This document shows, piece after piece, positions 1 to 64,000 of a stretch of 64,000 nucleotides of DNA (position 1 is the stretch's first letter; the number at the start of each line of letters is the position of its first letter). Source of the DNA: Brachyspira pilosicoli (lineage in GTDB: Bacteria > Spirochaetota > Brachyspiria > Brachyspirales > Brachyspiraceae); NCBI RefSeq assembly GCF_036997485.1, contig NZ_JAWLPU010000004.1:248001-312000 (forward strand). The letters run 5' to 3'. A program made the position numbers and the translations under genes. The notes beneath the pieces were generated by a model. The model saw only the letters and a list, made by a program, of their open reading frames with translations. It ran no database searches and was not told the origin of the DNA.

Positions 1-903
1 ACAAAATTAGATAAAAATGTGCCTTATATGATAACAGAATATAATGGTCACATGTTCCCTACTAAGATGCAAGACTCTGAAGAGCGTTTGATAGAGCATA
101 CTAAAAGACATTTTGATGTTATTAATGCTGTTGCTATAGATAATCATATATCTGGTTCTACTGGATGGTGTGCTTTTGATTATCATACGCATTATGATTT
201 TGGTTCAGGCGATAGAATATGTTACCATGGTGTTTGCGATATGTTTAGAAATAAGAAATTAGCTGCAAATGTATACTCTTCGCAAATGAACAATAAAAAT
301 GGTGTTGTATTAGAGCCTATTACTATATATGCAAGAGGTGAGAGAGCTATAGGCGGAATATCTCCTTTAATGATTGCTACAAATTGTGATTATGTGGAGT
401 TCTATTATAAAAATATACTATTAGCAAAAGAGTATCCTGCTTCTGGAAAATATCAAGGTTTAAAACATCCTCCTGTTATTATGCAGATAGAAAGCAATAT
501 TCCGGGTGTTAGTGCTATGAATTGGGAAGATGCTAAAGTTATTGGATATATTGACGGTAATGCTGTAATAGAGAAGCATTTCTTAAAAAATCCTACTTTC
601 AAGGAATTGGAAGTAACTGCTGATGACAAAGAAATTAATGCTGTAAGCAATGGTTCTGCTTGGGACGCTACAAGAATAACAGTAAAAGCTGTTGATGCAA
701 TAGGAAATAGACTTCCATATATTAATGAAGCTATAAAAATAGATGTTAAAGGCTCTGGACAATTAATAGGAAATGATAACCCTGTACTTGAGGGCGGATA
801 TTACTCTTTCTGGGTAAAATCTAACAACAAAAAAGGCTCTATAACAGTAACTGTTGCAAATGGCAGAGTAAAAACTAAAACTATAGAAATTAAAGTAAAA
901 TAA
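1..903 (+). CDS. beta-galactosidase, GH2 family, C-terminal part (5' truncated by window edge)
   Basis: The reading frame is open from base 1, so the start lies outside the window. It encodes the end of a glycoside hydrolase family 2 enzyme, which hydrolyses terminal beta-galactosides. Near the start the segment YMITEYNGH carries a Glu-Tyr pair like the nucleophile region of LacZ-type enzymes, followed by the barrel end (GSTGWCAFDYHTHYDFG). The last 90 or so residues form a beta-sandwich (DATRITVKAVDAIGNRLPYIN, then a Gly-rich stretch) typical of C-terminal Ig-like domains of GH2 enzymes. No signal peptide can be judged. No terminator was seen after it. Family is clear; galactoside specificity is inferred. 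Confidence 0.85.
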   Translation, partial: TKLDKNVPYMITEYNGHMFPTKMQDSEERLIEHTKRHFDVINAVAIDNHISGSTGWCAFDYHTHYDFGSGDRICYHGVCDMFRNKKLAANVYSSQMNNKNGVVLEPITIYARGERAIGGISPLMIATNCDYVEFYYKNILLAKEYPASGKYQGLKHPPVIMQIESNIPGVSAMNWEDAKVIGYIDGNAVIEKHFLKNPTFKELEVTADDKEINAVSNGSAWDATRITVKAVDAIGNRLPYINEAIKIDVKGSGQLIGNDNPVLEGGYYSFWVKSNNKKGSITVTVANGRVKTKTIEIKVK

Positions 904-1164
904 TAACATATATACAGAAATAAATACATTTGTTTTTGCAATATAGATGTTATTAAATTTTTTTATGCATTTACGGCTAAAAAAATTTCGTTAGTTTGCA
1001 CTAAAGTATTCCTTTCGCTTGTCCTGAAGGACTCCCTTAGGTCGCAAAATAAGCAGATGTTTTGTGGAGCAGCAGCTGAAAATAATAAAGTATGAAAATT
1101 GAAATAAAATGCAAAATTTTTTACTAAAAGCCGAATATTTTTTAATGTTTTTTGGAGTGTTGTT
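904..1164. repeat. intergenic region with degenerate GC-rich repeat
   Basis: In very AT-rich DNA this gap has a GC-richer patch (about 1005-1050) with a short perfect hairpin, GTCCT-GA-AGGAC. It ends in CTTAGGTCGCA, which resembles the CTTCGGTCGCG-type patches at 16780-16860. It looks like a decayed copy of that intergenic repeat. No gene is visible. Confidence 0.4.
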
Positions 1165-2004
1165 ATGACTTTGAATTTTACTAAAATGCATGGTATAGGA
1201 AATGATTATATATATATAGACTGTTTTAAAGAGAATTTTACCGTTGAAGATGCCAAAAAATATTCTCCAATTTTAAGTCATAGACATTATTCTATTGGGG
1301 CTGATGGTATTGTTTTAATAATGCCGAGTAAAATAGCTGATGTAACTATGAGAATGTTTAATTATGATGGTTCTGAGTCTGAAATGTGCGGAAATGGTAT
1401 AAGATGTGTAGCAAAATATGCTTATGATAATGGTATATCAAAAAATAATCCTATGAAAATAGAAACATTGAGGGGAGTGCTTGAGGCTAATCTGTTTATA
1501 AAGAATGGTGAAGTTGATAGTGTAGAGATAAATATGGACTCTCCTATACTTGAAGGATTAAAAATACCAACTACTATAGATAAAACTCCAATAATAGATG
1601 AACCTATTACTTTTAATGGAAAAACTTATTATTTTACTTGCGTATCTATGGGTAATCCGCATTGTGTTATATTTGTAGATGATGTTAAAAATATGAAAAT
1701 TGATGATATTGGAAGCTTTATGGAAAATAATGATATATTTCCAAATAGAACTAATGTTGAATTTGTACAGGTTATTAATAGGGCTGAAGTTATACAGAGA
1801 ACTTGGGAGAGGGGCAGTGCTGAAACTTTAGCATGCGGTACAGGAGCTTCTGCCGTTTGTGTAGCTGGATTTATTAGTAAAAGAACTGACAATATTATAC
1901 TCAATCACCTTTTGGGGGGAGATTTGATATTAACTTATAAAGATAATAGCGTTTTTATGAAAGGTGAAGCAAGATATGCCTACAGAGGATATGTAGAATT
2001 ATAA
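1165..2004 (+). CDS. dapF: diaminopimelate epimerase
   Basis: Interconverts LL- and meso-diaminopimelate, the penultimate step of lysine synthesis, and supplies meso-DAP for peptidoglycan. The 279 residues match the family length. Both catalytic cysteine motifs are present: EMCGNGIRC (about residue 75) and ACGTGASA (about residue 220), each in one half of the pseudo-symmetric fold. The N-terminus FTKMHGIGNDY is the family hallmark. The ATG follows a TTGGAG ribosome-binding site at about 1152. It stands alone, with a broken gene on the other strand just downstream. Confidence 0.96.
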   Translation: MTLNFTKMHGIGNDYIYIDCFKENFTVEDAKKYSPILSHRHYSIGADGIVLIMPSKIADVTMRMFNYDGSESEMCGNGIRCVAKYAYDNGISKNNPMKIETLRGVLEANLFIKNGEVDSVEINMDSPILEGLKIPTTIDKTPIIDEPITFNGKTYYFTCVSMGNPHCVIFVDDVKNMKIDDIGSFMENNDIFPNRTNVEFVQVINRAEVIQRTWERGSAETLACGTGASAVCVAGFISKRTDNIILNHLLGGDLILTYKDNSVFMKGEARYAYRGYVEL

Positions 2005-2009
2005 TATTT

Positions 2010-2198
2010 TTATCTTAAATTGTCTTTAAATAGCTCCTTTAAACGGTTTCTGCATCCCCCGCAAGCTGTACCAGCTTTTGTCTTCTTTACTATATCTTTT
2101 AGTGTTTTTAATCCGTATTAATTTTTTAATGTTTCTATCTCTTCAATGGATAATTCTTTACATTTACATACATATTTATTTTCTTCTTTTATCATCAT
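2010..2198 (-). pseudogene. BFD-like [2Fe-2S] protein, interrupted by an in-frame TAA
   Basis: Read on the minus strand from an ATG at 2198, the frame gives 26 residues with a CxC motif (YVCKCKELS), a TAA stop, then without any frame change another 35 residues containing TKAGTACGGCRNRL and a terminal TAA. The two cysteine pairs, CxC and CxxC about 33 codons apart, are the iron-sulfur ligands of the bacterioferritin-associated ferredoxin (BFD/NirB-middle) fold, and the total of about 62 codons is the right size. One nonsense change at codon 27 explains the break. Whether it is a real mutation or a sequencing error cannot be told. The start has only a weak ribosome-binding site. Confidence 0.75.
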
Positions 2199-2301
2199 AC
2201 AGCTCTTTTATATATAATTTATTAACTATTCTAATAGAAAACTAAAAAATATCAAAAACATAAAAAATATAAAAAAATGTTAAAAAACTTCAAAATAGCT
2301 A

Positions 2302-2330
2302 TTGAAAAAAAAGAGTATATAGTATATAAA
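2302..2330 (+). promoter_or_regulatory. sigma70-type promoter of the 2384-2991 operon
   Basis: TTGAAA at 2302-2307 and TATAAA at 2325-2330 are separated by 17 bp, a near-consensus arrangement. Transcription would start around 2336, exactly where a palindrome begins. Confidence 0.6.
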
Positions 2331-2335
2331 ACTAC

Positions 2336-2362
2336 TATAGTAATATACAGTATATTACTATA
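2336..2362. promoter_or_regulatory. perfect 12-bp inverted repeat, probable operator
   Basis: Two 12-base arms (TATAGTAATATA and its complement) flank a 3-base centre, CAG. The palindrome covers the predicted transcription start and lies 22 bp before the first gene. This is where a repressor would block transcription; the HTH protein at 2620-2991 is the obvious candidate for autoregulation. Confidence 0.55.
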
Positions 2363-2383
2363 CATTAGTTTGGGAGAGCTATT

Positions 2384-2617
2384 ATGAATAAACCGCCAAC
2401 AAGAAAGTTTAAAAATTATAACAAAAAACTTGTAAAAATAATACTAGATAATATTGACGATGATGATTATTTTTACAATAAAAAAGTTAATTGGGAGGAT
2501 TGGGTTATAATGAGGGTAGATGTTGATAATGCTGTAAAGAAGCTTAATTTTGATACATCTATTGAATATTCAGCTATGCTTTTAGAAGATATTTTATATG
2601 TATTAAAGGAGTATTAA
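2384..2617 (+). CDS. small acidic hypothetical protein, first gene of a regulatory pair
   Basis: A 77-residue protein that I do not recognise. It starts Lys/Arg-rich (NKPPTRKFKNYNKKL), then turns acidic (DNIDDDDYFYN), and ends in a predicted helix (EYSAMLLEDILYVLKEY). There is no signal peptide or membrane segment. The GGGAG ribosome-binding site (2370-2375) is well placed. It lies 2 bp before the next gene, whose ribosome-binding site is inside this gene's end, so the two are probably translationally coupled. The small size and pairing with a sigma-like HTH protein suggest a regulator or antagonist; this is inference from context only. Confidence 0.6.
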   Translation: MNKPPTRKFKNYNKKLVKIILDNIDDDDYFYNKKVNWEDWVIMRVDVDNAVKKLNFDTSIEYSAMLLEDILYVLKEY

Positions 2618-2619
2618 TA

Positions 2620-2991
2620 ATGTGTAATTTATGTCCTAAATATAATACTTGTGTAAAATTATGCGATGAGATGTTAAAGAAGATTAGATACGGCAAGAGA
2701 GAGTTTAGGAAAAATAGAGATTATTGTAGGGAAGTGGTGTTAACAGATAAGGATTTGGATAATATACTTTATACAAATAGTTTAAGTTATGTAGAATATG
2801 AGAGGCTTTCAAATTTGGTTGTGGCGATACTTTCACCAAAGCAAAAGCAATTATTAAAATTATTTTCAGAGGGTAAGAGTCAGGTGGAGTTAGCGAAGAT
2901 TTTTAATGTGAGTCAATCATCTATATCACAAAGTTTGCAGGCTATAAAGAAGGAGATATCGAATCAATTTAAGATGGTGATAAACTGTTAA
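2620..2991 (+). CDS. sigma-70 region 4-like helix-turn-helix protein with Cys-rich N-terminus
   Basis: The 123 residues have two parts. The N-terminus carries CNLCPKYNTCVKLC, four cysteines in 14 residues, followed by a basic stretch with one more Cys, which could bind a metal or an Fe-S cluster. The C-terminal 55 residues read like sigma region 4 (LSPKQKQLLKLFSEGKSQVELAKIFNVSQSSISQSL). There is no region 2, so it cannot be a complete sigma factor. Proteins with a lone region 4-like domain occur as phage or accessory transcription regulators. An AAGGAG site precedes the ATG. The operon ends at a shared terminator with flaB. Confidence 0.7.
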   Translation: MCNLCPKYNTCVKLCDEMLKKIRYGKREFRKNRDYCREVVLTDKDLDNILYTNSLSYVEYERLSNLVVAILSPKQKQLLKLFSEGKSQVELAKIFNVSQSSISQSLQAIKKEISNQFKMVINC

Positions 2992-3057
2992 AATAGTATT
3001 TTTATAATTTGTAGTTTTTTATGGATTAAGTAAATAATTGAAATAAATTTAGTATAA

Positions 3058-3098
3058 TAAAAAAGGGTGAAGCTATTAAAGCAACACCCTTTTTATTT
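3058..3098. terminator. bidirectional rho-independent terminator
   Basis: The stem AAAGGGTG (3062-3069) pairs with CACCCTTT (3085-3092), with an A-run on the left and a T-run on the right. It serves both the plus-strand pair and flaB, which converge here. Confidence 0.8.
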
Positions 3099-3117
3099 TT
3101 AAGCTATTAGGCTATTA

Positions 3118-3990
3118 TTATTGTAATAATCTAAGAGCACCTTGTGGTAACTGATTAGCTTGAGCAAGCATAGACAAGTTAGCTTGGTTAAGAATTTGGT
3201 CTTTAGCAAGTTTAACTGAAGCTTCAGCCATATCTGTATCACGAATTCTGCTTTCAGAAGCCTGCATATTTTCAAAGCCTACCATTAAGCCTTGAGCAGT
3301 CATTTCTAATCTGTTCTGATAAGCACCCAAGTCAGCTCTTTGTTTTAATACTTTAAGAAGAGCTTCATCAACCATACCTATAACACTGTTAGCTTTAGAA
3401 GGGTTAGAAACACTAATGAAAGTAGCAGTAGTAGCAGGTCCAACTGGATTTTTAAGTCCAAGAGCTTGGCTGTTCATAGTACCTATATAAACGCGTTTTC
3501 TTTCGTCCATATTAGCACCGATATGTAACCACATAGAAGCTGTAGGAGTATTTTCTCCTGTAGATCTAGCAAATCTTCCAGTCAACATATTAAGTTTGTT
3601 GAATTGAGCTTGTGAAGCAACTCTGTCGATTTCATCTACTAATTGAGAAACTTCGATTTGTACATAAAGTCTGTCTTCATCTGTGTAGATACCGTTAGCT
3701 GCTTGTATAGCTAATTCACGAATTCTTTGAAGGATGTTAGTAGTTTCTTCCAAGTAACCTTCAGTAGTTTGAATGAAAGATATACCGTCTTGAGTGTTTC
3801 TTTCAGCTTGACGTAAACCGCGGATTTGTGTTCTCATTTTTTCAGATACTGCTAATCCACTAGCATCATCTCCAGCTTGGTTGATTCTCATACCGCTAGA
3901 TATTTGAGCTGCGTCTTTTCTTAAATCTACTTGGCGGAATTTAAGAGTTCTTTGTGCATTTATTGCACTGATATTATTATTGATAACCAT
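3118..3990 (-). CDS. flaB: flagellin FlaB, periplasmic flagellar filament core protein
   Basis: A 290-residue flagellin, short because spirochaete core flagellins lack the variable D2/D3 domains. The N-terminal D0/D1 region ([36 protein letters not shown]) and C-terminal D1/D0 region ([26 protein letters not shown]) are both conserved. It polymerises into the core of the filaments lying between the outer membrane and the cell cylinder, and as usual for flagellins has no Sec signal peptide. TCCTCC on the plus strand (3996-4001) gives a perfect GGAGGA ribosome-binding site. It stands alone. Brachyspira carry several flaB paralogues and I cannot tell which this is. Confidence 0.95.
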
Positions 3991-4041
3991 ATGGTTCCTC
4001 CGTGAAAATTGTTTATTAGTCCATCCTTGAACTAGTATATA

Positions 4042-4068
4042 TTATCGGTTTATGACAATTAATTATTA
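4042..4068 (-). promoter_or_regulatory. sigma28 (FliA)-type promoter of flaB
   Basis: On the minus strand ACCGATAA (4049-4042) matches seven of eight bases of the sigma28 -10 element GCCGATAA, with TAAT 15 bp upstream as a -35 element (consensus TAAA). It lies about 52 bp before the flaB start codon. Confidence 0.7.
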
Positions 4069-4263
4069 ATTTTTTTTATTAACTTTAGATATTTTTTTAT
4101 AATTTTTTGGAAAATGTTATGTTTATTATGTATTTATAAGATTTTTTATGTATTTTTTAGTCTATAAACATATATTTATTGATATTTCTTTCTTTTTTAA
4201 TATACTATCTATAAGTATTATGCAACTTTATTTTTTGTTTAAAAAATTATAAATTTAGGATTT

Positions 4264-6420
4264 ATGATGTTTACAAATAAAGAAAAAATTGAATTTTTCA
4301 ATGCTGTAGAAGAGGGCGATATTCAGCAAATAAAATATTTATTGAATAAAAATAATTATGTAAATATAAATGTATTTGGAATAGCAAAAATATTAATTGA
4401 AAATAATAAAAATGATATTGAAAAAAAAGATGTTGAAAAAAAAGATATTGAAATTGATTTTAAGAATGAAGAAGGATACACTCCTTTAATGATTGCCTCT
4501 TATAAAGGAAATACTGACATAGTAAAACTTTTATTGGAGTATAATGCTTCTGTAGATATAACTAACAATTATAATTATACTGCTTTGATATATGCATGTA
4601 TTTATGGCAATTTAGATGTTGTTAAAATTCTTCTTGAATATAAAGCAGATATGTATATAGAGACTAAATTAGAAAAAAATTATTTAACAACATTGATGAT
4701 AGCTTGCAGTCAAAATTATACTGAAATAGTTAGAATATTGCTTGAAAATGGTTATGACCCTAATTATAAAAATCAAAGAGGCGAAACAGCGTTTATATAT
4801 TATATTTCTATAGAAAACAACCCTAGTATAGAAATAATAAAATTATTATTAGAATATGGTGCAGATATAAATGCTCAAAATAGCAAAGGCTCTACAGCAT
4901 TGATGCTTGCTTCTTACGATGAAGAAAAAAAAGATTTTATGAGGACTTTATTAGAAAACGGTGCTGATACTGAAATAAAAAATAATTTCAATCAAAATAC
5001 AGCCTTACTTAATGCATGCGAACGAAGAAATATTGAAGGAGTTAAAGTTCTTCTTGAGTATAATGCTAATATAAATGTGCAAGATGAATTTAAAAAAACT
5101 CCTTTAATATTAGCTTGTGATGCTGATTCTTATGATATAGTAAAAATATTATTAGAGCATAATGCCGACATAAATTTATCAGACCATAGAAAAGAAACGC
5201 CTCTAATGCATGCAGTAGAAGAAAGAAATAGAGATATTGTTGAACTTCTTCTTAAATATAATCCTGATTTAACATTAAAAAGTGAATTTGGAAAAACTGC
5301 ATTAGATATGGCATACAGTAGAAGTAATTATGTAAAAGAAATAACAGATTTAATAAAAGAAGCTTCATCAAGAGAAATACAATTTTTATATGCTGCTGCT
5401 GAAAATAATATTGATAAAGTTTTAAAATATATTGCTGAGGGAATTGATATTAATAACACAATAGATGAATCAGATGACTCAATAGGTTCTAATGCTTTGC
5501 TTTTAGCTTCACAGTTTCATCATAAAGAAATAATAAAAATATTATTAGAGCATAATGCTGATGTTAATTTTAAAAATTATTTAAATAAAACAGCTTTAGA
5601 ATATGTTGCTAATAATGATGATAACTTTGATATAGCTTTAGAGTTTATAAAAAGGGGGGCTGATGTAAACGCTTTAGATAATGAAAATGCTACACCTTTA
5701 ATGTATGCTGCTTCCCGCAATGCTAAAAAAATATTAAACTTGCTGATAGAAAATAATGCTGATATTAATATTCAAACTAAATCAGGCTACAGTGCTTTAA
5801 TTCTTGCTGCTCTTAATGATAATCTTGATATAGTAAAAATTTTAATAAAAAATAAAGCCGATGTATTTGCAAGAGATGGTTATGGAAGAAGATGTTCATA
5901 TTATGCTGATGAAAATGGAAATGGTGAGATGTATGAAATTTTTAGAAAGTATCATGATGATGAATATAAAAAAAATACTCAATTTATTTTTGATGTTTTA
6001 TATTCCAAAACTGATGAAATAAATAAATATATATCTGAAGGAGGGGATGTTAACTTTCAAGATGATGGCGGGCTTACAGCTTTAACTGTTGTAGAAAAGG
6101 TAGAGATTGCAAAGATATTATTAGATAATAATGCAGATATTAATAAAAAAGGAAGGGACGGATATACTCCATTAATGATGGCTGTAAGGAGAGATAATAT
6201 CAATCTTGTAGAATTCTTTATAGAAAATAATGCTGATCTTAATATTGCAGACCCTGAAGGAAATACGGCATTAATTGTAGCTGCTAAAAATCACAAAGAT
6301 GATATATTTGAGCTTTTATTAAAAAACGGAGCAGACCCATCTATAAATAATGAAGATTTAGAATTCTATATAGAGTTTGAGGATGAAATGAAAAATATGT
6401 TAGAAAAATACAGTAAGTAG
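4264..6420 (+). CDS. large ankyrin-repeat protein, cytoplasmic
   Basis: 718 residues made almost wholly of about 18-19 ankyrin repeats of the form G-x-TPLMxA ... VKLLLEYxADINxxx, from about residue 70 to 705. There is no signal peptide or membrane span, so it is probably cytoplasmic and binds other proteins. Two repeats near residues 370-400 and 555-620 are irregular and split the array into three blocks. A short charged repeat (KKDVEKKDIE) lies near residue 55. The ATG-ATG start follows a weak TAGGA site. Next to it, 183 bp downstream on the same strand, is a chemoreceptor. The partner is unknown. Confidence 0.9.
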   Translation: MMFTNKEKIEFFNAVEEGDIQQIKYLLNKNNYVNINVFGIAKILIENNKNDIEKKDVEKKDIEIDFKNEEGYTPLMIASYKGNTDIVKLLLEYNASVDITNNYNYTALIYACIYGNLDVVKILLEYKADMYIETKLEKNYLTTLMIACSQNYTEIVRILLENGYDPNYKNQRGETAFIYYISIENNPSIEIIKLLLEYGADINAQNSKGSTALMLASYDEEKKDFMRTLLENGADTEIKNNFNQNTALLNACERRNIEGVKVLLEYNANINVQDEFKKTPLILACDADSYDIVKILLEHNADINLSDHRKETPLMHAVEERNRDIVELLLKYNPDLTLKSEFGKTALDMAYSRSNYVKEITDLIKEASSREIQFLYAAAENNIDKVLKYIAEGIDINNTIDESDDSIGSNALLLASQFHHKEIIKILLEHNADVNFKNYLNKTALEYVANNDDNFDIALEFIKRGADVNALDNENATPLMYAASRNAKKILNLLIENNADINIQTKSGYSALILAALNDNLDIVKILIKNKADVFARDGYGRRCSYYADENGNGEMYEIFRKYHDDEYKKNTQFIFDVLYSKTDEINKYISEGGDVNFQDDGGLTALTVVEKVEIAKILLDNNADINKKGRDGYTPLMMAVRRDNINLVEFFIENNADLNIADPEGNTALIVAAKNHKDDIFELLLKNGADPSINNEDLEFYIEFEDEMKNMLEKYSK

Positions 6421-6535
6421 TTTTTTATAGTAGTTAAAAATTATTTTGTAAATATGTAATTTAATTATATTTTACTAAATTACATAGTATGGCATTTTAT
6501 AAAATAATTTTTTTTAAAAAAAATTTATTTAGCTT

Positions 6536-6564
6536 TTGACTTTATTTCTAATAACAGTTATTAT
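6536..6564 (+). promoter_or_regulatory. sigma70-type promoter of the chemoreceptor gene
   Basis: TTGACT (6536-6541), a 17-bp spacer and TATTAT (6559-6564) give a start about 33 bp before the ATG. The second chemoreceptor (35008) has the same spacing and -10 element. Confidence 0.65.
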
Positions 6565-6603
6565 CTAAACCTAACGGTTTTAATTTTATATAGGGGTTTA
6601 TTT

Positions 6604-8418
6604 ATGAAAAATTTATTAATGGTGAAATTTATAGCACCTTTTATAATATTTTTATTACTATTATTCTTAGCAATTTTTATTATTTATAAGCCCTTATATA
6701 GAGAACGATTTTTAAATGAAAGGTATTTAGAATTATTAGAAGCAAAAACAAGAACCGAAAGTTATGTTGATGAATTAAAAAACACCATATATGTTATGGG
6801 GGCATATTTAGAGTCTAACCCTAATTTGGTTGAAGTTGGTAATTTTTTAACTAATGTTCAAAAACTTGATTCAGGTTATTTAAATATTTATTTTGGAGAT
6901 ACTGTACCTTATTCTCAGGGAGGTATTTTTATAAATTCGTTAGAAGATTTCCCAGCAACGTATGACCAAACTTCAAGAGATTGGTATAGAGCATCTATTA
7001 CAACTAATGATATAATGATAAGCAATCCTTATATCGATTATGTATCTAAAAATCTTACTGTAACATTTTCAAAAGCAGTTTATACTAATAACTCTTTAAA
7101 AGGTGTATGTGCTGTAGATTTTGATAATATAAACGGCATAGCAGAAAGCTTAAAAAAGAATTTTAAAGAAGAGGTTTATATTGTTTCTGAGAATGGCATT
7201 TTTATGACTCATACTAATGATAATTATATATTAAATGAAACAAATAATTTATTTACTTATAAGACTTTTGCTAATTTTAAGGGTAACTTGTTATCACATA
7301 TTGGGGACTTGGATATAATAAAAGATGAGTGGTATTCTATTCAAAGGGTAGATAATGCTCCTTGGTTATTGGTATTTAAAGGAAGTGCTAAGCCGTTTTA
7401 TTCACAGTTTAATTTTTTAATGCTTTCTTTATTTTTATGTATAGTTCTCCTTATAATTTTGGAATGTTTATTAGTGGCAAAAATAGTGATACCTTTATCT
7501 AATAATTTATACAGGGCTATTGATATAATGAAGCTTATGAAAGAGGGAAAGTTTGATAATAAATTTAATAAAAAAGATTTAGCGAGAAAAGATGTAGCAG
7601 GAGTTTTAACTAATTCTATTAATGATATGCAAAATATAATTTATGAAATACTTTCTAAATTAAAAACCAATATATCACTTATAAATACTTCTTCTGAAAA
7701 GATATCAGGAGGAATTGATGATTTATCGAATAGAAGTTCAGCTCAGGCTGCTGCTGTTGAGGAGATGACAAGTTCTATAGAAAATTTATTCTCGGCTATA
7801 TCAAATACTTCAAAAAGTTCATTTGAAGCTAAGAATATGAGTTCTAAAGTTACAGAGTCTACCAAAAACGGAGTTAATGCCGTTAATGAAATATCACATA
7901 ACATGATGGAGATTTCTGAGTCAAGCAAAGAAATTTCTAATATTACAAAATTAATACAATCAATAGCCTTTCAGACAAACATATTAGCACTTAATGCAGC
8001 AGTTGAAGCAGCACGTGCTGGAGAGCAGGGAAGGGGATTTGCTGTTGTGGCTTCTGAGATTAGAGCATTGGCACAAAATGTTAATGAGGCGGCTGGTAAT
8101 ATTACTAACATTATAGATAAAACTGTTTCTAAAATAGAAATAGGAGATGAGTCGGTTAAATCATCTTTAGCTATACTTTTAGAGATAGAAAAATCTGCTA
8201 AAGAGGTTTCTGATATATTAGTTAATATATATGAAGCAGCTTCTGAAGAGGAAGATAGTGTAAAACAAATCAATGTTGCTATGAATGAATTAAATGAGAT
8301 TACTCAGGAGAATTCAGAATTGGCAAATCAAAGTGCTATTTTAGGAAAAGAGGTTGTAAATGGTGCTAATAATTTATCATCTGAATTAGAATATTTTAAA
8401 GTTAATACAGATAATTGA
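6604..8418 (+). CDS. methyl-accepting chemotaxis protein with dCache sensor
   Basis: A 604-residue transmembrane chemoreceptor. Order: membrane segment (about 9-30), periplasmic double-Cache domain (about 33-270), second membrane segment (about 276-298), HAMP-like linker beginning with the conserved Pro (IVIPL), then the cytoplasmic coiled coil with the signalling tip near residues 455-485 ([19 protein letters not shown]), which contacts CheA and CheW. The Cache domain contains YDQTSRDWY followed by a later Tyr and AVDFD, the pattern known for amino-acid-binding dCache receptors, so an amino-acid ligand is likely but not shown. It has no C-terminal CheR-docking pentapeptide. The AGGGG site precedes the ATG. 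Confidence 0.94.
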   Translation: MKNLLMVKFIAPFIIFLLLLFLAIFIIYKPLYRERFLNERYLELLEAKTRTESYVDELKNTIYVMGAYLESNPNLVEVGNFLTNVQKLDSGYLNIYFGDTVPYSQGGIFINSLEDFPATYDQTSRDWYRASITTNDIMISNPYIDYVSKNLTVTFSKAVYTNNSLKGVCAVDFDNINGIAESLKKNFKEEVYIVSENGIFMTHTNDNYILNETNNLFTYKTFANFKGNLLSHIGDLDIIKDEWYSIQRVDNAPWLLVFKGSAKPFYSQFNFLMLSLFLCIVLLIILECLLVAKIVIPLSNNLYRAIDIMKLMKEGKFDNKFNKKDLARKDVAGVLTNSINDMQNIIYEILSKLKTNISLINTSSEKISGGIDDLSNRSSAQAAAVEEMTSSIENLFSAISNTSKSSFEAKNMSSKVTESTKNGVNAVNEISHNMMEISESSKEISNITKLIQSIAFQTNILALNAAVEAARAGEQGRGFAVVASEIRALAQNVNEAAGNITNIIDKTVSKIEIGDESVKSSLAILLEIEKSAKEVSDILVNIYEAASEEEDSVKQINVAMNELNEITQENSELANQSAILGKEVVNGANNLSSELEYFKVNTDN

Positions 8419-8443
8419 TGATATTTAATATTGTTATAAAAAA

Positions 8444-8480
8444 TAAAGGACTTGCATATTTACAAGCCCTTTATTTATTT
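8444..8480. terminator. bidirectional terminator
   Basis: AAAGGACTTG pairs with CAAGCCCTTT with one mismatch across an 8-base AT loop, flanked by A-rich and T-rich tracts. It separates the converging chemoreceptor and outer-membrane genes. Confidence 0.75.
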
Positions 8481-8481
8481 T

Positions 8482-9138
8482 TTAATTTTCTCCAAAATGA
8501 AATCCTACACTAATTAATGCTCCAATAGAATGATGTTTACTTATACTTCTTGAAGCAAATAGTTTTGATACATCATTTTTATTAAAAAACATATATTCAT
8601 AAAAAAGATTAATGCCTACTACTAGAGCACGATTATCATAAGTGTATATTCTTCTCTCAGCAGATAAGTTTACATATAAAGATATTGGAACTTGATTAAG
8701 CTTTTCATTAAGACCATCTATAAAAGGTGTGAATTTAGCACCAGTTGAAATACCATATACATTATATTGATTAACATTCATTGCATTTTCAAAAAATATA
8801 GGAGCTACTACAAATTTACAAGCTAAACCAGTATTGATGCTCATTATATCCATTTGGTTTATGCTATATTTATCACTTGGATTATTTCTCACAGATAAAG
8901 AACCAAAATTAATTCCTGTATCAAATAATAAATCTATACCTTTAAATTTTTTGCCTATTGGAAAATGATATCCTAATTGTAAATTTAAATCACCTCTTCC
9001 TTCAAGTACACTCTCTGTTAAATCTGTAAAACTTCCAACAACTCCAAGTTTAGCAAGAAAGTCTAATGTGAATCCAGCAAACAGATTATTTGAAATTAAT
9101 ACTACGGATGCAATAATTATAAATATTTTAGTTCTCAT
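8482..9138 (-). CDS. putative outer-membrane beta-barrel protein
   Basis: 218 residues with a clear signal peptide (about 1-21, hydrophobic core followed by LFAG). The mature part alternates polar and hydrophobic residues with many aromatic residues (GDLNLQLGYHFPIG, GINLFYEYMFF) and ends in a strand near a terminal Phe (ALISVGFHFGEN), all typical of small outer-membrane barrels. The family is not recognised and no function can be given. It is a single gene ending at the shared terminator. Several similar barrel-like proteins occur in this window (22099, 53611, 62791). Confidence 0.7.
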   Translation of the reverse strand: MRTKIFIIIASVVLISNNLFAGFTLDFLAKLGVVGSFTDLTESVLEGRGDLNLQLGYHFPIGKKFKGIDLLFDTGINFGSLSVRNNPSDKYSINQMDIMSINTGLACKFVVAPIFFENAMNVNQYNVYGISTGAKFTPFIDGLNEKLNQVPISLYVNLSAERRIYTYDNRALVVGINLFYEYMFFNKNDVSKLFASRSISKHHSIGALISVGFHFGEN

Positions 9139-9384
9139 ATTTGTAATCCTTGGCTTTTATTGTTTTTATAAAAATGAGTTAAAATTTAATTATTAAAATA
9201 ATTTATTTAAAAAATAGATTATTTCCAAAAGATTAATAACTTATTCAAAGTTATAATATTTGCATAGCTCAATGCTTTGCAGTATTTATTGTCGGTCATT
9301 CATCTGTTAGCTTTAAATATAAATATTATGTAAACAATTATATAAAATAGTACAATGAAAGTAATTTGTATTTAATAAAAAATA

Positions 9385-10632
9385 TCAGCTAAATAAATTA
9401 TAAAATAAAGGCATTATAAAACATACTATAAAAGCCCATGCTCCGTAAACATATATATAAAGCACATTTTTAGTGTCTCCTATAGTGATGTTTTTAATAT
9501 CTTTTATATCTTCATTGTTTTTAAAAATATTTAAAATAGATTTTATATTAAAAAATGTTATAAAAACTAAATTGCCAAGCATAACCAAATTTGTACCTAC
9601 TAATGTTATTTTGTTTGGGGTAATTCCATACTCTGCTAATCTATACAAAGAAGAAGTTAATACTAATATGTCAAACAATATTGCCACTATAGGAAGTACG
9701 ATATATAAAGCCTTAGTAAATATACTTGATTTATAATCAACTCTTACAAAGAACATATTTAATACAATTACAGCAAGCATAATATTATAAAGTACAAAAG
9801 TAACTCTGTTATCATAAGGTCTTATATCTGGCATTAATAGAAGAAGCAAAAGTATAAATATAAATAATAAACTAAAAGGCATTAATATTCTTGATAAATA
9901 TATAGAAATATTAGTTTTCATTTTTCTGTAAACTATATATACCAAAAAAGGAAATATAGAAGTTAAAAATGATATGGATAATAATATTAATTTTATTATA
10001 ATCTCTTCATCTAAAATATTAAAAATATCTTTTATTAAAAATATAACTATAGTTGCAAATATTCCAAATACTGTTGATATTACAGCCGCTATTAAACATG
10101 CAAATATTGATATATCTGCAGAAAATGTAAAAAACTCTGAAATAGTTTTAGAATTTAATACTTGAAAACCATTATATGATAAACCTATTATTATGAAAAA
10201 TATGATAATAGAAAATATATATTTAATATAATAGAACTGTGAATATACTCTTATGTTTTCAATAGTACCAATTGCTGCAAAGAAAATAGTGCTTAAATTG
10301 ATAATTGATACAAATAAAAAAGATAAAAATATTATAGCAATATTTCTTAAATTAAACTTTGAATTAATATTGAATATTAAACTAAAACAGAAAAAATAAA
10401 ATATATAAAAATAAAAACTCTCTATAAATAAAATATTAAAATTACTATAAATACTATCAATTAATTTATCAATATTTACAATGTTTAAATAAGAATATAT
10501 AGTCATTGCTAATGATGCGATAAAACCTATAGCAATAATAATTAGATTTGCTATTAAATTATTTTCTAATATTTTTCTTATTTTAGTATTTATATTATCT
10601 ATATTGTTTATTAATTTATTATTTTCTTGCAT
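9385..10632 (-). CDS. polytopic membrane protein of unknown function
   Basis: 415 residues with about twelve hydrophobic helices rich in Ile, Phe and Leu, after a charged, Asn-rich N-terminus (about 1-28). I see no transporter or enzyme motif. The low-GC codon use strongly favours ATA and ATT, like the neighbours. It is flanked by intergenic gaps of about 250-290 bp on both sides, so it is probably transcribed alone. The start is the first ATG of the frame; a TAGGAT site precedes it on the minus strand. The function is unknown. Confidence 0.65.
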   Translation of the reverse strand: MQENNKLINNIDNINTKIRKILENNLIANLIIIAIGFIASLAMTIYSYLNIVNIDKLIDSIYSNFNILFIESFYFYIFYFFCFSLIFNINSKFNLRNIAIIFLSFLFVSIINLSTIFFAAIGTIENIRVYSQFYYIKYIFSIIIFFIIIGLSYNGFQVLNSKTISEFFTFSADISIFACLIAAVISTVFGIFATIVIFLIKDIFNILDEEIIIKLILLSISFLTSIFPFLVYIVYRKMKTNISIYLSRILMPFSLLFIFILLLLLLMPDIRPYDNRVTFVLYNIMLAVIVLNMFFVRVDYKSSIFTKALYIVLPIVAILFDILVLTSSLYRLAEYGITPNKITLVGTNLVMLGNLVFITFFNIKSILNIFKNNEDIKDIKNITIGDTKNVLYIYVYGAWAFIVCFIMPLFYNLFS

Positions 10633-10863
10633 TTTTAAAATCCTAAAATAAATATAGCCTATAATGGTATATGTAATGAAAGTTGATTATAAATGAGCAA
10701 GAATAAAAGTCAATGAGAAATTATATTTATTATTATAGAATAGCAGTAAAGAACTATTTATTAAAAAAACTAAAAGTTATAAAAAAATATTTTTTGTTTT
10801 TTCATATTAATGCGATAATATTAGATATGTATTTTATTAATGACAGCTATGTATAAAAATACA

Positions 10864-10891
10864 TTGCTTTTATTATAAAATATTATACAAT
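10864..10891 (+). promoter_or_regulatory. possible promoter of glgP
   Basis: TTGCTT (10864-10869), 16 bp, then TACAAT (10886-10891), about 33 bp before the start codon. The match is moderate and AT-rich DNA gives many such hits. Confidence 0.35.
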
Positions 10892-10924
10892 GAAATATCT
10901 AAATTTTAAGGGGCGGTAATATTT

Positions 10925-13489
10925 ATGAAAGTAAGTAAATATATGGTTTCACCTTCTATACCAAAAGAGTTAGAGCCATTAATGGAGATAACTAAAAACT
11001 TTTGGTGGTGTTGGAATCAAAAAGCAATTAATTTATTGAGGAACATAGATATTGATAACTGGGATAAAAAAGACCATAACCCTATAAGACTTTTAGGGGA
11101 ATCTTCACAGGAATGTTTCGATACTATGCTTCATGATGATGCAGCTATGATGAACTTAGCTGAAGTTTATGATGAGTTTAAGACATATATGAATCAAGAA
11201 ACTTGGTATGATAGTTTAGATGATTCTCAAAAGACTAAAAATGAAAAGATTGCATATTTTTCTTTTGAATATGGTTTGCATGAATCTTTGCCAAATTACT
11301 CTGGCGGTTTAGGAATATTATCTGGAGACCATTTGAAGTCTGCGAGTGATTTAGGGTTGCCTTTTGTTGCTGTTGGACTTTTATATAGAAAAGGATATTT
11401 TAGACAATATTTGAACGCTGATGGTTGGCAGCAGGAATATGATATAGAAAATGACTTTTTTAATTTAGCATTAGAAAAAGTGTTAGATAAAAACGGCGAG
11501 ACAATGAAAGTTGATGTTGATTTGCCTGGAAGAAAAGTTTATGCTCAAATTTGGAAGGCTAATGTTGGAAGAATAGAGCTTTATTATTTAGATGCTAATA
11601 TAGAAGAAAATAGTGTAGAAGACAGAGATATTACAGCTCAGCTTTACGGCGGTAATTTAGAGACAAGAATACAGCAAGAGATACTTCTTGGTATTGGAGG
11701 TATTAAGGCATTAAATAAACTTGGAATAAAACCTACTATTTATCACATGAATGAAGGACATAGTGCTTTTCTTTCTTTAGAGAGAATGAGACAGCTTATG
11801 GAAAACAATCATCTTGATAAGAATGCTGCAAGAGAGGTTGTTTATAGTTCTAACGTATTCACAACACATACACCTGTGCCTGCTGGTAACGATGTATTTC
11901 CTATGGATATGGTACAGAAATATTTTAGCGAGTATGTTAAACATATTGGCATGTCTATGGATGAGTTCTTAAGACTTGGAAGAATTAATCCTGATGACAA
12001 TAAAGAAAATTTCTGTATGACAGTTTTAGCACTTAATTTGTCTGCTGAAAATAACGGAGTAAGTTTGCTTCATGGTCATGTTTCAAGGGCTATGTGGAAA
12101 GATATATGGAAAGGGGTGCCAGAAAATGAGCTTCCTATTGATGCTATTACTAATGGTATTCACACATTAAGCTGGATATCTTTTGATATGCAAAACTTAT
12201 TAGATAGATATTTAGGTCCTCGTTGGAGAACTAAGCCTTTAGAGCATGAGGTTTGGGAGAGGGTGCAAAGAATACCTGATGCTGAACTTTGGAAAACTCA
12301 TGAGAGAAGAAAAGAGCGATTAATAGATTTTTGCAGAACTAGATTAAAATCTCAAATTACAAACAGAGGCTTTACAAAAAATGAAATAGAGCATGCTGAC
12401 CAAATATTGTCACCTGATGCTTTAACTATTGGTTTTGCGAGAAGATTTGCTACATATAAAAGAGGTACTTTATTATTTAGAGATTTAGACAGATTAAAAA
12501 AGATATTAAATAATAAAGATAAGCCAGTGCAGATAATATTTGCTGGTAAGGCACACCCTCACGATAATGGCGGTAAAGAGCTTATTAGGGAGATATCTGA
12601 AATTTGCAGAAGAGAAGATTTTAGAGACCATATAGTATTTTTAGAAGACTATGATATTAATGTAGCAAGATATATGGTTCAGGGGGTTGATGTATGGCTT
12701 AATAACCCAAGAAGACCATTAGAAGCTAGCGGTACAAGCGGCATGAAAGTTCCGCCTAATGGTGGTTTGAACTTCAGCGTATTAGATGGTTGGTGGGATG
12801 AGGCTTATGACGCTCAAAATGGTTGGGCTATTGGTAATAGAGAAGAGTATTCAGATTTAGAGTATCAAGATGATGTTGAGAGCAAGGCTATATATAATGT
12901 ATTAGAAAATGAGATTATTCCTCTTTATTATAACAACAGAGGAAGAGATGATATACCTCGTGAATGGGTTGCTGCTATGAAATGGAGTATGCAAACTGTT
13001 TGTCCTGTATTTTCTACAAATAGAATGGTTGCTGATTATTATAATAAGTTTTATAATAAAGCAAGCAAGAGATATTTGCATATGATTAAAAATGACTTTG
13101 AAAAGCCTAAAGCTTTAAAAGAATGGAAAGAAAATATATATTCTAAATGGTCTAAGGTTTCTTTTGAAAATACTATTTCTGAAATGCCTTCAGGAAATTT
13201 GAAAGTTGGAAGCAAATTTGAAATAAAAACTATAGTAAATCTTGGAGATATAGCACCTGATTCTGTGAGAGTTGAGCTTTATTATGGTAAATTAAGCATG
13301 AAAGAAGAGATTATAGAGCCTTCTATAATTGAAATGAAACATTCTGCTGATTTAGGTAATGGAAGACATTCATTTAGCGGAGCTTTAGTATGCAACAATA
13401 GCGGACAGAGCGGTTTTGCTATAAGGATGTATCCATACAATAAAGATTTGAGTTACAAATTTGATATGAAGCTTATTATTTGGAGCTAA
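10925..13489 (+). CDS. glgP: glycogen/alpha-glucan phosphorylase (GT35)
   Basis: 854 residues. It releases glucose-1-phosphate from alpha-1,4-glucans using pyridoxal phosphate. The N-terminal segment with FWWCWNQKAINLLR is the DUF3417 module of the bacterial and archaeal type of phosphorylase. The PLP lysine lies in EASGTSGMKVPPNGG near residue 600. The C-terminal roughly 100 residues form an added beta domain, common in this subfamily. A strong GGGGCGG ribosome-binding site is present. It stands alone, ends at a terminator, and no other glycogen genes are in the window. The natural substrate could be glycogen or maltodextrin. Confidence 0.93.
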   Translation: MKVSKYMVSPSIPKELEPLMEITKNFWWCWNQKAINLLRNIDIDNWDKKDHNPIRLLGESSQECFDTMLHDDAAMMNLAEVYDEFKTYMNQETWYDSLDDSQKTKNEKIAYFSFEYGLHESLPNYSGGLGILSGDHLKSASDLGLPFVAVGLLYRKGYFRQYLNADGWQQEYDIENDFFNLALEKVLDKNGETMKVDVDLPGRKVYAQIWKANVGRIELYYLDANIEENSVEDRDITAQLYGGNLETRIQQEILLGIGGIKALNKLGIKPTIYHMNEGHSAFLSLERMRQLMENNHLDKNAAREVVYSSNVFTTHTPVPAGNDVFPMDMVQKYFSEYVKHIGMSMDEFLRLGRINPDDNKENFCMTVLALNLSAENNGVSLLHGHVSRAMWKDIWKGVPENELPIDAITNGIHTLSWISFDMQNLLDRYLGPRWRTKPLEHEVWERVQRIPDAELWKTHERRKERLIDFCRTRLKSQITNRGFTKNEIEHADQILSPDALTIGFARRFATYKRGTLLFRDLDRLKKILNNKDKPVQIIFAGKAHPHDNGGKELIREISEICRREDFRDHIVFLEDYDINVARYMVQGVDVWLNNPRRPLEASGTSGMKVPPNGGLNFSVLDGWWDEAYDAQNGWAIGNREEYSDLEYQDDVESKAIYNVLENEIIPLYYNNRGRDDIPREWVAAMKWSMQTVCPVFSTNRMVADYYNKFYNKASKRYLHMIKNDFEKPKALKEWKENIYSKWSKVSFENTISEMPSGNLKVGSKFEIKTIVNLGDIAPDSVRVELYYGKLSMKEEIIEPSIIEMKHSADLGNGRHSFSGALVCNNSGQSGFAIRMYPYNKDLSYKFDMKLIIWS

Positions 13490-13510
13490 TATTATTTTGA
13501 TTTAAATATC

Positions 13511-13548
13511 AAAGGGTTTAACTTAAATAATTAAGTTGAGCCCTTTTT
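13511..13548 (+). terminator. terminator after glgP
   Basis: AAAGGGTTTAACTTAA pairs with TTAAGTTGAGCCCTTT (one mismatch), followed by a T-run. The stem is long and the arms almost complementary. Confidence 0.8.
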
Positions 13549-13730
13549 TATTTGTATATGCTAAAGAATTATATTTTTTAAATCTGTATTTTTTGCAAAA
13601 CTTATATTAGATTTTTACTGTAACAAAAACTTTTTGAATATTTGGTGTAATTTGTAAGATTATAATTTTTTAAGAAACTTATAAATTTATTAGTGTATAT
13701 TAATTTATTATTTTTTATGAGGATAAAAAT

Positions 13731-14429
13731 ATGTTGGCTGTATTTGTTAATATGATTGCTGTTTTTATTGGTTCTATTGTGGGAATAATATTTAAAAATA
13801 ATTTATCAAAAAAATATGAGAGAGTTGTATTTATTTCTGCGGGTATTATATCTTTAACTATAGGTATTTCTATGGCTATTATAACTGAGCATATACTTAT
13901 ATTTGCTATATCTATTATGCTTGGCGGACTTACTGGTACTATGCTTTCTATAGAAGAGAAAATTGAATCTTTTGGTAAAATTATAAAAAAGACTTTTTCA
14001 TTTAAAGATAATGCTGGGAATTTTAGTTTAGGTTTTTTAACATCATCAATACTTTTTTGTTCTGGTTCTATGTCTATAGTAGGTTCTTTTCAGGCTGGCA
14101 CTAATGGTAATTACGATTTAATATTTACTAAGAGCGTGATAGACGGTTTTGTTGCTATATTTATGACAACGGTTTATGGAATAGGGGTTGCTTTTTCTGT
14201 AATTAGCATATTTGTTTATCAGGGAGCTTTAACTTTGCTTTCTTCTTTTTTAGAGCCTTATGTTTCTCAGACTATGCTTAATGAGGTTTCTGCTGTTGGG
14301 GGTGCTACGGTTATGATGATAGGGCTTAATCTTCTAAATATTACAAAGATTAAAACTGGGGATTTTTTGCCTGCTTTGATTTATGCTATTTTTTTAGTTT
14401 TAATTATACCATATATTCCTTTTTTATGA
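13731..14429 (+). CDS. DUF554 family membrane protein (YdfK/YqgA-like)
   Basis: 232 residues with about seven membrane segments. The N-terminus (VNMIAVFIGSIVGIIFKN), the central FCSGSMSIVGSFQAGTNG with its conserved Cys-Ser-Gly-Ser-Met stretch, and SAVGGATVMMIGLNLL match the DUF554 family, inner-membrane proteins of unknown or proposed transport function. The length is typical. A GAGGA site precedes the ATG. The next gene starts 38 bp downstream on the same strand, so the two may share a transcript. Confidence 0.85.
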   Translation: MLAVFVNMIAVFIGSIVGIIFKNNLSKKYERVVFISAGIISLTIGISMAIITEHILIFAISIMLGGLTGTMLSIEEKIESFGKIIKKTFSFKDNAGNFSLGFLTSSILFCSGSMSIVGSFQAGTNGNYDLIFTKSVIDGFVAIFMTTVYGIGVAFSVISIFVYQGALTLLSSFLEPYVSQTMLNEVSAVGGATVMMIGLNLLNITKIKTGDFLPALIYAIFLVLIIPYIPFL

Positions 14430-14467
14430 TATAATCCAAATACTTTCAATTTTTATTAGGATTATTT

Positions 14468-15583
14468 ATGAATACTATTTTAAAAGATTATTTGGAATAT
14501 GCTAAAGAAAAATCTAATATAGATGAAGTTCAAGATACAAAATTAATTAAAAAAAATGAAAAGTTTTTAAAATTAAAAGAATTAGAACATTCTGATGAGA
14601 TGCCTGCAATATGTAAAGAGCTTTCTCTTTCACTTAATGATATGGATATATTAAAATCTTTTAGTGCTTCTAATTTTATTGCACATTCATTTTATCATGA
14701 TGATAATATTGACGAAGAGATTGGTAAAAGAATAATAGATTTATTTTACAAAAATATTTATTATGCCTGCAAATATATAAACGATGCTGCTTTAGCATAC
14801 AATATAGATGAAGATGATTTAACAACTGATGATATAGAGAATTTAGATATTGATATAATGTATAGAATAGATTATGAGGCACTTGCTTCTTTTACTGGTA
14901 TTGATACTATGATACCTGCGATTATGACTTTAACATGCGGCAATCTTAATCTTCGTGAATATTTTAGAAGTTTAGAGCCTACTGAATATATAGAGTATAT
15001 AGAAACTTATATTCCTAGTATGAGATATTTGCATGTTGGAATTGATGCTTCATTAAAGACTAAAATACTTGTATTATCTCCAAAGGTTGAGAGGGGATTT
15101 TTTATTGAAACTGCTGATACTAATAATTGCTTTCATTTAATTACTCTCCTTGAAAATGAGATTTACAATAAAAAATTATTAAAAAGATATGGAATAGATA
15201 ATTTCGAGTTTAATGATTTGGTTTACAAAGTTGCAAAAGGAGAGGAGTATTCTCAAGAGATTATTGAAACAAATGCCCATCAGCAATACTATACAATATA
15301 TGCTTTACAAAATGATGGTTCATATAAAATAGAAGATGATAATGGAGAGCTTGATTTGGATAATATTTTGCATAGCGATATTTCTCCAGAAGATATACCT
15401 CAAATTGAAGGCACTCCTATTATTATAATGGACAGTGAAGGCATGTGGACAAAACCTATAAAATGGGATAATAGTTATTTTACAAAGCTACATCAGAAGT
15501 TAAACCCTTATGTTAATATATTAGATGAGATTACAGACGAAGAATACAAATCTTGTATAGATAAGATAAAGAAGTTTAATTGA
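14468..15583 (+). CDS. hypothetical acidic cytoplasmic protein
   Basis: 371 residues that I do not recognise. It is strongly acidic, with repeated Asp/Glu runs (DDNIDEEIGKR, IDEDDLTTDDIENLDID), and has no signal peptide or membrane span. The middle contains a hydrophobic beta-rich part (PSMRYLHVGIDASLKTKILVL). TTAGGAT precedes the ATG. The 38-bp gap to the DUF554 gene suggests co-transcription. Just after its end the DNA enters the repeat zone around the LRR gene. Confidence 0.65.
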   Translation: MNTILKDYLEYAKEKSNIDEVQDTKLIKKNEKFLKLKELEHSDEMPAICKELSLSLNDMDILKSFSASNFIAHSFYHDDNIDEEIGKRIIDLFYKNIYYACKYINDAALAYNIDEDDLTTDDIENLDIDIMYRIDYEALASFTGIDTMIPAIMTLTCGNLNLREYFRSLEPTEYIEYIETYIPSMRYLHVGIDASLKTKILVLSPKVERGFFIETADTNNCFHLITLLENEIYNKKLLKRYGIDNFEFNDLVYKVAKGEEYSQEIIETNAHQQYYTIYALQNDGSYKIEDDNGELDLDNILHSDISPEDIPQIEGTPIIIMDSEGMWTKPIKWDNSYFTKLHQKLNPYVNILDEITDEEYKSCIDKIKKFN

Positions 15584-15663
15584 TTTTTTAATATATCTAA
15601 AAAATTATATTTTGTCATAAAAGTTTTTATTTTATTCAACTTTTTCCCGCCGCAAAAAGTTGC

Positions 15664-15855
15664 AAAAAGTGCAATTGTTAGAATTCTAATAATATGTATA
15701 AAATATTATATAATAATTGTTTTTTAGTTAAAAATGCAGTTGTTTTGCTTCTTTTATACCAATAAAAGAACTGGGGTGCTACCCTACGGGCACGCTTCGC
15801 AGGGGCAAAGCCCTGCAAAATAATTAAAATTCAAAATATAATTTTGACAGACTTA
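15664..15855. repeat. direct repeat copy 1 beside the LRR gene
   Basis: Shares with 16861-17054, in the same order: AAAGTGCAATT, ATGCAG followed by TTTTGCTTCTTT, AAAAGAA and GGGGTGC, then GGGGCAAAGCCCTGC, AAAATAATTAAAATT and a TTTTGA element. This copy carries an extra insert, ACCCTACGGGCACGCTTCGC, at 15781. GCAGGG-GCAAAG-CCCTGC is a perfect 6-bp hairpin. Its right end runs into the last codons of the LRR gene. Confidence 0.7.
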
Positions 15856-16700
15856 AAAAATTTATTATCAAAAATATTTTTATTTTTTATTTTAGTATCT
15901 ATAAGAATTAATTCTTTTAATTTTTTCAACTTTTTTAATTCAGGAAGTTTTTTTATAGAACTTGAAAGAATATGTAATTCTTCTAAATTTTTTAATTTGC
16001 AAATAGAATCAGAAAGTTCTTTTAAATTATTAGAACCTATTAAAAGTGTTTGTAAATTTGTTAAATTAAATAATTCTTCAGGAAGAGTTTTATATTTATT
16101 ATAGCTTATATTTAAATATTTAAGCTTCTTTAAATAAGCAATTTCTTTAGGTATAATTTCTATATTGTTGCTCGATAAATCAAGAGCTTTTATATTTTTT
16201 AAATTTGAAATTTTTAAATCAATATTAGTAATTTTATTTGCACTTAAATCTAAATTTTTTATATTCTCTAAATAAAAAATTTCTTCCTGAATATTATTTA
16301 AATTATTTTCGCTTATATTAAGAACTTCTAATTTTTTTAGATTTATAATTTCTTTTGATATACTGCTTATTTTATTCTCATAAATATTAAAGATTTTTAA
16401 GTTTTTCAAATTTGATATTCCATCATCAATAAAACTAATATTATTTCCAGATAAATTTATTTCTTCAAGATTTTCTAAACTATAAATAAAATTCGGTATT
16501 TCATCAAAATCATTATACATAAACCAAATTCTTTTTAATGATTTTAATTTAGAAATTTCATCTAAAAATAAATTACAAGGCAATCCATACAAATCAAGCT
16601 CTTCAATATTCTCTAATTCTTCTTTGCTTCTTGGGAAATTTTCTATTTTTAACTCCAAAGCCCAAGAAATAATTTTATTAAAATCTTTATCTGATAGCAT
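15831..16700 (-). CDS. leucine-rich repeat protein
   Basis: About 289 residues from Met at 16700. It consists of about ten 23-residue leucine-rich repeats (LxxLxxLxLSxNxIxxIPxEIxx) after a short helical cap (LSDKDFNKIISWALELKIENF). LRRs form a curved protein-binding solenoid; the partner is unknown. There is no signal peptide. The frame stays open upstream to an ATG at 16772, but those 24 codons (GASCKKKNNKKL...) cover a perfect TTGACA-17-TATAGT promoter and a repeat edge, so I prefer the downstream start. That start would be leaderless or nearly so. The last codons lie in a repeat copy, so the C-terminus may be shaped by repeat insertion. Confidence 0.75.
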   Translation of the reverse strand: MLSDKDFNKIISWALELKIENFPRSKEELENIEELDLYGLPCNLFLDEISKLKSLKRIWFMYNDFDEIPNFIYSLENLEEINLSGNNISFIDDGISNLKNLKIFNIYENKISSISKEIINLKKLEVLNISENNLNNIQEEIFYLENIKNLDLSANKITNIDLKISNLKNIKALDLSSNNIEIIPKEIAYLKKLKYLNISYNKYKTLPEELFNLTNLQTLLIGSNNLKELSDSICKLKNLEELHILSSSIKKLPELKKLKKLKELILIDTKIKNKNIFDNKFFKSVKIIF

Positions 16701-16707
16701 AGAATGA

Positions 16708-16736
16708 ACTATACTAAAAATTTTAAAGTTTGTCAA
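16708..16736 (-). promoter_or_regulatory. consensus promoter of the LRR gene
   Basis: On the minus strand TTGACA (16736-16731), 17 bp and TATAGT (16713-16708). The start site would fall at about 16701, immediately next to the ATG at 16700. The spacer is almost identical to that of a promoter-like element at 43909-43937. Confidence 0.65.
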
Positions 16737-16772
16737 TTTTTTGTTGTTCTTTTTCTTGCAGCTTGCACCCAT

Positions 16773-17091
16773 ACCTAAAGGTACTTCTTTCAGTCGCAGG
16801 CACTTCCTTCGGTCGCGGTGCGGACTTCGTCAAAGTTTTTACCCTACGGGTACGCTTCGCGAAAGTGCAATTTCTTTAGCTTTATATATTTGAAATATCT
16901 ATTAAATATAATATAATACTCATATTTTTAGATAAATATGCAGCCTTTTTGCTTCTTTGTGGCAACAAAAGAAGTGGGGTGCGGGGCAAAGCCCTGCAAA
17001 ATAATTAAAATTAAAAAAATAAATTTTGAGCAAATATAAAATTTTAAGTATATACTAAAATAATTTTTAGCTGCTGTATATATTCTAAAAT
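16773..17091. repeat. gene-free repeat zone with direct repeat copy 2
   Basis: 16773-16860 is GC-rich (CTTCCTTCGGTCGCGG, then ACCCTACGGGTACGCTTCGC at 16841, one base different from 15781). 16861-17054 is the second copy of the LRR-flanking repeat, ending in the GGGCAAAGCCC hairpin (16984-16996) and a promoter-like TTGAGC (17026-17031), 17 bp, TATATA (17049-17054). That element points into the end of the SNF2 gene on the other strand. No gene is seen. Confidence 0.65.
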
Positions 17092-20000
17092 TTAATTAAT
17101 AAGATTCTTCACTTCATCCCAGCTTAGTTTATTAATGTCGCCCATTGAATCGCCTACTACTGTATCAATAAGCACTCTTTTTTTGTTTTGAAGCTCTAAA
17201 ATCTTCTCTTCTATTGTTCCTCTTGTTACTAATTTATAATTGGTTACCACTCTTTTTTGTCCTATTCTATATGCTCTGTCTGTTGCTTGGTCTTCAACTG
17301 CAGGATTCCACCATAAATCATAATGTATAACAGTGTCTGCCTGTGTGAGTGTGAGTCCTGTGCCTGCTGCTTTTAAACTAAGCAAAAATATAGGAGCTTC
17401 TCCTGCATTAAATCTATGCACTAAATCCATTCTGTTTTTTGTGGTGCCGTCCAAATAAAGATAATTTATATTGAGTTTGTTGAAGGCATCTCTCATAATA
17501 TTAAGCATTCTTGTAAAAGAGCTAAATACCAATACGCTATGCCCTCCTGATATAGCCTCTCTAATCATTTCTATAAACATATTAAACTTACCGCTTGTAT
17601 GACTCTCTCCTCTTAAATCATGATGCATTAGTCTTGGGTGGCAGCAAACTTGTCTTAGCCTTGTGAGAGCTGAAAATATTTCTATATGAGACTGTGCAAA
17701 ACCTTTTCTTTTTACTGTTTCAAATATCTCTATTCTTGCAGCTTCAAGTATTGACATATAAAGCTCTTTTTGGTCTTTAGTTAAATCGCAGTAATTTACA
17801 ACCGTGTGTTTCGGAGGCAAATCTTTAAGCACATCAGTTTTAAGTCTTCTTAATATAAAAGGTGCTATTCTTGTTTTGAGATTATCCAAAGCCTCGTTTG
17901 AAGTTTCCAAGCCTGATAAAATAGGAGCTTCATAATCTTCAATAAAGTCTTTATGCTTGCCCAAAAATCCAGGCATTAAAAAATCAAACATAGACCACAT
18001 TTCGCTTATGCTGTTTTCTATAGGTGTACCGCTTAGAGCGAGCCTTTTTAATGATTTTAAGCTTTTTACTGTTTTTGCATTTTGTGTGTTGGCGTTTTTT
18101 ATATGCTGTGCTTCGTCAAGTATCACATAATTAAACTCGTTTTCGCTAAGTGCTTTTACATCTCTTCTTAAAGTAGAGTAGGATATTATAGCTACATCAT
18201 AATTGCTTACAGCTCTAATCTTTTTCATTCTTGATTTTAAGCTTCCTGTTAAAACTATTGCTTCAAGAGATGGGGCAAACTTTTTTATTTCATAATACCA
18301 GTTGGCAACACAGGAAGTTGGTGCTATTATTAAAGAAGTGAGTTTCTCTCCGTTTTCTTTTTCTTTTAATATTGTTGCTATAGTTTGAAAACTCTTTCCA
18401 AGACCCATATCATCTGCAAGTATGCCGTTTAATGACATGTCCGCAAGTTTTCTAAGCCATTTATAGCCTATAAGCTGATAATTTCTAAACTCTCCAACTA
18501 TGTTTTTTGGAGGCTCTTCATCATAATCAACTCTTTTTATATTTGATATTGTCTCTATTGCACTGTCATCTAAATCTAATTCTATACCGCTATGTTTTTC
18601 AAGCATATCAGCAAAGTATGGAGCACTAAACATTGGAAGCAAATATCTATTATCTTCATTATTTTCTATAGGGTTATCTTTAAGCATTTTTGCTATATAA
18701 TCAATAACCTCTAAATCTATCGGCACAAATGAACCGTTTTGAAGCCTTATATATTCTTTATTTTCTACTTTTACAGCCCTTATAATATCTGATAAATCAT
18801 GTATCTCTTTAACTCCTTCAAATGAAAAATTAATTTCAAAGAAGTTAATGTCTTTAGTGAGAGATACCTTCATTTTGAGAGGTTTTACATTTAATTTAAG
18901 GGACTTAAAAGATTCACTGTAAAAACAAGTCCAGCCTTTATCCTGAAGCATAGGTAAAATTTTATAGCATAAATAAAATATCTTCTCATCATCTGATGAA
19001 GCAAAAGTATAATCTCCAACCTTATCCAAATATTTAGATAAAGTATTACAAAAATATTCCTCTTTTTCTTTGTCTCTATATATTTCATTTACTTCATTGT
19101 CAAACATATTACTGCTTGTGAATTTATTAGTATAAGGGTCAACAGTAAAAGAACCGTATTTAAATTTTATAGTGGAAAATACATTGCTTCCGTCATAGTC
19201 CAAGAATAATAATGCCTGTGCCGGGAATGCTAATATTTCATTTTCTTTTATGTTTTCAGGAAGTTCGATATGGAAATCTTTTTTTAAGTTTGGAAGGACC
19301 CTTGAACAAAAATCTTTAATATATGCTCTATTAACAGTTATAGGTTTTTTAAATATGTGTTTTTTAATCTTTGGGTATGATGGATTAGTTTCATAAAAAA
19401 TATCTTTATATAATATATAATCGCAATTCTCCCCAAATGTATATACTCTGTTAAGCTCTACATCTTTTATATTTATATCTAATACTAAATCTTTGTTTTC
19501 ATTGTAGTAGGTTTCTATGATAATATTTAATACTTCATCGCTGAATGTTATAACCTTGCTTTCTAATCTAATATTTGCTACTTCTTTAAGCATAGTTAAA
19601 CATTGATAAGCATTATAATCTTTAAACCACAATTTGCCGTTTTCTTGATTTTGTAAAGCATCAGCATATAAATTGTTTAAAAACCTTATTAATTTAGCTT
19701 CGCCTCTGCCAAAATCTTCTAATTCTATTCTATATTCTTCATCTTCTATTTTTTGTTTATCACCGGTAACGCAAGAAAATAAAAAACTCTCAAGCTCTAC
19801 GATTCTTAATTGCTTTTTTTTCTCTATGTCTATAAGTTTGAGTGAAAGCCCTAAGCTCTTTTCATTTCCTTCACCGCGTAATGACAATAATACTGAGATG
19901 CTAAAGTATTCTCTATAAAGATTATCTCTATAATTATCCATCAGAGGTGCACGCGTGTAGTATAGCCAGTTTTGTCTTTCATCGTTTATTATTTTTACAT

Positions 20001-20109
20001 CTTTTATGTTAAAATTAGTATTATCTTCTTCATTGTTGCTATAATCTAAGAGGGTATTAGATTTTTCGTTATTATCTTTAATATCTTTCTTTTTTAGTTT
20101 TCCTGCCAT
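17092..20109 (-). CDS. SNF2/Rad54-family DNA-dependent ATPase
   Basis: 1005 residues. The N-terminal half (about 1-520) is the variable region found with bacterial SNF2 proteins. The ATPase core follows: Walker A DDMGLGKSFQT (about 560), DEAQH box (about 666), SGTPIENS motif III, and the C-terminal lobe with QATDRAYRIGQ (motif VI, about 946). Such ATPases move along or remodel DNA-protein or RNA polymerase complexes; it is not a processive helicase as far as family knowledge goes. No SWIM zinc finger is visible. It is a single gene, divergent from the 20361 operon. The exact bacterial role is unknown. Confidence 0.92.
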   Translation of the reverse strand: MAGKLKKKDIKDNNEKSNTLLDYSNNEEDNTNFNIKDVKIINDERQNWLYYTRAPLMDNYRDNLYREYFSISVLLSLRGEGNEKSLGLSLKLIDIEKKKQLRIVELESFLFSCVTGDKQKIEDEEYRIELEDFGRGEAKLIRFLNNLYADALQNQENGKLWFKDYNAYQCLTMLKEVANIRLESKVITFSDEVLNIIIETYYNENKDLVLDINIKDVELNRVYTFGENCDYILYKDIFYETNPSYPKIKKHIFKKPITVNRAYIKDFCSRVLPNLKKDFHIELPENIKENEILAFPAQALLFLDYDGSNVFSTIKFKYGSFTVDPYTNKFTSSNMFDNEVNEIYRDKEKEEYFCNTLSKYLDKVGDYTFASSDDEKIFYLCYKILPMLQDKGWTCFYSESFKSLKLNVKPLKMKVSLTKDINFFEINFSFEGVKEIHDLSDIIRAVKVENKEYIRLQNGSFVPIDLEVIDYIAKMLKDNPIENNEDNRYLLPMFSAPYFADMLEKHSGIELDLDDSAIETISNIKRVDYDEEPPKNIVGEFRNYQLIGYKWLRKLADMSLNGILADDMGLGKSFQTIATILKEKENGEKLTSLIIAPTSCVANWYYEIKKFAPSLEAIVLTGSLKSRMKKIRAVSNYDVAIISYSTLRRDVKALSENEFNYVILDEAQHIKNANTQNAKTVKSLKSLKRLALSGTPIENSISEMWSMFDFLMPGFLGKHKDFIEDYEAPILSGLETSNEALDNLKTRIAPFILRRLKTDVLKDLPPKHTVVNYCDLTKDQKELYMSILEAARIEIFETVKRKGFAQSHIEIFSALTRLRQVCCHPRLMHHDLRGESHTSGKFNMFIEMIREAISGGHSVLVFSSFTRMLNIMRDAFNKLNINYLYLDGTTKNRMDLVHRFNAGEAPIFLLSLKAAGTGLTLTQADTVIHYDLWWNPAVEDQATDRAYRIGQKRVVTNYKLVTRGTIEEKILELQNKKRVLIDTVVGDSMGDINKLSWDEVKNLIN

Positions 20110-20360
20110 TTTTTAGCTTTTATCCTTAAATAAGCTTATAATACTATTTTTATATACATTAAAATATTGACTATTCATGATAATAGAATTATAAAAAAAG
20201 TCAAGTTTTATGATATTTTATTATTGATTATTGTTATATTCAAAATTTACAAAATTAAATGATATATGTTATAGTAATATATATAATTTAAAATTATGAT
20301 TGCAAAATTTTTTTTTCATTTTATAATTTTAATTAACATAATATTTATTTGGATAAATTA

Positions 20361-20663
20361 ATGTCTAAAAAAATTATTGATAAAATAAAGTATTTTTATG
20401 CAGAGAAAAGAAAATTATTTATTATAATATTATCCTCTTGGTTTGTATTTATTGTATTAATAGGGGTTATTATAGGTTTAAATAAAGAGCCTGATATAGT
20501 TCCTTTGACGCCAGAAGAAGAAAATGCTATGATTTCAAATGATATTATAAAAAATGATGATAAAAAGATTATAGAAGGTGAGATGCTTTCAACAAAAAAT
20601 AATTTGAGTTTTGAGGAATTAGAACGCTCAAGGAATTATGTAGAAAGCCGAAAAAATAAATAA
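20361..20663 (+). CDS. small single-span membrane protein
   Basis: 100 residues starting at ATG 20361, which has GGAT 6 bp upstream; a TTG four codons earlier overlaps that site and is rejected. One hydrophobic segment (about 21-42, LFIIIILSSWFVFIVLIGVI) after a basic cytoplasmic start predicts an N-in, C-out anchor. The rest is charged and helical (TPEEENAMISNDIIKNDDKK). It lies 23 bp before the TPR gene, so the two probably form an operon. No known family is recognised. Confidence 0.7.
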   Translation: MSKKIIDKIKYFYAEKRKLFIIILSSWFVFIVLIGVIIGLNKEPDIVPLTPEEENAMISNDIIKNDDKKIIEGEMLSTKNNLSFEELERSRNYVESRKNK

Positions 20664-20686
20664 TAACTTTTAGGAGGAAGAAAAAT

Positions 20687-21961
20687 ATGCGTTTAAAGAT
20701 ATTTGCATGTGTATTTTCTTGTATTATGTTCACAGGGCTATTATTTGCCCAAGAAACAATCACAGTACAGCCAGACGATAAAGTGGTAACTAATGAAGTT
20801 CCAGTTTCTCGTAAGGGAGAGCCTTTAGAAAAAGATTTGCTTAAATCAATAGATTTTGCTGCTAATAGTTTATTTTCTATTAAATTGAATGCTACTAATT
20901 TTGACAGATATATTCGTATTACAAGCTATTCTACAAATTTGGACTTTGTAAGATTTACGAGAGACAAAACTAATGCATTTCTCACTTTTGCTACATTAAC
21001 ACCGGGCATAGCAAAACTTAATTTCCAAATAGATACAGAAGATAATATCATTAGAAGATATATTTATACAATTAATGTAACTAACGGAGAGCCTATAACA
21101 GACACTAATTCTACAATGTTTGATGCAGAAACTACTAATGAAGCACCTACTACAAACGATATGATAATGGATACAAACGAAACAGCTACAAATACAATAA
21201 GCACAAATGAATCAGTTACAAATGCTGTAGAAACTAATACAACAGCTACAAATGCAACAAACGCTGCTGCAAATAATAATGCTGCAAAAGCTGCATCAAT
21301 AACTAAAACAACACCAAAAGAAGATAATTCTGAAGTTGCTTTATTATTTAAATCAGCAGAAGAGCTTAAAAATATGAAAGATTATGATAATGCTATAAGC
21401 TCTTATAATAATGTAATCTCTCAATATCCCGATTCAAAATATGCAGTTTATAGTTATTTTAGAGTAGGTGATATTTATAATTTGAAAAAAGATTATACTA
21501 ATGCTTTTGATACATACAAAAAGGCTTCTGAATTAAAAACCGCTAACAACAATCAAAAGGCTGCTGCTTTATACTCAATGGGAGTTGTGAGAAAAGCTGA
21601 AAATAATGATGCGGAAGCTATGAAATATTTTAATGATGTTATAGCTAAATATCCTAATACTTACTCTTATGGAAATGCTGTATATGAAATTGCTGATAGT
21701 CTAAAGCAAATGGGTAAAATTTCTGACGGATTAAATATGTTAGAGAAATCATTATCTTCAAAAGAGAAATTCGCTAAAAGAGCAGATGCAATGCTTCTTC
21801 TTGCAGAGATTTATGAAACAGGCAATAATAATGTAAGAGATTTTAATAAAGCTTATTTAACATATAATCAATATTTAAGCGAATATCCTAACACTTCAAA
21901 AACAAAATATGCTGATGATAGAAAAAACTTCTTATCAAGAAATGCAGTTAATATAAAATAA
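20687..21961 (+). CDS. secreted TPR protein (YbgF/BamD-like C-terminus)
   Basis: 424 residues. A signal peptide (about 1-22, ending LFAQE) suggests periplasmic location. Residues about 25-140 form a beta-rich domain. Residues about 143-215 are a low-complexity linker of Thr, Asn and Ala. Residues about 218-420 hold tetratricopeptide repeats of the type in cell-envelope assembly factors (DYDNAISSYNNVISQYPDSKYA, shared with YbgF/CpoB and BamD). A TAGGAGGA ribosome-binding site is excellent. It ends at a strong terminator. A role in envelope assembly is likely, but no partner is visible. Confidence 0.8.
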   Translation: MRLKIFACVFSCIMFTGLLFAQETITVQPDDKVVTNEVPVSRKGEPLEKDLLKSIDFAANSLFSIKLNATNFDRYIRITSYSTNLDFVRFTRDKTNAFLTFATLTPGIAKLNFQIDTEDNIIRRYIYTINVTNGEPITDTNSTMFDAETTNEAPTTNDMIMDTNETATNTISTNESVTNAVETNTTATNATNAAANNNAAKAASITKTTPKEDNSEVALLFKSAEELKNMKDYDNAISSYNNVISQYPDSKYAVYSYFRVGDIYNLKKDYTNAFDTYKKASELKTANNNQKAAALYSMGVVRKAENNDAEAMKYFNDVIAKYPNTYSYGNAVYEIADSLKQMGKISDGLNMLEKSLSSKEKFAKRADAMLLLAEIYETGNNNVRDFNKAYLTYNQYLSEYPNTSKTKYADDRKNFLSRNAVNIK

Positions 21962-21982
21962 ATAAATAATCTTCATATATAT

Positions 21983-22023
21983 AAAAAGCCATTTAAGAAG
22001 TAATTCTTATTTGGCTTTTTTTG
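21983..22023 (+). terminator. terminator after the TPR gene
   Basis: AAAAAGCCATTTAAGAA pairs with TTCTTATTTGGCTTTTT around a GTAA loop, followed by T's. Confidence 0.8.
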
Positions 22024-22098
22024 TATATTTTTTATTGATATTTTTTATAGAATGTATTATATTTTATAAGAAAATAATATATTTATTTAAGAGTGTTT

Positions 22099-22836
22099 AT
22101 GAAAAAAATTGTTATACTCTTTATACTAATATCTTCTTTAGCATATTCATTCCCATATAATATGTACACTGGAATGACAGGTGCACTTCGTTTGGGCGGC
22201 ACTTTGTATTTAGATAATATGAGAATAGGGAATAAAAAATATACTTTATCAAGTCCTATCATGCTTAATTTTGGTATATTAAAAAATTTTGATGTATTTG
22301 CAAGAGTGCTTCCTCTTACTTATATTCCAGAAGTGGGTGTTGGTGTTGAAGGAGAGCCTCAATTTTCTATAATGCCGAGATTTCAATTTTTTAATGGATT
22401 TATAGGTGCAGTTGAGGTATTATTTCCTGGTTCTTCAAAGCAGAAATTCGGATTAAATCCTCAGATACATTATTTAATAGGGCTTGGCGATTTTCTAACT
22501 ATGTACGCCAATTTGGAAGTGCCTATGTTTTTTAATGACCCGAGAGGTGTTGTTAATTATATAAGGCTTAAAACAGCTATTGGGGTTTATCCTGGTTCTT
22601 TATTTGGTTTTTCACTTGCTGGCATATATCTTGAATATCATTTAGCTTATGATTTTTATAATCAAGCTATGCTTGGATTAAATCATTTAGGGCTTGGTGT
22701 TTATTTGGTGCTTAATAGCGATGCAAGTTTATCTATCAATTTCAGTCCTTATGTTGAACAGCTTGCTAGCGGATATTATTTTGGTATAGGGGCTTATATT
22801 TCTTATACACTCGATTTTAATAAGTTTATTAGATAA
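22099..22836 (+). CDS. putative outer-membrane protein
   Basis: 245 residues from ATG 22099, with TAAGAG just upstream (a GTG two codons earlier is less likely). A signal peptide covers about residues 1-16 (ILISSLAYSF). The mature part is rich in aromatic and Gly residues in alternating strands (RFQFFNGFIGAVEVLF, GYYFGIGAYISYTLDF), fitting a beta-barrel. The family is not recognised. The next gene follows after 30 bp in the same direction, so the two may be one operon. Confidence 0.7.
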   Translation: MKKIVILFILISSLAYSFPYNMYTGMTGALRLGGTLYLDNMRIGNKKYTLSSPIMLNFGILKNFDVFARVLPLTYIPEVGVGVEGEPQFSIMPRFQFFNGFIGAVEVLFPGSSKQKFGLNPQIHYLIGLGDFLTMYANLEVPMFFNDPRGVVNYIRLKTAIGVYPGSLFGFSLAGIYLEYHLAYDFYNQAMLGLNHLGLGVYLVLNSDASLSINFSPYVEQLASGYYFGIGAYISYTLDFNKFIR

Positions 22837-22866
22837 TAAAAAATTATTAATAATTTGGATAAAATA

Positions 22867-23373
22867 ATGAAAAAGATTATATTATTAATTATTATATTTT
22901 CTTCATATTTATGTGCGGCAAATAATGCTAAAGATATTGAAGGTTTTTGGGCTATGCCTGATAAGCCTAAAGGGAGAATGAAAGTAGCTAAGATAATAGT
23001 AATTAATAATAAACTTTATGCCTATGCGATTGATTTTCAAGATGATGTAAAAACTACTCTCGATATTCATAATCCAGATAAAACTCTTAGAAACAAAGAC
23101 CTTAGAGGGCTTACATTTATTTATGATGTAGAGTTTAAAGATGGTGAGTGGCAAACTGGAAGAATATATCATACAGACCAAGGAAGCTCATATTATGCTA
23201 AAATTACTTTGTCTGATGATAAAAAATCATTATCTCTAAAAGCTTCATTAGATAAAGGCGGAGTAGTTGGAGCAAGCGTAAAATGGACAAGGCTATCCGA
23301 AGAAGAAGCAAAAAAATATAATGATATTCCAATTAGCAGTTTAAGAACCGTAGAAGGCAAACCTGTAAATTAA
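22867..23373 (+). CDS. DUF2147-like secreted protein
   Basis: 168 residues from ATG 22867; GGAT stands 6 bp upstream. The signal peptide (about 1-17, IIFSSYLCAA) is followed by EGFWAMPDKPKGRMKVAKIIV, a stretch about activity on a lipocalin-like strand pattern, then LRGLTFIYDVEFKDGEWQTG, SYYAKITLS and VKWTRLSEEE. This order (GFW start, G-x-I-Y-D middle, W-x-R end) resembles the DUF2147 periplasmic family. The function is unknown. The stop codon overlaps that of the oppA-like gene on the opposite strand. Confidence 0.7.
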   Translation: MKKIILLIIIFSSYLCAANNAKDIEGFWAMPDKPKGRMKVAKIIVINNKLYAYAIDFQDDVKTTLDIHNPDKTLRNKDLRGLTFIYDVEFKDGEWQTGRIYHTDQGSSYYAKITLSDDKKSLSLKASLDKGGVVGASVKWTRLSEEEAKKYNDIPISSLRTVEGKPVN

Positions 23374-24974
23374 TTATCTGTATCTTCAATAATCTCAGCA
23401 TTCTTAAAATTGTATACACCAAAATTGTCGCATGTAACATTAATAAGTTTTGGGCTTTGCATAACTATGCTGTTATAATAAAATAAAGGTATTATAGCCA
23501 TATCTTCTATAGCAATCTTTTCTGCTGAATGCAAATATTTTATATCTTGAGTTGTTAAATAGTTCCTTATATTTTCATCATATAAAGGGTTATAATATTT
23601 TCCTTCGTTTAGTATATAATCTTTTTGTAGTAATGATAAAAATGACATAGGGTGATTATACCCGCCAGCCCAACTGCGTCTTGCCATATCAAAATTGCCG
23701 CTTCTTCTTATTTTTATAAACTCATTAAATGGTTTTGCAATGACTATTGTATCTATATTTAGATTTTCTTTGAGCATTTTTTTAATTGCATTAGCTATTT
23801 CTAAATGAACTCCATAATCTGTAAAAAGATTTATTACAGGAAAATCATCGGTATTTTTATATCCTGCTTGCTCTAATAACTTTTTAGCTAATTCTATATT
23901 GTTGTTATAATCTTTAGTGGAAAAATAATCGTTTGTATCTTCTTTTCTAAAATCTTTACTATTATATTTTATATTATACGGCACTATTGCTGATGCTGCT
24001 ATATCATCAGATTTAACAATTTCTTCTATTATATAGTTTCTATCTATAGCTAATGATATTGCTTTTCTCACCATAGGATTTGAAAGCGGATTTATTTCAT
24101 TATTTATTTCATAAAAATATAATGAAGTTTTTGCTGCATTCTTTGCTATATTTTTTTCAAACAATTCATCTTTTTTTTCTATAGGTATATTATTATAAAA
24201 ATATAATTCATCTTTTTCTATTAAGCTTAATGCTTCATTAGGATTATTTATAAACTCAAAATTAATTATATCTGCTTTTATATTTGTATAATTCCAATAA
24301 TCTGTATTTTTTCTTACAACAAGTCTATAATTATCTAATCGCACAATCTGAAAAGCGCCATTGCCAATCATAGTATCAGCATTCAAAGACCAATTATTTT
24401 CATCTTTGCTTACTATATCCTCTCTCAAAGGAGTGTAGGCACTATGGCATACTAATTCATCAAAGTATGGAACAGGATATTCCAATTCAACATATAAAGT
24501 ATCATCATCTAATGCCTTTACTCCTAATTGTTCTTTATCCATGTTTCCATTTATTATTTCATGAGCATTTTTTATATTCTCTAAATATACAGCTAAAGGG
24601 GACTCTGTTTTTGGATCAACAATTCTTTGCCATGCATACACAAAATCATCAGCTTTTAAATCGAATCCATCAGCCCATTTAGCATTTGTTCTTATATAAA
24701 AAACATATATAGTGTTATTATTTGATGATATCCATTTTTCTGCTGAGCCTGGTATTATATTTCCATTTTCATCTTTTATGGTAAGATTTTCAAATAGATG
24801 GTTTATATATATCATAGAGCTAATGGAAGAAGTTTTTGAAGGGTCCATTGAATTTGGTTTTCCTCCAACTGATACAGTTATTTCATTTAATATTTTTTTT
24901 GGCTCTTTGTGGCAGGATAAAAATAAAATTGATAATAATATAATTAATAATTTCAAAAATCTATTTCTTTTCAT
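23370..24974 (-). CDS. oppA: oligopeptide ABC transporter substrate-binding lipoprotein (SBP_bac_5)
   Basis: 534 residues. The lipobox LFLSC gives a lipidated Cys21. The mature part has the peptide-binding protein fold: GGKPNSMDPSKTSS near the start, SAEKWISSNNNTIYVFYIR, ADDFVYAWQRIVDPKT and AISLAIDRNYIIEEIV, all typical of OppA/DppA proteins. It captures peptides outside the inner membrane and delivers them to an OppBCDF permease. Matching ATPase genes lie 4-8 kb away (oppF, oppD), but no permease gene is in the window. Its end overlaps the DUF2147 gene by 4 bp. Peptide preference is unknown. Confidence 0.9.
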   Translation of the reverse strand: MKRNRFLKLLIILLSILFLSCHKEPKKILNEITVSVGGKPNSMDPSKTSSISSMIYINHLFENLTIKDENGNIIPGSAEKWISSNNNTIYVFYIRTNAKWADGFDLKADDFVYAWQRIVDPKTESPLAVYLENIKNAHEIINGNMDKEQLGVKALDDDTLYVELEYPVPYFDELVCHSAYTPLREDIVSKDENNWSLNADTMIGNGAFQIVRLDNYRLVVRKNTDYWNYTNIKADIINFEFINNPNEALSLIEKDELYFYNNIPIEKKDELFEKNIAKNAAKTSLYFYEINNEINPLSNPMVRKAISLAIDRNYIIEEIVKSDDIAASAIVPYNIKYNSKDFRKEDTNDYFSTKDYNNNIELAKKLLEQAGYKNTDDFPVINLFTDYGVHLEIANAIKKMLKENLNIDTIVIAKPFNEFIKIRRSGNFDMARRSWAGGYNHPMSFLSLLQKDYILNEGKYYNPLYDENIRNYLTTQDIKYLHSAEKIAIEDMAIIPLFYYNSIVMQSPKLINVTCDNFGVYNFKNAEIIEDTDN

Positions 24975-25052
24975 AAAAAATCCAAAATATAAAAAGTATT
25001 ATATTTACATATATCGAAAAAAATGATAACTATATGATTAAAATATACTATT

Positions 25053-25769
25053 TTATTTATTATTTTCACAAATAAAAATAAATTTATTAAATATATTTTG
25101 CATTTTTATATCGTTTTCAGACATTAATTCTGGGTGCCATTGGAGGGCCAATATAAAATGATTTTTGTCTTTATATTCTATAGCTTCTATAATACCGTCA
25201 TTAGCCTTTGCTGCAATATTAAAATCTTTAGCTGCTTTTCCTATTGCCTGATGATGAAAACTATTAACTTCACTTTCTTCACCTAATAAATCATAAAGCA
25301 TAGAGTTTTTATCTATTTTTATTTTATGTGTTGCAACATCCGTTGGAGCAGTTTGAGAATGTAGTATATTGCTTTTGGTTTGAGATTCTATATCTTGAAT
25401 TAAATCTCCTCCAAAATAAACATTAATAAGCTGCAATCCTCTGCATATTCCTAAGATAGGTTTTTTCATTTTGAATGCATAATCGAGTACTGCAAAATCA
25501 AACTCATCTCTTTCTTTTGATATAGTTCCAATTTTAGGGTGCGGTTCTTGATTAAAATAGAATGGGTGAATGTCAACCCCGCCTGTCATAAGGACGCCTG
25601 ATACATTTTCTATCGTTTTTTTTATTATGTCTTTATCTTTTATTATTGGTATTATAACAGGTATTCCATTAGCCCTTACAACTGATTGTATATAGGAATC
25701 ATTTGCAAATGCTTTTTTGCTGTTATTTTCATTTAATATATTTCCAGATATTGCTATAATTTTATTCAT
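25053..25769 (-). CDS. class I glutamine amidotransferase-like peptidase C26 (gamma-glutamyl hydrolase type)
   Basis: 238 residues. The catalytic Cys sits in LGICRGLQLINV (about residue 107) and the His-Glu pair in LQWHPELM (about residue 212). The MTGGVDIHP segment is typical of the PuuD/C26 family, which hydrolyses gamma-glutamyl compounds such as gamma-glutamyl-GABA. No polyamine-degradation genes are nearby, so the substrate stays open. The promoter at 25792-25819 is consensus-like. It is transcribed alone, divergently from nox. Confidence 0.88.
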   Translation of the reverse strand: MNKIIAISGNILNENNSKKAFANDSYIQSVVRANGIPVIIPIIKDKDIIKKTIENVSGVLMTGGVDIHPFYFNQEPHPKIGTISKERDEFDFAVLDYAFKMKKPILGICRGLQLINVYFGGDLIQDIESQTKSNILHSQTAPTDVATHKIKIDKNSMLYDLLGEESEVNSFHHQAIGKAAKDFNIAAKANDGIIEAIEYKDKNHFILALQWHPELMSENDIKMQNIFNKFIFICENNK

Positions 25770-25791
25770 ATTAAAAGCCGTTTTTTTAATA

Positions 25792-25819
25792 ATTATATTC
25801 GAATTATTATATTTGTCAA
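25792..25819 (-). promoter_or_regulatory. consensus promoter of the C26 peptidase gene
   Basis: On the minus strand TTGACA (25819-25814), 16 bp, TATAAT (25797-25792): both hexamers are perfect. The leader would be only about 16 bases. Confidence 0.7.
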
Positions 25820-25942
25820 ATATAAAATATATTATGTAATTTAATATATATTTTTTTTATACTATTATGGTATTAATATGTTTAATTCGTTCGTATTATT
25901 ATACAATATAATAATGAAATTTATCTTTGTTTATACAATAAC

Positions 25943-25971
25943 TTGACTAATAATAATTTTTTTATTATAAT
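25943..25971 (+). promoter_or_regulatory. promoter of nox
   Basis: TTGACT (25943-25948), 17 bp, TATAAT (25966-25971). Transcription would start near 25978, which rules out the in-frame ATG at 25974 and supports the start at 26025. Confidence 0.75.
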
Positions 25972-26024
25972 AAATGTATTATAATTATAAGATATTTAAA
26001 TTAATTATTAAAGGGGTTATTTAT

Positions 26025-27383
26025 ATGAAAGTAATAGTAATAGGTTGTAACCATGCCGGCACATGGGCTGCAAAAACTTTGAAAGCTACAGATCCTAATT
26101 GTCAAGTAGTAACTTATGATAGAAATGATAATATATCTTTCTTAGCTTGCGGTATCGCTCTTTGGGTTGGCGGTGTAGTAAAAGATCCTAAAGGTTTATT
26201 TTATGCTAGTCCTGAAGGTTTGAAAAGCGAAGGAATAGAAGTTCATATGGGTCATGAAGTAACAAAAATAGATTGGGCTAACAAAAAAATGACTATTAAA
26301 GAATTAAAAACTGGTAAAGAGTTTGAAGATAATTATGATAAACTTATTCTTGCTACTGGTTCTTGGCCTGTAACACCTCCTATTGAAGGTTTAAAACAAG
26401 AAGGCACTACTTATGGGCTTAAAAAAGGTATTTTCTTCTCTAAACTTTATCAGCAGGGACAAGAAATTATTGATGAGATAGCTAAACCAGAAATTAAAAG
26501 AGTTATGGTAGTTGGTGCTGGTTATATAGGTGTTGAACTTATAGAAGCTTTCAAAAATCATGGTAAAGAAGTTATCTTAATGGAAGCTATGCCTAGAGTT
26601 ATGGCTAACTATTTTGATAAAGAGATTACTGATGAAGCTGAAAAAAGAATTAAAGATGCTGGTATAGAAGTACATTTAGGTGAGACTGTTAAGAAATTTG
26701 AAGGTGATGACAGAGTTAAAAAAGTTATTACTGACAAAGGTTCTTATGATGTAGATATGGTAGTTATGTCTGTAGGTTTCAGACCTAACAATGAACTTTA
26801 TAAAGATTATTTAGAAACTTTACCTAATGGTGCTATAGTTGTAGATACTACTATGAAAACAACTAAAGACCCTAATGTGTTTGCTATTGGTGACTGTTCT
26901 ACAGTATATTCAAGAGCTTCTGAAAAACAAGAATATATTGCTTTAGCTACTAATGCTGTTAGAATGGGTATAGTGGCAGCTAACAATGCTTTAGGCAGAC
27001 ATGTTGAATATTGCGGTACTCAGGGTTCTAATGCTATTTGCGTATTTGGATATAACATGGCTTCTACTGGTTGGTCTGAAGAGACTGCTAAGAAGAAAGG
27101 ATTAAAAGTAAAATCTAATTTCTTTAGAGATGCTGAAAGACCAGAGTTTATGCCTACTTATGAAGATGTATTAGTAAAAATCGTATATGAAGAAGGTACT
27201 GGACGTATGTTAGGAGCTCAGATCGCTTCTAAACATAATCATGCTGAAGCAATACATGCATTCTCACTTGCTATACAAAAAGGTATGACAGTTCAAGAGT
27301 TTGCTCTTTCTGACTTCTTCTTCCTTCCTCACTATAACAAACCATTATCTTGGATGACTATGGTTGCTTATACTGCTAAATAA
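26025..27383 (+). CDS. nox: NADH oxidase, water-forming
   Basis: 452 residues from ATG 26025, which has AAGGGG 8 bp upstream; the longer frame from 25974 is rejected because it begins before the likely transcript start. The enzyme reduces O2 to water with NADH and FAD, removing oxygen in an aerotolerant anaerobe. The redox-active Cys42 is in ISFLACGIALW, His10 is kept, the NADH-binding VVGAGYIGVELIEA lies near residue 160, and FAIGDCSTV marks the FAD site. It belongs to the CoA-disulfide-reductase-like flavoprotein family. nox is widely used to type Brachyspira. It is a single gene with its own promoter and terminator. Confidence 0.96.
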   Translation: MKVIVIGCNHAGTWAAKTLKATDPNCQVVTYDRNDNISFLACGIALWVGGVVKDPKGLFYASPEGLKSEGIEVHMGHEVTKIDWANKKMTIKELKTGKEFEDNYDKLILATGSWPVTPPIEGLKQEGTTYGLKKGIFFSKLYQQGQEIIDEIAKPEIKRVMVVGAGYIGVELIEAFKNHGKEVILMEAMPRVMANYFDKEITDEAEKRIKDAGIEVHLGETVKKFEGDDRVKKVITDKGSYDVDMVVMSVGFRPNNELYKDYLETLPNGAIVVDTTMKTTKDPNVFAIGDCSTVYSRASEKQEYIALATNAVRMGIVAANNALGRHVEYCGTQGSNAICVFGYNMASTGWSEETAKKKGLKVKSNFFRDAERPEFMPTYEDVLVKIVYEEGTGRMLGAQIASKHNHAEAIHAFSLAIQKGMTVQEFALSDFFFLPHYNKPLSWMTMVAYTAK

Positions 27384-27403
27384 TTATTAATTTATAATTT
27401 TAT

Positions 27404-27438
27404 TAAAAGCCTTATAGAATTATCTATGGGGCTTTTTT
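27404..27438 (+). terminator. terminator after nox
   Basis: AAAAGCCTTATAG pairs imperfectly with CTATGGGGCTTTT, followed by T's. Confidence 0.7.
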
Positions 27439-27588
27439 ATTAATTAGTATGATTTAATATTAATTATATATTGAAACTTTTAATTTCTTTATTGAAATTT
27501 TAAGATTGTATGCTATGAAAGATATAAGAATGAAAAGCTTTTTAAGTTTTATATTGATATTATTTTGTATTAATTATACAATCATATT

Positions 27589-28425
27589 ATGAATTATTTT
27601 GTTAAAGTTATTGTGTATGTTTTATTTTTAATTATTTTTGTTTCTTGCGGACTTCCGGATATTACCAGCATTACACAAGAGATGAATCAGCCTTTTATAA
27701 CAAAAATCACGCCAATGGATAGAAAAATAGTTATAGAGTTTCAAGCGCAAAATAATGAACCAGCGTTTAGCGGATACAATATATATTTTGGAGACAGTGT
27801 TAATCCGAGGATATATAGAGTTTATAGCCAGCAAAAAACAATTCCTACTATAGTAAGTACAAGAAGCACAACTTTGCAAACATTTACTTTTACGATAGAA
27901 AAAAATATTTATTATACAGGAAGTAATGTTACAGAAATTTCACTTCTTCCAGAAACTGAGATAAGAAACGGCATACCTATATATGTGTGGGTGAGTTCTT
28001 ATCAAATAACGCCTCAAAATGAAAGTTATTATTATTATGATAATTATGTAAAGATGGCGACACCAAGGCCAGAAGCATTAAATCAAACTGTCACAGCTAA
28101 TACTACTATAGTTTTTTCAGAGGGTAATTTAGCCAATTTGACATTAAATAATAATAAGCTTTATTTTTCTAGTCCTCAAGCAGCAAATGAAACATGGTCT
28201 GTGCAGCGAGTGGCTGGTACTTCTCTTTATGATGTTGTAGTTCCTCCAACTGAAGGATATACTACAGAGAGTTTGGAGGTTATTGCTGATAGATTATATT
28301 TAATAAAGATTAATAAAAATAATGCAAATTATTATGCCAAGATATTTGTAAGGAGTGTTAACGGTGTTAATAGCATAGTAGCAGATTACTGTTATCAAAT
28401 TAGTGCCGACATATTAAGTTATTAA
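27589..28425 (+). CDS. hypothetical lipoprotein with Fn3-like N-terminal domain
   Basis: 278 residues with a lipobox (IIFVSC, Cys20). The mature N-terminus begins with ITSITQEMNQPFITKITPMDRK, then VIEFQ and FSGYNIYFGD, the layout of a fibronectin type III-like strand set. The second half is beta-rich and holds PRPEALNQTVTANTTI. The next gene, 2 bp downstream, shares this plan (AGFNIYAKT, PRPEGTGTIDAANNI), so the two are diverged paralogues in one operon. They are likely surface or periplasmic lipoproteins. The function is unknown. Confidence 0.75.
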   Translation: MNYFVKVIVYVLFLIIFVSCGLPDITSITQEMNQPFITKITPMDRKIVIEFQAQNNEPAFSGYNIYFGDSVNPRIYRVYSQQKTIPTIVSTRSTTLQTFTFTIEKNIYYTGSNVTEISLLPETEIRNGIPIYVWVSSYQITPQNESYYYYDNYVKMATPRPEALNQTVTANTTIVFSEGNLANLTLNNNKLYFSSPQAANETWSVQRVAGTSLYDVVVPPTEGYTTESLEVIADRLYLIKINKNNANYYAKIFVRSVNGVNSIVADYCYQISADILSY

Positions 28426-28427
28426 AG

Positions 28428-29165
28428 ATGAAGAAAATATTTTTGCTTATTCTATTTACTATATTTTTCAGTTCCTGTGCTGAAGAGCTTGTTACTATAA
28501 TAGATGAATATAATATGCCTTATGAAATAAAAGCTATACCTGGAGATAGTAAGGTGAGTATATCTTTTTGGTCAGGAATATTAGCATCAGATTTTGCAGG
28601 ATTTAATATATATGCCAAAACTTCAGAAAATATGAATCAGCCAGATGATGCTATTAAAGATTCAGAACAAATGCTTCCAACTATAAAGGGTACAAATCAT
28701 ACCCGTACTAATTTTGTTATAGATATTCCAAATTATAGTTTTGTCAATGGTACAAAATATTTTATAACAGTAACAGCATACGGTACAAATGAACTTATAG
28801 AAGAAAAATATATTGAGACAAAGATTAATACAGCGGTACCCGTGATACCAAGACCGGAGGGCACAGGAACTATTGACGCTGCCAATAATATAAATGTTAC
28901 AGGAGTTGGAACTGTTGCTACAAGGAATGGTAATATGATTGATGTTGCTGGTGCCTGGAAAGTTCAATATTTTGGGTATCAGACTAATTTTAATAGTGTG
29001 GTTGTTGTTACTAATATGAATGCTTTTGATAATGATGCTCCGTATTTAGTTAATGGGCTTTATATATTTTATAATGGCACTGGTTTAGTAAAAGTGTTAA
29101 TAGGAGCTAATGATTCGTATCAATGGGCTTATCAAGGTAATGCTGCTTCTTGGAATGGTGTATAA
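28428..29165 (+). CDS. hypothetical lipoprotein, paralogue of the preceding gene
   Basis: 245 residues, lipobox FFSSC with Cys17. The order of elements copies the neighbour: a Met-Pro-x-x-I-x-x-I-P-G-D-S-K start, a Ser-Phe-Trp strand, DFAGFNIYAKTSENMNQPDD, then VPVIPRPEGTG and a Thr/Asn-rich beta section. It starts 2 bp after the upstream stop, so expression is surely linked. Its end meets oppF, on the opposite strand, after 3 bp without a visible terminator. No enzyme motif is present. Confidence 0.75.
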   Translation: MKKIFLLILFTIFFSSCAEELVTIIDEYNMPYEIKAIPGDSKVSISFWSGILASDFAGFNIYAKTSENMNQPDDAIKDSEQMLPTIKGTNHTRTNFVIDIPNYSFVNGTKYFITVTAYGTNELIEEKYIETKINTAVPVIPRPEGTGTIDAANNINVTGVGTVATRNGNMIDVAGAWKVQYFGYQTNFNSVVVVTNMNAFDNDAPYLVNGLYIFYNGTGLVKVLIGANDSYQWAYQGNAASWNGV

Positions 29166-29168
29166 GTT

Positions 29169-30170
29169 TTATATGCTGTCGAAAAATAGGCAAGCTGATT
29201 GATGATTGCTGTTTACGTCTTTTAATACCACTTTTGTATTTTGGCATTCAGGTTTTGCATATATGCATCTTGTGTGAAATCTGCATCCAGTTGGTATGTT
29301 TGATGCATTAGGAATTTCTCCTTTTATTGGAAGTTCTTTAATAATATTTGCCCTTCCAGTAGAAACATCTGGCACTGCCGAGATTAATGCTTTTGTGTAT
29401 GGGTGTTTAGGGTTTTCTATTATTTCATTAGCTTCTCCTATCTCTACAATACTTCCCAAATACATTACTGCTATTCTATCTGCAAAATATTTAGCAGTTG
29501 ACAAATCATGAGTAATATAAATATAGCTTAATTGTTTTTGCATTTGCACTTCTTTCATCATATAGAGTATTTCTGCTCTTGTAGACAAATCTATCATAGA
29601 TACAGGCTCATCTGCTACAATTAATTTCGGATTAAGTATTAAAGCACGTGCAGTTGCAATTCTTTGACGCTGCCCTCCAGAAAGCATGTGCGGATATCTA
29701 TCCATAAACTCTTCAGGAGGATTAATCTTTACATCTTGCAAAGCCTTTATTACCATTTCATCATAATCTTTTTCATTTCCTTCTATATTATGAATATAAA
29801 GTGCCTCTTTTAACACATCTCTTATTTTAAATCTTGGATTCATTGATGCATAAGGGTCTTGAAATATCATCTGTACATTTTGTCTATATTTTTTTATTTT
29901 TTCTTTATCAAAATTATTAATGCTTTCATTTTCAAATACAATATTTCCAAAAGTAGGTTCTATTAATTTCATTATCAATTTGCCAATAGTTGTTTTCCCG
30001 CTTCCTGATTCTCCTATAATGGCAAGTATTTCTCCTCTTTTTATTTCTAAACTTACATCATCAACCGCTTTAATTTCTTTTGTTTTTTTTATTAAACTTT
30101 CTATTATATTGCTATGAGGCCTAAAATATTTTTTTACATTTTCAAGTTTTAATATTACATTATTATCCAT
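29169..30170 (-). CDS. oppF: oligopeptide ABC transporter ATP-binding protein (OppF type)
   Basis: About 333 residues from ATG 30170, which has AAGG about 12 bp upstream; the upstream ATG at 30191 has no ribosome-binding site. Walker A is GESGSGKTT, the signature LSGGQRQRIATARA, and Walker B LIVADEP followed by VSMIDLSTRAEI. The C-terminal extension with CRFHTRCIYAKPEC (four Cys) is the Opp/Dpp C-terminal motif, sometimes an Fe-S site. It energises peptide uptake with OppD. An opposite-strand gene separates it from oppD. Confidence 0.9.
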   Translation of the reverse strand: MDNNVILKLENVKKYFRPHSNIIESLIKKTKEIKAVDDVSLEIKRGEILAIIGESGSGKTTIGKLIMKLIEPTFGNIVFENESINNFDKEKIKKYRQNVQMIFQDPYASMNPRFKIRDVLKEALYIHNIEGNEKDYDEMVIKALQDVKINPPEEFMDRYPHMLSGGQRQRIATARALILNPKLIVADEPVSMIDLSTRAEILYMMKEVQMQKQLSYIYITHDLSTAKYFADRIAVMYLGSIVEIGEANEIIENPKHPYTKALISAVPDVSTGRANIIKELPIKGEIPNASNIPTGCRFHTRCIYAKPECQNTKVVLKDVNSNHQSACLFFDSI

Positions 30171-30390
30171 TAGAATCAAATACCTTGGCATATATTTTTA
30201 TTAGTTATAATAGTAATATATTATAATGTAGAAATCAAGTATTTATTTTTTTAATAATAAATAAAGTATTAATTTGACTATTTATATTTATAATAGTATA
30301 ATTATGAATCTTATAAAACAAATGGATTTTTTATTTATTTTATAAGGTTATATTAGAATAACTATATATTGTCTTTTTGTAGAGTAGCAC

Positions 30391-31911
30391 ATGAAAAACA
30401 ATTCTTTAATTTATATATTAATAATCATTTTATCAATATTTATAGGTATAATAACAAGAATTCAATTATATGATAAATATAATATTACAAGCGGTGATTC
30501 TTTGGAACATTATTATCATATGAGAAAAAATTATGATAATAAGGAGTTTCCTGTTATGGGAGTATATTTAGTATCTCCTATATTATTAATAGGTTCTGAA
30601 AATGTGTATGAAGAGAATGTTCCAAGAGTACCTGGAAGTCTATTTTATTTACAGTATATATTATTGTATTTTTTATCGGGTGATAATATTGAAATAGCAA
30701 GGTTATTAAATTATATATTAATTACTATTTCCCCTTTAGTATTTTTAATTTTTATATTAAAAAAATTCGGCTTAAAAATAATGTCGATAATAACTTCAAT
30801 ATTATTTATGAATGTTACTTTTTTACATTTTCAAAATGAAATATATAACCCTGATACCGTTTTTATATTATCATTTCTTTCAATAACTTTAATATTAATA
30901 TATATATCATCAGATAATAAAGCTTCATATATTGCAAGTATTTTTATATTTCCTATTTTAGCATTGGAATCTATGTGTCATATTGCGGTATTTTTTAGTA
31001 TAGTTCTGGCATTTATTATATATTTAATAATACGAAGAAAAAGAACAAAGCAATATATTGTACCTCTATCTATAGGTGTTTTAATATCATTTTTATTATA
31101 TATGCCTTATATTGTGTATGAAATACAAAATGGTTTTCCTAATTTCATGAATGTTGTTAATTTAAAAAATTCTGTAAAACCTATAATACAGCCTCCTCAA
31201 ATATGGTCTATTTTATTTTTTCCTACAAATGAACCCAATCATAATTATGGCAATGGAGTAGCGGCTATATTTACTCGTTGGTTTAATGGTGATATTAAAT
31301 TGGTATTTAGTTTTATATTTTATATTATATCTGTTCTTATAGGGGTGGTTTCTTTTATCATTCTTATTGCGGATTTATTTAGAAAAAAAATTAATAAGGA
31401 TTTAATATTTAAGGAATCTGCTATAATATATTTTGTATATATTATAGCAACTATAGCTATATTTATGATATTAAATTTAGGTGCCGGAAGACCTAGATAT
31501 TTTTACAATATATACCCTTTTACTTTTATTCCTATAATTTATTTGATAAAAAGGTTAGAGAATAGAAGATTTTTTAATTTTATAGTGATATTTGCAATAA
31601 TGAATTTATTTGCTGTTAATTTTCAAGTATATAATGAATATAAGGATATAAAAGATATAGGCTGGAATTTTATGCAGCCGCATATAGAAAACATAATTAA
31701 AGATTCAAATACTAATTGTTTTAATTTGTATGATTCGGATAAATATTCTTATGTACTAATGAAAATTGAAAATCCTAATTTTATATTAGATACTAACTCA
31801 AATATTAAATATAGTATAATAAAGCCTGGAGACACGAATTTCAATAATAGTATGTTTATAATTTATAGTAATGAACAATATATAACATACAAAGAAGAAA
31901 TAACTAATTAA
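30391..31911 (+). CDS. GT-C fold membrane glycosyltransferase-like protein (PMT/ArnT type)
   Basis: 506 residues with about eleven membrane helices. The first extracytoplasmic loop begins TSGDSLEHYYHMRKN, an acidic loop in the position of the catalytic Asp loop of GT-C enzymes, and GAGRPRYFYNIYPFTFIP resembles the late helix motif of the PMT/ArnT clan. These enzymes move sugars from lipid carriers to lipids or proteins in the periplasm; the substrate here is unknown. The last roughly 90 residues are a soluble tail. It is inserted between oppF and oppD on the opposite strand and overlaps the oppD end by 8 bp. Confidence 0.7.
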   Translation: MKNNSLIYILIIILSIFIGIITRIQLYDKYNITSGDSLEHYYHMRKNYDNKEFPVMGVYLVSPILLIGSENVYEENVPRVPGSLFYLQYILLYFLSGDNIEIARLLNYILITISPLVFLIFILKKFGLKIMSIITSILFMNVTFLHFQNEIYNPDTVFILSFLSITLILIYISSDNKASYIASIFIFPILALESMCHIAVFFSIVLAFIIYLIIRRKRTKQYIVPLSIGVLISFLLYMPYIVYEIQNGFPNFMNVVNLKNSVKPIIQPPQIWSILFFPTNEPNHNYGNGVAAIFTRWFNGDIKLVFSFIFYIISVLIGVVSFIILIADLFRKKINKDLIFKESAIIYFVYIIATIAIFMILNLGAGRPRYFYNIYPFTFIPIIYLIKRLENRRFFNFIVIFAIMNLFAVNFQVYNEYKDIKDIGWNFMQPHIENIIKDSNTNCFNLYDSDKYSYVLMKIENPNFILDTNSNIKYSIIKPGDTNFNNSMFIIYSNEQYITYKEEITN

Positions 31912-32863
31912 TCAAATGGCATGCACATAAATGTTTATTTCCCATATTTTTTAATATGGGTTCTTCATTTTTGCATTTATCTATTTTTTCTTTACATCGG
32001 TCATAAAACATGCATCCTTTTGGCGGATTAAGTAAATCAGGAGGAGTGCCTTCTATAAAATCTAATTTAGCAACAGTTGTTTTAAGTCTTGGAGTTGCTG
32101 CTAATAATCTTTTTGTGTATGGGTGTTTTGGGTTATTATAAATATCTTCACTTTTTGCAAGTTCTGCTATTTTTCCTCCATACATTACGCAAACCCTATC
32201 AGATATCTCTGCTTCTAATGCTAAATCATGAGTAATAAATATAAATGATAAATTAAAATCTTTTTTTAGTTTTTTTAATAGATTTATTATTTGAGCCTGC
32301 ACTATAACATCTAATGCAGTGGTAGGTTCATCTAATATTATTAATTTAGGTTTTAAAAACAATGCAGCTGCTATTACAACTCTTTGCTTCATTCCTCCAG
32401 AAAGCTCATGAGGGTATCTATCCATTACGCTATGATGAAGACCAACATATCCTAAATATTCTTTTATAAGTTTATAGGCATCATTTTTATTCATATCAAT
32501 ATGCCTATTTAATGTTTCAAGCATTTGATATCCTATAGTATATACAGGAGTGAGAGAGTTCATAGCTCCTTGAAAAACCATAGATATTTTTGACCATCTT
32601 ATATTTTTTCTTATATATTCTTCTTTAAGCGGTATTATATCTTCACCATCTAATATAATTTTTCCGCCTTCATATTTTCCGGGAGGGGAGGGCATTCTTA
32701 AAAGAGATGTGGCAAGAGATGTTTTTCCGCAGCCTGATTCTCCAACAATGCCTAAAGTTTCTCCTTCTTCTATATCGAAACTAATATCGTTAATAGCTTT
32801 TACATTGCCTTTAGATGTGTGATAATACATCTTGAGATTTTCTACTTTTAATATAATTGACAT
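31904..32863 (-). CDS. oppD: oligopeptide ABC transporter ATP-binding protein (OppD type)
   Basis: 319 residues. Walker A GESGCGKTS, signature ELSGGMKQRVVIAAA, Walker B LIILDEPTTALD, H-loop FITHD. The Opp-type C-terminal motif CMFYDRCKEKIDKCKNEEP with three cysteines is present. It would pair with the OppF-type subunit. No permease gene adjoins either. The stop region overlaps the converging glycosyltransferase gene by 8 bp. Confidence 0.9.
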   Translation of the reverse strand: MSIILKVENLKMYYHTSKGNVKAINDISFDIEEGETLGIVGESGCGKTSLATSLLRMPSPPGKYEGGKIILDGEDIIPLKEEYIRKNIRWSKISMVFQGAMNSLTPVYTIGYQMLETLNRHIDMNKNDAYKLIKEYLGYVGLHHSVMDRYPHELSGGMKQRVVIAAALFLKPKLIILDEPTTALDVIVQAQIINLLKKLKKDFNLSFIFITHDLALEAEISDRVCVMYGGKIAELAKSEDIYNNPKHPYTKRLLAATPRLKTTVAKLDFIEGTPPDLLNPPKGCMFYDRCKEKIDKCKNEEPILKNMGNKHLCACHLIN

Positions 32864-32933
32864 ATATATTATTACCTTAAATATTATGTTAATTATAATA
32901 TATTATAAAAAATTTACAATCTATATATTTTTC

Positions 32934-34760
32934 TTATTTATTATCTTCAGCTTGCTTTAATACTTCATATATAGCCAAACTGTTATTATCTCTTGCTATA
33001 TCTATAGGCAATTTTCCATTGTTGTTTTTTATATTAATATCAGCACCAGCTATAACAAGTTCGCTTACTATATCAACGCTTCCAGCTCTAACAGCATTAT
33101 GCAAAGGAGTATCTCCATATTGATTTTGTATGTTTAGCTCTGGTTTTTTATTAAGCAAAAGTTTTACAATATTTAATTGAGAGTTTTCGGCTGCCATATG
33201 CAAAGCAGTGTTTCCATATTTATCTGCAGTATTTAATTCTACATTTCTTGAGATTAATATTCTCACGATATTTTCAAGTCCTGTTCTTGAAGCTCTCATT
33301 AATGGCGTTAAACTTGATATATCATTTGCTCTGTTAATATCAGCACCATTTTCAACTAAAAGCTGAAGCAAGTCTATATTATCAGTATTAATAGCATATT
33401 CTATTAAAGAGCTTCCATCTTCCATAGTTGTTTTATTTAAATCTGCTTTGTTAGTGATAAAGAATTTTGTTAATTCCATGTCGTTATTCATTATAGCAAT
33501 ATTTAAAGCACCAAGCCCATTAGCATCTGTTGTATTAATATCAGCTTTGTTTGCTATTAATAACTCTATCATAGGTATTCTGTTTTTTATAATAGGGCTT
33601 TTTATAGCACACATTAACGCTGTACTATAATCATAACTTTGAATATTAACATTTGCATTATTAGAAATAAGCAACTTAGCTAATTCTATATCTCCGTTAT
33701 TAGCAGCATACATAAGAGAAGTCCAACCATCATTGTCATAGGAATTAACATCAGCACCATTTTCTAAAAGTATTCTCACAGTGTCTATATATGAATTGCC
33801 TGAAGCTATTATTAAAGCATTCATTCCATTTATATAACTGTTAATATCATTTTTATTAAAGTTAGTTATAATATCATTCATTATTTTAGCACTGTTCCCC
33901 GAACCATTTTGAAGAAGCACCAAATCCACAGGCTGTTTGCTTGAAGTATTATTAAACTTAGAACCCGCAGCAGCCATTATAATATTTCCATATTTTTTAT
34001 TAAAGCTATTATTTTCTATTTTTGAACCCTTGTCTAAAAAGTATTTAAATAAATCATAATCTAATGATACTATAGAATTATATAATACAGTGCTTCCATC
34101 AGCATTTTGATAATTAATATCCGCACCATTATCTACTAAATATTTAACTATGCTTCTATCACTATTTTCAATAGCATAACTTAAAATAGCAGGCTCTCTT
34201 TTTAAATCAAATGAATTATCTAATAATAATTTTATCATATTTTTATTTGTTTGGGATATTGCATAATACATAGGATAATTTTTTATATCATCTCCAGTAT
34301 AAGAACCATACACATTAGCGCTTCCTTCTTTTATTAAAAGTTCTGCTATTTTTTTATTATTATTTTTTATTGCTAATATGAGAGGAGTAATTCCTTCATC
34401 GCTTGATATTTCTGTGTCTGCCTTATTTTCTATTAAAAACTTAACAGCCTTTATATTGTTTGCTTCCACAGCATGATAGAGAGGAGTTCTATTTTCTATA
34501 TCAGTTTCATTAACATCAGCACCATAATTATTTACAAACTCTTTTACAACGCTATCTCCATATTTTTTATTGTATATGGCTTCATCATATATCTCATAAT
34601 TTTCTGCCATTTTATTTAAATTGGCTCTATTTGTTATAAATAAAAATGTGCCGACAAGTATTCCTGCACCAATTAATAATATAAAAATAATTGCTAATGC
34701 TATAATTATTACTTTAAATAAGTATTTTTTATTTTCATCATATTGATTATTATTATTCAT
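32934..34760 (-). CDS. membrane-anchored ankyrin-repeat protein
   Basis: 608 residues. One membrane segment at about residues 14-40 (FKVIIIALAIIFILLIGAG) follows a short Asn-rich start; the rest, about 70-600, is about 15 ankyrin repeats (TPLYHAVEANNIKAVKFLIENKAD type). With the basic residues flanking the segment on the N-side, the repeats may lie in the periplasm, unlike the soluble ankyrin protein at 4264. It diverges from the second chemoreceptor gene across about 250 bp. The partner is unknown. Confidence 0.9.
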   Translation of the reverse strand: MNNNNQYDENKKYLFKVIIIALAIIFILLIGAGILVGTFLFITNRANLNKMAENYEIYDEAIYNKKYGDSVVKEFVNNYGADVNETDIENRTPLYHAVEANNIKAVKFLIENKADTEISSDEGITPLILAIKNNNKKIAELLIKEGSANVYGSYTGDDIKNYPMYYAISQTNKNMIKLLLDNSFDLKREPAILSYAIENSDRSIVKYLVDNGADINYQNADGSTVLYNSIVSLDYDLFKYFLDKGSKIENNSFNKKYGNIIMAAAGSKFNNTSSKQPVDLVLLQNGSGNSAKIMNDIITNFNKNDINSYINGMNALIIASGNSYIDTVRILLENGADVNSYDNDGWTSLMYAANNGDIELAKLLISNNANVNIQSYDYSTALMCAIKSPIIKNRIPMIELLIANKADINTTDANGLGALNIAIMNNDMELTKFFITNKADLNKTTMEDGSSLIEYAINTDNIDLLQLLVENGADINRANDISSLTPLMRASRTGLENIVRILISRNVELNTADKYGNTALHMAAENSQLNIVKLLLNKKPELNIQNQYGDTPLHNAVRAGSVDIVSELVIAGADINIKNNNGKLPIDIARDNNSLAIYEVLKQAEDNK

Positions 34761-34946
34761 AAATGTTCCTATTAAAAGACTTAAAAAAACTTGTTAAAAA
34801 ACTTGCATATAATATAACATATTTTATATAAATTAAAAGACTCTATTTTTTAGTATTAATATACATTTATATAATCATAATTAAAAATAAACACTAATTT
34901 TATCTATTTATTAATTATAATATTTAACATCATCTATAAAAACTGA

Positions 34947-34975
34947 TTGACAATAATATTATATTTCTATATTAT
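34947..34975 (+). promoter_or_regulatory. consensus promoter of the second chemoreceptor
   Basis: TTGACA (34947-34952), 17 bp, TATTAT (34970-34975). The start near 34982 leaves too little room for the ATG at 34987 and supports ATG 35008. Confidence 0.7.
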
Positions 34976-35007
34976 TTATAGATAATTTGTATATATGGAG
35001 CTTTCAT

Positions 35008-36840
35008 ATGGATAAATTAAGAGTTAGTAGAAGGGCTATAATATTAAAATTTCTTATTCCTTATTTTATATTTTTTGTTTTAATTTGTATACCAGTATAT
35101 ATAACTTATTATAAGCAGTATAGAGAAAATTTCTTATATAATATTAATGATATGATGGACAATGTCTCATTAGATATATCAAGATGGATATTTGAATATA
35201 AAACTCAATTACAAACAGTAAATAATTTCTTTGAGACGGATATGTCATTTAATGATATGATGTCAGCCGTTTATAAAATGAAATCATTAGATAAAGAATT
35301 AGTTGATATTTATTTTGGAGGAGATATTCCTTATGCTAATGGAGGTTTTTTTGTAACAGCTATTCCTGATACTATACCAGATGATTATGACCAAACTACT
35401 AGGGATTGGTATATTAATTCTATAAATACAAATGATGTTTATATAAGCGAACCATATACAGATGTTTCAACATCTTCTACAGTTATTACTTTGGCAATTG
35501 CTGTTAGAAATGGGGCTGGTATTAAAGGAGTGGCCGCTTTAGATGTATACTTTTCAAAAATCAATAATATAATGAATGAAATAAAAAATGATAAAGGTTA
35601 TGAGTTTTATGTGGTTCTTTCTGATGGAAAATATCTCAACCATAGTGATGCGAATTATTTATTAAATGAAAATTATAGTGCATTTAATATGCCTGAGTTT
35701 TCAGATATGAAAAATAAAATGGATAATGGAAGAGCTGTTTCTATAATAAACAATCAGTGGTATGGAATTAAAGAGATAGAAGGTTTCCCTTGGTATATAG
35801 TAGCTAAAGGAAATATTAATGAATTAAGAGATAAAACAAATCTATTAATTTTTTATTTGATACTTATAATATTATTATCACTTATTTTAGAAACTCTTTT
35901 AGTAACTTTGATTACTATACCTATTACTAATACTTTAAATGAGGCTATAAATCATATAGATAATATGGCTTTAGGTAATTTTGATATAAAAGAAAATGCT
36001 TCAAAAAAACATGGTAATATAGCTTATGCTCTGTCTTCTTCTATAGATGAAATGCAGAAAAATATTAGTTCTGTAATTTATAAGTTAAAAGTTGATATTG
36101 ATTCTATTAATAGTGAAATGGAGAAAATATCTTTAGGCAATGATGATTTATCAAACAAAACTATTTCTCAATCATCTTCAGTTAATGAATTAGCAAGTTC
36201 TATAGAATCATTATCTTCTTCAATTACAGAAACTTATGCTAATACAAATAAAGCTAAAGAGATAAGTGAGAAAGCATTAGAGTATACTAGTAGGGGAGTT
36301 GATATCGTATCAAGAACATTATCAAATATGACTGAAATATCTGAGGCAAGTAAAAATATATCAGAAATTATTAAAATGATACAGTCTATAGCTTTTCAAA
36401 CTAATATATTGGCTCTTAATGCAGCTGTTGAGGCGGCACGTGCTGGTGAACAAGGTAAAGGATTTGCAGTTGTAGCAAGTGAAGTTAGAAATTTAGCACA
36501 AACTTCTGCCAAGGCTGCTGATGATATTACAGATATAGTAGAAAGTACGATTCAAAAAATAGATTCAGGTTATGAAACAGTGTCAGAATCATCTTCTATA
36601 TTAGAGGAAATTAATAATTTTGTTACAGAAGTATCAAATTCATTAGTTAATATATCAAATGCAGCAGAGGAAGAGAAAGATAATATTGAACAGATTAATA
36701 TAAGTGTTTCTTCTATTAATAATATTACACAAAGAAATACTTCTCTTGCAAATGATAGTGCTACATCTAGTAGAGAAATATTAGATAAAACAGAGCATAT
36801 AGCTGAAAATATTTCCTATTTTAAGTTTAAAAAAATATAA
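35008..36840 (+). CDS. methyl-accepting chemotaxis protein with dCache sensor, paralogue of 6604
   Basis: 610 residues from ATG 35008 with GGAG 8-12 bp upstream. Same plan as the first receptor: membrane segment (about 10-33), dCache domain (about 35-270), second segment (about 275-300), HAMP-like part, and a signalling coiled coil with [19 protein letters not shown] near residue 465. The sensor contains YDQTTRDWY, then a Tyr in SEPYTD, and ALDVY, fitting the amino-acid-binding dCache pattern. There is no CheR pentapeptide. Loop sequences differ from the first receptor, so the ligand may differ. Confidence 0.94.
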
Positions 36841-36959
36841 TTGATTTTTTAATTTAGCATATTTTTTGTATAATAAATATTGTTTGTGAAAAACTATATT
36901 GAAAACTTTTTATTTGAGATTTATTTTTTTATACATATAAATAATTTTTTAAGTTAAAT

Positions 36960-37000
36960 AAAAAAGTCCTTCAGAGCAATAGAAATAACTTCTGAAGGAC
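36960..37000 (-). terminator. terminator of the old-yellow-enzyme gene
   Basis: GTCCTTCAGA (36966-36975) pairs perfectly with TCTGAAGGAC (36991-37000). The A-run on the left gives the U-tract for minus-strand transcripts only. Confidence 0.8.
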
Positions 37001-37018
37001 AATACTATATATTATTAA

Positions 37019-38053
37019 TTATCTTTTAGCCTGTTCATACTGTTTAGGGAATGGTACATCAATACCTAAAGTTCTTGCAGCTTGTAATGCCCAATAAGGG
37101 TTTCTTAATAATTCTCTGCCTATGTATATTGCATCAGCAGCACCATTTCTAACCATCATATTAGCCATTTTAGGGTCATATATAAGACCTCCTCCTATAC
37201 AAGGCACAGTCATATACTGTTTTAATTCTCTGCAGAAAGGTACTTGATAACCTTCATAAGGAATAATCTTACCGTCTGCTGTAACTGCTCCTGTACTAAC
37301 ATCTATAGAATCTATTAATTTAGCTTCTTCCAAAGGTTTTAGCATTTCAGCAAAATCTTTTACAGTGTTTCCGCCTTCTTTCCAGTCATAAGAAGATATT
37401 CTTATTTGTATAGGGTAGTCGCTTCCTACTGCTTCACGGCATTTTCTTAGTATCTCTTCTAAGAACTTAGCTCTGTTTTTGTCGTATTCATCTGTTCTTT
37501 TATTTGATAATGGTGATAAGAAAGTAGAAATTAAATAGCCATGAGCAGCATGAAGTTCTATGATGTCAAATCCTGCCTTTTTAGCTCTTAATGCAGCATT
37601 AGCAAAAGCATCAATTACTTCGTTAATATCTGATTGTGTCATTTCTACAGGAGTTCTGTATTTTTCATTGAATGCTATAGCACTTGGAGCATATATTTTA
37701 TCTATTTTGGTCGATTCGCATTTTCTTCCAGCATGTCCTAATTGTATGCCGATTTTAGCTCCATTAGCATGAACTGCATTTACTAATTTACTTAAACCGT
37801 CTATATATTTGTCGTCCCATATAGCTAAGTCATTATCAGTTATATTGCTTACATAAGGTAAAACTCCAGTAGCTTCTACTATTATTAAACCAGTTCCTCC
37901 TATTGCCCTTGTAACATAATGCTGTATATGCCAATCATTAACATATCCATCTTCAGCGCTATACATACACATTGGAGGCATTACAACTCTGTTTTTTATT
38001 TCTATATTACCTATTTGTAAAGGTGTAAAAAGATTACTTTTTTCTGCTTTCAT
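37019..38053 (-). CDS. namA: NAD(P)H-dependent flavin oxidoreductase, YqjM/NamA type old yellow enzyme
   Basis: 344 residues, an FMN TIM barrel. VVMPPMCMYSAEDG holds the Cys that tunes FMN in the YqjM class. ELHAAHGYLISTFLSP gives the His-His substrate-binding pair. RISSYDWKEGG and a glycine-rich phosphate site (PCIGGG, then YIGRELLRNP) complete the family set. It reduces activated C=C bonds; the physiological role is uncertain, perhaps electrophile removal. It is single and ends at its own terminator. A weak AAGGAG precedes the ATG. Confidence 0.92.
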   Translation of the reverse strand: MKAEKSNLFTPLQIGNIEIKNRVVMPPMCMYSAEDGYVNDWHIQHYVTRAIGGTGLIIVEATGVLPYVSNITDNDLAIWDDKYIDGLSKLVNAVHANGAKIGIQLGHAGRKCESTKIDKIYAPSAIAFNEKYRTPVEMTQSDINEVIDAFANAALRAKKAGFDIIELHAAHGYLISTFLSPLSNKRTDEYDKNRAKFLEEILRKCREAVGSDYPIQIRISSYDWKEGGNTVKDFAEMLKPLEEAKLIDSIDVSTGAVTADGKIIPYEGYQVPFCRELKQYMTVPCIGGGLIYDPKMANMMVRNGAADAIYIGRELLRNPYWALQAARTLGIDVPFPKQYEQAKR

Positions 38054-38210
38054 TATAAAAACTCCTTAAAATAATATGCTTAGATAGGGTATAGTATAAT
38101 AAAAAAATAAGAATAATTCAATTTATTTATTATTGTTTTTCTTGACATTTTTGAAAGCTTTAAATACTTTATTTTCACATATTTTTAATATAAGTTTTTA
38201 ATAATAATTA

Positions 38211-38810
38211 TTATTTATTATTAAATGTGTTTATAATATGTAATATTTCTTTCATTTTATTCATAGCTATTGCTCTATGGCTCATGGAGTTTTTTTGCTC
38301 TAAAGTCATCTCAGCATAAGTAATATTATACCCATTAGGCTTAAATATAGGGTCATAACCAAATCCATCAAATCCTTTAGGGTTTTCCACTATAACTCCA
38401 TCAACTATTCCTTCTAAAGCTATATAATAATTATCATCTAATACACATACAGCAGAAGTGATAAAATATGCAGTTCTATCCTTTTTGTTTTTTAATTTAT
38501 CTAATATCATCTGCATCTTTTCTTTGTAGCCTAAATTTTCTCCGCCGTATCTTGCAGAATATATCCCAGGTTCACCATTAAGAGCATTTATACAAATCCC
38601 AGAATCATCTGCCAAAGAGGGAAGTTTTGTATGATTATATACCGCCCTTGCCTTTATTAAAGAGTTTTCTATAAAGCTATTTCCATCTTCTATTATTTCA
38701 CCAATATCAGCAGGCATTGGTAATATCTCTTTTGCAGAGTCTTTAAATATATTTTGTATTTCAATTAATTTATGTTTATTAGCAGTAGCTATTACTAATT
38801 TATTTATCAT
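38211..38810 (-). CDS. rdgB: XTP/dITP diphosphatase (RdgB/HAM1 family)
   Basis: 199 residues. Hydrolyses non-canonical purine nucleotides (XTP, dITP, ITP) to monophosphates, keeping them out of DNA and RNA. Motifs: VIATANKHKLIEI at the start, LADDSGICINALNGEPGIYSARY, and the C-terminal MSHRAIAM. The length is typical. It starts 5 bp after the ABC exporter ends, so it is the second gene of that operon. Confidence 0.95.
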   Translation of the reverse strand: MINKLVIATANKHKLIEIQNIFKDSAKEILPMPADIGEIIEDGNSFIENSLIKARAVYNHTKLPSLADDSGICINALNGEPGIYSARYGGENLGYKEKMQMILDKLKNKKDRTAYFITSAVCVLDDNYYIALEGIVDGVIVENPKGFDGFGYDPIFKPNGYNITYAEMTLEQKNSMSHRAIAMNKMKEILHIINTFNNK

Positions 38811-38815
38811 AAATA

Positions 38816-40768
38816 CTAATCCCTAAACTGAAGCGAATACAAATACTGATATTTTCCGCCTTTTTTCATAAGCTCCTCATGCGTTCCAGCTTCTGTAATC
38901 TTTCCATTTTCAACAACACATATATAAGTGGCATTTTTTATTGTTGATAATCTATGAGCAATTACGAATGTAGTTTGAAGGTTAATAATTTCATTTAATG
39001 CCTTTTGCACATACATTTCACTTTCTGTGTCTAATGCACTTGTAGCCTCATCAAGTATTAATATAGAAGGCTTTTTTAAAACGGCTCTTGCTAATGCTAT
39101 ACGCTGACGCTGTCCGCCAGAAAGCATTACTCCTCTTGGACCTATATGAGTATCATAGCCATTAGGTAATTTAAGTATAAATTCATCAGCATGCGCTATT
39201 TTTGCTGCTCTCACTAAGTCGTCATCTGTAGCATCAGGATTAGCATAAAGTATATTTTCTCTTACAGTACCATAGAATAAAATATTTTCTTGAGATACCA
39301 CACCAATTTGATTTCTTACACTTCTTGTATTAAGTTCATTAATATCTATACCATCGAATCTAATAACACCTTCAGAAGGTATAAATAATTTAGGTATAAG
39401 ACTTATTAAAGTAGTTTTGCCTCCGCCGCTATTACCAACAAAAGCAACTACATCTCCTTTTTTTACATTGAAACTAATAGGTCCCAAATGGAAAGGCTGG
39501 GCATCGCTTCTTTTTGGATATTCAAAACTAACATTTTCAAAAGTTATAGAATGCTCTATTGGTTTCATTTGTTTTTTAGTAGGATCATCTACATTTTCAG
39601 GTGGTAAATCTATAATTTCAAATACTCTTCCTGCTATTGCCTTTGTCATTTGAAGATTTATAAATATTCCAGATAAATCTCTTACAGGAGTTGAAATATT
39701 AAGCATATAAAGCAAAAATCCCCACAAAAACTCAAAAGGCATCTCCCCTTTAAAAATTAAAAATCCGCCATAAGCAAGTATTATAAGCATGGCAGCTATC
39801 ATTACAAGCTCTGTCATAGGTCTATTTAAAGAAGTAAGCAAAATCATTTTTCTCATTAAAGTAATTAATTCAGAATATAAAGATTTATATCTTTTTACTT
39901 CTTGATCTTCTTTAGAAAATATTTTTATAACCTCTATTCCTCTTATATCTTCTTGTATAACAGAAGTTGTACTGCCTAATAAATTTTGCTGAGCTGTAAC
40001 TCTTGTTTTAATTAATTTAGAAACTTTATCTATTCCTAATCCAATTAATGGAGCAGCTATAAAACAAGCTAAAGTAAGCTTTACATTCAATAAGAGTAAT
40101 ACAGCTAATGTTAGTATTAAAGTTAAAGGAACAGTTATCATATTTGGTAATGTATTAGATAAAAAACTCTCTATAGTTCCAGATTCATTTAATACTCTGC
40201 TTATAATGTCGCCTTCTTTTTCCTGCTTAAAATAAGCAATATCAGTATTCATTAGTCCTTTTAGCATATCAGCACGAACATCTTTGCCTATTTCCTGAGC
40301 AGTAAAGGCAAAAAGAAATGTCTTAATATAGTCAAAACCAACACGGAATAATACATATACAAAACCTATTATTATAATAAATGCAAACTGAGCTATTATA
40401 ATTGGACTAGTAAAAGAATCTGCTGTTAAAAATTGTTCTGTTAATTGTTTAGTACTTATATTTCCAAATTTATTCGCTAATTCATTTACAAACGGTATTT
40501 TATCTAATAAATTGACCTGTTTCCCTCCTGTTATGGAAATTGCCAATTGACCAAAAAAAGGAGGAAGTATATTAATTATAGTATACATTATACTAATTAG
40601 AAAAGATGGTATAAAGAGCTTTTTATGCCTCATAGCATATGACCACATTCTTCTATAAACATGTTTTTCTGGTTTGGAATAATATTTTTTTATATGTTCT
40701 TCTGTTACGGCGCCGTAATCAAATGGTTTATTATCTTTTTTAAAAAATTCTTTTATTTTTTTTATCAT
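38816..40768 (-). CDS. ABC exporter half-transporter (MsbA/MdlB type)
   Basis: 650 residues: an N-terminal tail of about 45 residues, six membrane helices (about 48-370), then the ATPase domain with GNSGGGKTTLIS (about 440), VSQENILFYGTVRENI, LSGGQRQRIALARA and ILILDEATSALD. It acts as a homo- or heterodimer exporting lipids, drugs or peptides; the cargo cannot be read. No second half-transporter is adjacent, so a homodimer is more likely. It forms an operon with rdgB. Confidence 0.92.
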   Translation of the reverse strand: MIKKIKEFFKKDNKPFDYGAVTEEHIKKYYSKPEKHVYRRMWSYAMRHKKLFIPSFLISIMYTIINILPPFFGQLAISITGGKQVNLLDKIPFVNELANKFGNISTKQLTEQFLTADSFTSPIIIAQFAFIIIIGFVYVLFRVGFDYIKTFLFAFTAQEIGKDVRADMLKGLMNTDIAYFKQEKEGDIISRVLNESGTIESFLSNTLPNMITVPLTLILTLAVLLLLNVKLTLACFIAAPLIGLGIDKVSKLIKTRVTAQQNLLGSTTSVIQEDIRGIEVIKIFSKEDQEVKRYKSLYSELITLMRKMILLTSLNRPMTELVMIAAMLIILAYGGFLIFKGEMPFEFLWGFLLYMLNISTPVRDLSGIFINLQMTKAIAGRVFEIIDLPPENVDDPTKKQMKPIEHSITFENVSFEYPKRSDAQPFHLGPISFNVKKGDVVAFVGNSGGGKTTLISLIPKLFIPSEGVIRFDGIDINELNTRSVRNQIGVVSQENILFYGTVRENILYANPDATDDDLVRAAKIAHADEFILKLPNGYDTHIGPRGVMLSGGQRQRIALARAVLKKPSILILDEATSALDTESEMYVQKALNEIINLQTTFVIAHRLSTIKNATYICVVENGKITEAGTHEELMKKGGKYQYLYSLQFRD

Positions 40769-40929
40769 TTAAAATCCTAAAAATTATATGCAATTAAACT
40801 TTATATATTTTATATTTAATTATTAATTAATGCAATAAAAAACAATTATTTTGAATAGCTGTTAATATGGATTTAAATATTATTTATATTATAATCTATA
40901 ACAATATTTTATAAAAGTTGATATGTTTT

Positions 40930-41562
40930 ATGGATAATTTTATTATAACAATAAGCAGACAATATGGAAGCGGGGGAAGATTAATTGGAGAAAAATTAGC
41001 AAAAATACTTAATGTTAATTTTTATGATAAAGAATTAATTGATATAGTAGTTGATAAAACAGGATTAGCTAGAGGTGTTATAGAATTAAAAGATGAATGT
41101 TTTATAAATGACAATATATTTTTTACAGCGTATAATAAAAGAAAATTTGAAAGCCCTTTTGCAAAAAACAAAACTCATTCTACACTCGATAGAATATTTG
41201 AAATACAAAGCAAAGTAATAAGGGATATAGCTAATAAAGAATCTGCTATTATAATAGGAAGATGTGCTAGTTTTATTTTAAAATATTTTGATAATTCTTT
41301 TAATGTATTTATTCACTCTTCTATAGAAAATAGAATAAAAAGAATAAATGAAGAGTATGGAGTAAATATAGAAAATGCTGAGCGAGAATTAAAAAATATG
41401 GATTCTTATAGATATAATTATCATAAATATTATACTGGAGAAGAATGGGGAAATATGATAAATTATAATATGACTTTAGATAGCGGGTGTTTTAATTATG
41501 ATGAGATTTGTGATATTATAATATATGCTATGAATAAAAAATTAAAAAATATAAAAAAATGA
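40930..41562 (+). CDS. cytidylate kinase-like protein
   Basis: 210 residues from ATG 40930 (the TTG at 40918 is a less likely start). It begins IITISRQYGSGGRLIGEKLA, a P-loop variant, then FYDKELIDIV, SAIIIGRCASFIL and HSSIENRIKRINEEYG, as in the cytidylate-kinase-like family (Cytidylate_kin2). These differ from true cmk, whose start is at 63519, so it is probably not the housekeeping enzyme. Its substrate is unknown. It is 60 bp before the next gene. Confidence 0.8.
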   Translation: MDNFIITISRQYGSGGRLIGEKLAKILNVNFYDKELIDIVVDKTGLARGVIELKDECFINDNIFFTAYNKRKFESPFAKNKTHSTLDRIFEIQSKVIRDIANKESAIIIGRCASFILKYFDNSFNVFIHSSIENRIKRINEEYGVNIENAERELKNMDSYRYNYHKYYTGEEWGNMINYNMTLDSGCFNYDEICDIIIYAMNKKLKNIKK

Positions 41563-41622
41563 TGAATTTTATGATTTAATGTATTATACTATTGTTAACA
41601 AATATTTTAGGATTGTATTGAA

Positions 41623-42126
41623 ATGATAACTTCTTTAAAGATAAAAGATTTTTCTGAAAGCGATTATTTTTCTTATGAAGCCTTCTGCAACTTATGGGAA
41701 GATGAGAATATTAGTTTAATTATAGATTTTGGAGAAGAGGCAAATAAGTCTGATATGTTATTAAAATATATAGATAAAATTAATGAGATATTAAAATGGA
41801 TAGATGAGCATAAAAAAAATATTGCTGACTTTCTTATTTCAAAGCAATGTGTTACTTTAGCAGAAGAATGGGTGGCTACAAACAAGCAAATTGATGATAA
41901 TTCTTATCAAAATGCCATTGGGGAGATAATTAACATTCCAATAAAAGAAGAAGATTTTTATAAGGCTATGTATTTAGATAGCATACTTATAGATTTTGAA
42001 GAAGATGAATCTAAACCGGATACAACTATGCATATACTTTTTGAACCTGATTACTTTAAGCATCATTCTTTGATAGTTTATGTTGATGGTGATAAAAATA
42101 TTGAGTATGGTGATTTAGCAGGATAA
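41623..42126 (+). CDS. hypothetical acidic protein
   Basis: 167 residues, acidic, without signal peptide or membrane span. The helical middle (KYIDKINEILKWIDEHKKNIADFL) is followed by a strand-rich end (ILFEPDYFKHHSLIVYVDGD, then EYGDLAG). That ending resembles DUF2262/DUF2004-type proteins, some linked to toxin immunity, but the match is from memory and no toxin gene is near. TTAGGAT precedes the ATG. Confidence 0.6.
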   Translation: MITSLKIKDFSESDYFSYEAFCNLWEDENISLIIDFGEEANKSDMLLKYIDKINEILKWIDEHKKNIADFLISKQCVTLAEEWVATNKQIDDNSYQNAIGEIINIPIKEEDFYKAMYLDSILIDFEEDESKPDTTMHILFEPDYFKHHSLIVYVDGDKNIEYGDLAG

Positions 42127-42170
42127 TTTATTAATCAATTTTATTATTTTTCTTTTAAATAATCATTTTT

Positions 42171-42198
42171 TTGTTATAGAGTTTTTTTCTTTTATAAT
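42171..42198 (+). promoter_or_regulatory. probable promoter of lysS
   Basis: TTGTTA (42171-42176), 16 bp, TATAAT (42193-42198), giving a leader of about 65 bases. No T-box or lysine-riboswitch-like structure fits in it. Confidence 0.5.
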
Positions 42199-42271
42199 GT
42201 ATATTTATTGTGTTATTTTCAGTTGTATATGCTGTTAATACAAAATAATTAATTTTAAGAGGGATAATTAG

Positions 42272-43804
42272 ATGTCAGAAAACAAAAATAATTCTGAAAA
42301 TTTAGAGAACGAAAAAAATACTGCATCAGACAAGAATGCTGAAAAAGAAAACAGAAAAGAGAAATTGAACACATTAAGAAATATTGGAATTAACCCTTTT
42401 CCAAATAGTTATAATGTAACTTATAAATCTAAGGATATAGCAGAGAAATTTGAAGAGCTTGAAAAGAATGAAACAGAAGTTGCTATAGCTGGAAGAATTA
42501 TGCTTTATAGAGTGATGGGTAAATCTTCTTTTTTAACTATAAAAGATTCTGAAGGCACTATTCAGGCTTATATACAAAAAGATAAACTTGGCGATGAGTT
42601 TTATAATACAGTATTCAAAAAACTTATAGACATAGGAGATATTGTTGGTGTAAAAGGAACTGTATTTAAAACTAAAACAGGTGAGATTACAATATATGCA
42701 AACGAATTAAAACTTCTCACAAAATCATTAAATCCGCTTCCTGAAAAGTTTCATGGACTAACTGATACAGAACTTCGCTACCGACAAAGATATGTTGATT
42801 TGATAATGAATGATGATGTTAAAGAGGCATTTATTAAACGTTCTAAAATGATATCTGCAATAAGAGAAATAATGATAGAGAACAATTTTCTTGAAGTAGA
42901 AACTCCTATGATGCATCCATTAATTGGAGGAGCTAAGGCTAAACCATTTGTTACGCATCATAATACTTTGGATATGACTCTTTATCTTAGAATAGCACCT
43001 GAACTTTATTTAAAGAGACTTATAGTTGGAGGTTTTGATAAAGTATTTGAGCTTAATAGAAATTTCCGCAACGAAGGAATATCTACAAGACATAATCCAG
43101 AGTTTACTATGATGGAAGCATATATGGCTTATGCTAATTTCCATAAGGTTATGGAATTGGTTGAAGAGGTGTTCTCAAAAGTATGCTTCAAACTAAATGG
43201 AAAATACACTTCTCAGTATAAAGATTATGAAATTAATTTTAAGCCTCCATTTGCAAGAGTTCCTATGGTTGATTTAGTTAAAGAACACTCAGGACTTGAT
43301 TTTAATGCTATAGAAACTGATGATGAAGCTATATCAAAAGCAAAATCAATAGGGGTAGAGATAGACACTTCAAAAGCTAAGCCTACTAAATGGGAAGTAA
43401 TGGTTGCTGTATTTGAAGAGAAAGTTGAAGAGAAACTTATTCAGCCTACATTTGTTATTAATTATCCTAAGGCAGTTTCTCCTCTTTCAAAATCTTATCC
43501 TGACAATCCAGACATTACAGAAAGATATGAACTCTTTATTGGCGGAATGGAGATGTCTAATGGATTCAGTGAGCTTAATGACCCAATAGACCAAAAAGAG
43601 CGTTTTGAAGAGCAGTTAAAAGCTAAAGCACGCGGTGAAGATGAGACTATGGATATGGATTTAGATTTTATTAATGCATTGGAATATGGACTTCCTCCTA
43701 CAGGCGGGCTTGGAATAGGAATAGATAGAATGGCTATACTTTTCTTAAATGTAGCAAGTATTAGAGATACTATTCTTTTCCCACAGATGAGAAAGTTAGA
43801 TTAA
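42272..43804 (+). CDS. lysS: lysyl-tRNA synthetase, class II
   Basis: 510 residues. Charges tRNA-Lys. The N-terminal roughly 50 residues are a charged, lysine- and glutamate-rich extension. The OB-fold anticodon-binding domain follows (about 65-170, VAIAGRIMLYRVMGKSSF). The class II core shows motif 2 (FRNEGISTRHNPEFTMMEAY, about 275) and motif 3 (GLGIGIDRMAIL, about 485). Spirochaetes may use class I LysRS; this one is clearly class II. It is a single gene with an AGAGGG ribosome-binding site. Confidence 0.95.
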   Translation: MSENKNNSENLENEKNTASDKNAEKENRKEKLNTLRNIGINPFPNSYNVTYKSKDIAEKFEELEKNETEVAIAGRIMLYRVMGKSSFLTIKDSEGTIQAYIQKDKLGDEFYNTVFKKLIDIGDIVGVKGTVFKTKTGEITIYANELKLLTKSLNPLPEKFHGLTDTELRYRQRYVDLIMNDDVKEAFIKRSKMISAIREIMIENNFLEVETPMMHPLIGGAKAKPFVTHHNTLDMTLYLRIAPELYLKRLIVGGFDKVFELNRNFRNEGISTRHNPEFTMMEAYMAYANFHKVMELVEEVFSKVCFKLNGKYTSQYKDYEINFKPPFARVPMVDLVKEHSGLDFNAIETDDEAISKAKSIGVEIDTSKAKPTKWEVMVAVFEEKVEEKLIQPTFVINYPKAVSPLSKSYPDNPDITERYELFIGGMEMSNGFSELNDPIDQKERFEEQLKAKARGEDETMDMDLDFINALEYGLPPTGGLGIGIDRMAILFLNVASIRDTILFPQMRKLD

Positions 43805-43843
43805 GTTTATACTTAAATAACTATATTTTATTAAAACTTATAT

Positions 43844-43937
43844 AGGGTTTTCCCACTGCAGTGAGTGATTCGCAAAGTGGGAGAGCCCTAAAATATAAAA
43901 ACTCAAAATTGACAAATTTTAAAATTTTTAGTTATCT
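43844..43937 (+). repeat. GC-rich hairpin plus promoter-like cassette in the lysS-TPR gap
   Basis: The gap 43805-44145 has no gene. AGGGTTTTCCCACT (43844-43857) pairs with AGTGGGAGAGCCCT (43876-43889), allowing two G-U pairs, with CACTGCAGTG nested inside. After 19 AT-rich bases come TTGACA (43909-43914), 17 bp and TTATCT (43932-43937). The spacer is nearly identical to that of the LRR gene promoter. There is no T-run, so it is not a classic terminator. It points toward the envelope operon at 44146. Confidence 0.55.
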
Positions 43938-44145
43938 TAATTTTGATATTATAAATAATGTGAAATAATCGTTTTTTATATTAAAAAATTACAAGCTTGT
44001 ATATTATTGTTTATGCAAAAAAGCATGCGAAAAAACATTTTCTTAAATAAAACTTTTTTTATGAATATATTGAGATTTTTTTATTTAAATATAAAATAAT
44101 ATGATAACATAAAAATAATATGATAACAAAACAATAGGAGCGTGT

Positions 44146-44829
44146 ATGAGTATAGGTTCTGGAAAAATAGAGTTAGAAGAGGGTATAAAACTATTTAGAA
44201 ACGAGAACTATAAAGAGGCAATAGATTCTTTAGAAAAGATATTCTCTGAAAATAATGATGTAGAATCTGGATACCACCTTGCTTTATCCTATGCACAGAT
44301 GCAGGATTATGATAATACACTTGAAGTTTTTGATAAGATTTTAAGAAGACTTGATAATCCTCTTAGAATGATGCAGGCACATGTTATTGTTGGATATATA
44401 TATGCTATTAGAGAGATGTATGATTTGGCTGAGTTTGAACTTCTTGATGCTTTATCTTATGATATAGAAAATACTCAAATTTATTCTGTGCTTGGATATG
44501 TTTATTATAAGAAAAAAAACTCAAGGAAGGCTATAGAGTACTTAAGAAAGGCCCTTGCTGTAGATGGAGAAAATCCAAATGCAAGAAACTCATTAGGTTT
44601 TATATTGGTTGATAGTGATATTAATATAGATGAAGGAATAGAAGAGATAAAAAAAGCTTTGCATAAAGACCCTTCTAATCCTGCATATTTAGACTCTTTG
44701 GGTTGGGCTTATTTCAAAAAGAAAGATATTGCTAATGCAAAAAATTATCTTACTAAAGCATTTGAAATAGCTCCTTCCAATAAAGATATAAAAGATCATC
44801 TTTTACAGCTTGACAATTATAAGATGTAA
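44146..44829 (+). CDS. tetratricopeptide-repeat protein
   Basis: 227 residues with about six TPR units (KEAIDSLEKIFSENNDVESG, RKAIEYLRKALAVDGENPNA, and so on) and no signal peptide. It is cytoplasmic or membrane-associated and probably a scaffold. AGGAGCG lies 5-7 bp before the ATG. It begins a four-gene cluster with two M23 peptidases and a membrane-anchored propeller protein (gaps 24 and 6 bp, then a 4-bp overlap). Confidence 0.85.
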   Translation: MSIGSGKIELEEGIKLFRNENYKEAIDSLEKIFSENNDVESGYHLALSYAQMQDYDNTLEVFDKILRRLDNPLRMMQAHVIVGYIYAIREMYDLAEFELLDALSYDIENTQIYSVLGYVYYKKKNSRKAIEYLRKALAVDGENPNARNSLGFILVDSDINIDEGIEEIKKALHKDPSNPAYLDSLGWAYFKKKDIANAKNYLTKAFEIAPSNKDIKDHLLQLDNYKM

Positions 44830-44853
44830 TATTTTTTTGGAGGTTTATTGTTT

Positions 44854-46032
44854 ATGAAAAATTATATAGTATTTTTTGTTTTTTTATTATCTTTATCATT
44901 ATATTCTCAATATGATTTAAAATATATTGGAAAAGTAGAAGTTTTGAGAGATGGTAAAAATATTAGTTTTAGCAATAAGGTTTATGATGGAGATACTATT
45001 AGAACTTCAAAGAATGCTTTTGCTGAGATAAAAATAAAAAATAAATATTATTATCTATCAGACAATACATCTCTTTATATAAAGAATGGAGAGATTAATT
45101 TAGTTAATGGTACTTATTATAATAGAGGTAATCAATTTAATTCTATTAATGATTTTAAAAGTTATGATAAAGATTTAAAAGTTTATGTTGATCCTTATCC
45201 ATTTTATGCTGGGAAAGTTTCTACTATTTACATAACTTCTAAAGATGATGTAAAAATAAAAAATGCAAAATTAATGGGAAGTGCAAGACCTATAGTGAAA
45301 TTTTTTGAAGTAAAAGATGCAAGCGATAAGATGAAAGTTTATAAGAGTGTGTTTGGAATATATGTAGGCTCTCAAGATAAAAAATATCAGTTTCAATCTA
45401 ATGTTGAGCTTAAAGATAAAACTATAGCTACAGTAGCTTTAGACATTGATTTGGATTTTACACCGCCTCCTCCAAAGCCTAAACAAATACAAGGTGTTAC
45501 AACAACTATGAAAAATATTATAAGTAATCCTCAAAAATCTAAAGAGGAAAGAGAACTTCTTAACGGTAAAATTTATATAAGCTATACACCAACAAATTAT
45601 GCAGACACTGTTTATATAATGCCGGCACAAGGAAGGTATTCTTCTGGATTTGGTGCTTTTAGAGGATATACTAAAGATTATGCTCGATATCATCAAGGGT
45701 TTGATATTGCCAACACTAACGGCACGCCAATAATAGCTGCTAATAATGGAGTTGTCAGAGTTTCAAGAGAATTATTTGTAAGGGGTAATTGTGTTGTTAT
45801 AGACCATGGACAAGGTGTTTACAGCAGTTATTTCCACATGTCTAAACTAATAGCTAAAGAGGGGCAGTATGTTAAAAAAGGTGATATTATTGGACTTATA
45901 GGCTCTACTGGTATGTCTACAGGACCTCATTGCCATTGGGAGATGAGGGCAGGAAATATGACTTTTGACCCTTTAAGCATATTAGATAAACCTACGAAAT
46001 TTAATGTAAGAGTGCTTACGGAGTTAAAATAA
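44854..46032 (+). CDS. secreted M23 metallopeptidase with FecR-like N-terminal domain
   Basis: 392 residues from ATG 44854, 10 bp after GGAGG (TTG 44848 is the alternative). Signal peptide about 1-18. The N-terminal part (GKVEVLRDGKNISF, VYDGDTIRTSKNAFAEI) resembles FecR domains. The C-terminal LytM/M23 domain keeps the zinc ligands: HQGFDIAN (about residue 280) and HCHWEM (about residue 362). It would cut peptidoglycan cross-links. It is in an operon with another M23 protein. Confidence 0.88.
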   Translation: MKNYIVFFVFLLSLSLYSQYDLKYIGKVEVLRDGKNISFSNKVYDGDTIRTSKNAFAEIKIKNKYYYLSDNTSLYIKNGEINLVNGTYYNRGNQFNSINDFKSYDKDLKVYVDPYPFYAGKVSTIYITSKDDVKIKNAKLMGSARPIVKFFEVKDASDKMKVYKSVFGIYVGSQDKKYQFQSNVELKDKTIATVALDIDLDFTPPPPKPKQIQGVTTTMKNIISNPQKSKEERELLNGKIYISYTPTNYADTVYIMPAQGRYSSGFGAFRGYTKDYARYHQGFDIANTNGTPIIAANNGVVRVSRELFVRGNCVVIDHGQGVYSSYFHMSKLIAKEGQYVKKGDIIGLIGSTGMSTGPHCHWEMRAGNMTFDPLSILDKPTKFNVRVLTELK

Positions 46033-46038
46033 TTTCTG

Positions 46039-47208
46039 ATGAGCGAATTTAAAATTATAGATGTAAAAAATATACATAATGCTGAACCTTTTGTTGTTAG
46101 ATATTTAACTTTAATAAGTGCTTTTATTTTAGTTTTATTGTTTATATTTATATTCGGCACTAATAGGCTTAATGAAGAATATAATATAATTAATATATGG
46201 AATAAAGAAATATCTTCTACGTTAGACCCTGTTAATGATAATAACTATAGTATAGAAGGTACTTTTAAGCATAATTTCTTTTCAAAGCCTGAAGGTATAA
46301 TTCACTATTTTGATTCTAAAGGCAGAACTTTCTACTATACTAATTTATCTGCTGGTGAGTTGGCATCATTGAATAATGGATATTTTATCAAGTATAAGAG
46401 ATACGGAAATGTTATAGAATGCTATAACAACAGCGGAGAGATTTTATGGCGTACTAATACTTCTGTATATCCAGAGATTTCACCTTATGCTAATAGGAGT
46501 ATTTATCATTCAAGCGATAACTCTAAAGTGCAGATGTTTGATTATGATAATAATCCTTTAAGCGAACATATACAATATGGAGAAATTATTACAGATGGTG
46601 CTTTTGCTTCATATACAGGTGATTATATATCAGGTTTTTCCAGCGGTGATATAGCATATATAAACAGAAACGGCAAAATGGATTTTAGTATATCTACAAT
46701 ACTTAGCGAGATAAACATAGTAAAATCTGTTGCTTTAAGCGAGTATGGAAGTTTTGCTTTATCTATCAGCGGCATAAGACCTGAGTATATAACTTTGTAT
46801 GATTCTAAGGGCAAATCCTTATGGTATTTGGATACTACTCTCAACAGAAGAAAGCATGTATCTTCTTATGTAAGTGAAAAATCAATGCGCGCTTTCATGC
46901 TTGCGGATAGAGATATCATAATATATTCTCTAAATAGCGGTAAAGAGATTAACAGAATAAATATAGAAAAATATAATATGCTTAATGCTGTTAATATGAA
47001 GCTTAATGCCGAAACTAATTCCACTATAATGAGTGTATCTAAATCTGGAAATAGTGAAGTGCTTATATATGACAATAAACTTGAAGAGGTGATATTTGAG
47101 AAAGGTATAGATGCTTGGGTTTATTATGTTGATATATCTACAGAGTATAATGAATATATGATAGTTAGCGATAAAATGATATATACTTATAAGAGAGTGA
47201 AGTTATGA
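46039..47208 (+). CDS. membrane-anchored beta-propeller-like protein
   Basis: 389 residues. One membrane segment at about 24-42 (LISAFILVLLFIFIFGT) anchors a beta-rich periplasmic domain with repeated four-strand units (HYFDSKGRTFYYTN, ITLYDSKGKSLWYLDT, IYDNKLEEVIFEKG), like PQQ or WD40 propeller blades. It starts 6 bp after one M23 gene and overlaps the next by 4 bp, so the three are co-translated. It may tether or regulate the peptidases; this is inferred from context only. Confidence 0.75.
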   Translation: MSEFKIIDVKNIHNAEPFVVRYLTLISAFILVLLFIFIFGTNRLNEEYNIINIWNKEISSTLDPVNDNNYSIEGTFKHNFFSKPEGIIHYFDSKGRTFYYTNLSAGELASLNNGYFIKYKRYGNVIECYNNSGEILWRTNTSVYPEISPYANRSIYHSSDNSKVQMFDYDNNPLSEHIQYGEIITDGAFASYTGDYISGFSSGDIAYINRNGKMDFSISTILSEINIVKSVALSEYGSFALSISGIRPEYITLYDSKGKSLWYLDTTLNRRKHVSSYVSEKSMRAFMLADRDIIIYSLNSGKEINRINIEKYNMLNAVNMKLNAETNSTIMSVSKSGNSEVLIYDNKLEEVIFEKGIDAWVYYVDISTEYNEYMIVSDKMIYTYKRVKL

Positions 47209-48062
47209 TAAAAAAAAGTTTATTATTTATTTTATTTATTCAAGCAATGGTTTTTGCGAGAATTCCTATTGATGAAAATAAGATTAGAATAACAAGCACA
47301 TTCGGTGAGTTTAGAACAGACCACTTTCATAATGGAGTAGATTTTGGAGGGAACAAAATGCCTATATATCCTATAGCTGATGGAGAGATAGTGCATTATT
47401 CTGATTTTGATGAAGACCCTACAAGGCCAGTATATGGAGTTGGAAATACACTTATAGTAGAACATTCCGAAGGCATTAGGAGTTATTATTATCATATAGA
47501 CAATGGAAGCATAGAAAAAAATTATGCCAAAGTTACAGAAAATGATATTCTTGCTTTAACAGGCAACACTGGACGTTCTGGAGGGGCTCATTTACATCTT
47601 ACAATAGAAGATATGAGAAAGGGCTTGGTTATAGATCCTCTTGCTTATCTTAATATGAATAAAGGCTCTGAACAATCTCCTTTAATACACGGTATATATT
47701 TAAGAACAGAAAATAGGCTAATACAGATAAAAGATAATATGTCTATAAAATATAATGATGAAATAAAATTATTTGTTAAAGCTTATGATTTGCTTGGAAG
47801 TATTCCTATGGGGCTTAAAAGAGTTAAAATATATATGAATGATGATTTGCTTAGAGATTATGATTTTACTTATTTTATTAAGCAGAACAATGTTTATTAT
47901 ATATCACCAAATTACAGATTTGAAGATGTTTATGGGGTTGATTCTCATTATTATAGGGGAGGCTCTTTTATACCTAAGCGAGGTAAATACGTCTTTAAAG
48001 CAGAGGTTACAGATTTTGATGATAAGAGCGTTGTTCTTACAAGAAGTGTGAATTTCCGTTAA
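47205..48062 (+). CDS. secreted M23 metallopeptidase
   Basis: 285 residues. Signal peptide about 1-18 (LFIQAMVFA). The M23 domain comes first: HFHNGVDFGG (zinc His and Asp, about residue 45) and HLHLTIEDM (about residue 130), with both ligand sets kept. A beta-rich tail of about 130 residues follows (YDLLGSIPMGLKRVKIY). The domain order is opposite to that of 44854. The ATGA overlap couples it to the propeller gene. It probably acts on peptidoglycan. Confidence 0.88.
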   Translation: MIKKSLLFILFIQAMVFARIPIDENKIRITSTFGEFRTDHFHNGVDFGGNKMPIYPIADGEIVHYSDFDEDPTRPVYGVGNTLIVEHSEGIRSYYYHIDNGSIEKNYAKVTENDILALTGNTGRSGGAHLHLTIEDMRKGLVIDPLAYLNMNKGSEQSPLIHGIYLRTENRLIQIKDNMSIKYNDEIKLFVKAYDLLGSIPMGLKRVKIYMNDDLLRDYDFTYFIKQNNVYYISPNYRFEDVYGVDSHYYRGGSFIPKRGKYVFKAEVTDFDDKSVVLTRSVNFR

Positions 48063-48141
48063 AATTATTTAAAAGTTATTTATAGCAGCATTTCTATATG
48101 TTATTATTATTAAATAAAAATTATATATTGCTTTTTACACA

Positions 48142-48222
48142 CCGCACGCTAAACTAAAAAAAGAATATAAATTAATTAGAAATATAATTTTTATTATATT
48201 GATAAGTTTATTTAACGTGCGG
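48142..48222. repeat. 81-bp element with CCGCACG/CGTGCGG ends
   Basis: CCGCACG at the left end and CGTGCGG at the right are complementary; the interior is AT-only-like. It resembles the 84-bp elements at 53331 and 54799 in ends and length. No transposase is present. It may be a mini inverted-repeat element. Confidence 0.6.
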
Positions 48223-48367
48223 GAAAATATATTTATAATCTAATTAAAATTTTTTGGCTACGTGCTTTTAAATTTTTCATTGTAAAATAAAAATAATAAT
48301 TTAAAACCATACAGAAAAGTTAATAATAGCGAGTGTTTATTTTTATTTATATTTTACAAAGTAGCGG

Positions 48368-48384
48368 TATACTTAGTAAGTATA
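48368..48384. promoter_or_regulatory. perfect 17-bp palindrome upstream of metN promoter
   Basis: TATACTTA-G-TAAGTATA, perfect in all eight arm positions, lies 35 bp upstream of the -35 hexamer. It is a candidate binding site for a regulator of the operon; none is identified. Confidence 0.45.
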
Positions 48385-48419
48385 TTTATTTTATAAACAA
48401 GTTGTTTTCATAATTATTA

Positions 48420-48447
48420 TTGACAGAAATATATATAATTATATAAT
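48420..48447 (+). promoter_or_regulatory. promoter of the metN operon
   Basis: TTGACA (48420-48425), 16 bp, TATAAT (48442-48447); both hexamers are perfect. Confidence 0.75.
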
Positions 48448-48477
48448 GTATAGAATAAAATTTAAATCGGAATAATA

Positions 48478-49530
48478 ATGATAGTAATAGAAAATGTTAG
48501 TAAAGTATTTACAACAGCAAACAATAAAGAACTTAATGCTGTAAATAATGTATCTATAAAAATAGAAGACGGCGAGATATACGGAATAATAGGTTTTTCT
48601 GGTGCTGGCAAGTCTACACTTGTAAGATGTATTAATTTACTTGAAAGACCTACTTCTGGAAAGGTTTATATAGATAATGTTGATATGATGTCTTTATCTC
48701 AAAGAGAACTAAGAGAGAAAAGAAAAAAGATAGGAATGATATTTCAGCAATTTAATTTATTTGGTTCAAGGAATGTATTTAAAAATGTTGCTTATCCTTT
48801 AAGATATAGGGGGCTTTCAAAAAAAGAAGTTGAAGATAAGGTTATGTATTTGCTTGAGCTTGTAGATATAAAGGAGAAAGCTTATGCTTATCCATCACAA
48901 TTAAGCGGCGGGCAAAAACAAAGAGTAGCTATTGCTAGGGCTTTGGCTAATGAGCCTAATATACTTCTTTGTGATGAAGCTACTAGTGCATTAGACCCTC
49001 AAACTACTGGTTCTATACTGAAATTATTAAAAAAATTAAATGAGAAATTAAAGATTACTATAGTTGTAATAACTCATGAGATGAATGTAGTTAAAGAATT
49101 ATGCCATAGAGTTGCTGTTATGAATGCCGGTAATTTAATAGAAGAAGGTAATATTTTTGATGTATTTTCTTCACCAAAAAATAAAATAACACAAGATTTT
49201 ATAGATACTACATCAAACCTTTCTAAAATATATAATTTAGTAGAAGAAAATAACGATATCACTGTTTTAAAAGAAAATGAGTGTATATTAAGACTTAGAT
49301 ACAAAAAGGGCGGTGTTGTAGAAGCTTTTATTTCGCATATATCTAGGACTTTTAATGTTAATGCTAATATTATTTTTGCTAATGTTGAGTTTATTGATGA
49401 TAGTTTGCTTGGAGGGCTTGTTGTTATAATGCATGAAAGAGAGGCTGGCGGAATAAATAGAGCTATAGATTTTCTTAAAGAAAAAAATGTCGATGTGGAG
49501 GTAGTATCCGATGCTAGAACTTCTAAATAA
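48478..49530 (+). CDS. metN: methionine ABC transporter ATP-binding protein
   Basis: 350 residues. Walker A GFSGAGKST, signature QLSGGQKQRVAIARA, Walker B ILLCDEATSALD, H-loop VITHE. The C-terminal roughly 80 residues form the NIL ligand-sensing domain (FINVNANIIFANVEFI-like strands), which in MetN senses methionine and lowers transport when it is plentiful. It overlaps metI by 20 bp. It energises uptake with MetI and the two MetQ lipoproteins. Confidence 0.93.
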   Translation: MIVIENVSKVFTTANNKELNAVNNVSIKIEDGEIYGIIGFSGAGKSTLVRCINLLERPTSGKVYIDNVDMMSLSQRELREKRKKIGMIFQQFNLFGSRNVFKNVAYPLRYRGLSKKEVEDKVMYLLELVDIKEKAYAYPSQLSGGQKQRVAIARALANEPNILLCDEATSALDPQTTGSILKLLKKLNEKLKITIVVITHEMNVVKELCHRVAVMNAGNLIEEGNIFDVFSSPKNKITQDFIDTTSNLSKIYNLVEENNDITVLKENECILRLRYKKGGVVEAFISHISRTFNVNANIIFANVEFIDDSLLGGLVVIMHEREAGGINRAIDFLKEKNVDVEVVSDARTSK

Positions 49531-50191
49531 ATTAATACCGAATGTAATGAATGATTTACCAAAGCTTTATGATAGTATTATACAAACTTTTATTATGCTT
49601 TTATATTCTGGTGTTATATCATTTTTTGTAGGCGGATTTTTGGGTATACTTTTAATTGTTACTAAGAGATACGGCATTATGCAAAACATTATAATATATG
49701 AAGTGCTTAGTAAGGTTATTAACTTTTTTAGGGCTATACCTTTTATAATACTTCTTGCCATGCTTGTACCTTTAACAAGATTTATAATGGGTACTGCTAT
49801 TGGCGTAAAGGGTGCTATATTGCCTCTAATTTTTGGAACGGTTCCTTTTTTTGCAAGGCAAATGGAGAGTGCTTTATCTGAAGTAAACCCAGGACTTGTA
49901 GAAGCAGCTCAATCTATGGGTTCTTCTCCTATAGCTATAATATTTAGAGTTTATTTAAAAGAAAGTATTGCACCTATAGCAAGAGGAACTACCATAACCG
50001 CTATTAGTTTAATAGGGCTTACTGCCATGGCTGGTGCTGTTGGTGCTGGAGGGCTTGGTACTTATGCTATACAGTCTGGATACTACAGAAATAAATTAGA
50101 TATTATTTATGTTTCTGTGATACTTCTTGTAATACTTGTTGGATTAATACAGGCACTTGGTAATTTTATAGTAAAAAAAGCTACACATTAA
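49511..50191 (+). CDS. metI: methionine ABC transporter permease
   Basis: 226 residues with five membrane helices. The EAA loop (EAAQSMGSSPIAIIFRVYL, about residue 138) contacts MetN. The start lies inside metN and overlaps it by 20 bp, indicating coupled translation. Length and helix count match MetI. A dehydrogenase gene follows after 31 bp, before the binding proteins. Confidence 0.92.
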   Translation: MLELLNKLIPNVMNDLPKLYDSIIQTFIMLLYSGVISFFVGGFLGILLIVTKRYGIMQNIIIYEVLSKVINFFRAIPFIILLAMLVPLTRFIMGTAIGVKGAILPLIFGTVPFFARQMESALSEVNPGLVEAAQSMGSSPIAIIFRVYLKESIAPIARGTTITAISLIGLTAMAGAVGAGGLGTYAIQSGYYRNKLDIIYVSVILLVILVGLIQALGNFIVKKATH

Positions 50192-50222
50192 AAAGTTATA
50201 TTTTTATAAAGGATTTATTATT

Positions 50223-51173
50223 ATGATTAAAAATAGAAAAGTAGTTATTATAGGGGCGGGCCATGTAGGCTCTCATGTGGGATATGCTTTAGCAGCTCAA
50301 GGTTTAGTTGAAAATATTGTTTATATTGATATAGACAAGAAAAAAGCTTTTGCTCAGGCTCTTGATATATTTGATGCTACTGTTTATCTTCCTCATAGAG
50401 TTGAAGTTAAAGCTGGAGATTATAGTGATATTGATGATGCTGATTTAATGGTTGTATGTGCTGGACCTTTGCCTAAAGAAAATCAAACTAGAATGGATAC
50501 TTTGGGTGCTACTGTAGAAGTTATGAAAGATATAGTAGCTAATATTAAAAAGACTAAATTTAATGGAATTATAATTAATATTTCTAATCCTGCTGATGTT
50601 ATTACTCATTATTTACAAAACAAGTTAAATTATGACACTAAAAGAATAATATCTACAAGCACAACATTAGACTCTGCCAGATTAAGACGAGCTATATCCG
50701 AGGCTATTAATGTTGATCAAAAATCTGTATATGCTTATGCATTAGGCGAACATGGTGAAAGCCAAATGGTTGCTTGGTCTTGTGTAACTATAGCAGGAAA
50801 GCCTTTATTTGAGCTTATGAAAGAAGGCAAAGACAAATATGCTAAATTAGATTTGAATGAATTAGCTGATAAAGGAAGAAGAGGCGGTTGGGATGTTTTA
50901 TTAGGTAAAGGTTCTACCGAGTTTGGAATAGGAACTTCACTTGCTGAGGTTGCTAGGGCTATACTTTCTGATGAGCATAGAGTTTTACCTGTTTCAGTTT
51001 ATCTTAACGGTGAGTATGGTCAAAAAGATGTTTATGCTTCTGTGCCTGCAGTTTTGGGAGCTAATGGAGTTGAAGAGATAATTGAGCTTAAAATGAATGA
51101 AGAAGAGAAAAAACTCTTTGATGCTTCTTGCGATACCATGACTAAAAATTATAAATTATCACTTACCATGTGA
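50223..51173 (+). CDS. ldh: L-lactate/L-2-hydroxyacid dehydrogenase
   Basis: 316 residues of the LDH/MDH family. It has the NAD motif GAGHVGSHVG (11-20), the Asp-Arg pair in LDSARLRR (about 149) and the catalytic His in GEHGES (about 176). The substrate loop, however, reads GPLPKENQTR where lactate dehydrogenases usually have Q-K-P-G-E-T-R: a Pro takes the place of the specificity Gln. L-2-hydroxyisocaproate dehydrogenases also alter this loop. It may therefore reduce larger 2-oxo acids. It sits inside the methionine transporter operon, between metI and metQ. Confidence 0.88.
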   Translation: MIKNRKVVIIGAGHVGSHVGYALAAQGLVENIVYIDIDKKKAFAQALDIFDATVYLPHRVEVKAGDYSDIDDADLMVVCAGPLPKENQTRMDTLGATVEVMKDIVANIKKTKFNGIIINISNPADVITHYLQNKLNYDTKRIISTSTTLDSARLRRAISEAINVDQKSVYAYALGEHGESQMVAWSCVTIAGKPLFELMKEGKDKYAKLDLNELADKGRRGGWDVLLGKGSTEFGIGTSLAEVARAILSDEHRVLPVSVYLNGEYGQKDVYASVPAVLGANGVEEIIELKMNEEEKKLFDASCDTMTKNYKLSLTM

Positions 51174-51252
51174 TAAACAATATTTCTTTTATTGTCTTAA
51201 ATATTTAAATTATTTAAAAAATTAAATTATTTATAAAGGGGAATGATATATA

Positions 51253-52062
51253 ATGAAAAAGGTTTTATTATTATTATGTTTCACATTATTTTTAGCTTCT
51301 TGCGGCGGAAGCAATGATAATAAAAAAGATTTAATCACGGTTAAGATTGGTCATGTTGGTGAATCTGACAGAACTATATGGAAGCCTGTACAAGAGAAAT
51401 TATTAAACGAAGGCATTAAAGTAGAATTAGTTTCTTTTGCTGATTACACTATACCAAATCAGGCATTAAATGACGGTGATATAGATTTAGATGCTTTTCA
51501 GCACCATGCATACTACAGCAATGAAGTTAATACTAAAGGTTATGATTTAGCTATATTGGGTGTTACTTATATATCTGCTATGAATATCTATTCTCATAAT
51601 ATTACAAATGTTAATGAGGTAAAAAATGGAGATAAAGTAGCTATACCTAATGACCCTGCTAATGGCGGAAGGGCTTTAAAAGTGTTAGAGGCTGCTGGTT
51701 TAATAAAGTTAAAAGATAATGCTCCAGACAATCCTACAGTTAATGATATAGAAAATCCTTTAAATTTAGAGATTATAGAAGTTGATGCGGGTAGTTTATA
51801 TAGTTTGCTTCCTGATGTTGCTTGTGCTGTTATTAATTGTAATTATGCTTTAGATTTTGGACTTAATCCGGGTGCTGATTATATATTTAGAGATGACCCT
51901 AAAAATTATGACAATAATATGTATATAAACTTAATAGCTTCAAGAGCTTCCGATAAGGATAATGAGATTTATAAAAGGATAGTAGAGGCTTATCAATCTG
52001 CTGAAGTAGAAAAAGTTTATGCTGAAGATTTCAAGGGAGCTTATATACCTGCTTGGAAATAA
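51253..52062 (+). CDS. metQ: MetQ-like substrate-binding lipoprotein 1
   Basis: 269 residues. Lipobox LFLASC, lipidated Cys17. It is the NlpA/MetQ family: KIGHVGESDRTIWKPVQEKL, DYTIPNQALNDGDIDLDAFQH, VAIPNDPANGGRALKVLEAAG. It captures methionine or a related amino acid for MetNI. AAAGGGG precedes the ATG. The gene is about 70 percent alike by eye to its neighbour at 52110. It resembles the 29.7-kDa Blp/BmpB lipoproteins described in Brachyspira hyodysenteriae. Confidence 0.93.
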   Translation: MKKVLLLLCFTLFLASCGGSNDNKKDLITVKIGHVGESDRTIWKPVQEKLLNEGIKVELVSFADYTIPNQALNDGDIDLDAFQHHAYYSNEVNTKGYDLAILGVTYISAMNIYSHNITNVNEVKNGDKVAIPNDPANGGRALKVLEAAGLIKLKDNAPDNPTVNDIENPLNLEIIEVDAGSLYSLLPDVACAVINCNYALDFGLNPGADYIFRDDPKNYDNNMYINLIASRASDKDNEIYKRIVEAYQSAEVEKVYAEDFKGAYIPAWK

Positions 52063-52109
52063 AAATAATTATTTAATAATTTTTAAAAATTTTAATAAGG
52101 AGTTAATAA

Positions 52110-52931
52110 ATGAAGAAAATTTTATTAGTTGCAGCTTTTGCATCATTAATTTTCACTTTTAGTGCATGCGGCGGCGGAAAATCTAATGCAAATGATAACA
52201 ATATAGTAAAAGTTGGATTTGCAGGAGAGTCTGATTATCAAATTTGGAATCCTATAGTAGAGAAATTAGCAGAAGATGGTATTAAAGTAGAATTAGTTTC
52301 TTTTGCTGATTACACTATACCAAATCAAGCTTTAAATGATGGTGAGATTGATTTAAATGCTTTTCAGCATTATGCTTATTTTAATGATGAAATATCAAAT
52401 AAAGGTTATGATTTAACTGCTATTGCTGATACTTATATATCTGCTATGAATATTTATTCTACAAATATTACAGATGTAAAAGAAGTTAAAAATGGAGATA
52501 AAGTGGCTATACCTAATGACCCTTCTAATGGAGGAAGAGCTTTAAAGGTTTTGGAGGCTGCTGGTTTAATAAAAGTAAGACCTGAAGCAGGCGATTCTCC
52601 TAGTGTAGCTGATATAGTAGAAAATCCTTTAAATTTAGAGATTGTAGAAGTTGATGCAGGAGGTATTTACAGTTTGCTTCCTGATGTTGCTTGTGCTGTT
52701 ATAAACGGAAATTATGCTATAGATTTTGGTCTTAACCCTGGTTCTGATTATATTTTCAAAGATGACCCTGCAATATACAGCACTAAATCTTTTGTTAATT
52801 TAATTGCTGCTAGAACTGCTGATAAAGATAATGAATTATATAAAAAAGTTGTTGCTGCTTATCAGTCTGAAATAGTAGAGAAAGTTTATAATGAGAATTT
52901 CAAAGGTTCTTATTTGCCAACTTGGAAATAA
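52110..52931 (+). CDS. metQ: MetQ-like substrate-binding lipoprotein 2
   Basis: 273 residues, lipobox TFSAC with Cys20. It shares long blocks with the preceding protein (KVELVSFADYTIPNQAL, NGDKVAIPNDPSNGGRALKV). Differences gather in the first 45 mature residues and around DTYISAMNIYSTN, so ligand range may differ slightly. It ends the operon at a strong terminator. A tandem copy made by duplication is the simplest reading. Confidence 0.93.
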   Translation: MKKILLVAAFASLIFTFSACGGGKSNANDNNIVKVGFAGESDYQIWNPIVEKLAEDGIKVELVSFADYTIPNQALNDGEIDLNAFQHYAYFNDEISNKGYDLTAIADTYISAMNIYSTNITDVKEVKNGDKVAIPNDPSNGGRALKVLEAAGLIKVRPEAGDSPSVADIVENPLNLEIVEVDAGGIYSLLPDVACAVINGNYAIDFGLNPGSDYIFKDDPAIYSTKSFVNLIAARTADKDNELYKKVVAAYQSEIVEKVYNENFKGSYLPTWK

Positions 52932-52952
52932 AAATAATTTTTTAAATTATAA

Positions 52953-52996
52953 AAATAAACCTCTATCAATTAGTTTTGTTAGAGGTTTATTTTTAT
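52953..52996 (+). terminator. terminator of the metN operon
   Basis: AATAAACCTCTA pairs perfectly with TAGAGGTTTATT, followed by TTTATATTTTTT. Confidence 0.85.
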
Positions 52997-53016
52997 ATTT
53001 TTTGCTATAAAAAGTT

Positions 53017-53226
53017 TTATTTTCTTAATTTTCTTCCTTGTTTATCTGTAAAAATATCTAACAATATTAAAACTATATCAACTATATACCATATTCCTAA
53101 ACCGCCAGCTGTAAGCCAATATAATATACCAGTTCCAACTTTTCCAACATAAAATCTATGTACCGGCAAAAATATTGCTAAAAGTAAAGTAACAACCCAA
53201 CTTCTATCAGATACTTCATTACTCAT
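53017..53226 (-). CDS. TM2 domain protein
   Basis: 69 residues. Two membrane segments (about 12-25 and 34-58) connected by VHRFYVGKVGTGILYWLTAG, which carries the TM2 family pattern of a short loop with a Gly-Arg/His-Phe-Tyr sequence. The C-terminus is basic (DKQGRKLRK). The function is unknown in bacteria. AGGAG precedes the ATG. It is a single gene. Confidence 0.85.
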   Translation of the reverse strand: MSNEVSDRSWVVTLLLAIFLPVHRFYVGKVGTGILYWLTAGGLGIWYIVDIVLILLDIFTDKQGRKLRK

Positions 53227-53330
53227 AATAAATCTCCTAATTTTTATTATTATTTGGAAATTATAATATATATTTTATAAAAATCAAAATTAAAAAACTA
53301 TATTTTTAAAATATCATAAGATTATTATTT

Positions 53331-53414
53331 AACGCACGTTTAATTTAGTATTAAAACAATATGTGTTAAAAGTAAAATAATTTTTATTAACAAATAGTAA
53401 ACTTACCGTGCGTT
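53331..53414. repeat. 84-bp element with AACGCACG/CGTGCGTT ends
   Basis: Perfect 8-bp inverted ends. The inside matches the element at 54799 at most positions and the length is the same (84 bp). No open frame is seen. Confidence 0.7.
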
Positions 53415-53443
53415 TTATTAGTTTTAAAAATTAATAAGCATTT

Positions 53444-53550
53444 GGGTGGGATTGCTTTTTTGTATAAGCAATAAAATATAAACAAAATTAAAAAATGAAA
53501 TTTAACTGAAAAAAATAAAGGGCGGGGTATGTAAATAGATTTTAATATTT
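53444..53550. repeat. about 107-bp repeat, copy A, upstream of the outer-membrane gene
   Basis: Begins GGGTGGGATT and ends GGGCGGGGTATGTAAATAGATTTTAATATTT. Its order of G-rich, AT-rich and G-rich parts is repeated at 54566-54680, after the gene. The 53227-53610 gap holds this, the 84-bp element and the promoter at 53553. Confidence 0.65.
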
Positions 53551-53552
53551 AG

Positions 53553-53580
53553 TTGTTTTTTTATATTTATATAGTATTAT
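53553..53580 (+). promoter_or_regulatory. probable promoter of the outer-membrane gene
   Basis: TTGTTT (53553-53558), 16 bp, TATTAT (53575-53580), directly after repeat copy A. Confidence 0.5.
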
Positions 53581-53610
53581 CTTCTGCAATTAATAATATT
53601 AGGAGTTTGT

Positions 53611-54480
53611 ATGAAAAAAGTAGTGTTATCTGTTTTAATATTCATTGCACTATTTACTAAATCAGCATTTACAGAATTTGAAGGTAGCATATATGTACCT
53701 ATAGGTATTGCTTCCACATTACCTAATATAGTGGAGCCTAAACGGAAGTTTGTCAGAAATATTTATATAGATACAACTAAACAAGATATGAGTTTTAATA
53801 TTGGGGTTACTGGAAATTTCGGATATAGATTCAATATAAATGAAAATAATGCTATAAGTATATTAACTGAAATAGGATATTCAAGGCTTGATTTTGCATC
53901 TACATTTAAAGCTCAAACTGATAACAATTATGGCAATAATAAAATATATAATGCAAGTCAGAATTTAGTTTTTCATACACTAAATATAGGATTAATGCCT
54001 AAATATGCTGTTAATCTTACTTCTTTACTTAAAGATTTTAATTCAAACTATGATGGAAAGATGGAGCTTAATATAGGTATAGGTTTTGGAATGAAAATAG
54101 CATTGGCTGGTGAATATTATAATACAATGAATAATGATGCTGATGAAAATTATAAAAGTCATTTAGCCGAAAAATATTCATTCAAAGATATAAAAAGGAA
54201 ATTTGATTATCCGTTTATACCATATATAAAACTTCAAATGGATGACTATTTTTATTTTAATGAAAAGGTAGCATTTTTATTTGGAATAAGTTTAATATAT
54301 AATTTTGATATATTCTATGATATTGCTAATATGTCTTATGAAGATTATCAAAAAATATATGAAGGATATCCAAGTATTGGAGGCGGTGCTATTGGTTATT
54401 ATGATGATTATGATATTAAGAAATACGGTTTTTCTAGTTTTGAAATAGCTTTCAATTTAGGTATAAAATTTGGAAATTAA
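53611..54480 (+). CDS. putative outer-membrane beta-barrel protein between repeats
   Basis: 289 residues. Signal peptide about 1-21 (IFIALFTKSAFTE). The mature part has long alternating strands (MSFNIGVTGNFGYRFNI, KMELNIGIGFGMKIAL, FSSFEIAFNLGIKFGN) and ends in a Phe-rich strand, typical of barrel proteins. Acidic, Tyr-rich loops (YDDYDIKKYG) may face outward. The TAGGAG site precedes the ATG. It lies between two copies of a repeat, so it may be a mobile or swapped cassette. The family is not recognised. Confidence 0.75.
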   Translation: MKKVVLSVLIFIALFTKSAFTEFEGSIYVPIGIASTLPNIVEPKRKFVRNIYIDTTKQDMSFNIGVTGNFGYRFNINENNAISILTEIGYSRLDFASTFKAQTDNNYGNNKIYNASQNLVFHTLNIGLMPKYAVNLTSLLKDFNSNYDGKMELNIGIGFGMKIALAGEYYNTMNNDADENYKSHLAEKYSFKDIKRKFDYPFIPYIKLQMDDYFYFNEKVAFLFGISLIYNFDIFYDIANMSYEDYQKIYEGYPSIGGGAIGYYDDYDIKKYGFSSFEIAFNLGIKFGN

Positions 54481-54499
54481 TATTAACAGATAACACTAT

Positions 54500-54540
54500 A
54501 AAAAAGATACCTGCCATTTAAAGACAAGTATCTTTTTTAT
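54500..54540 (+). terminator. terminator after the outer-membrane gene
   Basis: AAAAAAGATAC pairs with GTATCTTTTTT across a 17-base loop, with a T-run. Confidence 0.8.
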
Positions 54541-54565
54541 AAAGACTATAAATTTAAAAAATCTT

Positions 54566-54690
54566 GGGCGGGTGTGATTTTTTCTGTGTGAGTATGTAAA
54601 TATAAATAAAAATAGAAAAATCAAATTTAATCAAAAAAGTATAAAGGGGGGGGGATGTAAATAGATTTTAAATTTTATTTACGCCCCCCA
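54566..54690. repeat. repeat copy B with a G9 tract and hairpin
   Basis: Begins GGGCGGGTGTG and reaches GGATGTAAATAGATTTTAAA, parallel to copy A. It adds a run of nine G (54646-54654), and GGGGGG-ATGTAAAT pairs with ATTTACGCCCCCC (54677-54689). The 54481-54998 gap holds the terminator, this repeat and the 84-bp element at 54799; no gene. Confidence 0.6.
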
Positions 54691-54798
54691 CCCTCAATAT
54701 TCAATGCTTAATTTTGAATTTATAGTTTTAATTATATTTATTATTTTTATATAAATTATAGAGCCCACCCTATAGTTTTTTTAATTTAAAGCTATATT

Positions 54799-54882
54799 AA
54801 CGCACGCTTAATTTACTACAAAAATAAGTGTCCCAAAAATAAAATAATGTTTATTATACAAAAAATCTGCTTACCGTGCGTA
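54799..54882. repeat. 84-bp element with AACGCACG/CGTGCGTA ends
   Basis: Same length and orientation-independent ends as the element at 53331, with one mismatch at the outermost base pair. TTACCGTGCG at the right end is shared exactly. Confidence 0.7.
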
Positions 54883-54998
54883 TTTAAAAATCTATGTATT
54901 ATGATAACTATTAATTGAAATTTTATTGTTTTAATATAATATTGTCTAATTAATCTTAATAAATCATAAATCATGTTTTTATTTTAAAGAGGAAAAAT

Positions 54999-56543
54999 AT
55001 GCAAAACAATATTGATAAAGTTTTAATACTAGATTTTGGCTCTCAGTTTACGCAGCTTATTACAAGAAGAATAAGAGAATTGAATGTTTATTCAGAGATT
55101 CACCCATTTCATGTTTCAATAGATTTTGTAAAAGAGTTTAATCCAAAAGCAATAATACTTTCTGGAGGACCTTCAAGTGTGTATGAAGAAGATGCTCCTA
55201 AAGTAGATAAAAAGTTATTTGAACTTGGTGTGCCTATACTTGGAATATGCTATGGTATGCAAATAATAGTTTATTCTATGGGCGGAAAAGTTGAAAGTGC
55301 AGAAAAACGCGAATATGGAAAAGCTGAAATTGAAATTACTAATCATGAAAGCATATTTAAATCATTCGGTAAAAGCAATGTGGTGTGGATGAGTCATGGG
55401 GATAGTATAAAATCTATTCCTGAAGGTTTTGAACTTATAGCTAAAACACCTAATACTGAACTTGCTGCTATAGAAAATAAAGAGAAAAATATTTATGCTA
55501 TACAGTTTCACCCTGAAGTAGTTCATACAGAAAACGGAATAAAGATAATAGAAAATTTTTTATTTAATATTTGTAAGTGTGAAAGAAATTGGAATATGGG
55601 TTCTTTTATAGAATATGAAATAAAAAGAATAAAAGAAACTGTAGGAGATAAAAATGTAATACTTGGGCTTTCTGGTGGAGTTGATTCTTCTGTAGCTGCA
55701 GTGTTAATAGAAAAAGCTATAGGCAAGCAATTAAAATGTATATTTGTTAATAATGGACTTTTGAGAAAAGATGAAGATAAAAAGGTTGTTGAAGTATTTA
55801 GAGATAATTTCAATATTGATTTGATTTATGTTGATGCTTCAAAGAGATTTTTAGATAAATTAGCTGGTGTTACTGACCCAGAGCAAAAGAGAAAAATAAT
55901 AGGACATGAATTTGTAAATGTATTTAATGATGAAGCTAAAAAGATAGAAAATGTAGGATTTTTAGCACAGGGTACACTTTATCCTGATGTAATAGAGAGT
56001 GTTTCGTTAAGAGGAAGTTCTGCAGTTATAAAAAGCCATCATAATGTAGGCGGACTTCCTAAAGACATGAAATTTGAACTTTTAGAGCCTTTCAGAGAAT
56101 TATTTAAAGATGAAGTGAGAGAGATTGGTTTAGAGTTAAAGCTTCCAGAAGATATAGTATACAGACAGCCTTTCCCAGGTCCTGGTTTGGCAGTTAGAAT
56201 ATTAGGAGATATCACAGAAGAGAGGGTTAAAATACTTCAAGAAGCTGATGATATAGTTGTAAGCGAGATAAAAAAAGCTGGACTTTATAGAAAATTATGG
56301 CAGTCTTTTGCTATACTTCTTCCTATAAAAAGCGTTGGTGTTATGGGTGACGGCCGTACTTATGAACAAGTTTGTGCTGTGAGGGCTGTTGAAAGTGTTG
56401 ATGCCATGACTGCTGATTGGGCTAAAATTGATTATAATGTTTTGGGTATAATATCAAACAGAATAATAAACGAAGTTAAAGGTATTAACCGTGTTGTTTA
56501 TGATATATCTTCAAAACCGCCTGCTACTATAGAATGGGAATAA
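54999..56543 (+). CDS. guaA: GMP synthase (glutamine-hydrolysing)
   Basis: 514 residues. Makes GMP from XMP, ATP and glutamine. The N-terminal amidotransferase has the Cys in GICYGMQ (about 84) and QFHPEV (about 173). The ATP-pyrophosphatase P-loop is [12 protein letters not shown] (about 225). The C-terminal dimerisation domain ends KPPATIEWE, the family's standard ending. AGAGGA precedes the ATG. A methyltransferase gene follows after 9 bp. Confidence 0.97.
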
Positions 56544-56552
56544 TATAAATAG

Positions 56553-57518
56553 ATGGATGCAAAAGTTAAATCGGTAAAAAATAAAACTATTGACTTTGAT
56601 ATAAATACTGAAGAGAGTAAAGTATATCTAAAAAAATGTATTATAGATAATGATAATATAAAAGAATATAGAAAAGAAGATATCATAAATAAAACTATAA
56701 ACGGAAATACTTTTAATGTATTAAAAAAAATAGAAAAAAATATAGCTGATTTAATGATAGTAGACCCGCCTTATAATATATCAAAAAATTATCATGGGTA
56801 TAAGTTTAAAGACAGAGACAATTTAAGCTATGAGAAATATACTCATTTATGGGTAGAAAGTATTATTCCTATATTAAAAGAAAATGCTACGATGTATGTA
56901 TGCTGTGATTGGAAGTCAAGCCTTGTGATAGGAAATGTTTTATCAAAATATTTTAATATACAAAACAGAATTACTTGGCAGCGAGAGAAGGGCAGAGGAG
57001 CAAAAAATAATTGGAAGAATGGAATGGAAGATATATGGTTTGCTACTCTTTCAAATAAATATACTTTTAATGTGGATGATGTTAAGATAAGAAGAAAGGT
57101 AATAGCTCCATACAAAATTGAAGGAAAGCCAAAAGATTGGGTAGAAACAGAGAACGGTAACTTTAGAGATACTTGTCCGTCTAATTTTTGGGACGATATA
57201 TCCATTCCTTATTGGTCAATGCCAGAAAATACAGCACACCCTACACAAAAGCCAGAAAAGTTAATAGCTAAATTAATATTAGCGAGTTCTAATAAAAATG
57301 ATTTTGTATTCGACCCTTTTTTGGGAAGCGGTACTACCTCAGTTGTATCTAAAAAATTAGGAAGAAACTACTCAGGTATAGAGCAAAATCCAGCATATTG
57401 TGCTTGGGCAGAAAAAAGAATAGAAGTTGCTTTGCAAAACAAAGAAATACAAGGCTATACTGATAATATCTTTTGGGAAAGAAATACAATGCAGTTTCAA
57501 AATAAACTAAAAAAATAA
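56553..57518 (+). CDS. DNA adenine methyltransferase, beta-class, orphan
   Basis: 321 residues. DPPYNIS (71-77, motif IV) comes before DPFLGSGTTSVV (about 254, motif I, SAM binding), which is the beta-class order; DPPY favours N6-adenine over N4-cytosine. TAHPTQKPEKL is the motif X segment. No restriction gene adjoins, so it is an orphan or housekeeping methylase. The first 50 residues are an unassigned charged extension. It is 9 bp after guaA, probably the same transcript. The recognition site cannot be read from sequence. Confidence 0.9.
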   Translation: MDAKVKSVKNKTIDFDINTEESKVYLKKCIIDNDNIKEYRKEDIINKTINGNTFNVLKKIEKNIADLMIVDPPYNISKNYHGYKFKDRDNLSYEKYTHLWVESIIPILKENATMYVCCDWKSSLVIGNVLSKYFNIQNRITWQREKGRGAKNNWKNGMEDIWFATLSNKYTFNVDDVKIRRKVIAPYKIEGKPKDWVETENGNFRDTCPSNFWDDISIPYWSMPENTAHPTQKPEKLIAKLILASSNKNDFVFDPFLGSGTTSVVSKKLGRNYSGIEQNPAYCAWAEKRIEVALQNKEIQGYTDNIFWERNTMQFQNKLKK

Positions 57519-57588
57519 TTGAAAAAATATGACTTTATGTTAAAATAAATATAATATTGTTAATATTTTTTTGATTAAAGGCTTATAT

Positions 57589-58629
57589 ATGCATCTTGAT
57601 ATCATAAATTACATTAAGGCTGATAATGTCAAAATAATATGCAAAAATACTTCTTTTCAAGATTTAGTTTCTATATCCTCTAAAAATCCTCCCAAGCTAT
57701 TCGTTGTTACAAACGCAAATAAAAAAATTTTTGGTGTTATTACATATAATGATATATTCCCTGCCTTAGCATCACAAGTGAAAAAAAATAATATAGATTG
57801 TTTGGCTAATCAAAATATATCAAAGTTTATTACCAAAAATTATATAAAAGTGCCTTTTAATGCTAATACAAATGATGTATTTGATATGATGATGGATAAA
57901 AAACTTGATTATGCTGTTGTTGTTGATGATAAAGATTTTCCTATAGGTATAGTGGACATATATACCTTATACGATATAATTATTAAATTGAAAATAAGAA
58001 ATATAAAGCTTAGTGTAGATAATATAGAACTTGAATCTTCTATAGAAAAAGATAGATTTATTAAAGAATTAAAAAAAGAAATAGATATATTAAATGAACA
58101 ATCAATAATTGATCATATTACTAATTTGTATAATATAAGATATTTTTATAAGGTTATAGAAGAGGAAGCTGAGAGGGCTAAACGTTATAAATATACTATA
58201 TCGCTTATATTTATGGATTTGGATCATTTTAAAAATGTCAATGATATATATGGGCATGATTGCGGAAATTTGGTATTGCATGAAATAGGAAGGCTATTAA
58301 CTTCTCCATCTGATAACATTCTTAGAAGAAGTGATATCTCTTTTAGATATGGAGGAGAAGAGTTTATTATTATTTGTCCAAATACAAATAAACAAGAGGC
58401 GCTTATTGTAGGTGAAAGAATTCGTAAAACTATTGAAAATAAAGTTTTTAATTATGAATCTCAAGATATAAAAATTACTATAAGTATTGGTATATCAGAA
58501 TATAGACACAATTCAAAGATTTCAATATTTCAATGTGTAAAAGAGTCAGATATAGCTATGTATGAGGCTAAACATCGCGGCAGAAATAGAGTTGTTGTTT
58601 ATGATGAGATAATGTCAAATAAAAAATAG
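57589..58629 (+). CDS. diguanylate cyclase with N-terminal CBS pair
   Basis: 346 residues from ATG 57589, with AAAGG 7 bp upstream. Two CBS domains (about 5-130, LFVVTNANKKIFGVITYNDI and DYAVVVDDKDFPIGIVDIYT) could bind adenine nucleotides. A coiled linker leads to a GGDEF domain with an intact active site RYGGEEF (about 253) and the inhibitory I-site RRSD just before it. So it probably makes c-di-GMP under nucleotide control and product inhibition. It starts 70 bp after the methyltransferase and is 24 bp before the next gene. Confidence 0.92.
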   Translation: MHLDIINYIKADNVKIICKNTSFQDLVSISSKNPPKLFVVTNANKKIFGVITYNDIFPALASQVKKNNIDCLANQNISKFITKNYIKVPFNANTNDVFDMMMDKKLDYAVVVDDKDFPIGIVDIYTLYDIIIKLKIRNIKLSVDNIELESSIEKDRFIKELKKEIDILNEQSIIDHITNLYNIRYFYKVIEEEAERAKRYKYTISLIFMDLDHFKNVNDIYGHDCGNLVLHEIGRLLTSPSDNILRRSDISFRYGGEEFIIICPNTNKQEALIVGERIRKTIENKVFNYESQDIKITISIGISEYRHNSKISIFQCVKESDIAMYEAKHRGRNRVVVYDEIMSNKK

Positions 58630-58653
58630 CTGTTTTAATAAGGATATATTTTT

Positions 58654-59742
58654 ATGGAAAGTTTATTTTTACCAAATTATACTATTGGAAGCGATGCGTA
58701 TAACTATATAGATGATATATGCAAAAATTATGGTTCTAATGCTGTAATTATTTCTGGAAAAAAATCTTTAAATGCTTCAAGAGATATTTTATTAAATAGC
58801 TTAAAAAATATAAAGATAATTGCTGAGATTTATTATGGCGGTGTTGCGAGTTATGAGAATGTTGAGATGCTAAAAAATATTAAAGAGATAAAAGAAGCTG
58901 ATATGATTTTTGCTGTTGGCGGAGGGCGTTGCGTTGATACAGTAAAGACACTTTGCGATATGATAAATAAGCCTTTATTTACTTTTCCTACATTAGCTTC
59001 TAATTGTGCTGCTGTTACAAGCTTATCTGTTATGTATAATAGTGATGATTCTTATAAAGATTTATATACTCAAAAAAGACCTGCTATTCATACTTTTATC
59101 AATACTGATATTATATTAAACTCTCCTGAGAGATATTTTATTGCGGGTATGGGAGATGCTTTATCTAAACAATATGAAACTTTATTTTCTACAAGAAATG
59201 AAGTTCTTAATTATAAAGATTTTTTAGGCTATGAAATAATAAAAGAATGTTCTAATGATATAATAAAATATTCTTTAAAAGCTTTTAATGATTTTAAAAA
59301 TAAAAAGCCTACTGATGATTTTAATAGAGTAGTTTTGCATATAGTATATACTACAGGGCTTACATCTGTAACGATTAAAGATGATTATCATATATCATTG
59401 CCTCATGCTGTATATAATGGTCTTACACGAATAAAAGAAATAGGAGAGAAGTTCTTTCATGGAGAGCTTGTAGCTTATGGCATACTTTTGCTTTTAACTA
59501 TGGATAAAAACTTTGATGAGCTTGAAAAAGTTTTTAATTTTAATAAATCTTTATCCCTTCCAACTTCAATAAAAAACATTGGTATAAAAGATATAAGTTT
59601 AGAAAATGAAGAATTATCAAGAGTTTTAGATGGGGCATTTGCTTCTAAAGATTTAGAGGTTTCTCCTTATCCTATTACTAAAGATATGATAATTAATGCC
59701 ATGATAGAACTTGAAGAATATAACATAAAAAAAGCATTATAA
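58654..59742 (+). CDS. iron-containing alcohol dehydrogenase, GldA-like
   Basis: 362 residues. FAVGGGRCVDTVKTL is the NAD-binding glycine-rich loop. MGDALSKQYE gives the metal-binding Asp (about 168), HISLPHAVYNG and HGELVAYGI the metal His residues. It resembles glycerol dehydrogenase (GldA) and relatives such as glycerol-1-phosphate dehydrogenase; the substrate is uncertain. AAGGATA precedes the ATG. It ends at a terminator, probably the last gene after the cyclase. Confidence 0.85.
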   Translation: MESLFLPNYTIGSDAYNYIDDICKNYGSNAVIISGKKSLNASRDILLNSLKNIKIIAEIYYGGVASYENVEMLKNIKEIKEADMIFAVGGGRCVDTVKTLCDMINKPLFTFPTLASNCAAVTSLSVMYNSDDSYKDLYTQKRPAIHTFINTDIILNSPERYFIAGMGDALSKQYETLFSTRNEVLNYKDFLGYEIIKECSNDIIKYSLKAFNDFKNKKPTDDFNRVVLHIVYTTGLTSVTIKDDYHISLPHAVYNGLTRIKEIGEKFFHGELVAYGILLLLTMDKNFDELEKVFNFNKSLSLPTSIKNIGIKDISLENEELSRVLDGAFASKDLEVSPYPITKDMIINAMIELEEYNIKKAL

Positions 59743-59755
59743 TTATTAAAAAACA

Positions 59756-59798
59756 AAAAGCTCTGGAATAATGTTTTTCCAGAGCTTAATTTTTATTT
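59756..59798. terminator. bidirectional terminator
   Basis: AAAAAGCTCTGGA pairs with TCCAGAGCTT across a 10-base loop, with A and T runs on the two sides. Confidence 0.85.
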
Positions 59799-59808
59799 AA
59801 ATTTATTT

Positions 59809-60657
59809 TTATTTTAAAGTTATAACATAATTCCATTGAGGCTGTGGGTATCTTCCAGTTTTTCCAACAGGCATACCGTTAGAATCTGTTATTTCAGCTT
59901 CGGCATATAATAAATATCTTCCTTTAGGTAAATATTGCCCGCCGCTTAATGGGGATTTTCTTCCTGCAAAATAGAATTGAGTTTGTGCTTGTCCGTCTAT
60001 AACATATATTTTTGGAAGATAGAATATTAAATCTCTGCTTAAAATATTATAATTATCATCTATTCTTCTAGCATAAAATCTTATTTTTGCAAATTTACCT
60101 TGAGGAGGTGTTTTTACAGCCAAAGTTATTAATAATGGTTCGCTTTTAGAAGCAACAAATCTGTCATTATAATTTATAATAAAAGAGCTTATATTAACAG
60201 CTTGATTATTATTAAATGTTTGATTGTTTCCCATATTAGGCTCTACTACTACTGTTCCTGTAGTGTCATAAATATATGCAGAGTTTCCAGAAGAAGGTTT
60301 TTTAGTAGGCTGAGGTACTATATCTGGTATGTTGTTATTATTATTAGCTTCATATAAACCATCATCTGTTAATGCTATAGCATTATTATTTGTATTTATA
60401 TTAGTTTCTGTTATAGTAGGTTCAATAGTTTGATTTGTAGATAAGAAATCTTTTTCTTCTTGAGTAATATCTTCACCAAATATATCATCTATTGTAGTAT
60501 CAGTTGTTTCGGTTGTATTTGTTTCTGGAAAATCTAAATTAGGCATTCCTTTACTATTTAATATACTTCTTACAATAAAAAATCCTGCAACTGCCACTAT
60601 TAATATTAAAAGAATTATTATAACTGGTTTTAATTTTGTTTTGATTTCATTAGGCAT
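59809..60657 (-). CDS. membrane-anchored protein with Thr/Asn-rich linker
   Basis: 282 residues. A membrane segment (about 11-31, VIIILLILIVAVAGFFIV) is followed by about 120 residues of low-complexity Thr, Asn, Glu and Pro, then a beta-rich C-terminal domain of about 130 residues (ITLAVKTPPQGKFAKIRFYA, RYLLYAEAEITDSNG). The linker could cross the peptidoglycan. No known family is recognised. The linker recalls that of the TPR protein at 20687. The sigma factor gene lies upstream after 143 bp. Confidence 0.7.
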   Translation of the reverse strand: MPNEIKTKLKPVIIILLILIVAVAGFFIVRSILNSKGMPNLDFPETNTTETTDTTIDDIFGEDITQEEKDFLSTNQTIEPTITETNINTNNNAIALTDDGLYEANNNNNIPDIVPQPTKKPSSGNSAYIYDTTGTVVVEPNMGNNQTFNNNQAVNISSFIINYNDRFVASKSEPLLITLAVKTPPQGKFAKIRFYARRIDDNYNILSRDLIFYLPKIYVIDGQAQTQFYFAGRKSPLSGGQYLPKGRYLLYAEAEITDSNGMPVGKTGRYPQPQWNYVITLK

Positions 60658-60800
60658 AATTATTACTTCCGTTTTTTAAAATTATATGTTAATTAATTCG
60701 GATAATAATAAAAATCTTTTATAAAAAAATAATCAAGAATATACTGAAAATAAGAGACTAAAAAACATTTTTAATAAACTTAAAAATTTTTTAGTATATA

Positions 60801-61727
60801 TTAGTCCCATAGAAAACTTTTTAATTCTTTTGATAAATTAAGACCAGATAGTTTTTTTAGAGCCTTTATTTGTATTTGTCTTACTCTCTCTCTTGTAATA
60901 TTTAATTCTTTTCCAGTATCTTCTAATGTTTTAGGCTCTTTTCCATAAAGACCAAATCTTTCTATAATTACAGTTCTTTCTTTTTCATCTAAAGCTTTTA
61001 ATGCTTCAGTTAAAGTATCTCTTAAGCTTTCCATAAAAGCATCTTGATGAGGTGAAGGGAAGTTTTTATCTTCAATGAAAGAAGTCATATCATTATTATC
61101 AGAGTTTTTAAAGAAAGAATCTACACTTGCTGTTTCCTGCGTGAATATTATTATAGAGGATAGTGTTTTTCTGTCTATTTTCATTTCTTTAGCTATTTCG
61201 TCTATTGAAGGCTCTCTTCCAAGCTGCTGAGTGAGGTTTTTAGATATTTGTATACTTTTTTTTATTAATCTTGCTATATGCATTGGAAATCTTATAATAT
61301 GTCTTTTGCTTGATATCTCTTTAACTATACTTTGTTTTATCCACCATACTCCATAAGTAGAAAACTTAAATCCCTTTCTATATTCAAATCTTTTTACAGC
61401 CTCTATTAAACCAATATTACCTTCATCTATTATATCTATAAATGGAACTCCGCTATTATAATACCTTTTTGCAATGCTGATAACTAATCTTAAATTGGAT
61501 TTCACTAATTTGTGCTGAATAGAATCTATTTCTTTGTCAATTTCTTCAATTTCTTTAGAATATTTTTTTTCGTCTTCATCTATTAATTTGTTTTTGTTTT
61601 CTCGGCAAACTTCAAGACGCTGCCATAATTCTAATTCTTCTTCCTTTGTCAGTCTGCGTATTTCACCTATTTGTTTTAAATATACGCTGACAGGACCTTT
61701 GTATTCTTCGTTAATATCTTTTTTCAA
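60801..61727 (-). CDS. RNA polymerase sigma factor, sigma-70 family (RpoD/RpoS-like)
   Basis: 308 residues. Region 1.2 (PVSVYLKQIGEIRRLTKEEE), region 2 with core binding and -10 recognition (GNIGLIEAVKRFEYRKGFKF, STYGVWWIKQSIVKEIS), region 3, and region 4 helix-turn-helix (TLEDTGKELNITRERVRQI). It lacks the long region 1.1 and non-conserved insert of the primary sigma, so it is a group 2 alternative sigma similar to RpoS. Target genes are unknown. Confidence 0.92.
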   Translation of the reverse strand: MKKDINEEYKGPVSVYLKQIGEIRRLTKEEELELWQRLEVCRENKNKLIDEDEKKYSKEIEEIDKEIDSIQHKLVKSNLRLVISIAKRYYNSGVPFIDIIDEGNIGLIEAVKRFEYRKGFKFSTYGVWWIKQSIVKEISSKRHIIRFPMHIARLIKKSIQISKNLTQQLGREPSIDEIAKEMKIDRKTLSSIIIFTQETASVDSFFKNSDNNDMTSFIEDKNFPSPHQDAFMESLRDTLTEALKALDEKERTVIIERFGLYGKEPKTLEDTGKELNITRERVRQIQIKALKKLSGLNLSKELKSFLWD

Positions 61728-61801
61728 GTGTTATGTTTCCTATCAAAAGAATATAAAAATTTAATATACATAGAATAAAAGATTTTTAAAAATTGTCAAG
61801 C

Positions 61802-62791
61802 TTATAAATATAAACTTGCTTCTATTCCTATTTTACTTTCCATGCTTCTGTAAGCATATAATTGTTTTGAACGGGCATATTCATATTTTACACCTATTAT
61901 TATTCTATATATTTCAAAGCCAATACCTACTGATATGCTTGGAGTCCACTCATTATAAGAATTAAGTATTGTGTATTTGTTATATTCTCTCTTTACAGTA
62001 TTTATTTCATCTAAATTAGCTGCTAAATATATACTGCTTATAAAACTAATTTCACCCCATATTGGTACTCTAAAGTCGATGCCGGAAAATATACCAAATA
62101 AATTAACAAAATTTGATTTTTTAAATCCAGTAATAGCAAAATAGCTTCCTCCATAAAATGTAAACCAAGAATATTTATAATGCAAAGAAAACTGCATCTG
62201 TTCAAAACCGCTGTCTCTAAACTCTTCTGTTTCTCTATTATATAAAGTTTCATCTCCAAGTATATCCCCAGCAATATGAGCACATACATGCCTTAAAGGG
62301 CTAAATCTAAATCTTAAAGTGTCATCATATATATAGTCAAAAAAAGTTTCTACCTGCATATAAGTGCCATACATTAAACTTTGTCCATAATATTGACTAG
62401 TACCATTTTTATATTTAGACAAGAAAAAGTGCGTTAAAAATCCAACACCGATTTTAAATCTATGTATATCCATATATTTAAATGATATAGGGGTTACTTC
62501 TGTTGCAAGTGTAGGCTGATAAAAAAAATCAATATCATCAAATTTGAAATTAGGGTTTGGGTACATTTCTTTTATATTAAAAATTGTTCCAAGTAAAAAA
62601 CTGCTGTTATATGCATTAGGGTCAGCCCATGAAGAAAAATATCTGTCTGTTTCATAATTTTTAAAAGGATTATAATTCCATTTTAATTTTGTGTTAGTTT
62701 CATAACTATCCATTTTAAATTTTATAGAATTAGTTTCTTGTGAGTATATGTGTATACTTAAAATAAATATTATTAAAATAGCATATTTCAT
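61802..62791 (-). CDS. outer-membrane protein, DUF1207-like
   Basis: 329 residues from ATG 62791, which has GAGGAG 6-7 bp upstream; the ATG at 62809 overlaps that site and is rejected. Signal peptide about 1-17 (FILSIHIYSQE). The RFRFSPLRHVCAHIAGD segment resembles the DUF1207 family of outer-membrane proteins. Many Tyr/Phe-rich strands and a terminal Leu after GIEASLY fit a barrel. The promoter lies among operator-like repeats. The function is unknown. Confidence 0.75.
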   Translation of the reverse strand: MKYAILIIFILSIHIYSQETNSIKFKMDSYETNTKLKWNYNPFKNYETDRYFSSWADPNAYNSSFLLGTIFNIKEMYPNPNFKFDDIDFFYQPTLATEVTPISFKYMDIHRFKIGVGFLTHFFLSKYKNGTSQYYGQSLMYGTYMQVETFFDYIYDDTLRFRFSPLRHVCAHIAGDILGDETLYNRETEEFRDSGFEQMQFSLHYKYSWFTFYGGSYFAITGFKKSNFVNLFGIFSGIDFRVPIWGEISFISSIYLAANLDEINTVKREYNKYTILNSYNEWTPSISVGIGFEIYRIIIGVKYEYARSKQLYAYRSMESKIGIEASLYL

Positions 62792-62809
62792 AAAAATCTC
62801 CTCTTTCAT

Positions 62810-62822
62810 TGAACAATGTTCA
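62810..62822. promoter_or_regulatory. operator-like palindrome TGAACA-A-TGTTCA
   Basis: A perfect 13-bp palindrome directly downstream of the -10 element. A second, imperfect copy (GAACAATGT, 62852-62860) lies just upstream of the -35. A repressor bound to both would cover the promoter. Confidence 0.6.
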
Positions 62823-62849
62823 TTTTAAACTATAGGATATTTTTGTCAA
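62822..62849 (-). promoter_or_regulatory. promoter of the DUF1207-like gene
   Basis: On the minus strand TTGACA (62849-62844), 16 bp, TAAAAT (62827-62822), between the two operator copies. Confidence 0.65.
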
Positions 62850-62928
62850 TAGAACAATGTAAATAAAAAGCTTTAAATTTTTATATTATAATATATAATA
62901 TATGAAAATGTTAGGTTGATAATATTAT

Positions 62929-63405
62929 ATGAGATTGTTGTTAAGAGTTTTTATTATATTTTTGGTGTTTTTTGTATCCAAAATATATACTTTAGAATAT
63001 AGTTTTTATCCTAAAGAATATATAAAATTTAATAGAAATTATGTGAATATAGATGATATAAATTATGTAGAGTATTCTCAGAGTTTAAAAATATTAGATT
63101 TCCCTATGACTAGTAAAGCAGTATGGTTTAATAAAATACCAGTATTAGATATAGTTTTTGAATTATATAGCTTATTGGCGTATTCTCCAAGTATAAATAC
63201 TAAAGTTTATTACTTAGCTTTTTATAGAACTCTAAAAGAGATAGAAGTTTTTGTTAGTAACAGTAGAAAAGTTTCTGTGTTTTATCAATATTCAAGCACA
63301 ATGCAAAATTATTATGATAATATGATTAGAAATCTTTCTATATCATATAATAAACTTAATTTTGATACGCATATGTACATTGGATTTAATTTTTATATTT
63401 CCTAA
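62929..63405 (+). CDS. hypothetical secreted protein
   Basis: 158 residues. Signal peptide about 1-21 (VFIIFLVFFVSKIYT). The mature part is Tyr-, Asn- and Phe-rich with strand-like ends (HMYIGFNFYIS). It may be an envelope protein. It diverges from the DUF1207-like gene across the operator region. AGGTTG precedes the ATG. The family is unknown. Confidence 0.6.
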   Translation: MRLLLRVFIIFLVFFVSKIYTLEYSFYPKEYIKFNRNYVNIDDINYVEYSQSLKILDFPMTSKAVWFNKIPVLDIVFELYSLLAYSPSINTKVYYLAFYRTLKEIEVFVSNSRKVSVFYQYSSTMQNYYDNMIRNLSISYNKLNFDTHMYIGFNFYIS

Positions 63406-63518
63406 ATATTTTTAATTTTTTAAGCAGTTAATTATTTTATTTTTTCTTTTAAAATATTTGCAATTATAATTATTTATGATATATTATTAGTATTAAAGTT
63501 TTTAAATAAAGGTTATAG

Positions 63519-64000
63519 GTGTCTGATTTAAAAGTATATAAAATAATATCTTTAGATGGTCCTTCGGGTGCTGGTAAAAGTACAGTAGCTAAGTTAGTTG
63601 CTAAAAAGTTAGGATATAAATATTTAGATACTGGTGCTATGTATAGGGCTGTAACCTTATTTTTTTTAAATAAAAATGTTAATATACAAAATGATAATGA
63701 GATCATATCTGCTATCGGCGATTTAAAAATTAGTTTTGACAATAATAACAAGATATACTTAAATGATGTAGATGTTAGTGAAGAGATAAGAAGTATAAAA
63801 GTTGTTAATATGGTTTCTAAAGTATCTTCTATCAGTGCAGTTAGGAAAAGTATGGTTTCCTTACAGAGAGCTATTGCTGAAAATGATAATTATGTTGTAG
63901 ACGGCAGAGATATAGGAAGTGTTGTTTTTCCTCTTGCAAAATATAAATTTTACATAGATGCTTCGGTTGATATTAGAGCTAAAAGAAGGTATGAAGAAGA
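63519..64000 (+). CDS. cmk: cytidylate kinase, 3' truncated by window edge
   Basis: Opens with GTG at 63519, with AAAGG 6 bp upstream. It phosphorylates CMP and dCMP. The P-loop DGPSGAGKSTVAKLVAKKLG, YLDTGAMYRAVTL, and VVDGRDIGSVVFPLA are the family hallmarks. About 160 residues are present; the end lies outside the window. This is the true cmk, unlike the look-alike at 40930. A GTG start is why a search for ATG frames would miss it. Confidence 0.93.
   Translation, partial: MSDLKVYKIISLDGPSGAGKSTVAKLVAKKLGYKYLDTGAMYRAVTLFFLNKNVNIQNDNEIISAIGDLKISFDNNNKIYLNDVDVSEEIRSIKVVNMVSKVSSISAVRKSMVSLQRAIAENDNYVVDGRDIGSVVFPLAKYKFYIDASVDIRAKRRYEE

Follow-up and report, generated by a model that had tools for sequence, protein, structure and literature searches.

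We propose that the LDH-superfamily gene in a methionine-type transporter operon of Brachyspira pilosicoli encodes an NAD-dependent L-2-hydroxyacid dehydrogenase that probably acts on a methionine-type 2-oxo acid and is co-expressed with a MetNIQ importer. The enzyme most likely interconverts the 2-oxo acid and the hydroxy acid of the imported amino acid, rather than making lactate in glycolysis. The imported amino acid is probably methionine. The proposal is built on sequence comparison and gene neighborhoods in the window, the whole 64,000-nucleotide stretch of DNA that we analyzed, and in related genomes. The features of the operon and of a repeated element around it are listed in the table.

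Table. Features of the operon and of the repeated element, in window positions
Feature	Position	Strand	Remarks
Promoter-like site TTGACA-16-TATAAT	48420..48447	+	upstream of metN; 12/12 consensus match
metN-type ABC transporter ATPase, C-terminal NIL domain	48478..49530	+	PF00005 and PF09383 above cut-off
metI-type permease	49511..50191	+	PF00528 above cut-off; 20-base overlap with metN
LDH-superfamily protein, putative L-2-hydroxyacid dehydrogenase, 316 aa	50223..51173	+	PF00056 and PF02866 above cut-off
metQ-type substrate-binding lipoprotein 1 (metQ1)	51253..52062	+	PF03180, 242 bits
metQ-type substrate-binding lipoprotein 2 (metQ2)	52110..52931	+	PF03180, 252 bits
Terminator-like hairpin with U-run, operon end	52948..52997	+	-23.2 kcal/mol; z = -8.3 vs shuffles
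Intergenic element of about 80 nt, ends CGCACGYTWAAYTW...CGTGCG	48143-48221, 53333-53412, 54801-54880		three copies in window

The original prediction placed the dehydrogenase gene between metI and two metQ genes, and the coordinates, the frame and the neighbors were all correct. The genes run metN-metI-LDH-metQ-metQ on the plus strand, with a gap of 31 bases between metI and the dehydrogenase. The operon thus unites the MetNIQ gene set, that is, metN with a NIL domain, metI, and metQ (PF03180). The scores of metN, metI and metQ lie below the NCBIfam curated cut-offs (383 bits against 499.7 for metN in TIGR02314, and 186.5 against 212 for metI in PRK10782). The closest solved structure to MetQ2 is E. 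coli MetQ (4yah; E=3.6e-55), with which it shares the stretches NAFQH..Y, PNDP.N.GR and AVIN..YA in the alignment. The ligand of the importer is presumably methionine or a close analogue. Of the 24 Brachyspira operons that we examined, 22 have a perfect 12/12 promoter site 58 to 113 bases upstream of metN; one of the other two has an 11/12 site, and one has no site of at least 10/12. The hairpin at the operon end has a long AU-rich stem with the core CCUCU/AGAGG. Because metN, metI and metQ flank the dehydrogenase gene on the same strand, the perfect promoter is kept and the hairpin closes the unit, the gene very probably belongs to the operon and does not stand there by accident. Control by a SAM riboswitch or a T-box was rejected: no Rfam family matched at E<=1 in window positions 44000 to 56000, and neither control element matched at the gathering score in ten non-Brachyspira loci.

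By family models, the protein looks like an L-lactate dehydrogenase. It scores 344.2 bits against the curated L-lactate dehydrogenase equivalog TIGR01771 (cut-off, 303.55) and 333 bits against PRK00066, slightly under the cut-off of 339. The AlphaFold model (pLDDT, 94.6) has L-LDHs as its best fold matches, with a TM-score of about 0.9. It is the sole PF00056 protein of the B. pilosicoli genome (2.72 Mb assembly), and the proteins of strains T010 and PC5538III-hc are 99 and 97% identical to it. The catalytic set is complete, with Arg90, Asn122, Asp150, Arg153 and His177 corresponding to LDH Arg109, Asn140, Asp168, Arg171 and His195. These residues are invariant across Brachyspira; in the wider alignment of 36 rows, they are invariant too, except for Asp168, which is nearly so. 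The Asp in the beta2 motif DID suggests a preference for NAD. Malate dehydrogenase was ruled out, because position 102 is Pro and not Arg and the malate dehydrogenase equivalog models score far under their cut-offs. His188 of the fructose-1,6-bisphosphate (FBP) site is replaced by Tyr170 in the window protein; it is missing in 53 of 54 subfamily members and present in one. Nonallosteric LDHs also lack this His, so its absence excludes only the FBP-activated type of LDH.

The substrate pocket is where the protein departs from LDHs. Pro had been predicted in place of the lactate-specificity Gln, and alignment with the Enterococcus mundtii and Staphylococcus aureus LDHs indeed puts Pro84 at position 102. 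All members of the subfamily have this Pro. The loop reads C-A-G-P-L-P-K-E-N-Q-T-R in the window protein, A-G-V-N-Q-K-P-G-Q-T-R in the E. mundtii LDH (3wsv) and A-G-A-A-Q-K-P-G-E-T-R in the S. aureus LDH. The general patterns are G-x-x-Q-K-P-G-E/Q-T-R in LDHs versus G-P-L-P-D-x-x-K-G-Q-T-R in the Clostridia members of the subfamily. The latter loop is two residues longer than that of the window protein, which has LDH length; most Brachyspira proteins have the shorter loop, but B. catarrhinii is without this shortening. An Asn-Gln pair in place of Gly-Glu had also been named as part of the changed loop. The alignment supports the substitution, but it is not diagnostic, because the subfamily as a whole normally has Gln here (GQTR), as does the ordinary LDH 3wsv, and because Asn comes along with the loop shortening, which B. 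catarrhinii lacks. In these alignments, a stronger clue is the motif RRGGWDVL, in which Gly221-Gly222-Trp223 stand where LDHs have Ala-Ala-Tyr. No Brachyspira member deviates from this motif. At positions 235-236, the Brachyspira and Clostridia proteins have Gly-Gly and those of Treponema have Ala-Gly; the next residue is Trp. The Bacillus stearothermophilus LDH has reportedly been engineered to accept bulky 2-oxo acids by changing Gln102 and the loop and by replacing Ala235/236 with Gly. We take these sites to be exactly the two changed places of this pocket. The prediction of a methionine-type transporter operon with a non-LDH-like pocket is supported by the metNIQ families on the one hand and by Pro102 and Gly-Gly on the other.

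The arrangement is kept in the genus, as the original prediction had asked to be checked. A protein search gave matches in all 26 Brachyspira genomes, and in 24 of them the orthologue is 79 to 99% identical and lies within metN-metI-LDH-metQ. One of the other two (G017) has only a shortened relic of the dehydrogenase gene (L053:7152-7516), interrupted by stop codons and missing a large internal part, while metI and metQ on either side are intact; a canonical LDH is encoded elsewhere in the genome. The last (G019) has a canonical LDH (39% identity) with no metN-metI-LDH-metQ operon nearby. Two genomes (G001 and G003) have both the operon dehydrogenase and a canonical LDH with a normal loop. The genes that immediately flank the operon in the window were not found next to it in other Brachyspira genomes; therefore, the operon has stayed together while the genes around it changed. 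The dN/dS ratio of the dehydrogenase among close Brachyspira species is 0.04 to 0.09, comparable to those of metN and metQ and indicative of purifying selection. Because of this ratio, and because the gene order is kept in the genus and in two further bacterial groups, the arrangement is not a chance one. In three genomes of sister genera of the family, no match was found at E<=0.001.

Every Brachyspira operon on a sufficiently long contig has at least two metQ genes. The tandem copies number from about two to six (L036-L050, L059, L067-L076); some of them are broken, and they have diverged to as low as 38% identity. The lipoprotein Bhlp29.7/BmpB/BlpA presumably belongs to such a tandem metQ-type locus (blpGFEA). 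It is mentioned as a vaccine lipoprotein of B. hyodysenteriae (PMC4955376). Within the window, the hexamers CGCACG and CGTGCG occur nowhere but in the three copies of the repeated element, two of which flank the operon. The element has a near-constant length and a variable, AT-rich interior. It occurs in 11 copies in the B. pilosicoli genome, and a search of 19 Brachyspira genomes, that of the window among them, found it in 16. No copy was found in 12 other spirochete genomes, and the reversed control pattern gave no match. By this survey, it is a genus-specific dispersed element.

Outside the genus, the same arrangement of importer and enzyme recurs in unrelated gut and sediment bacteria. By a pattern scan that covered 84,980 species genomes, the dehydrogenase belongs to a tight group (59 to 73% identity) that includes Sedimentibacter, Clostridium, Lachnospiraceae, other Clostridia and Treponema. 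A class-wide search added one member, and only 2 of 391 genomes had a protein of at least 60% identity, one of them being the Sedimentibacter center itself. Plasmid-borne relatives are only distant LDHs (<60% identity). Among the 18 non-Brachyspira loci, metI lies directly upstream of the dehydrogenase at 17, at a distance of 19 to 96 bases, and metQ lies downstream at 16. The original prediction would have been refuted had relatives carried the gene outside the met operon. Across the 26 Brachyspira genomes and these 18 loci, this was not found, apart from one non-Brachyspira locus without metNIQ nearby and the one Brachyspira genome without the operon.

At 14 of the 18 loci, a class I aminotransferase continues the operon. 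Its closest solved structure is E. coli YbdL (1u08; E=1.6e-78), which is reported to act in vitro chiefly as a methionine aminotransferase and, to a lesser extent, on His, aromatics, Leu and Gln (PMC9309667). In Lachnospiraceae, Treponema and others, the cluster also encodes a GlcD-type flavoprotein, which among solved structures best matches LctD of the NAD/ferredoxin lactate dehydrogenase (7qh2), and an M20 amidohydrolase; several have a LysR regulator. At one locus (L083:7084-7218), the GlcD-type gene between metQ and the aminotransferase gene is reduced to a 45-residue match, which suggests that the flavoprotein gene has decayed there. Three Brachyspira genomes (G002, which is B. alvinipulli, G018 and G020) have kept the aminotransferase, 67 to 68% identical, about 30 bases after the last metQ. 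B. pilosicoli and the other Brachyspira have no linked aminotransferase. The best B. pilosicoli homologue is only 30% identical, and a search downstream of metQ2 found no relic of the gene. The sharing of the operon with a YbdL-type aminotransferase in Clostridia, Treponema and these three Brachyspira supports the prediction that the enzyme acts on a 2-oxo acid derived from an imported amino acid.

In the phylogenetic tree, the subfamily forms a clade (support, 100/99) well separated from canonical LDHs, among them the ones encoded by four other Brachyspira genomes, and the Brachyspira rows form a single clade within it (100/100). The L-2-hydroxyisocaproate dehydrogenase (L-HicDH) 1hyh falls on the side of the subfamily, but on a very long branch (2 to 3 changes per site) that leaves its position unsure. 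The Brachyspira operon, including the aminotransferase gene, probably came from Clostridia-like donors, with most species losing the aminotransferase gene later. Runs of Clostridium-like genes have been reported independently for the B. hyodysenteriae genome (PMC2650404).

A sister group of LDH-like proteins in Clostridia (45 to 47% identity) lies beside or inside TrpX-type ABC importer genes, in three orientations. The binding protein gene is divergent from the dehydrogenase gene (L095, L096 and L097), or the order is binding protein-LDH-permease-ATPase in one direction (L098), or the dehydrogenase gene is convergent with ATPase-permease-binding protein (L139 and L140). Four of the binding proteins score 300 to 359 bits against the tryptophan-binding model NF041285, below its cut-off of 390. 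Two further loci (L102 and L115) have a metNIQ-glcD-aminotransferase-M20 cluster with another LDH-like gene at its end. Because of the sister group and these two clusters, dehydrogenases matched to importers are the most economical reading. It is about as likely as not that these LDH-type 2-hydroxyacid dehydrogenases form an unrecognized clade whose subfamilies each go with a particular amino acid ABC importer and turn over the matching 2-oxo acid. If it holds, all members of the clade are currently annotated as lactate dehydrogenase, and the pairing of importer and enzyme yields a testable substrate prediction for each subfamily. In the wider group, one genome (G503) has two tandem LDH-like genes (L137:7494-9525) whose products are 53 and 45% identical to the query; the methionine sulfoxide reductase MsrA/B is encoded about 1.5 kb from them.

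In the mechanism that we propose, MetQ1 and MetQ2 would bind methionine or a closely similar compound, which MetNI would then import. An aminotransferase, unlinked or replaced in B. pilosicoli, would interconvert the amino acid and its 2-oxo acid, and the dehydrogenase would interconvert the 2-oxo acid and the L-2-hydroxy acid with NADH/NAD+. Our best guess for the 2-oxo acid is 4-methylthio-2-oxobutanoate, together with other medium-chain 2-oxo acids. The reductive direction would recycle NADH in a fermenter; the known products of B. hyodysenteriae are acetate, butyrate, ethanol, H2 and CO2 (PMC2650404). The oxidative direction would let a cell that is probably unable to synthesize methionine draw on hydroxy analogues; B. 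hyodysenteriae lacks the methionine synthesis genes (PMC2650404). We infer that neither direction is strongly favored.

That the operon simply harbors an ordinary L-lactate dehydrogenase, which makes or uses lactate, is improbable. The TIGR01771 score, the L-LDH fold and the lack of a second LDH-family gene in B. pilosicoli speak for it, and the first two, together with the missing linked aminotransferase and the importer scores below the curated cut-offs, are the points against the 2-hydroxyacid reading. However, Gln102 has become Pro and Ala-Ala has become Gly-Gly throughout Brachyspira, the FBP-site His is lost, and the linkage to an importer and an aminotransferase is kept across phyla. 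G001 and G003 already have a canonical LDH besides the operon gene, and the B. hyodysenteriae genome paper makes no mention of lactate (PMC2650404).

The remaining alternatives concern direction and substrate. Salvage by oxidation of L-2-hydroxy-4-methylthiobutanoate or a similar hydroxy acid to the 2-oxo acid, and on to methionine, in a methionine auxotroph is unlikely but worth keeping in mind, and it is compatible with our main explanation, which leaves the direction open. It would fit the missing biosynthesis genes of B. hyodysenteriae, and the flavin 2-hydroxyacid dehydrogenase and M20 amidohydrolase of Clostridia and Treponema resemble a salvage route for several methionine derivatives. 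However, both enzymes are absent from the Brachyspira operon, we saw no sign that MetQ binds hydroxy acids, and the equilibrium of 2-hydroxyacid dehydrogenases of this type generally lies toward reduction. Slightly less likely still is a branched-chain or aromatic substrate (2-oxoisocaproate, phenylpyruvate or indolepyruvate), with MetNIQ importing an amino acid other than methionine. The Gly-Gly pocket is that of L-HicDH, the sister subfamily adjoins TrpX-type importers, and YbdL has the side activities on Leu and aromatics (PMC9309667). However, the different importer type of the sister group suggests that every subfamily pairs with a particular importer, and E. coli MetQ is the nearest solved relative of MetQ2. 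We favor the methionine-type 2-oxo acid.

The automatic name L-lactate dehydrogenase is probably wrong for the whole subfamily, even though the curated cut-off is exceeded. In nearly all Brachyspira, the enzyme is attached to an importer that presumably supplies methionine to these spirochetes of animal and human guts. Hydroxy acids of amino acids, such as indolelactate, phenyllactate and 2-hydroxy-4-methylthiobutanoate, are relevant to gut signaling and animal nutrition.

In open-licence papers, we found no description of an LDH in a metNIQ operon. E. coli MetNIQ and YbdL are the nearest solved relatives of MetQ2 and the linked aminotransferase; to our knowledge, metNIQ and ybdL are not in one operon there and have no LDH-type partner. 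The Bifidobacterium aromatic lactate dehydrogenase (type 4 LDH, ALDH) is an LDH-family enzyme with very low pyruvate turnover (PMC8556157). It resembles our system in that an amino acid transaminase is encoded in the same genetic element, and differs in being linked to the transaminase and a haloacid dehalogenase, with no importer named in the passages on it (PMC8556157). Bacterial L-LDHs (TIGR01771; S. aureus LDH1, 3d0o, and E. mundtii, 3wsv) share the fold, the catalytic Arg/Asp/Arg/His and about 37 to 38% full-length identity with the dehydrogenase. Unlike them, it has Pro instead of Gln102, Gly-Gly instead of Ala-Ala at positions 235-236 and Trp instead of Tyr, lacks the FBP-site His, and is encoded inside an amino acid importer operon. 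L-HicDH (1hyh) is an L-specific enzyme of the same superfamily. Its specificity loop (NIKLQQDNPTGDR) is longer than that of the window protein or the Clostridia members, and its pocket has Gly-Gly-Phe instead of Gly-Gly-Trp. However, the two proteins have in common the Gly-Gly (RKGGFTVL versus KGRRGGWDVL) and the stretch SQxVAWS that follows the catalytic His.
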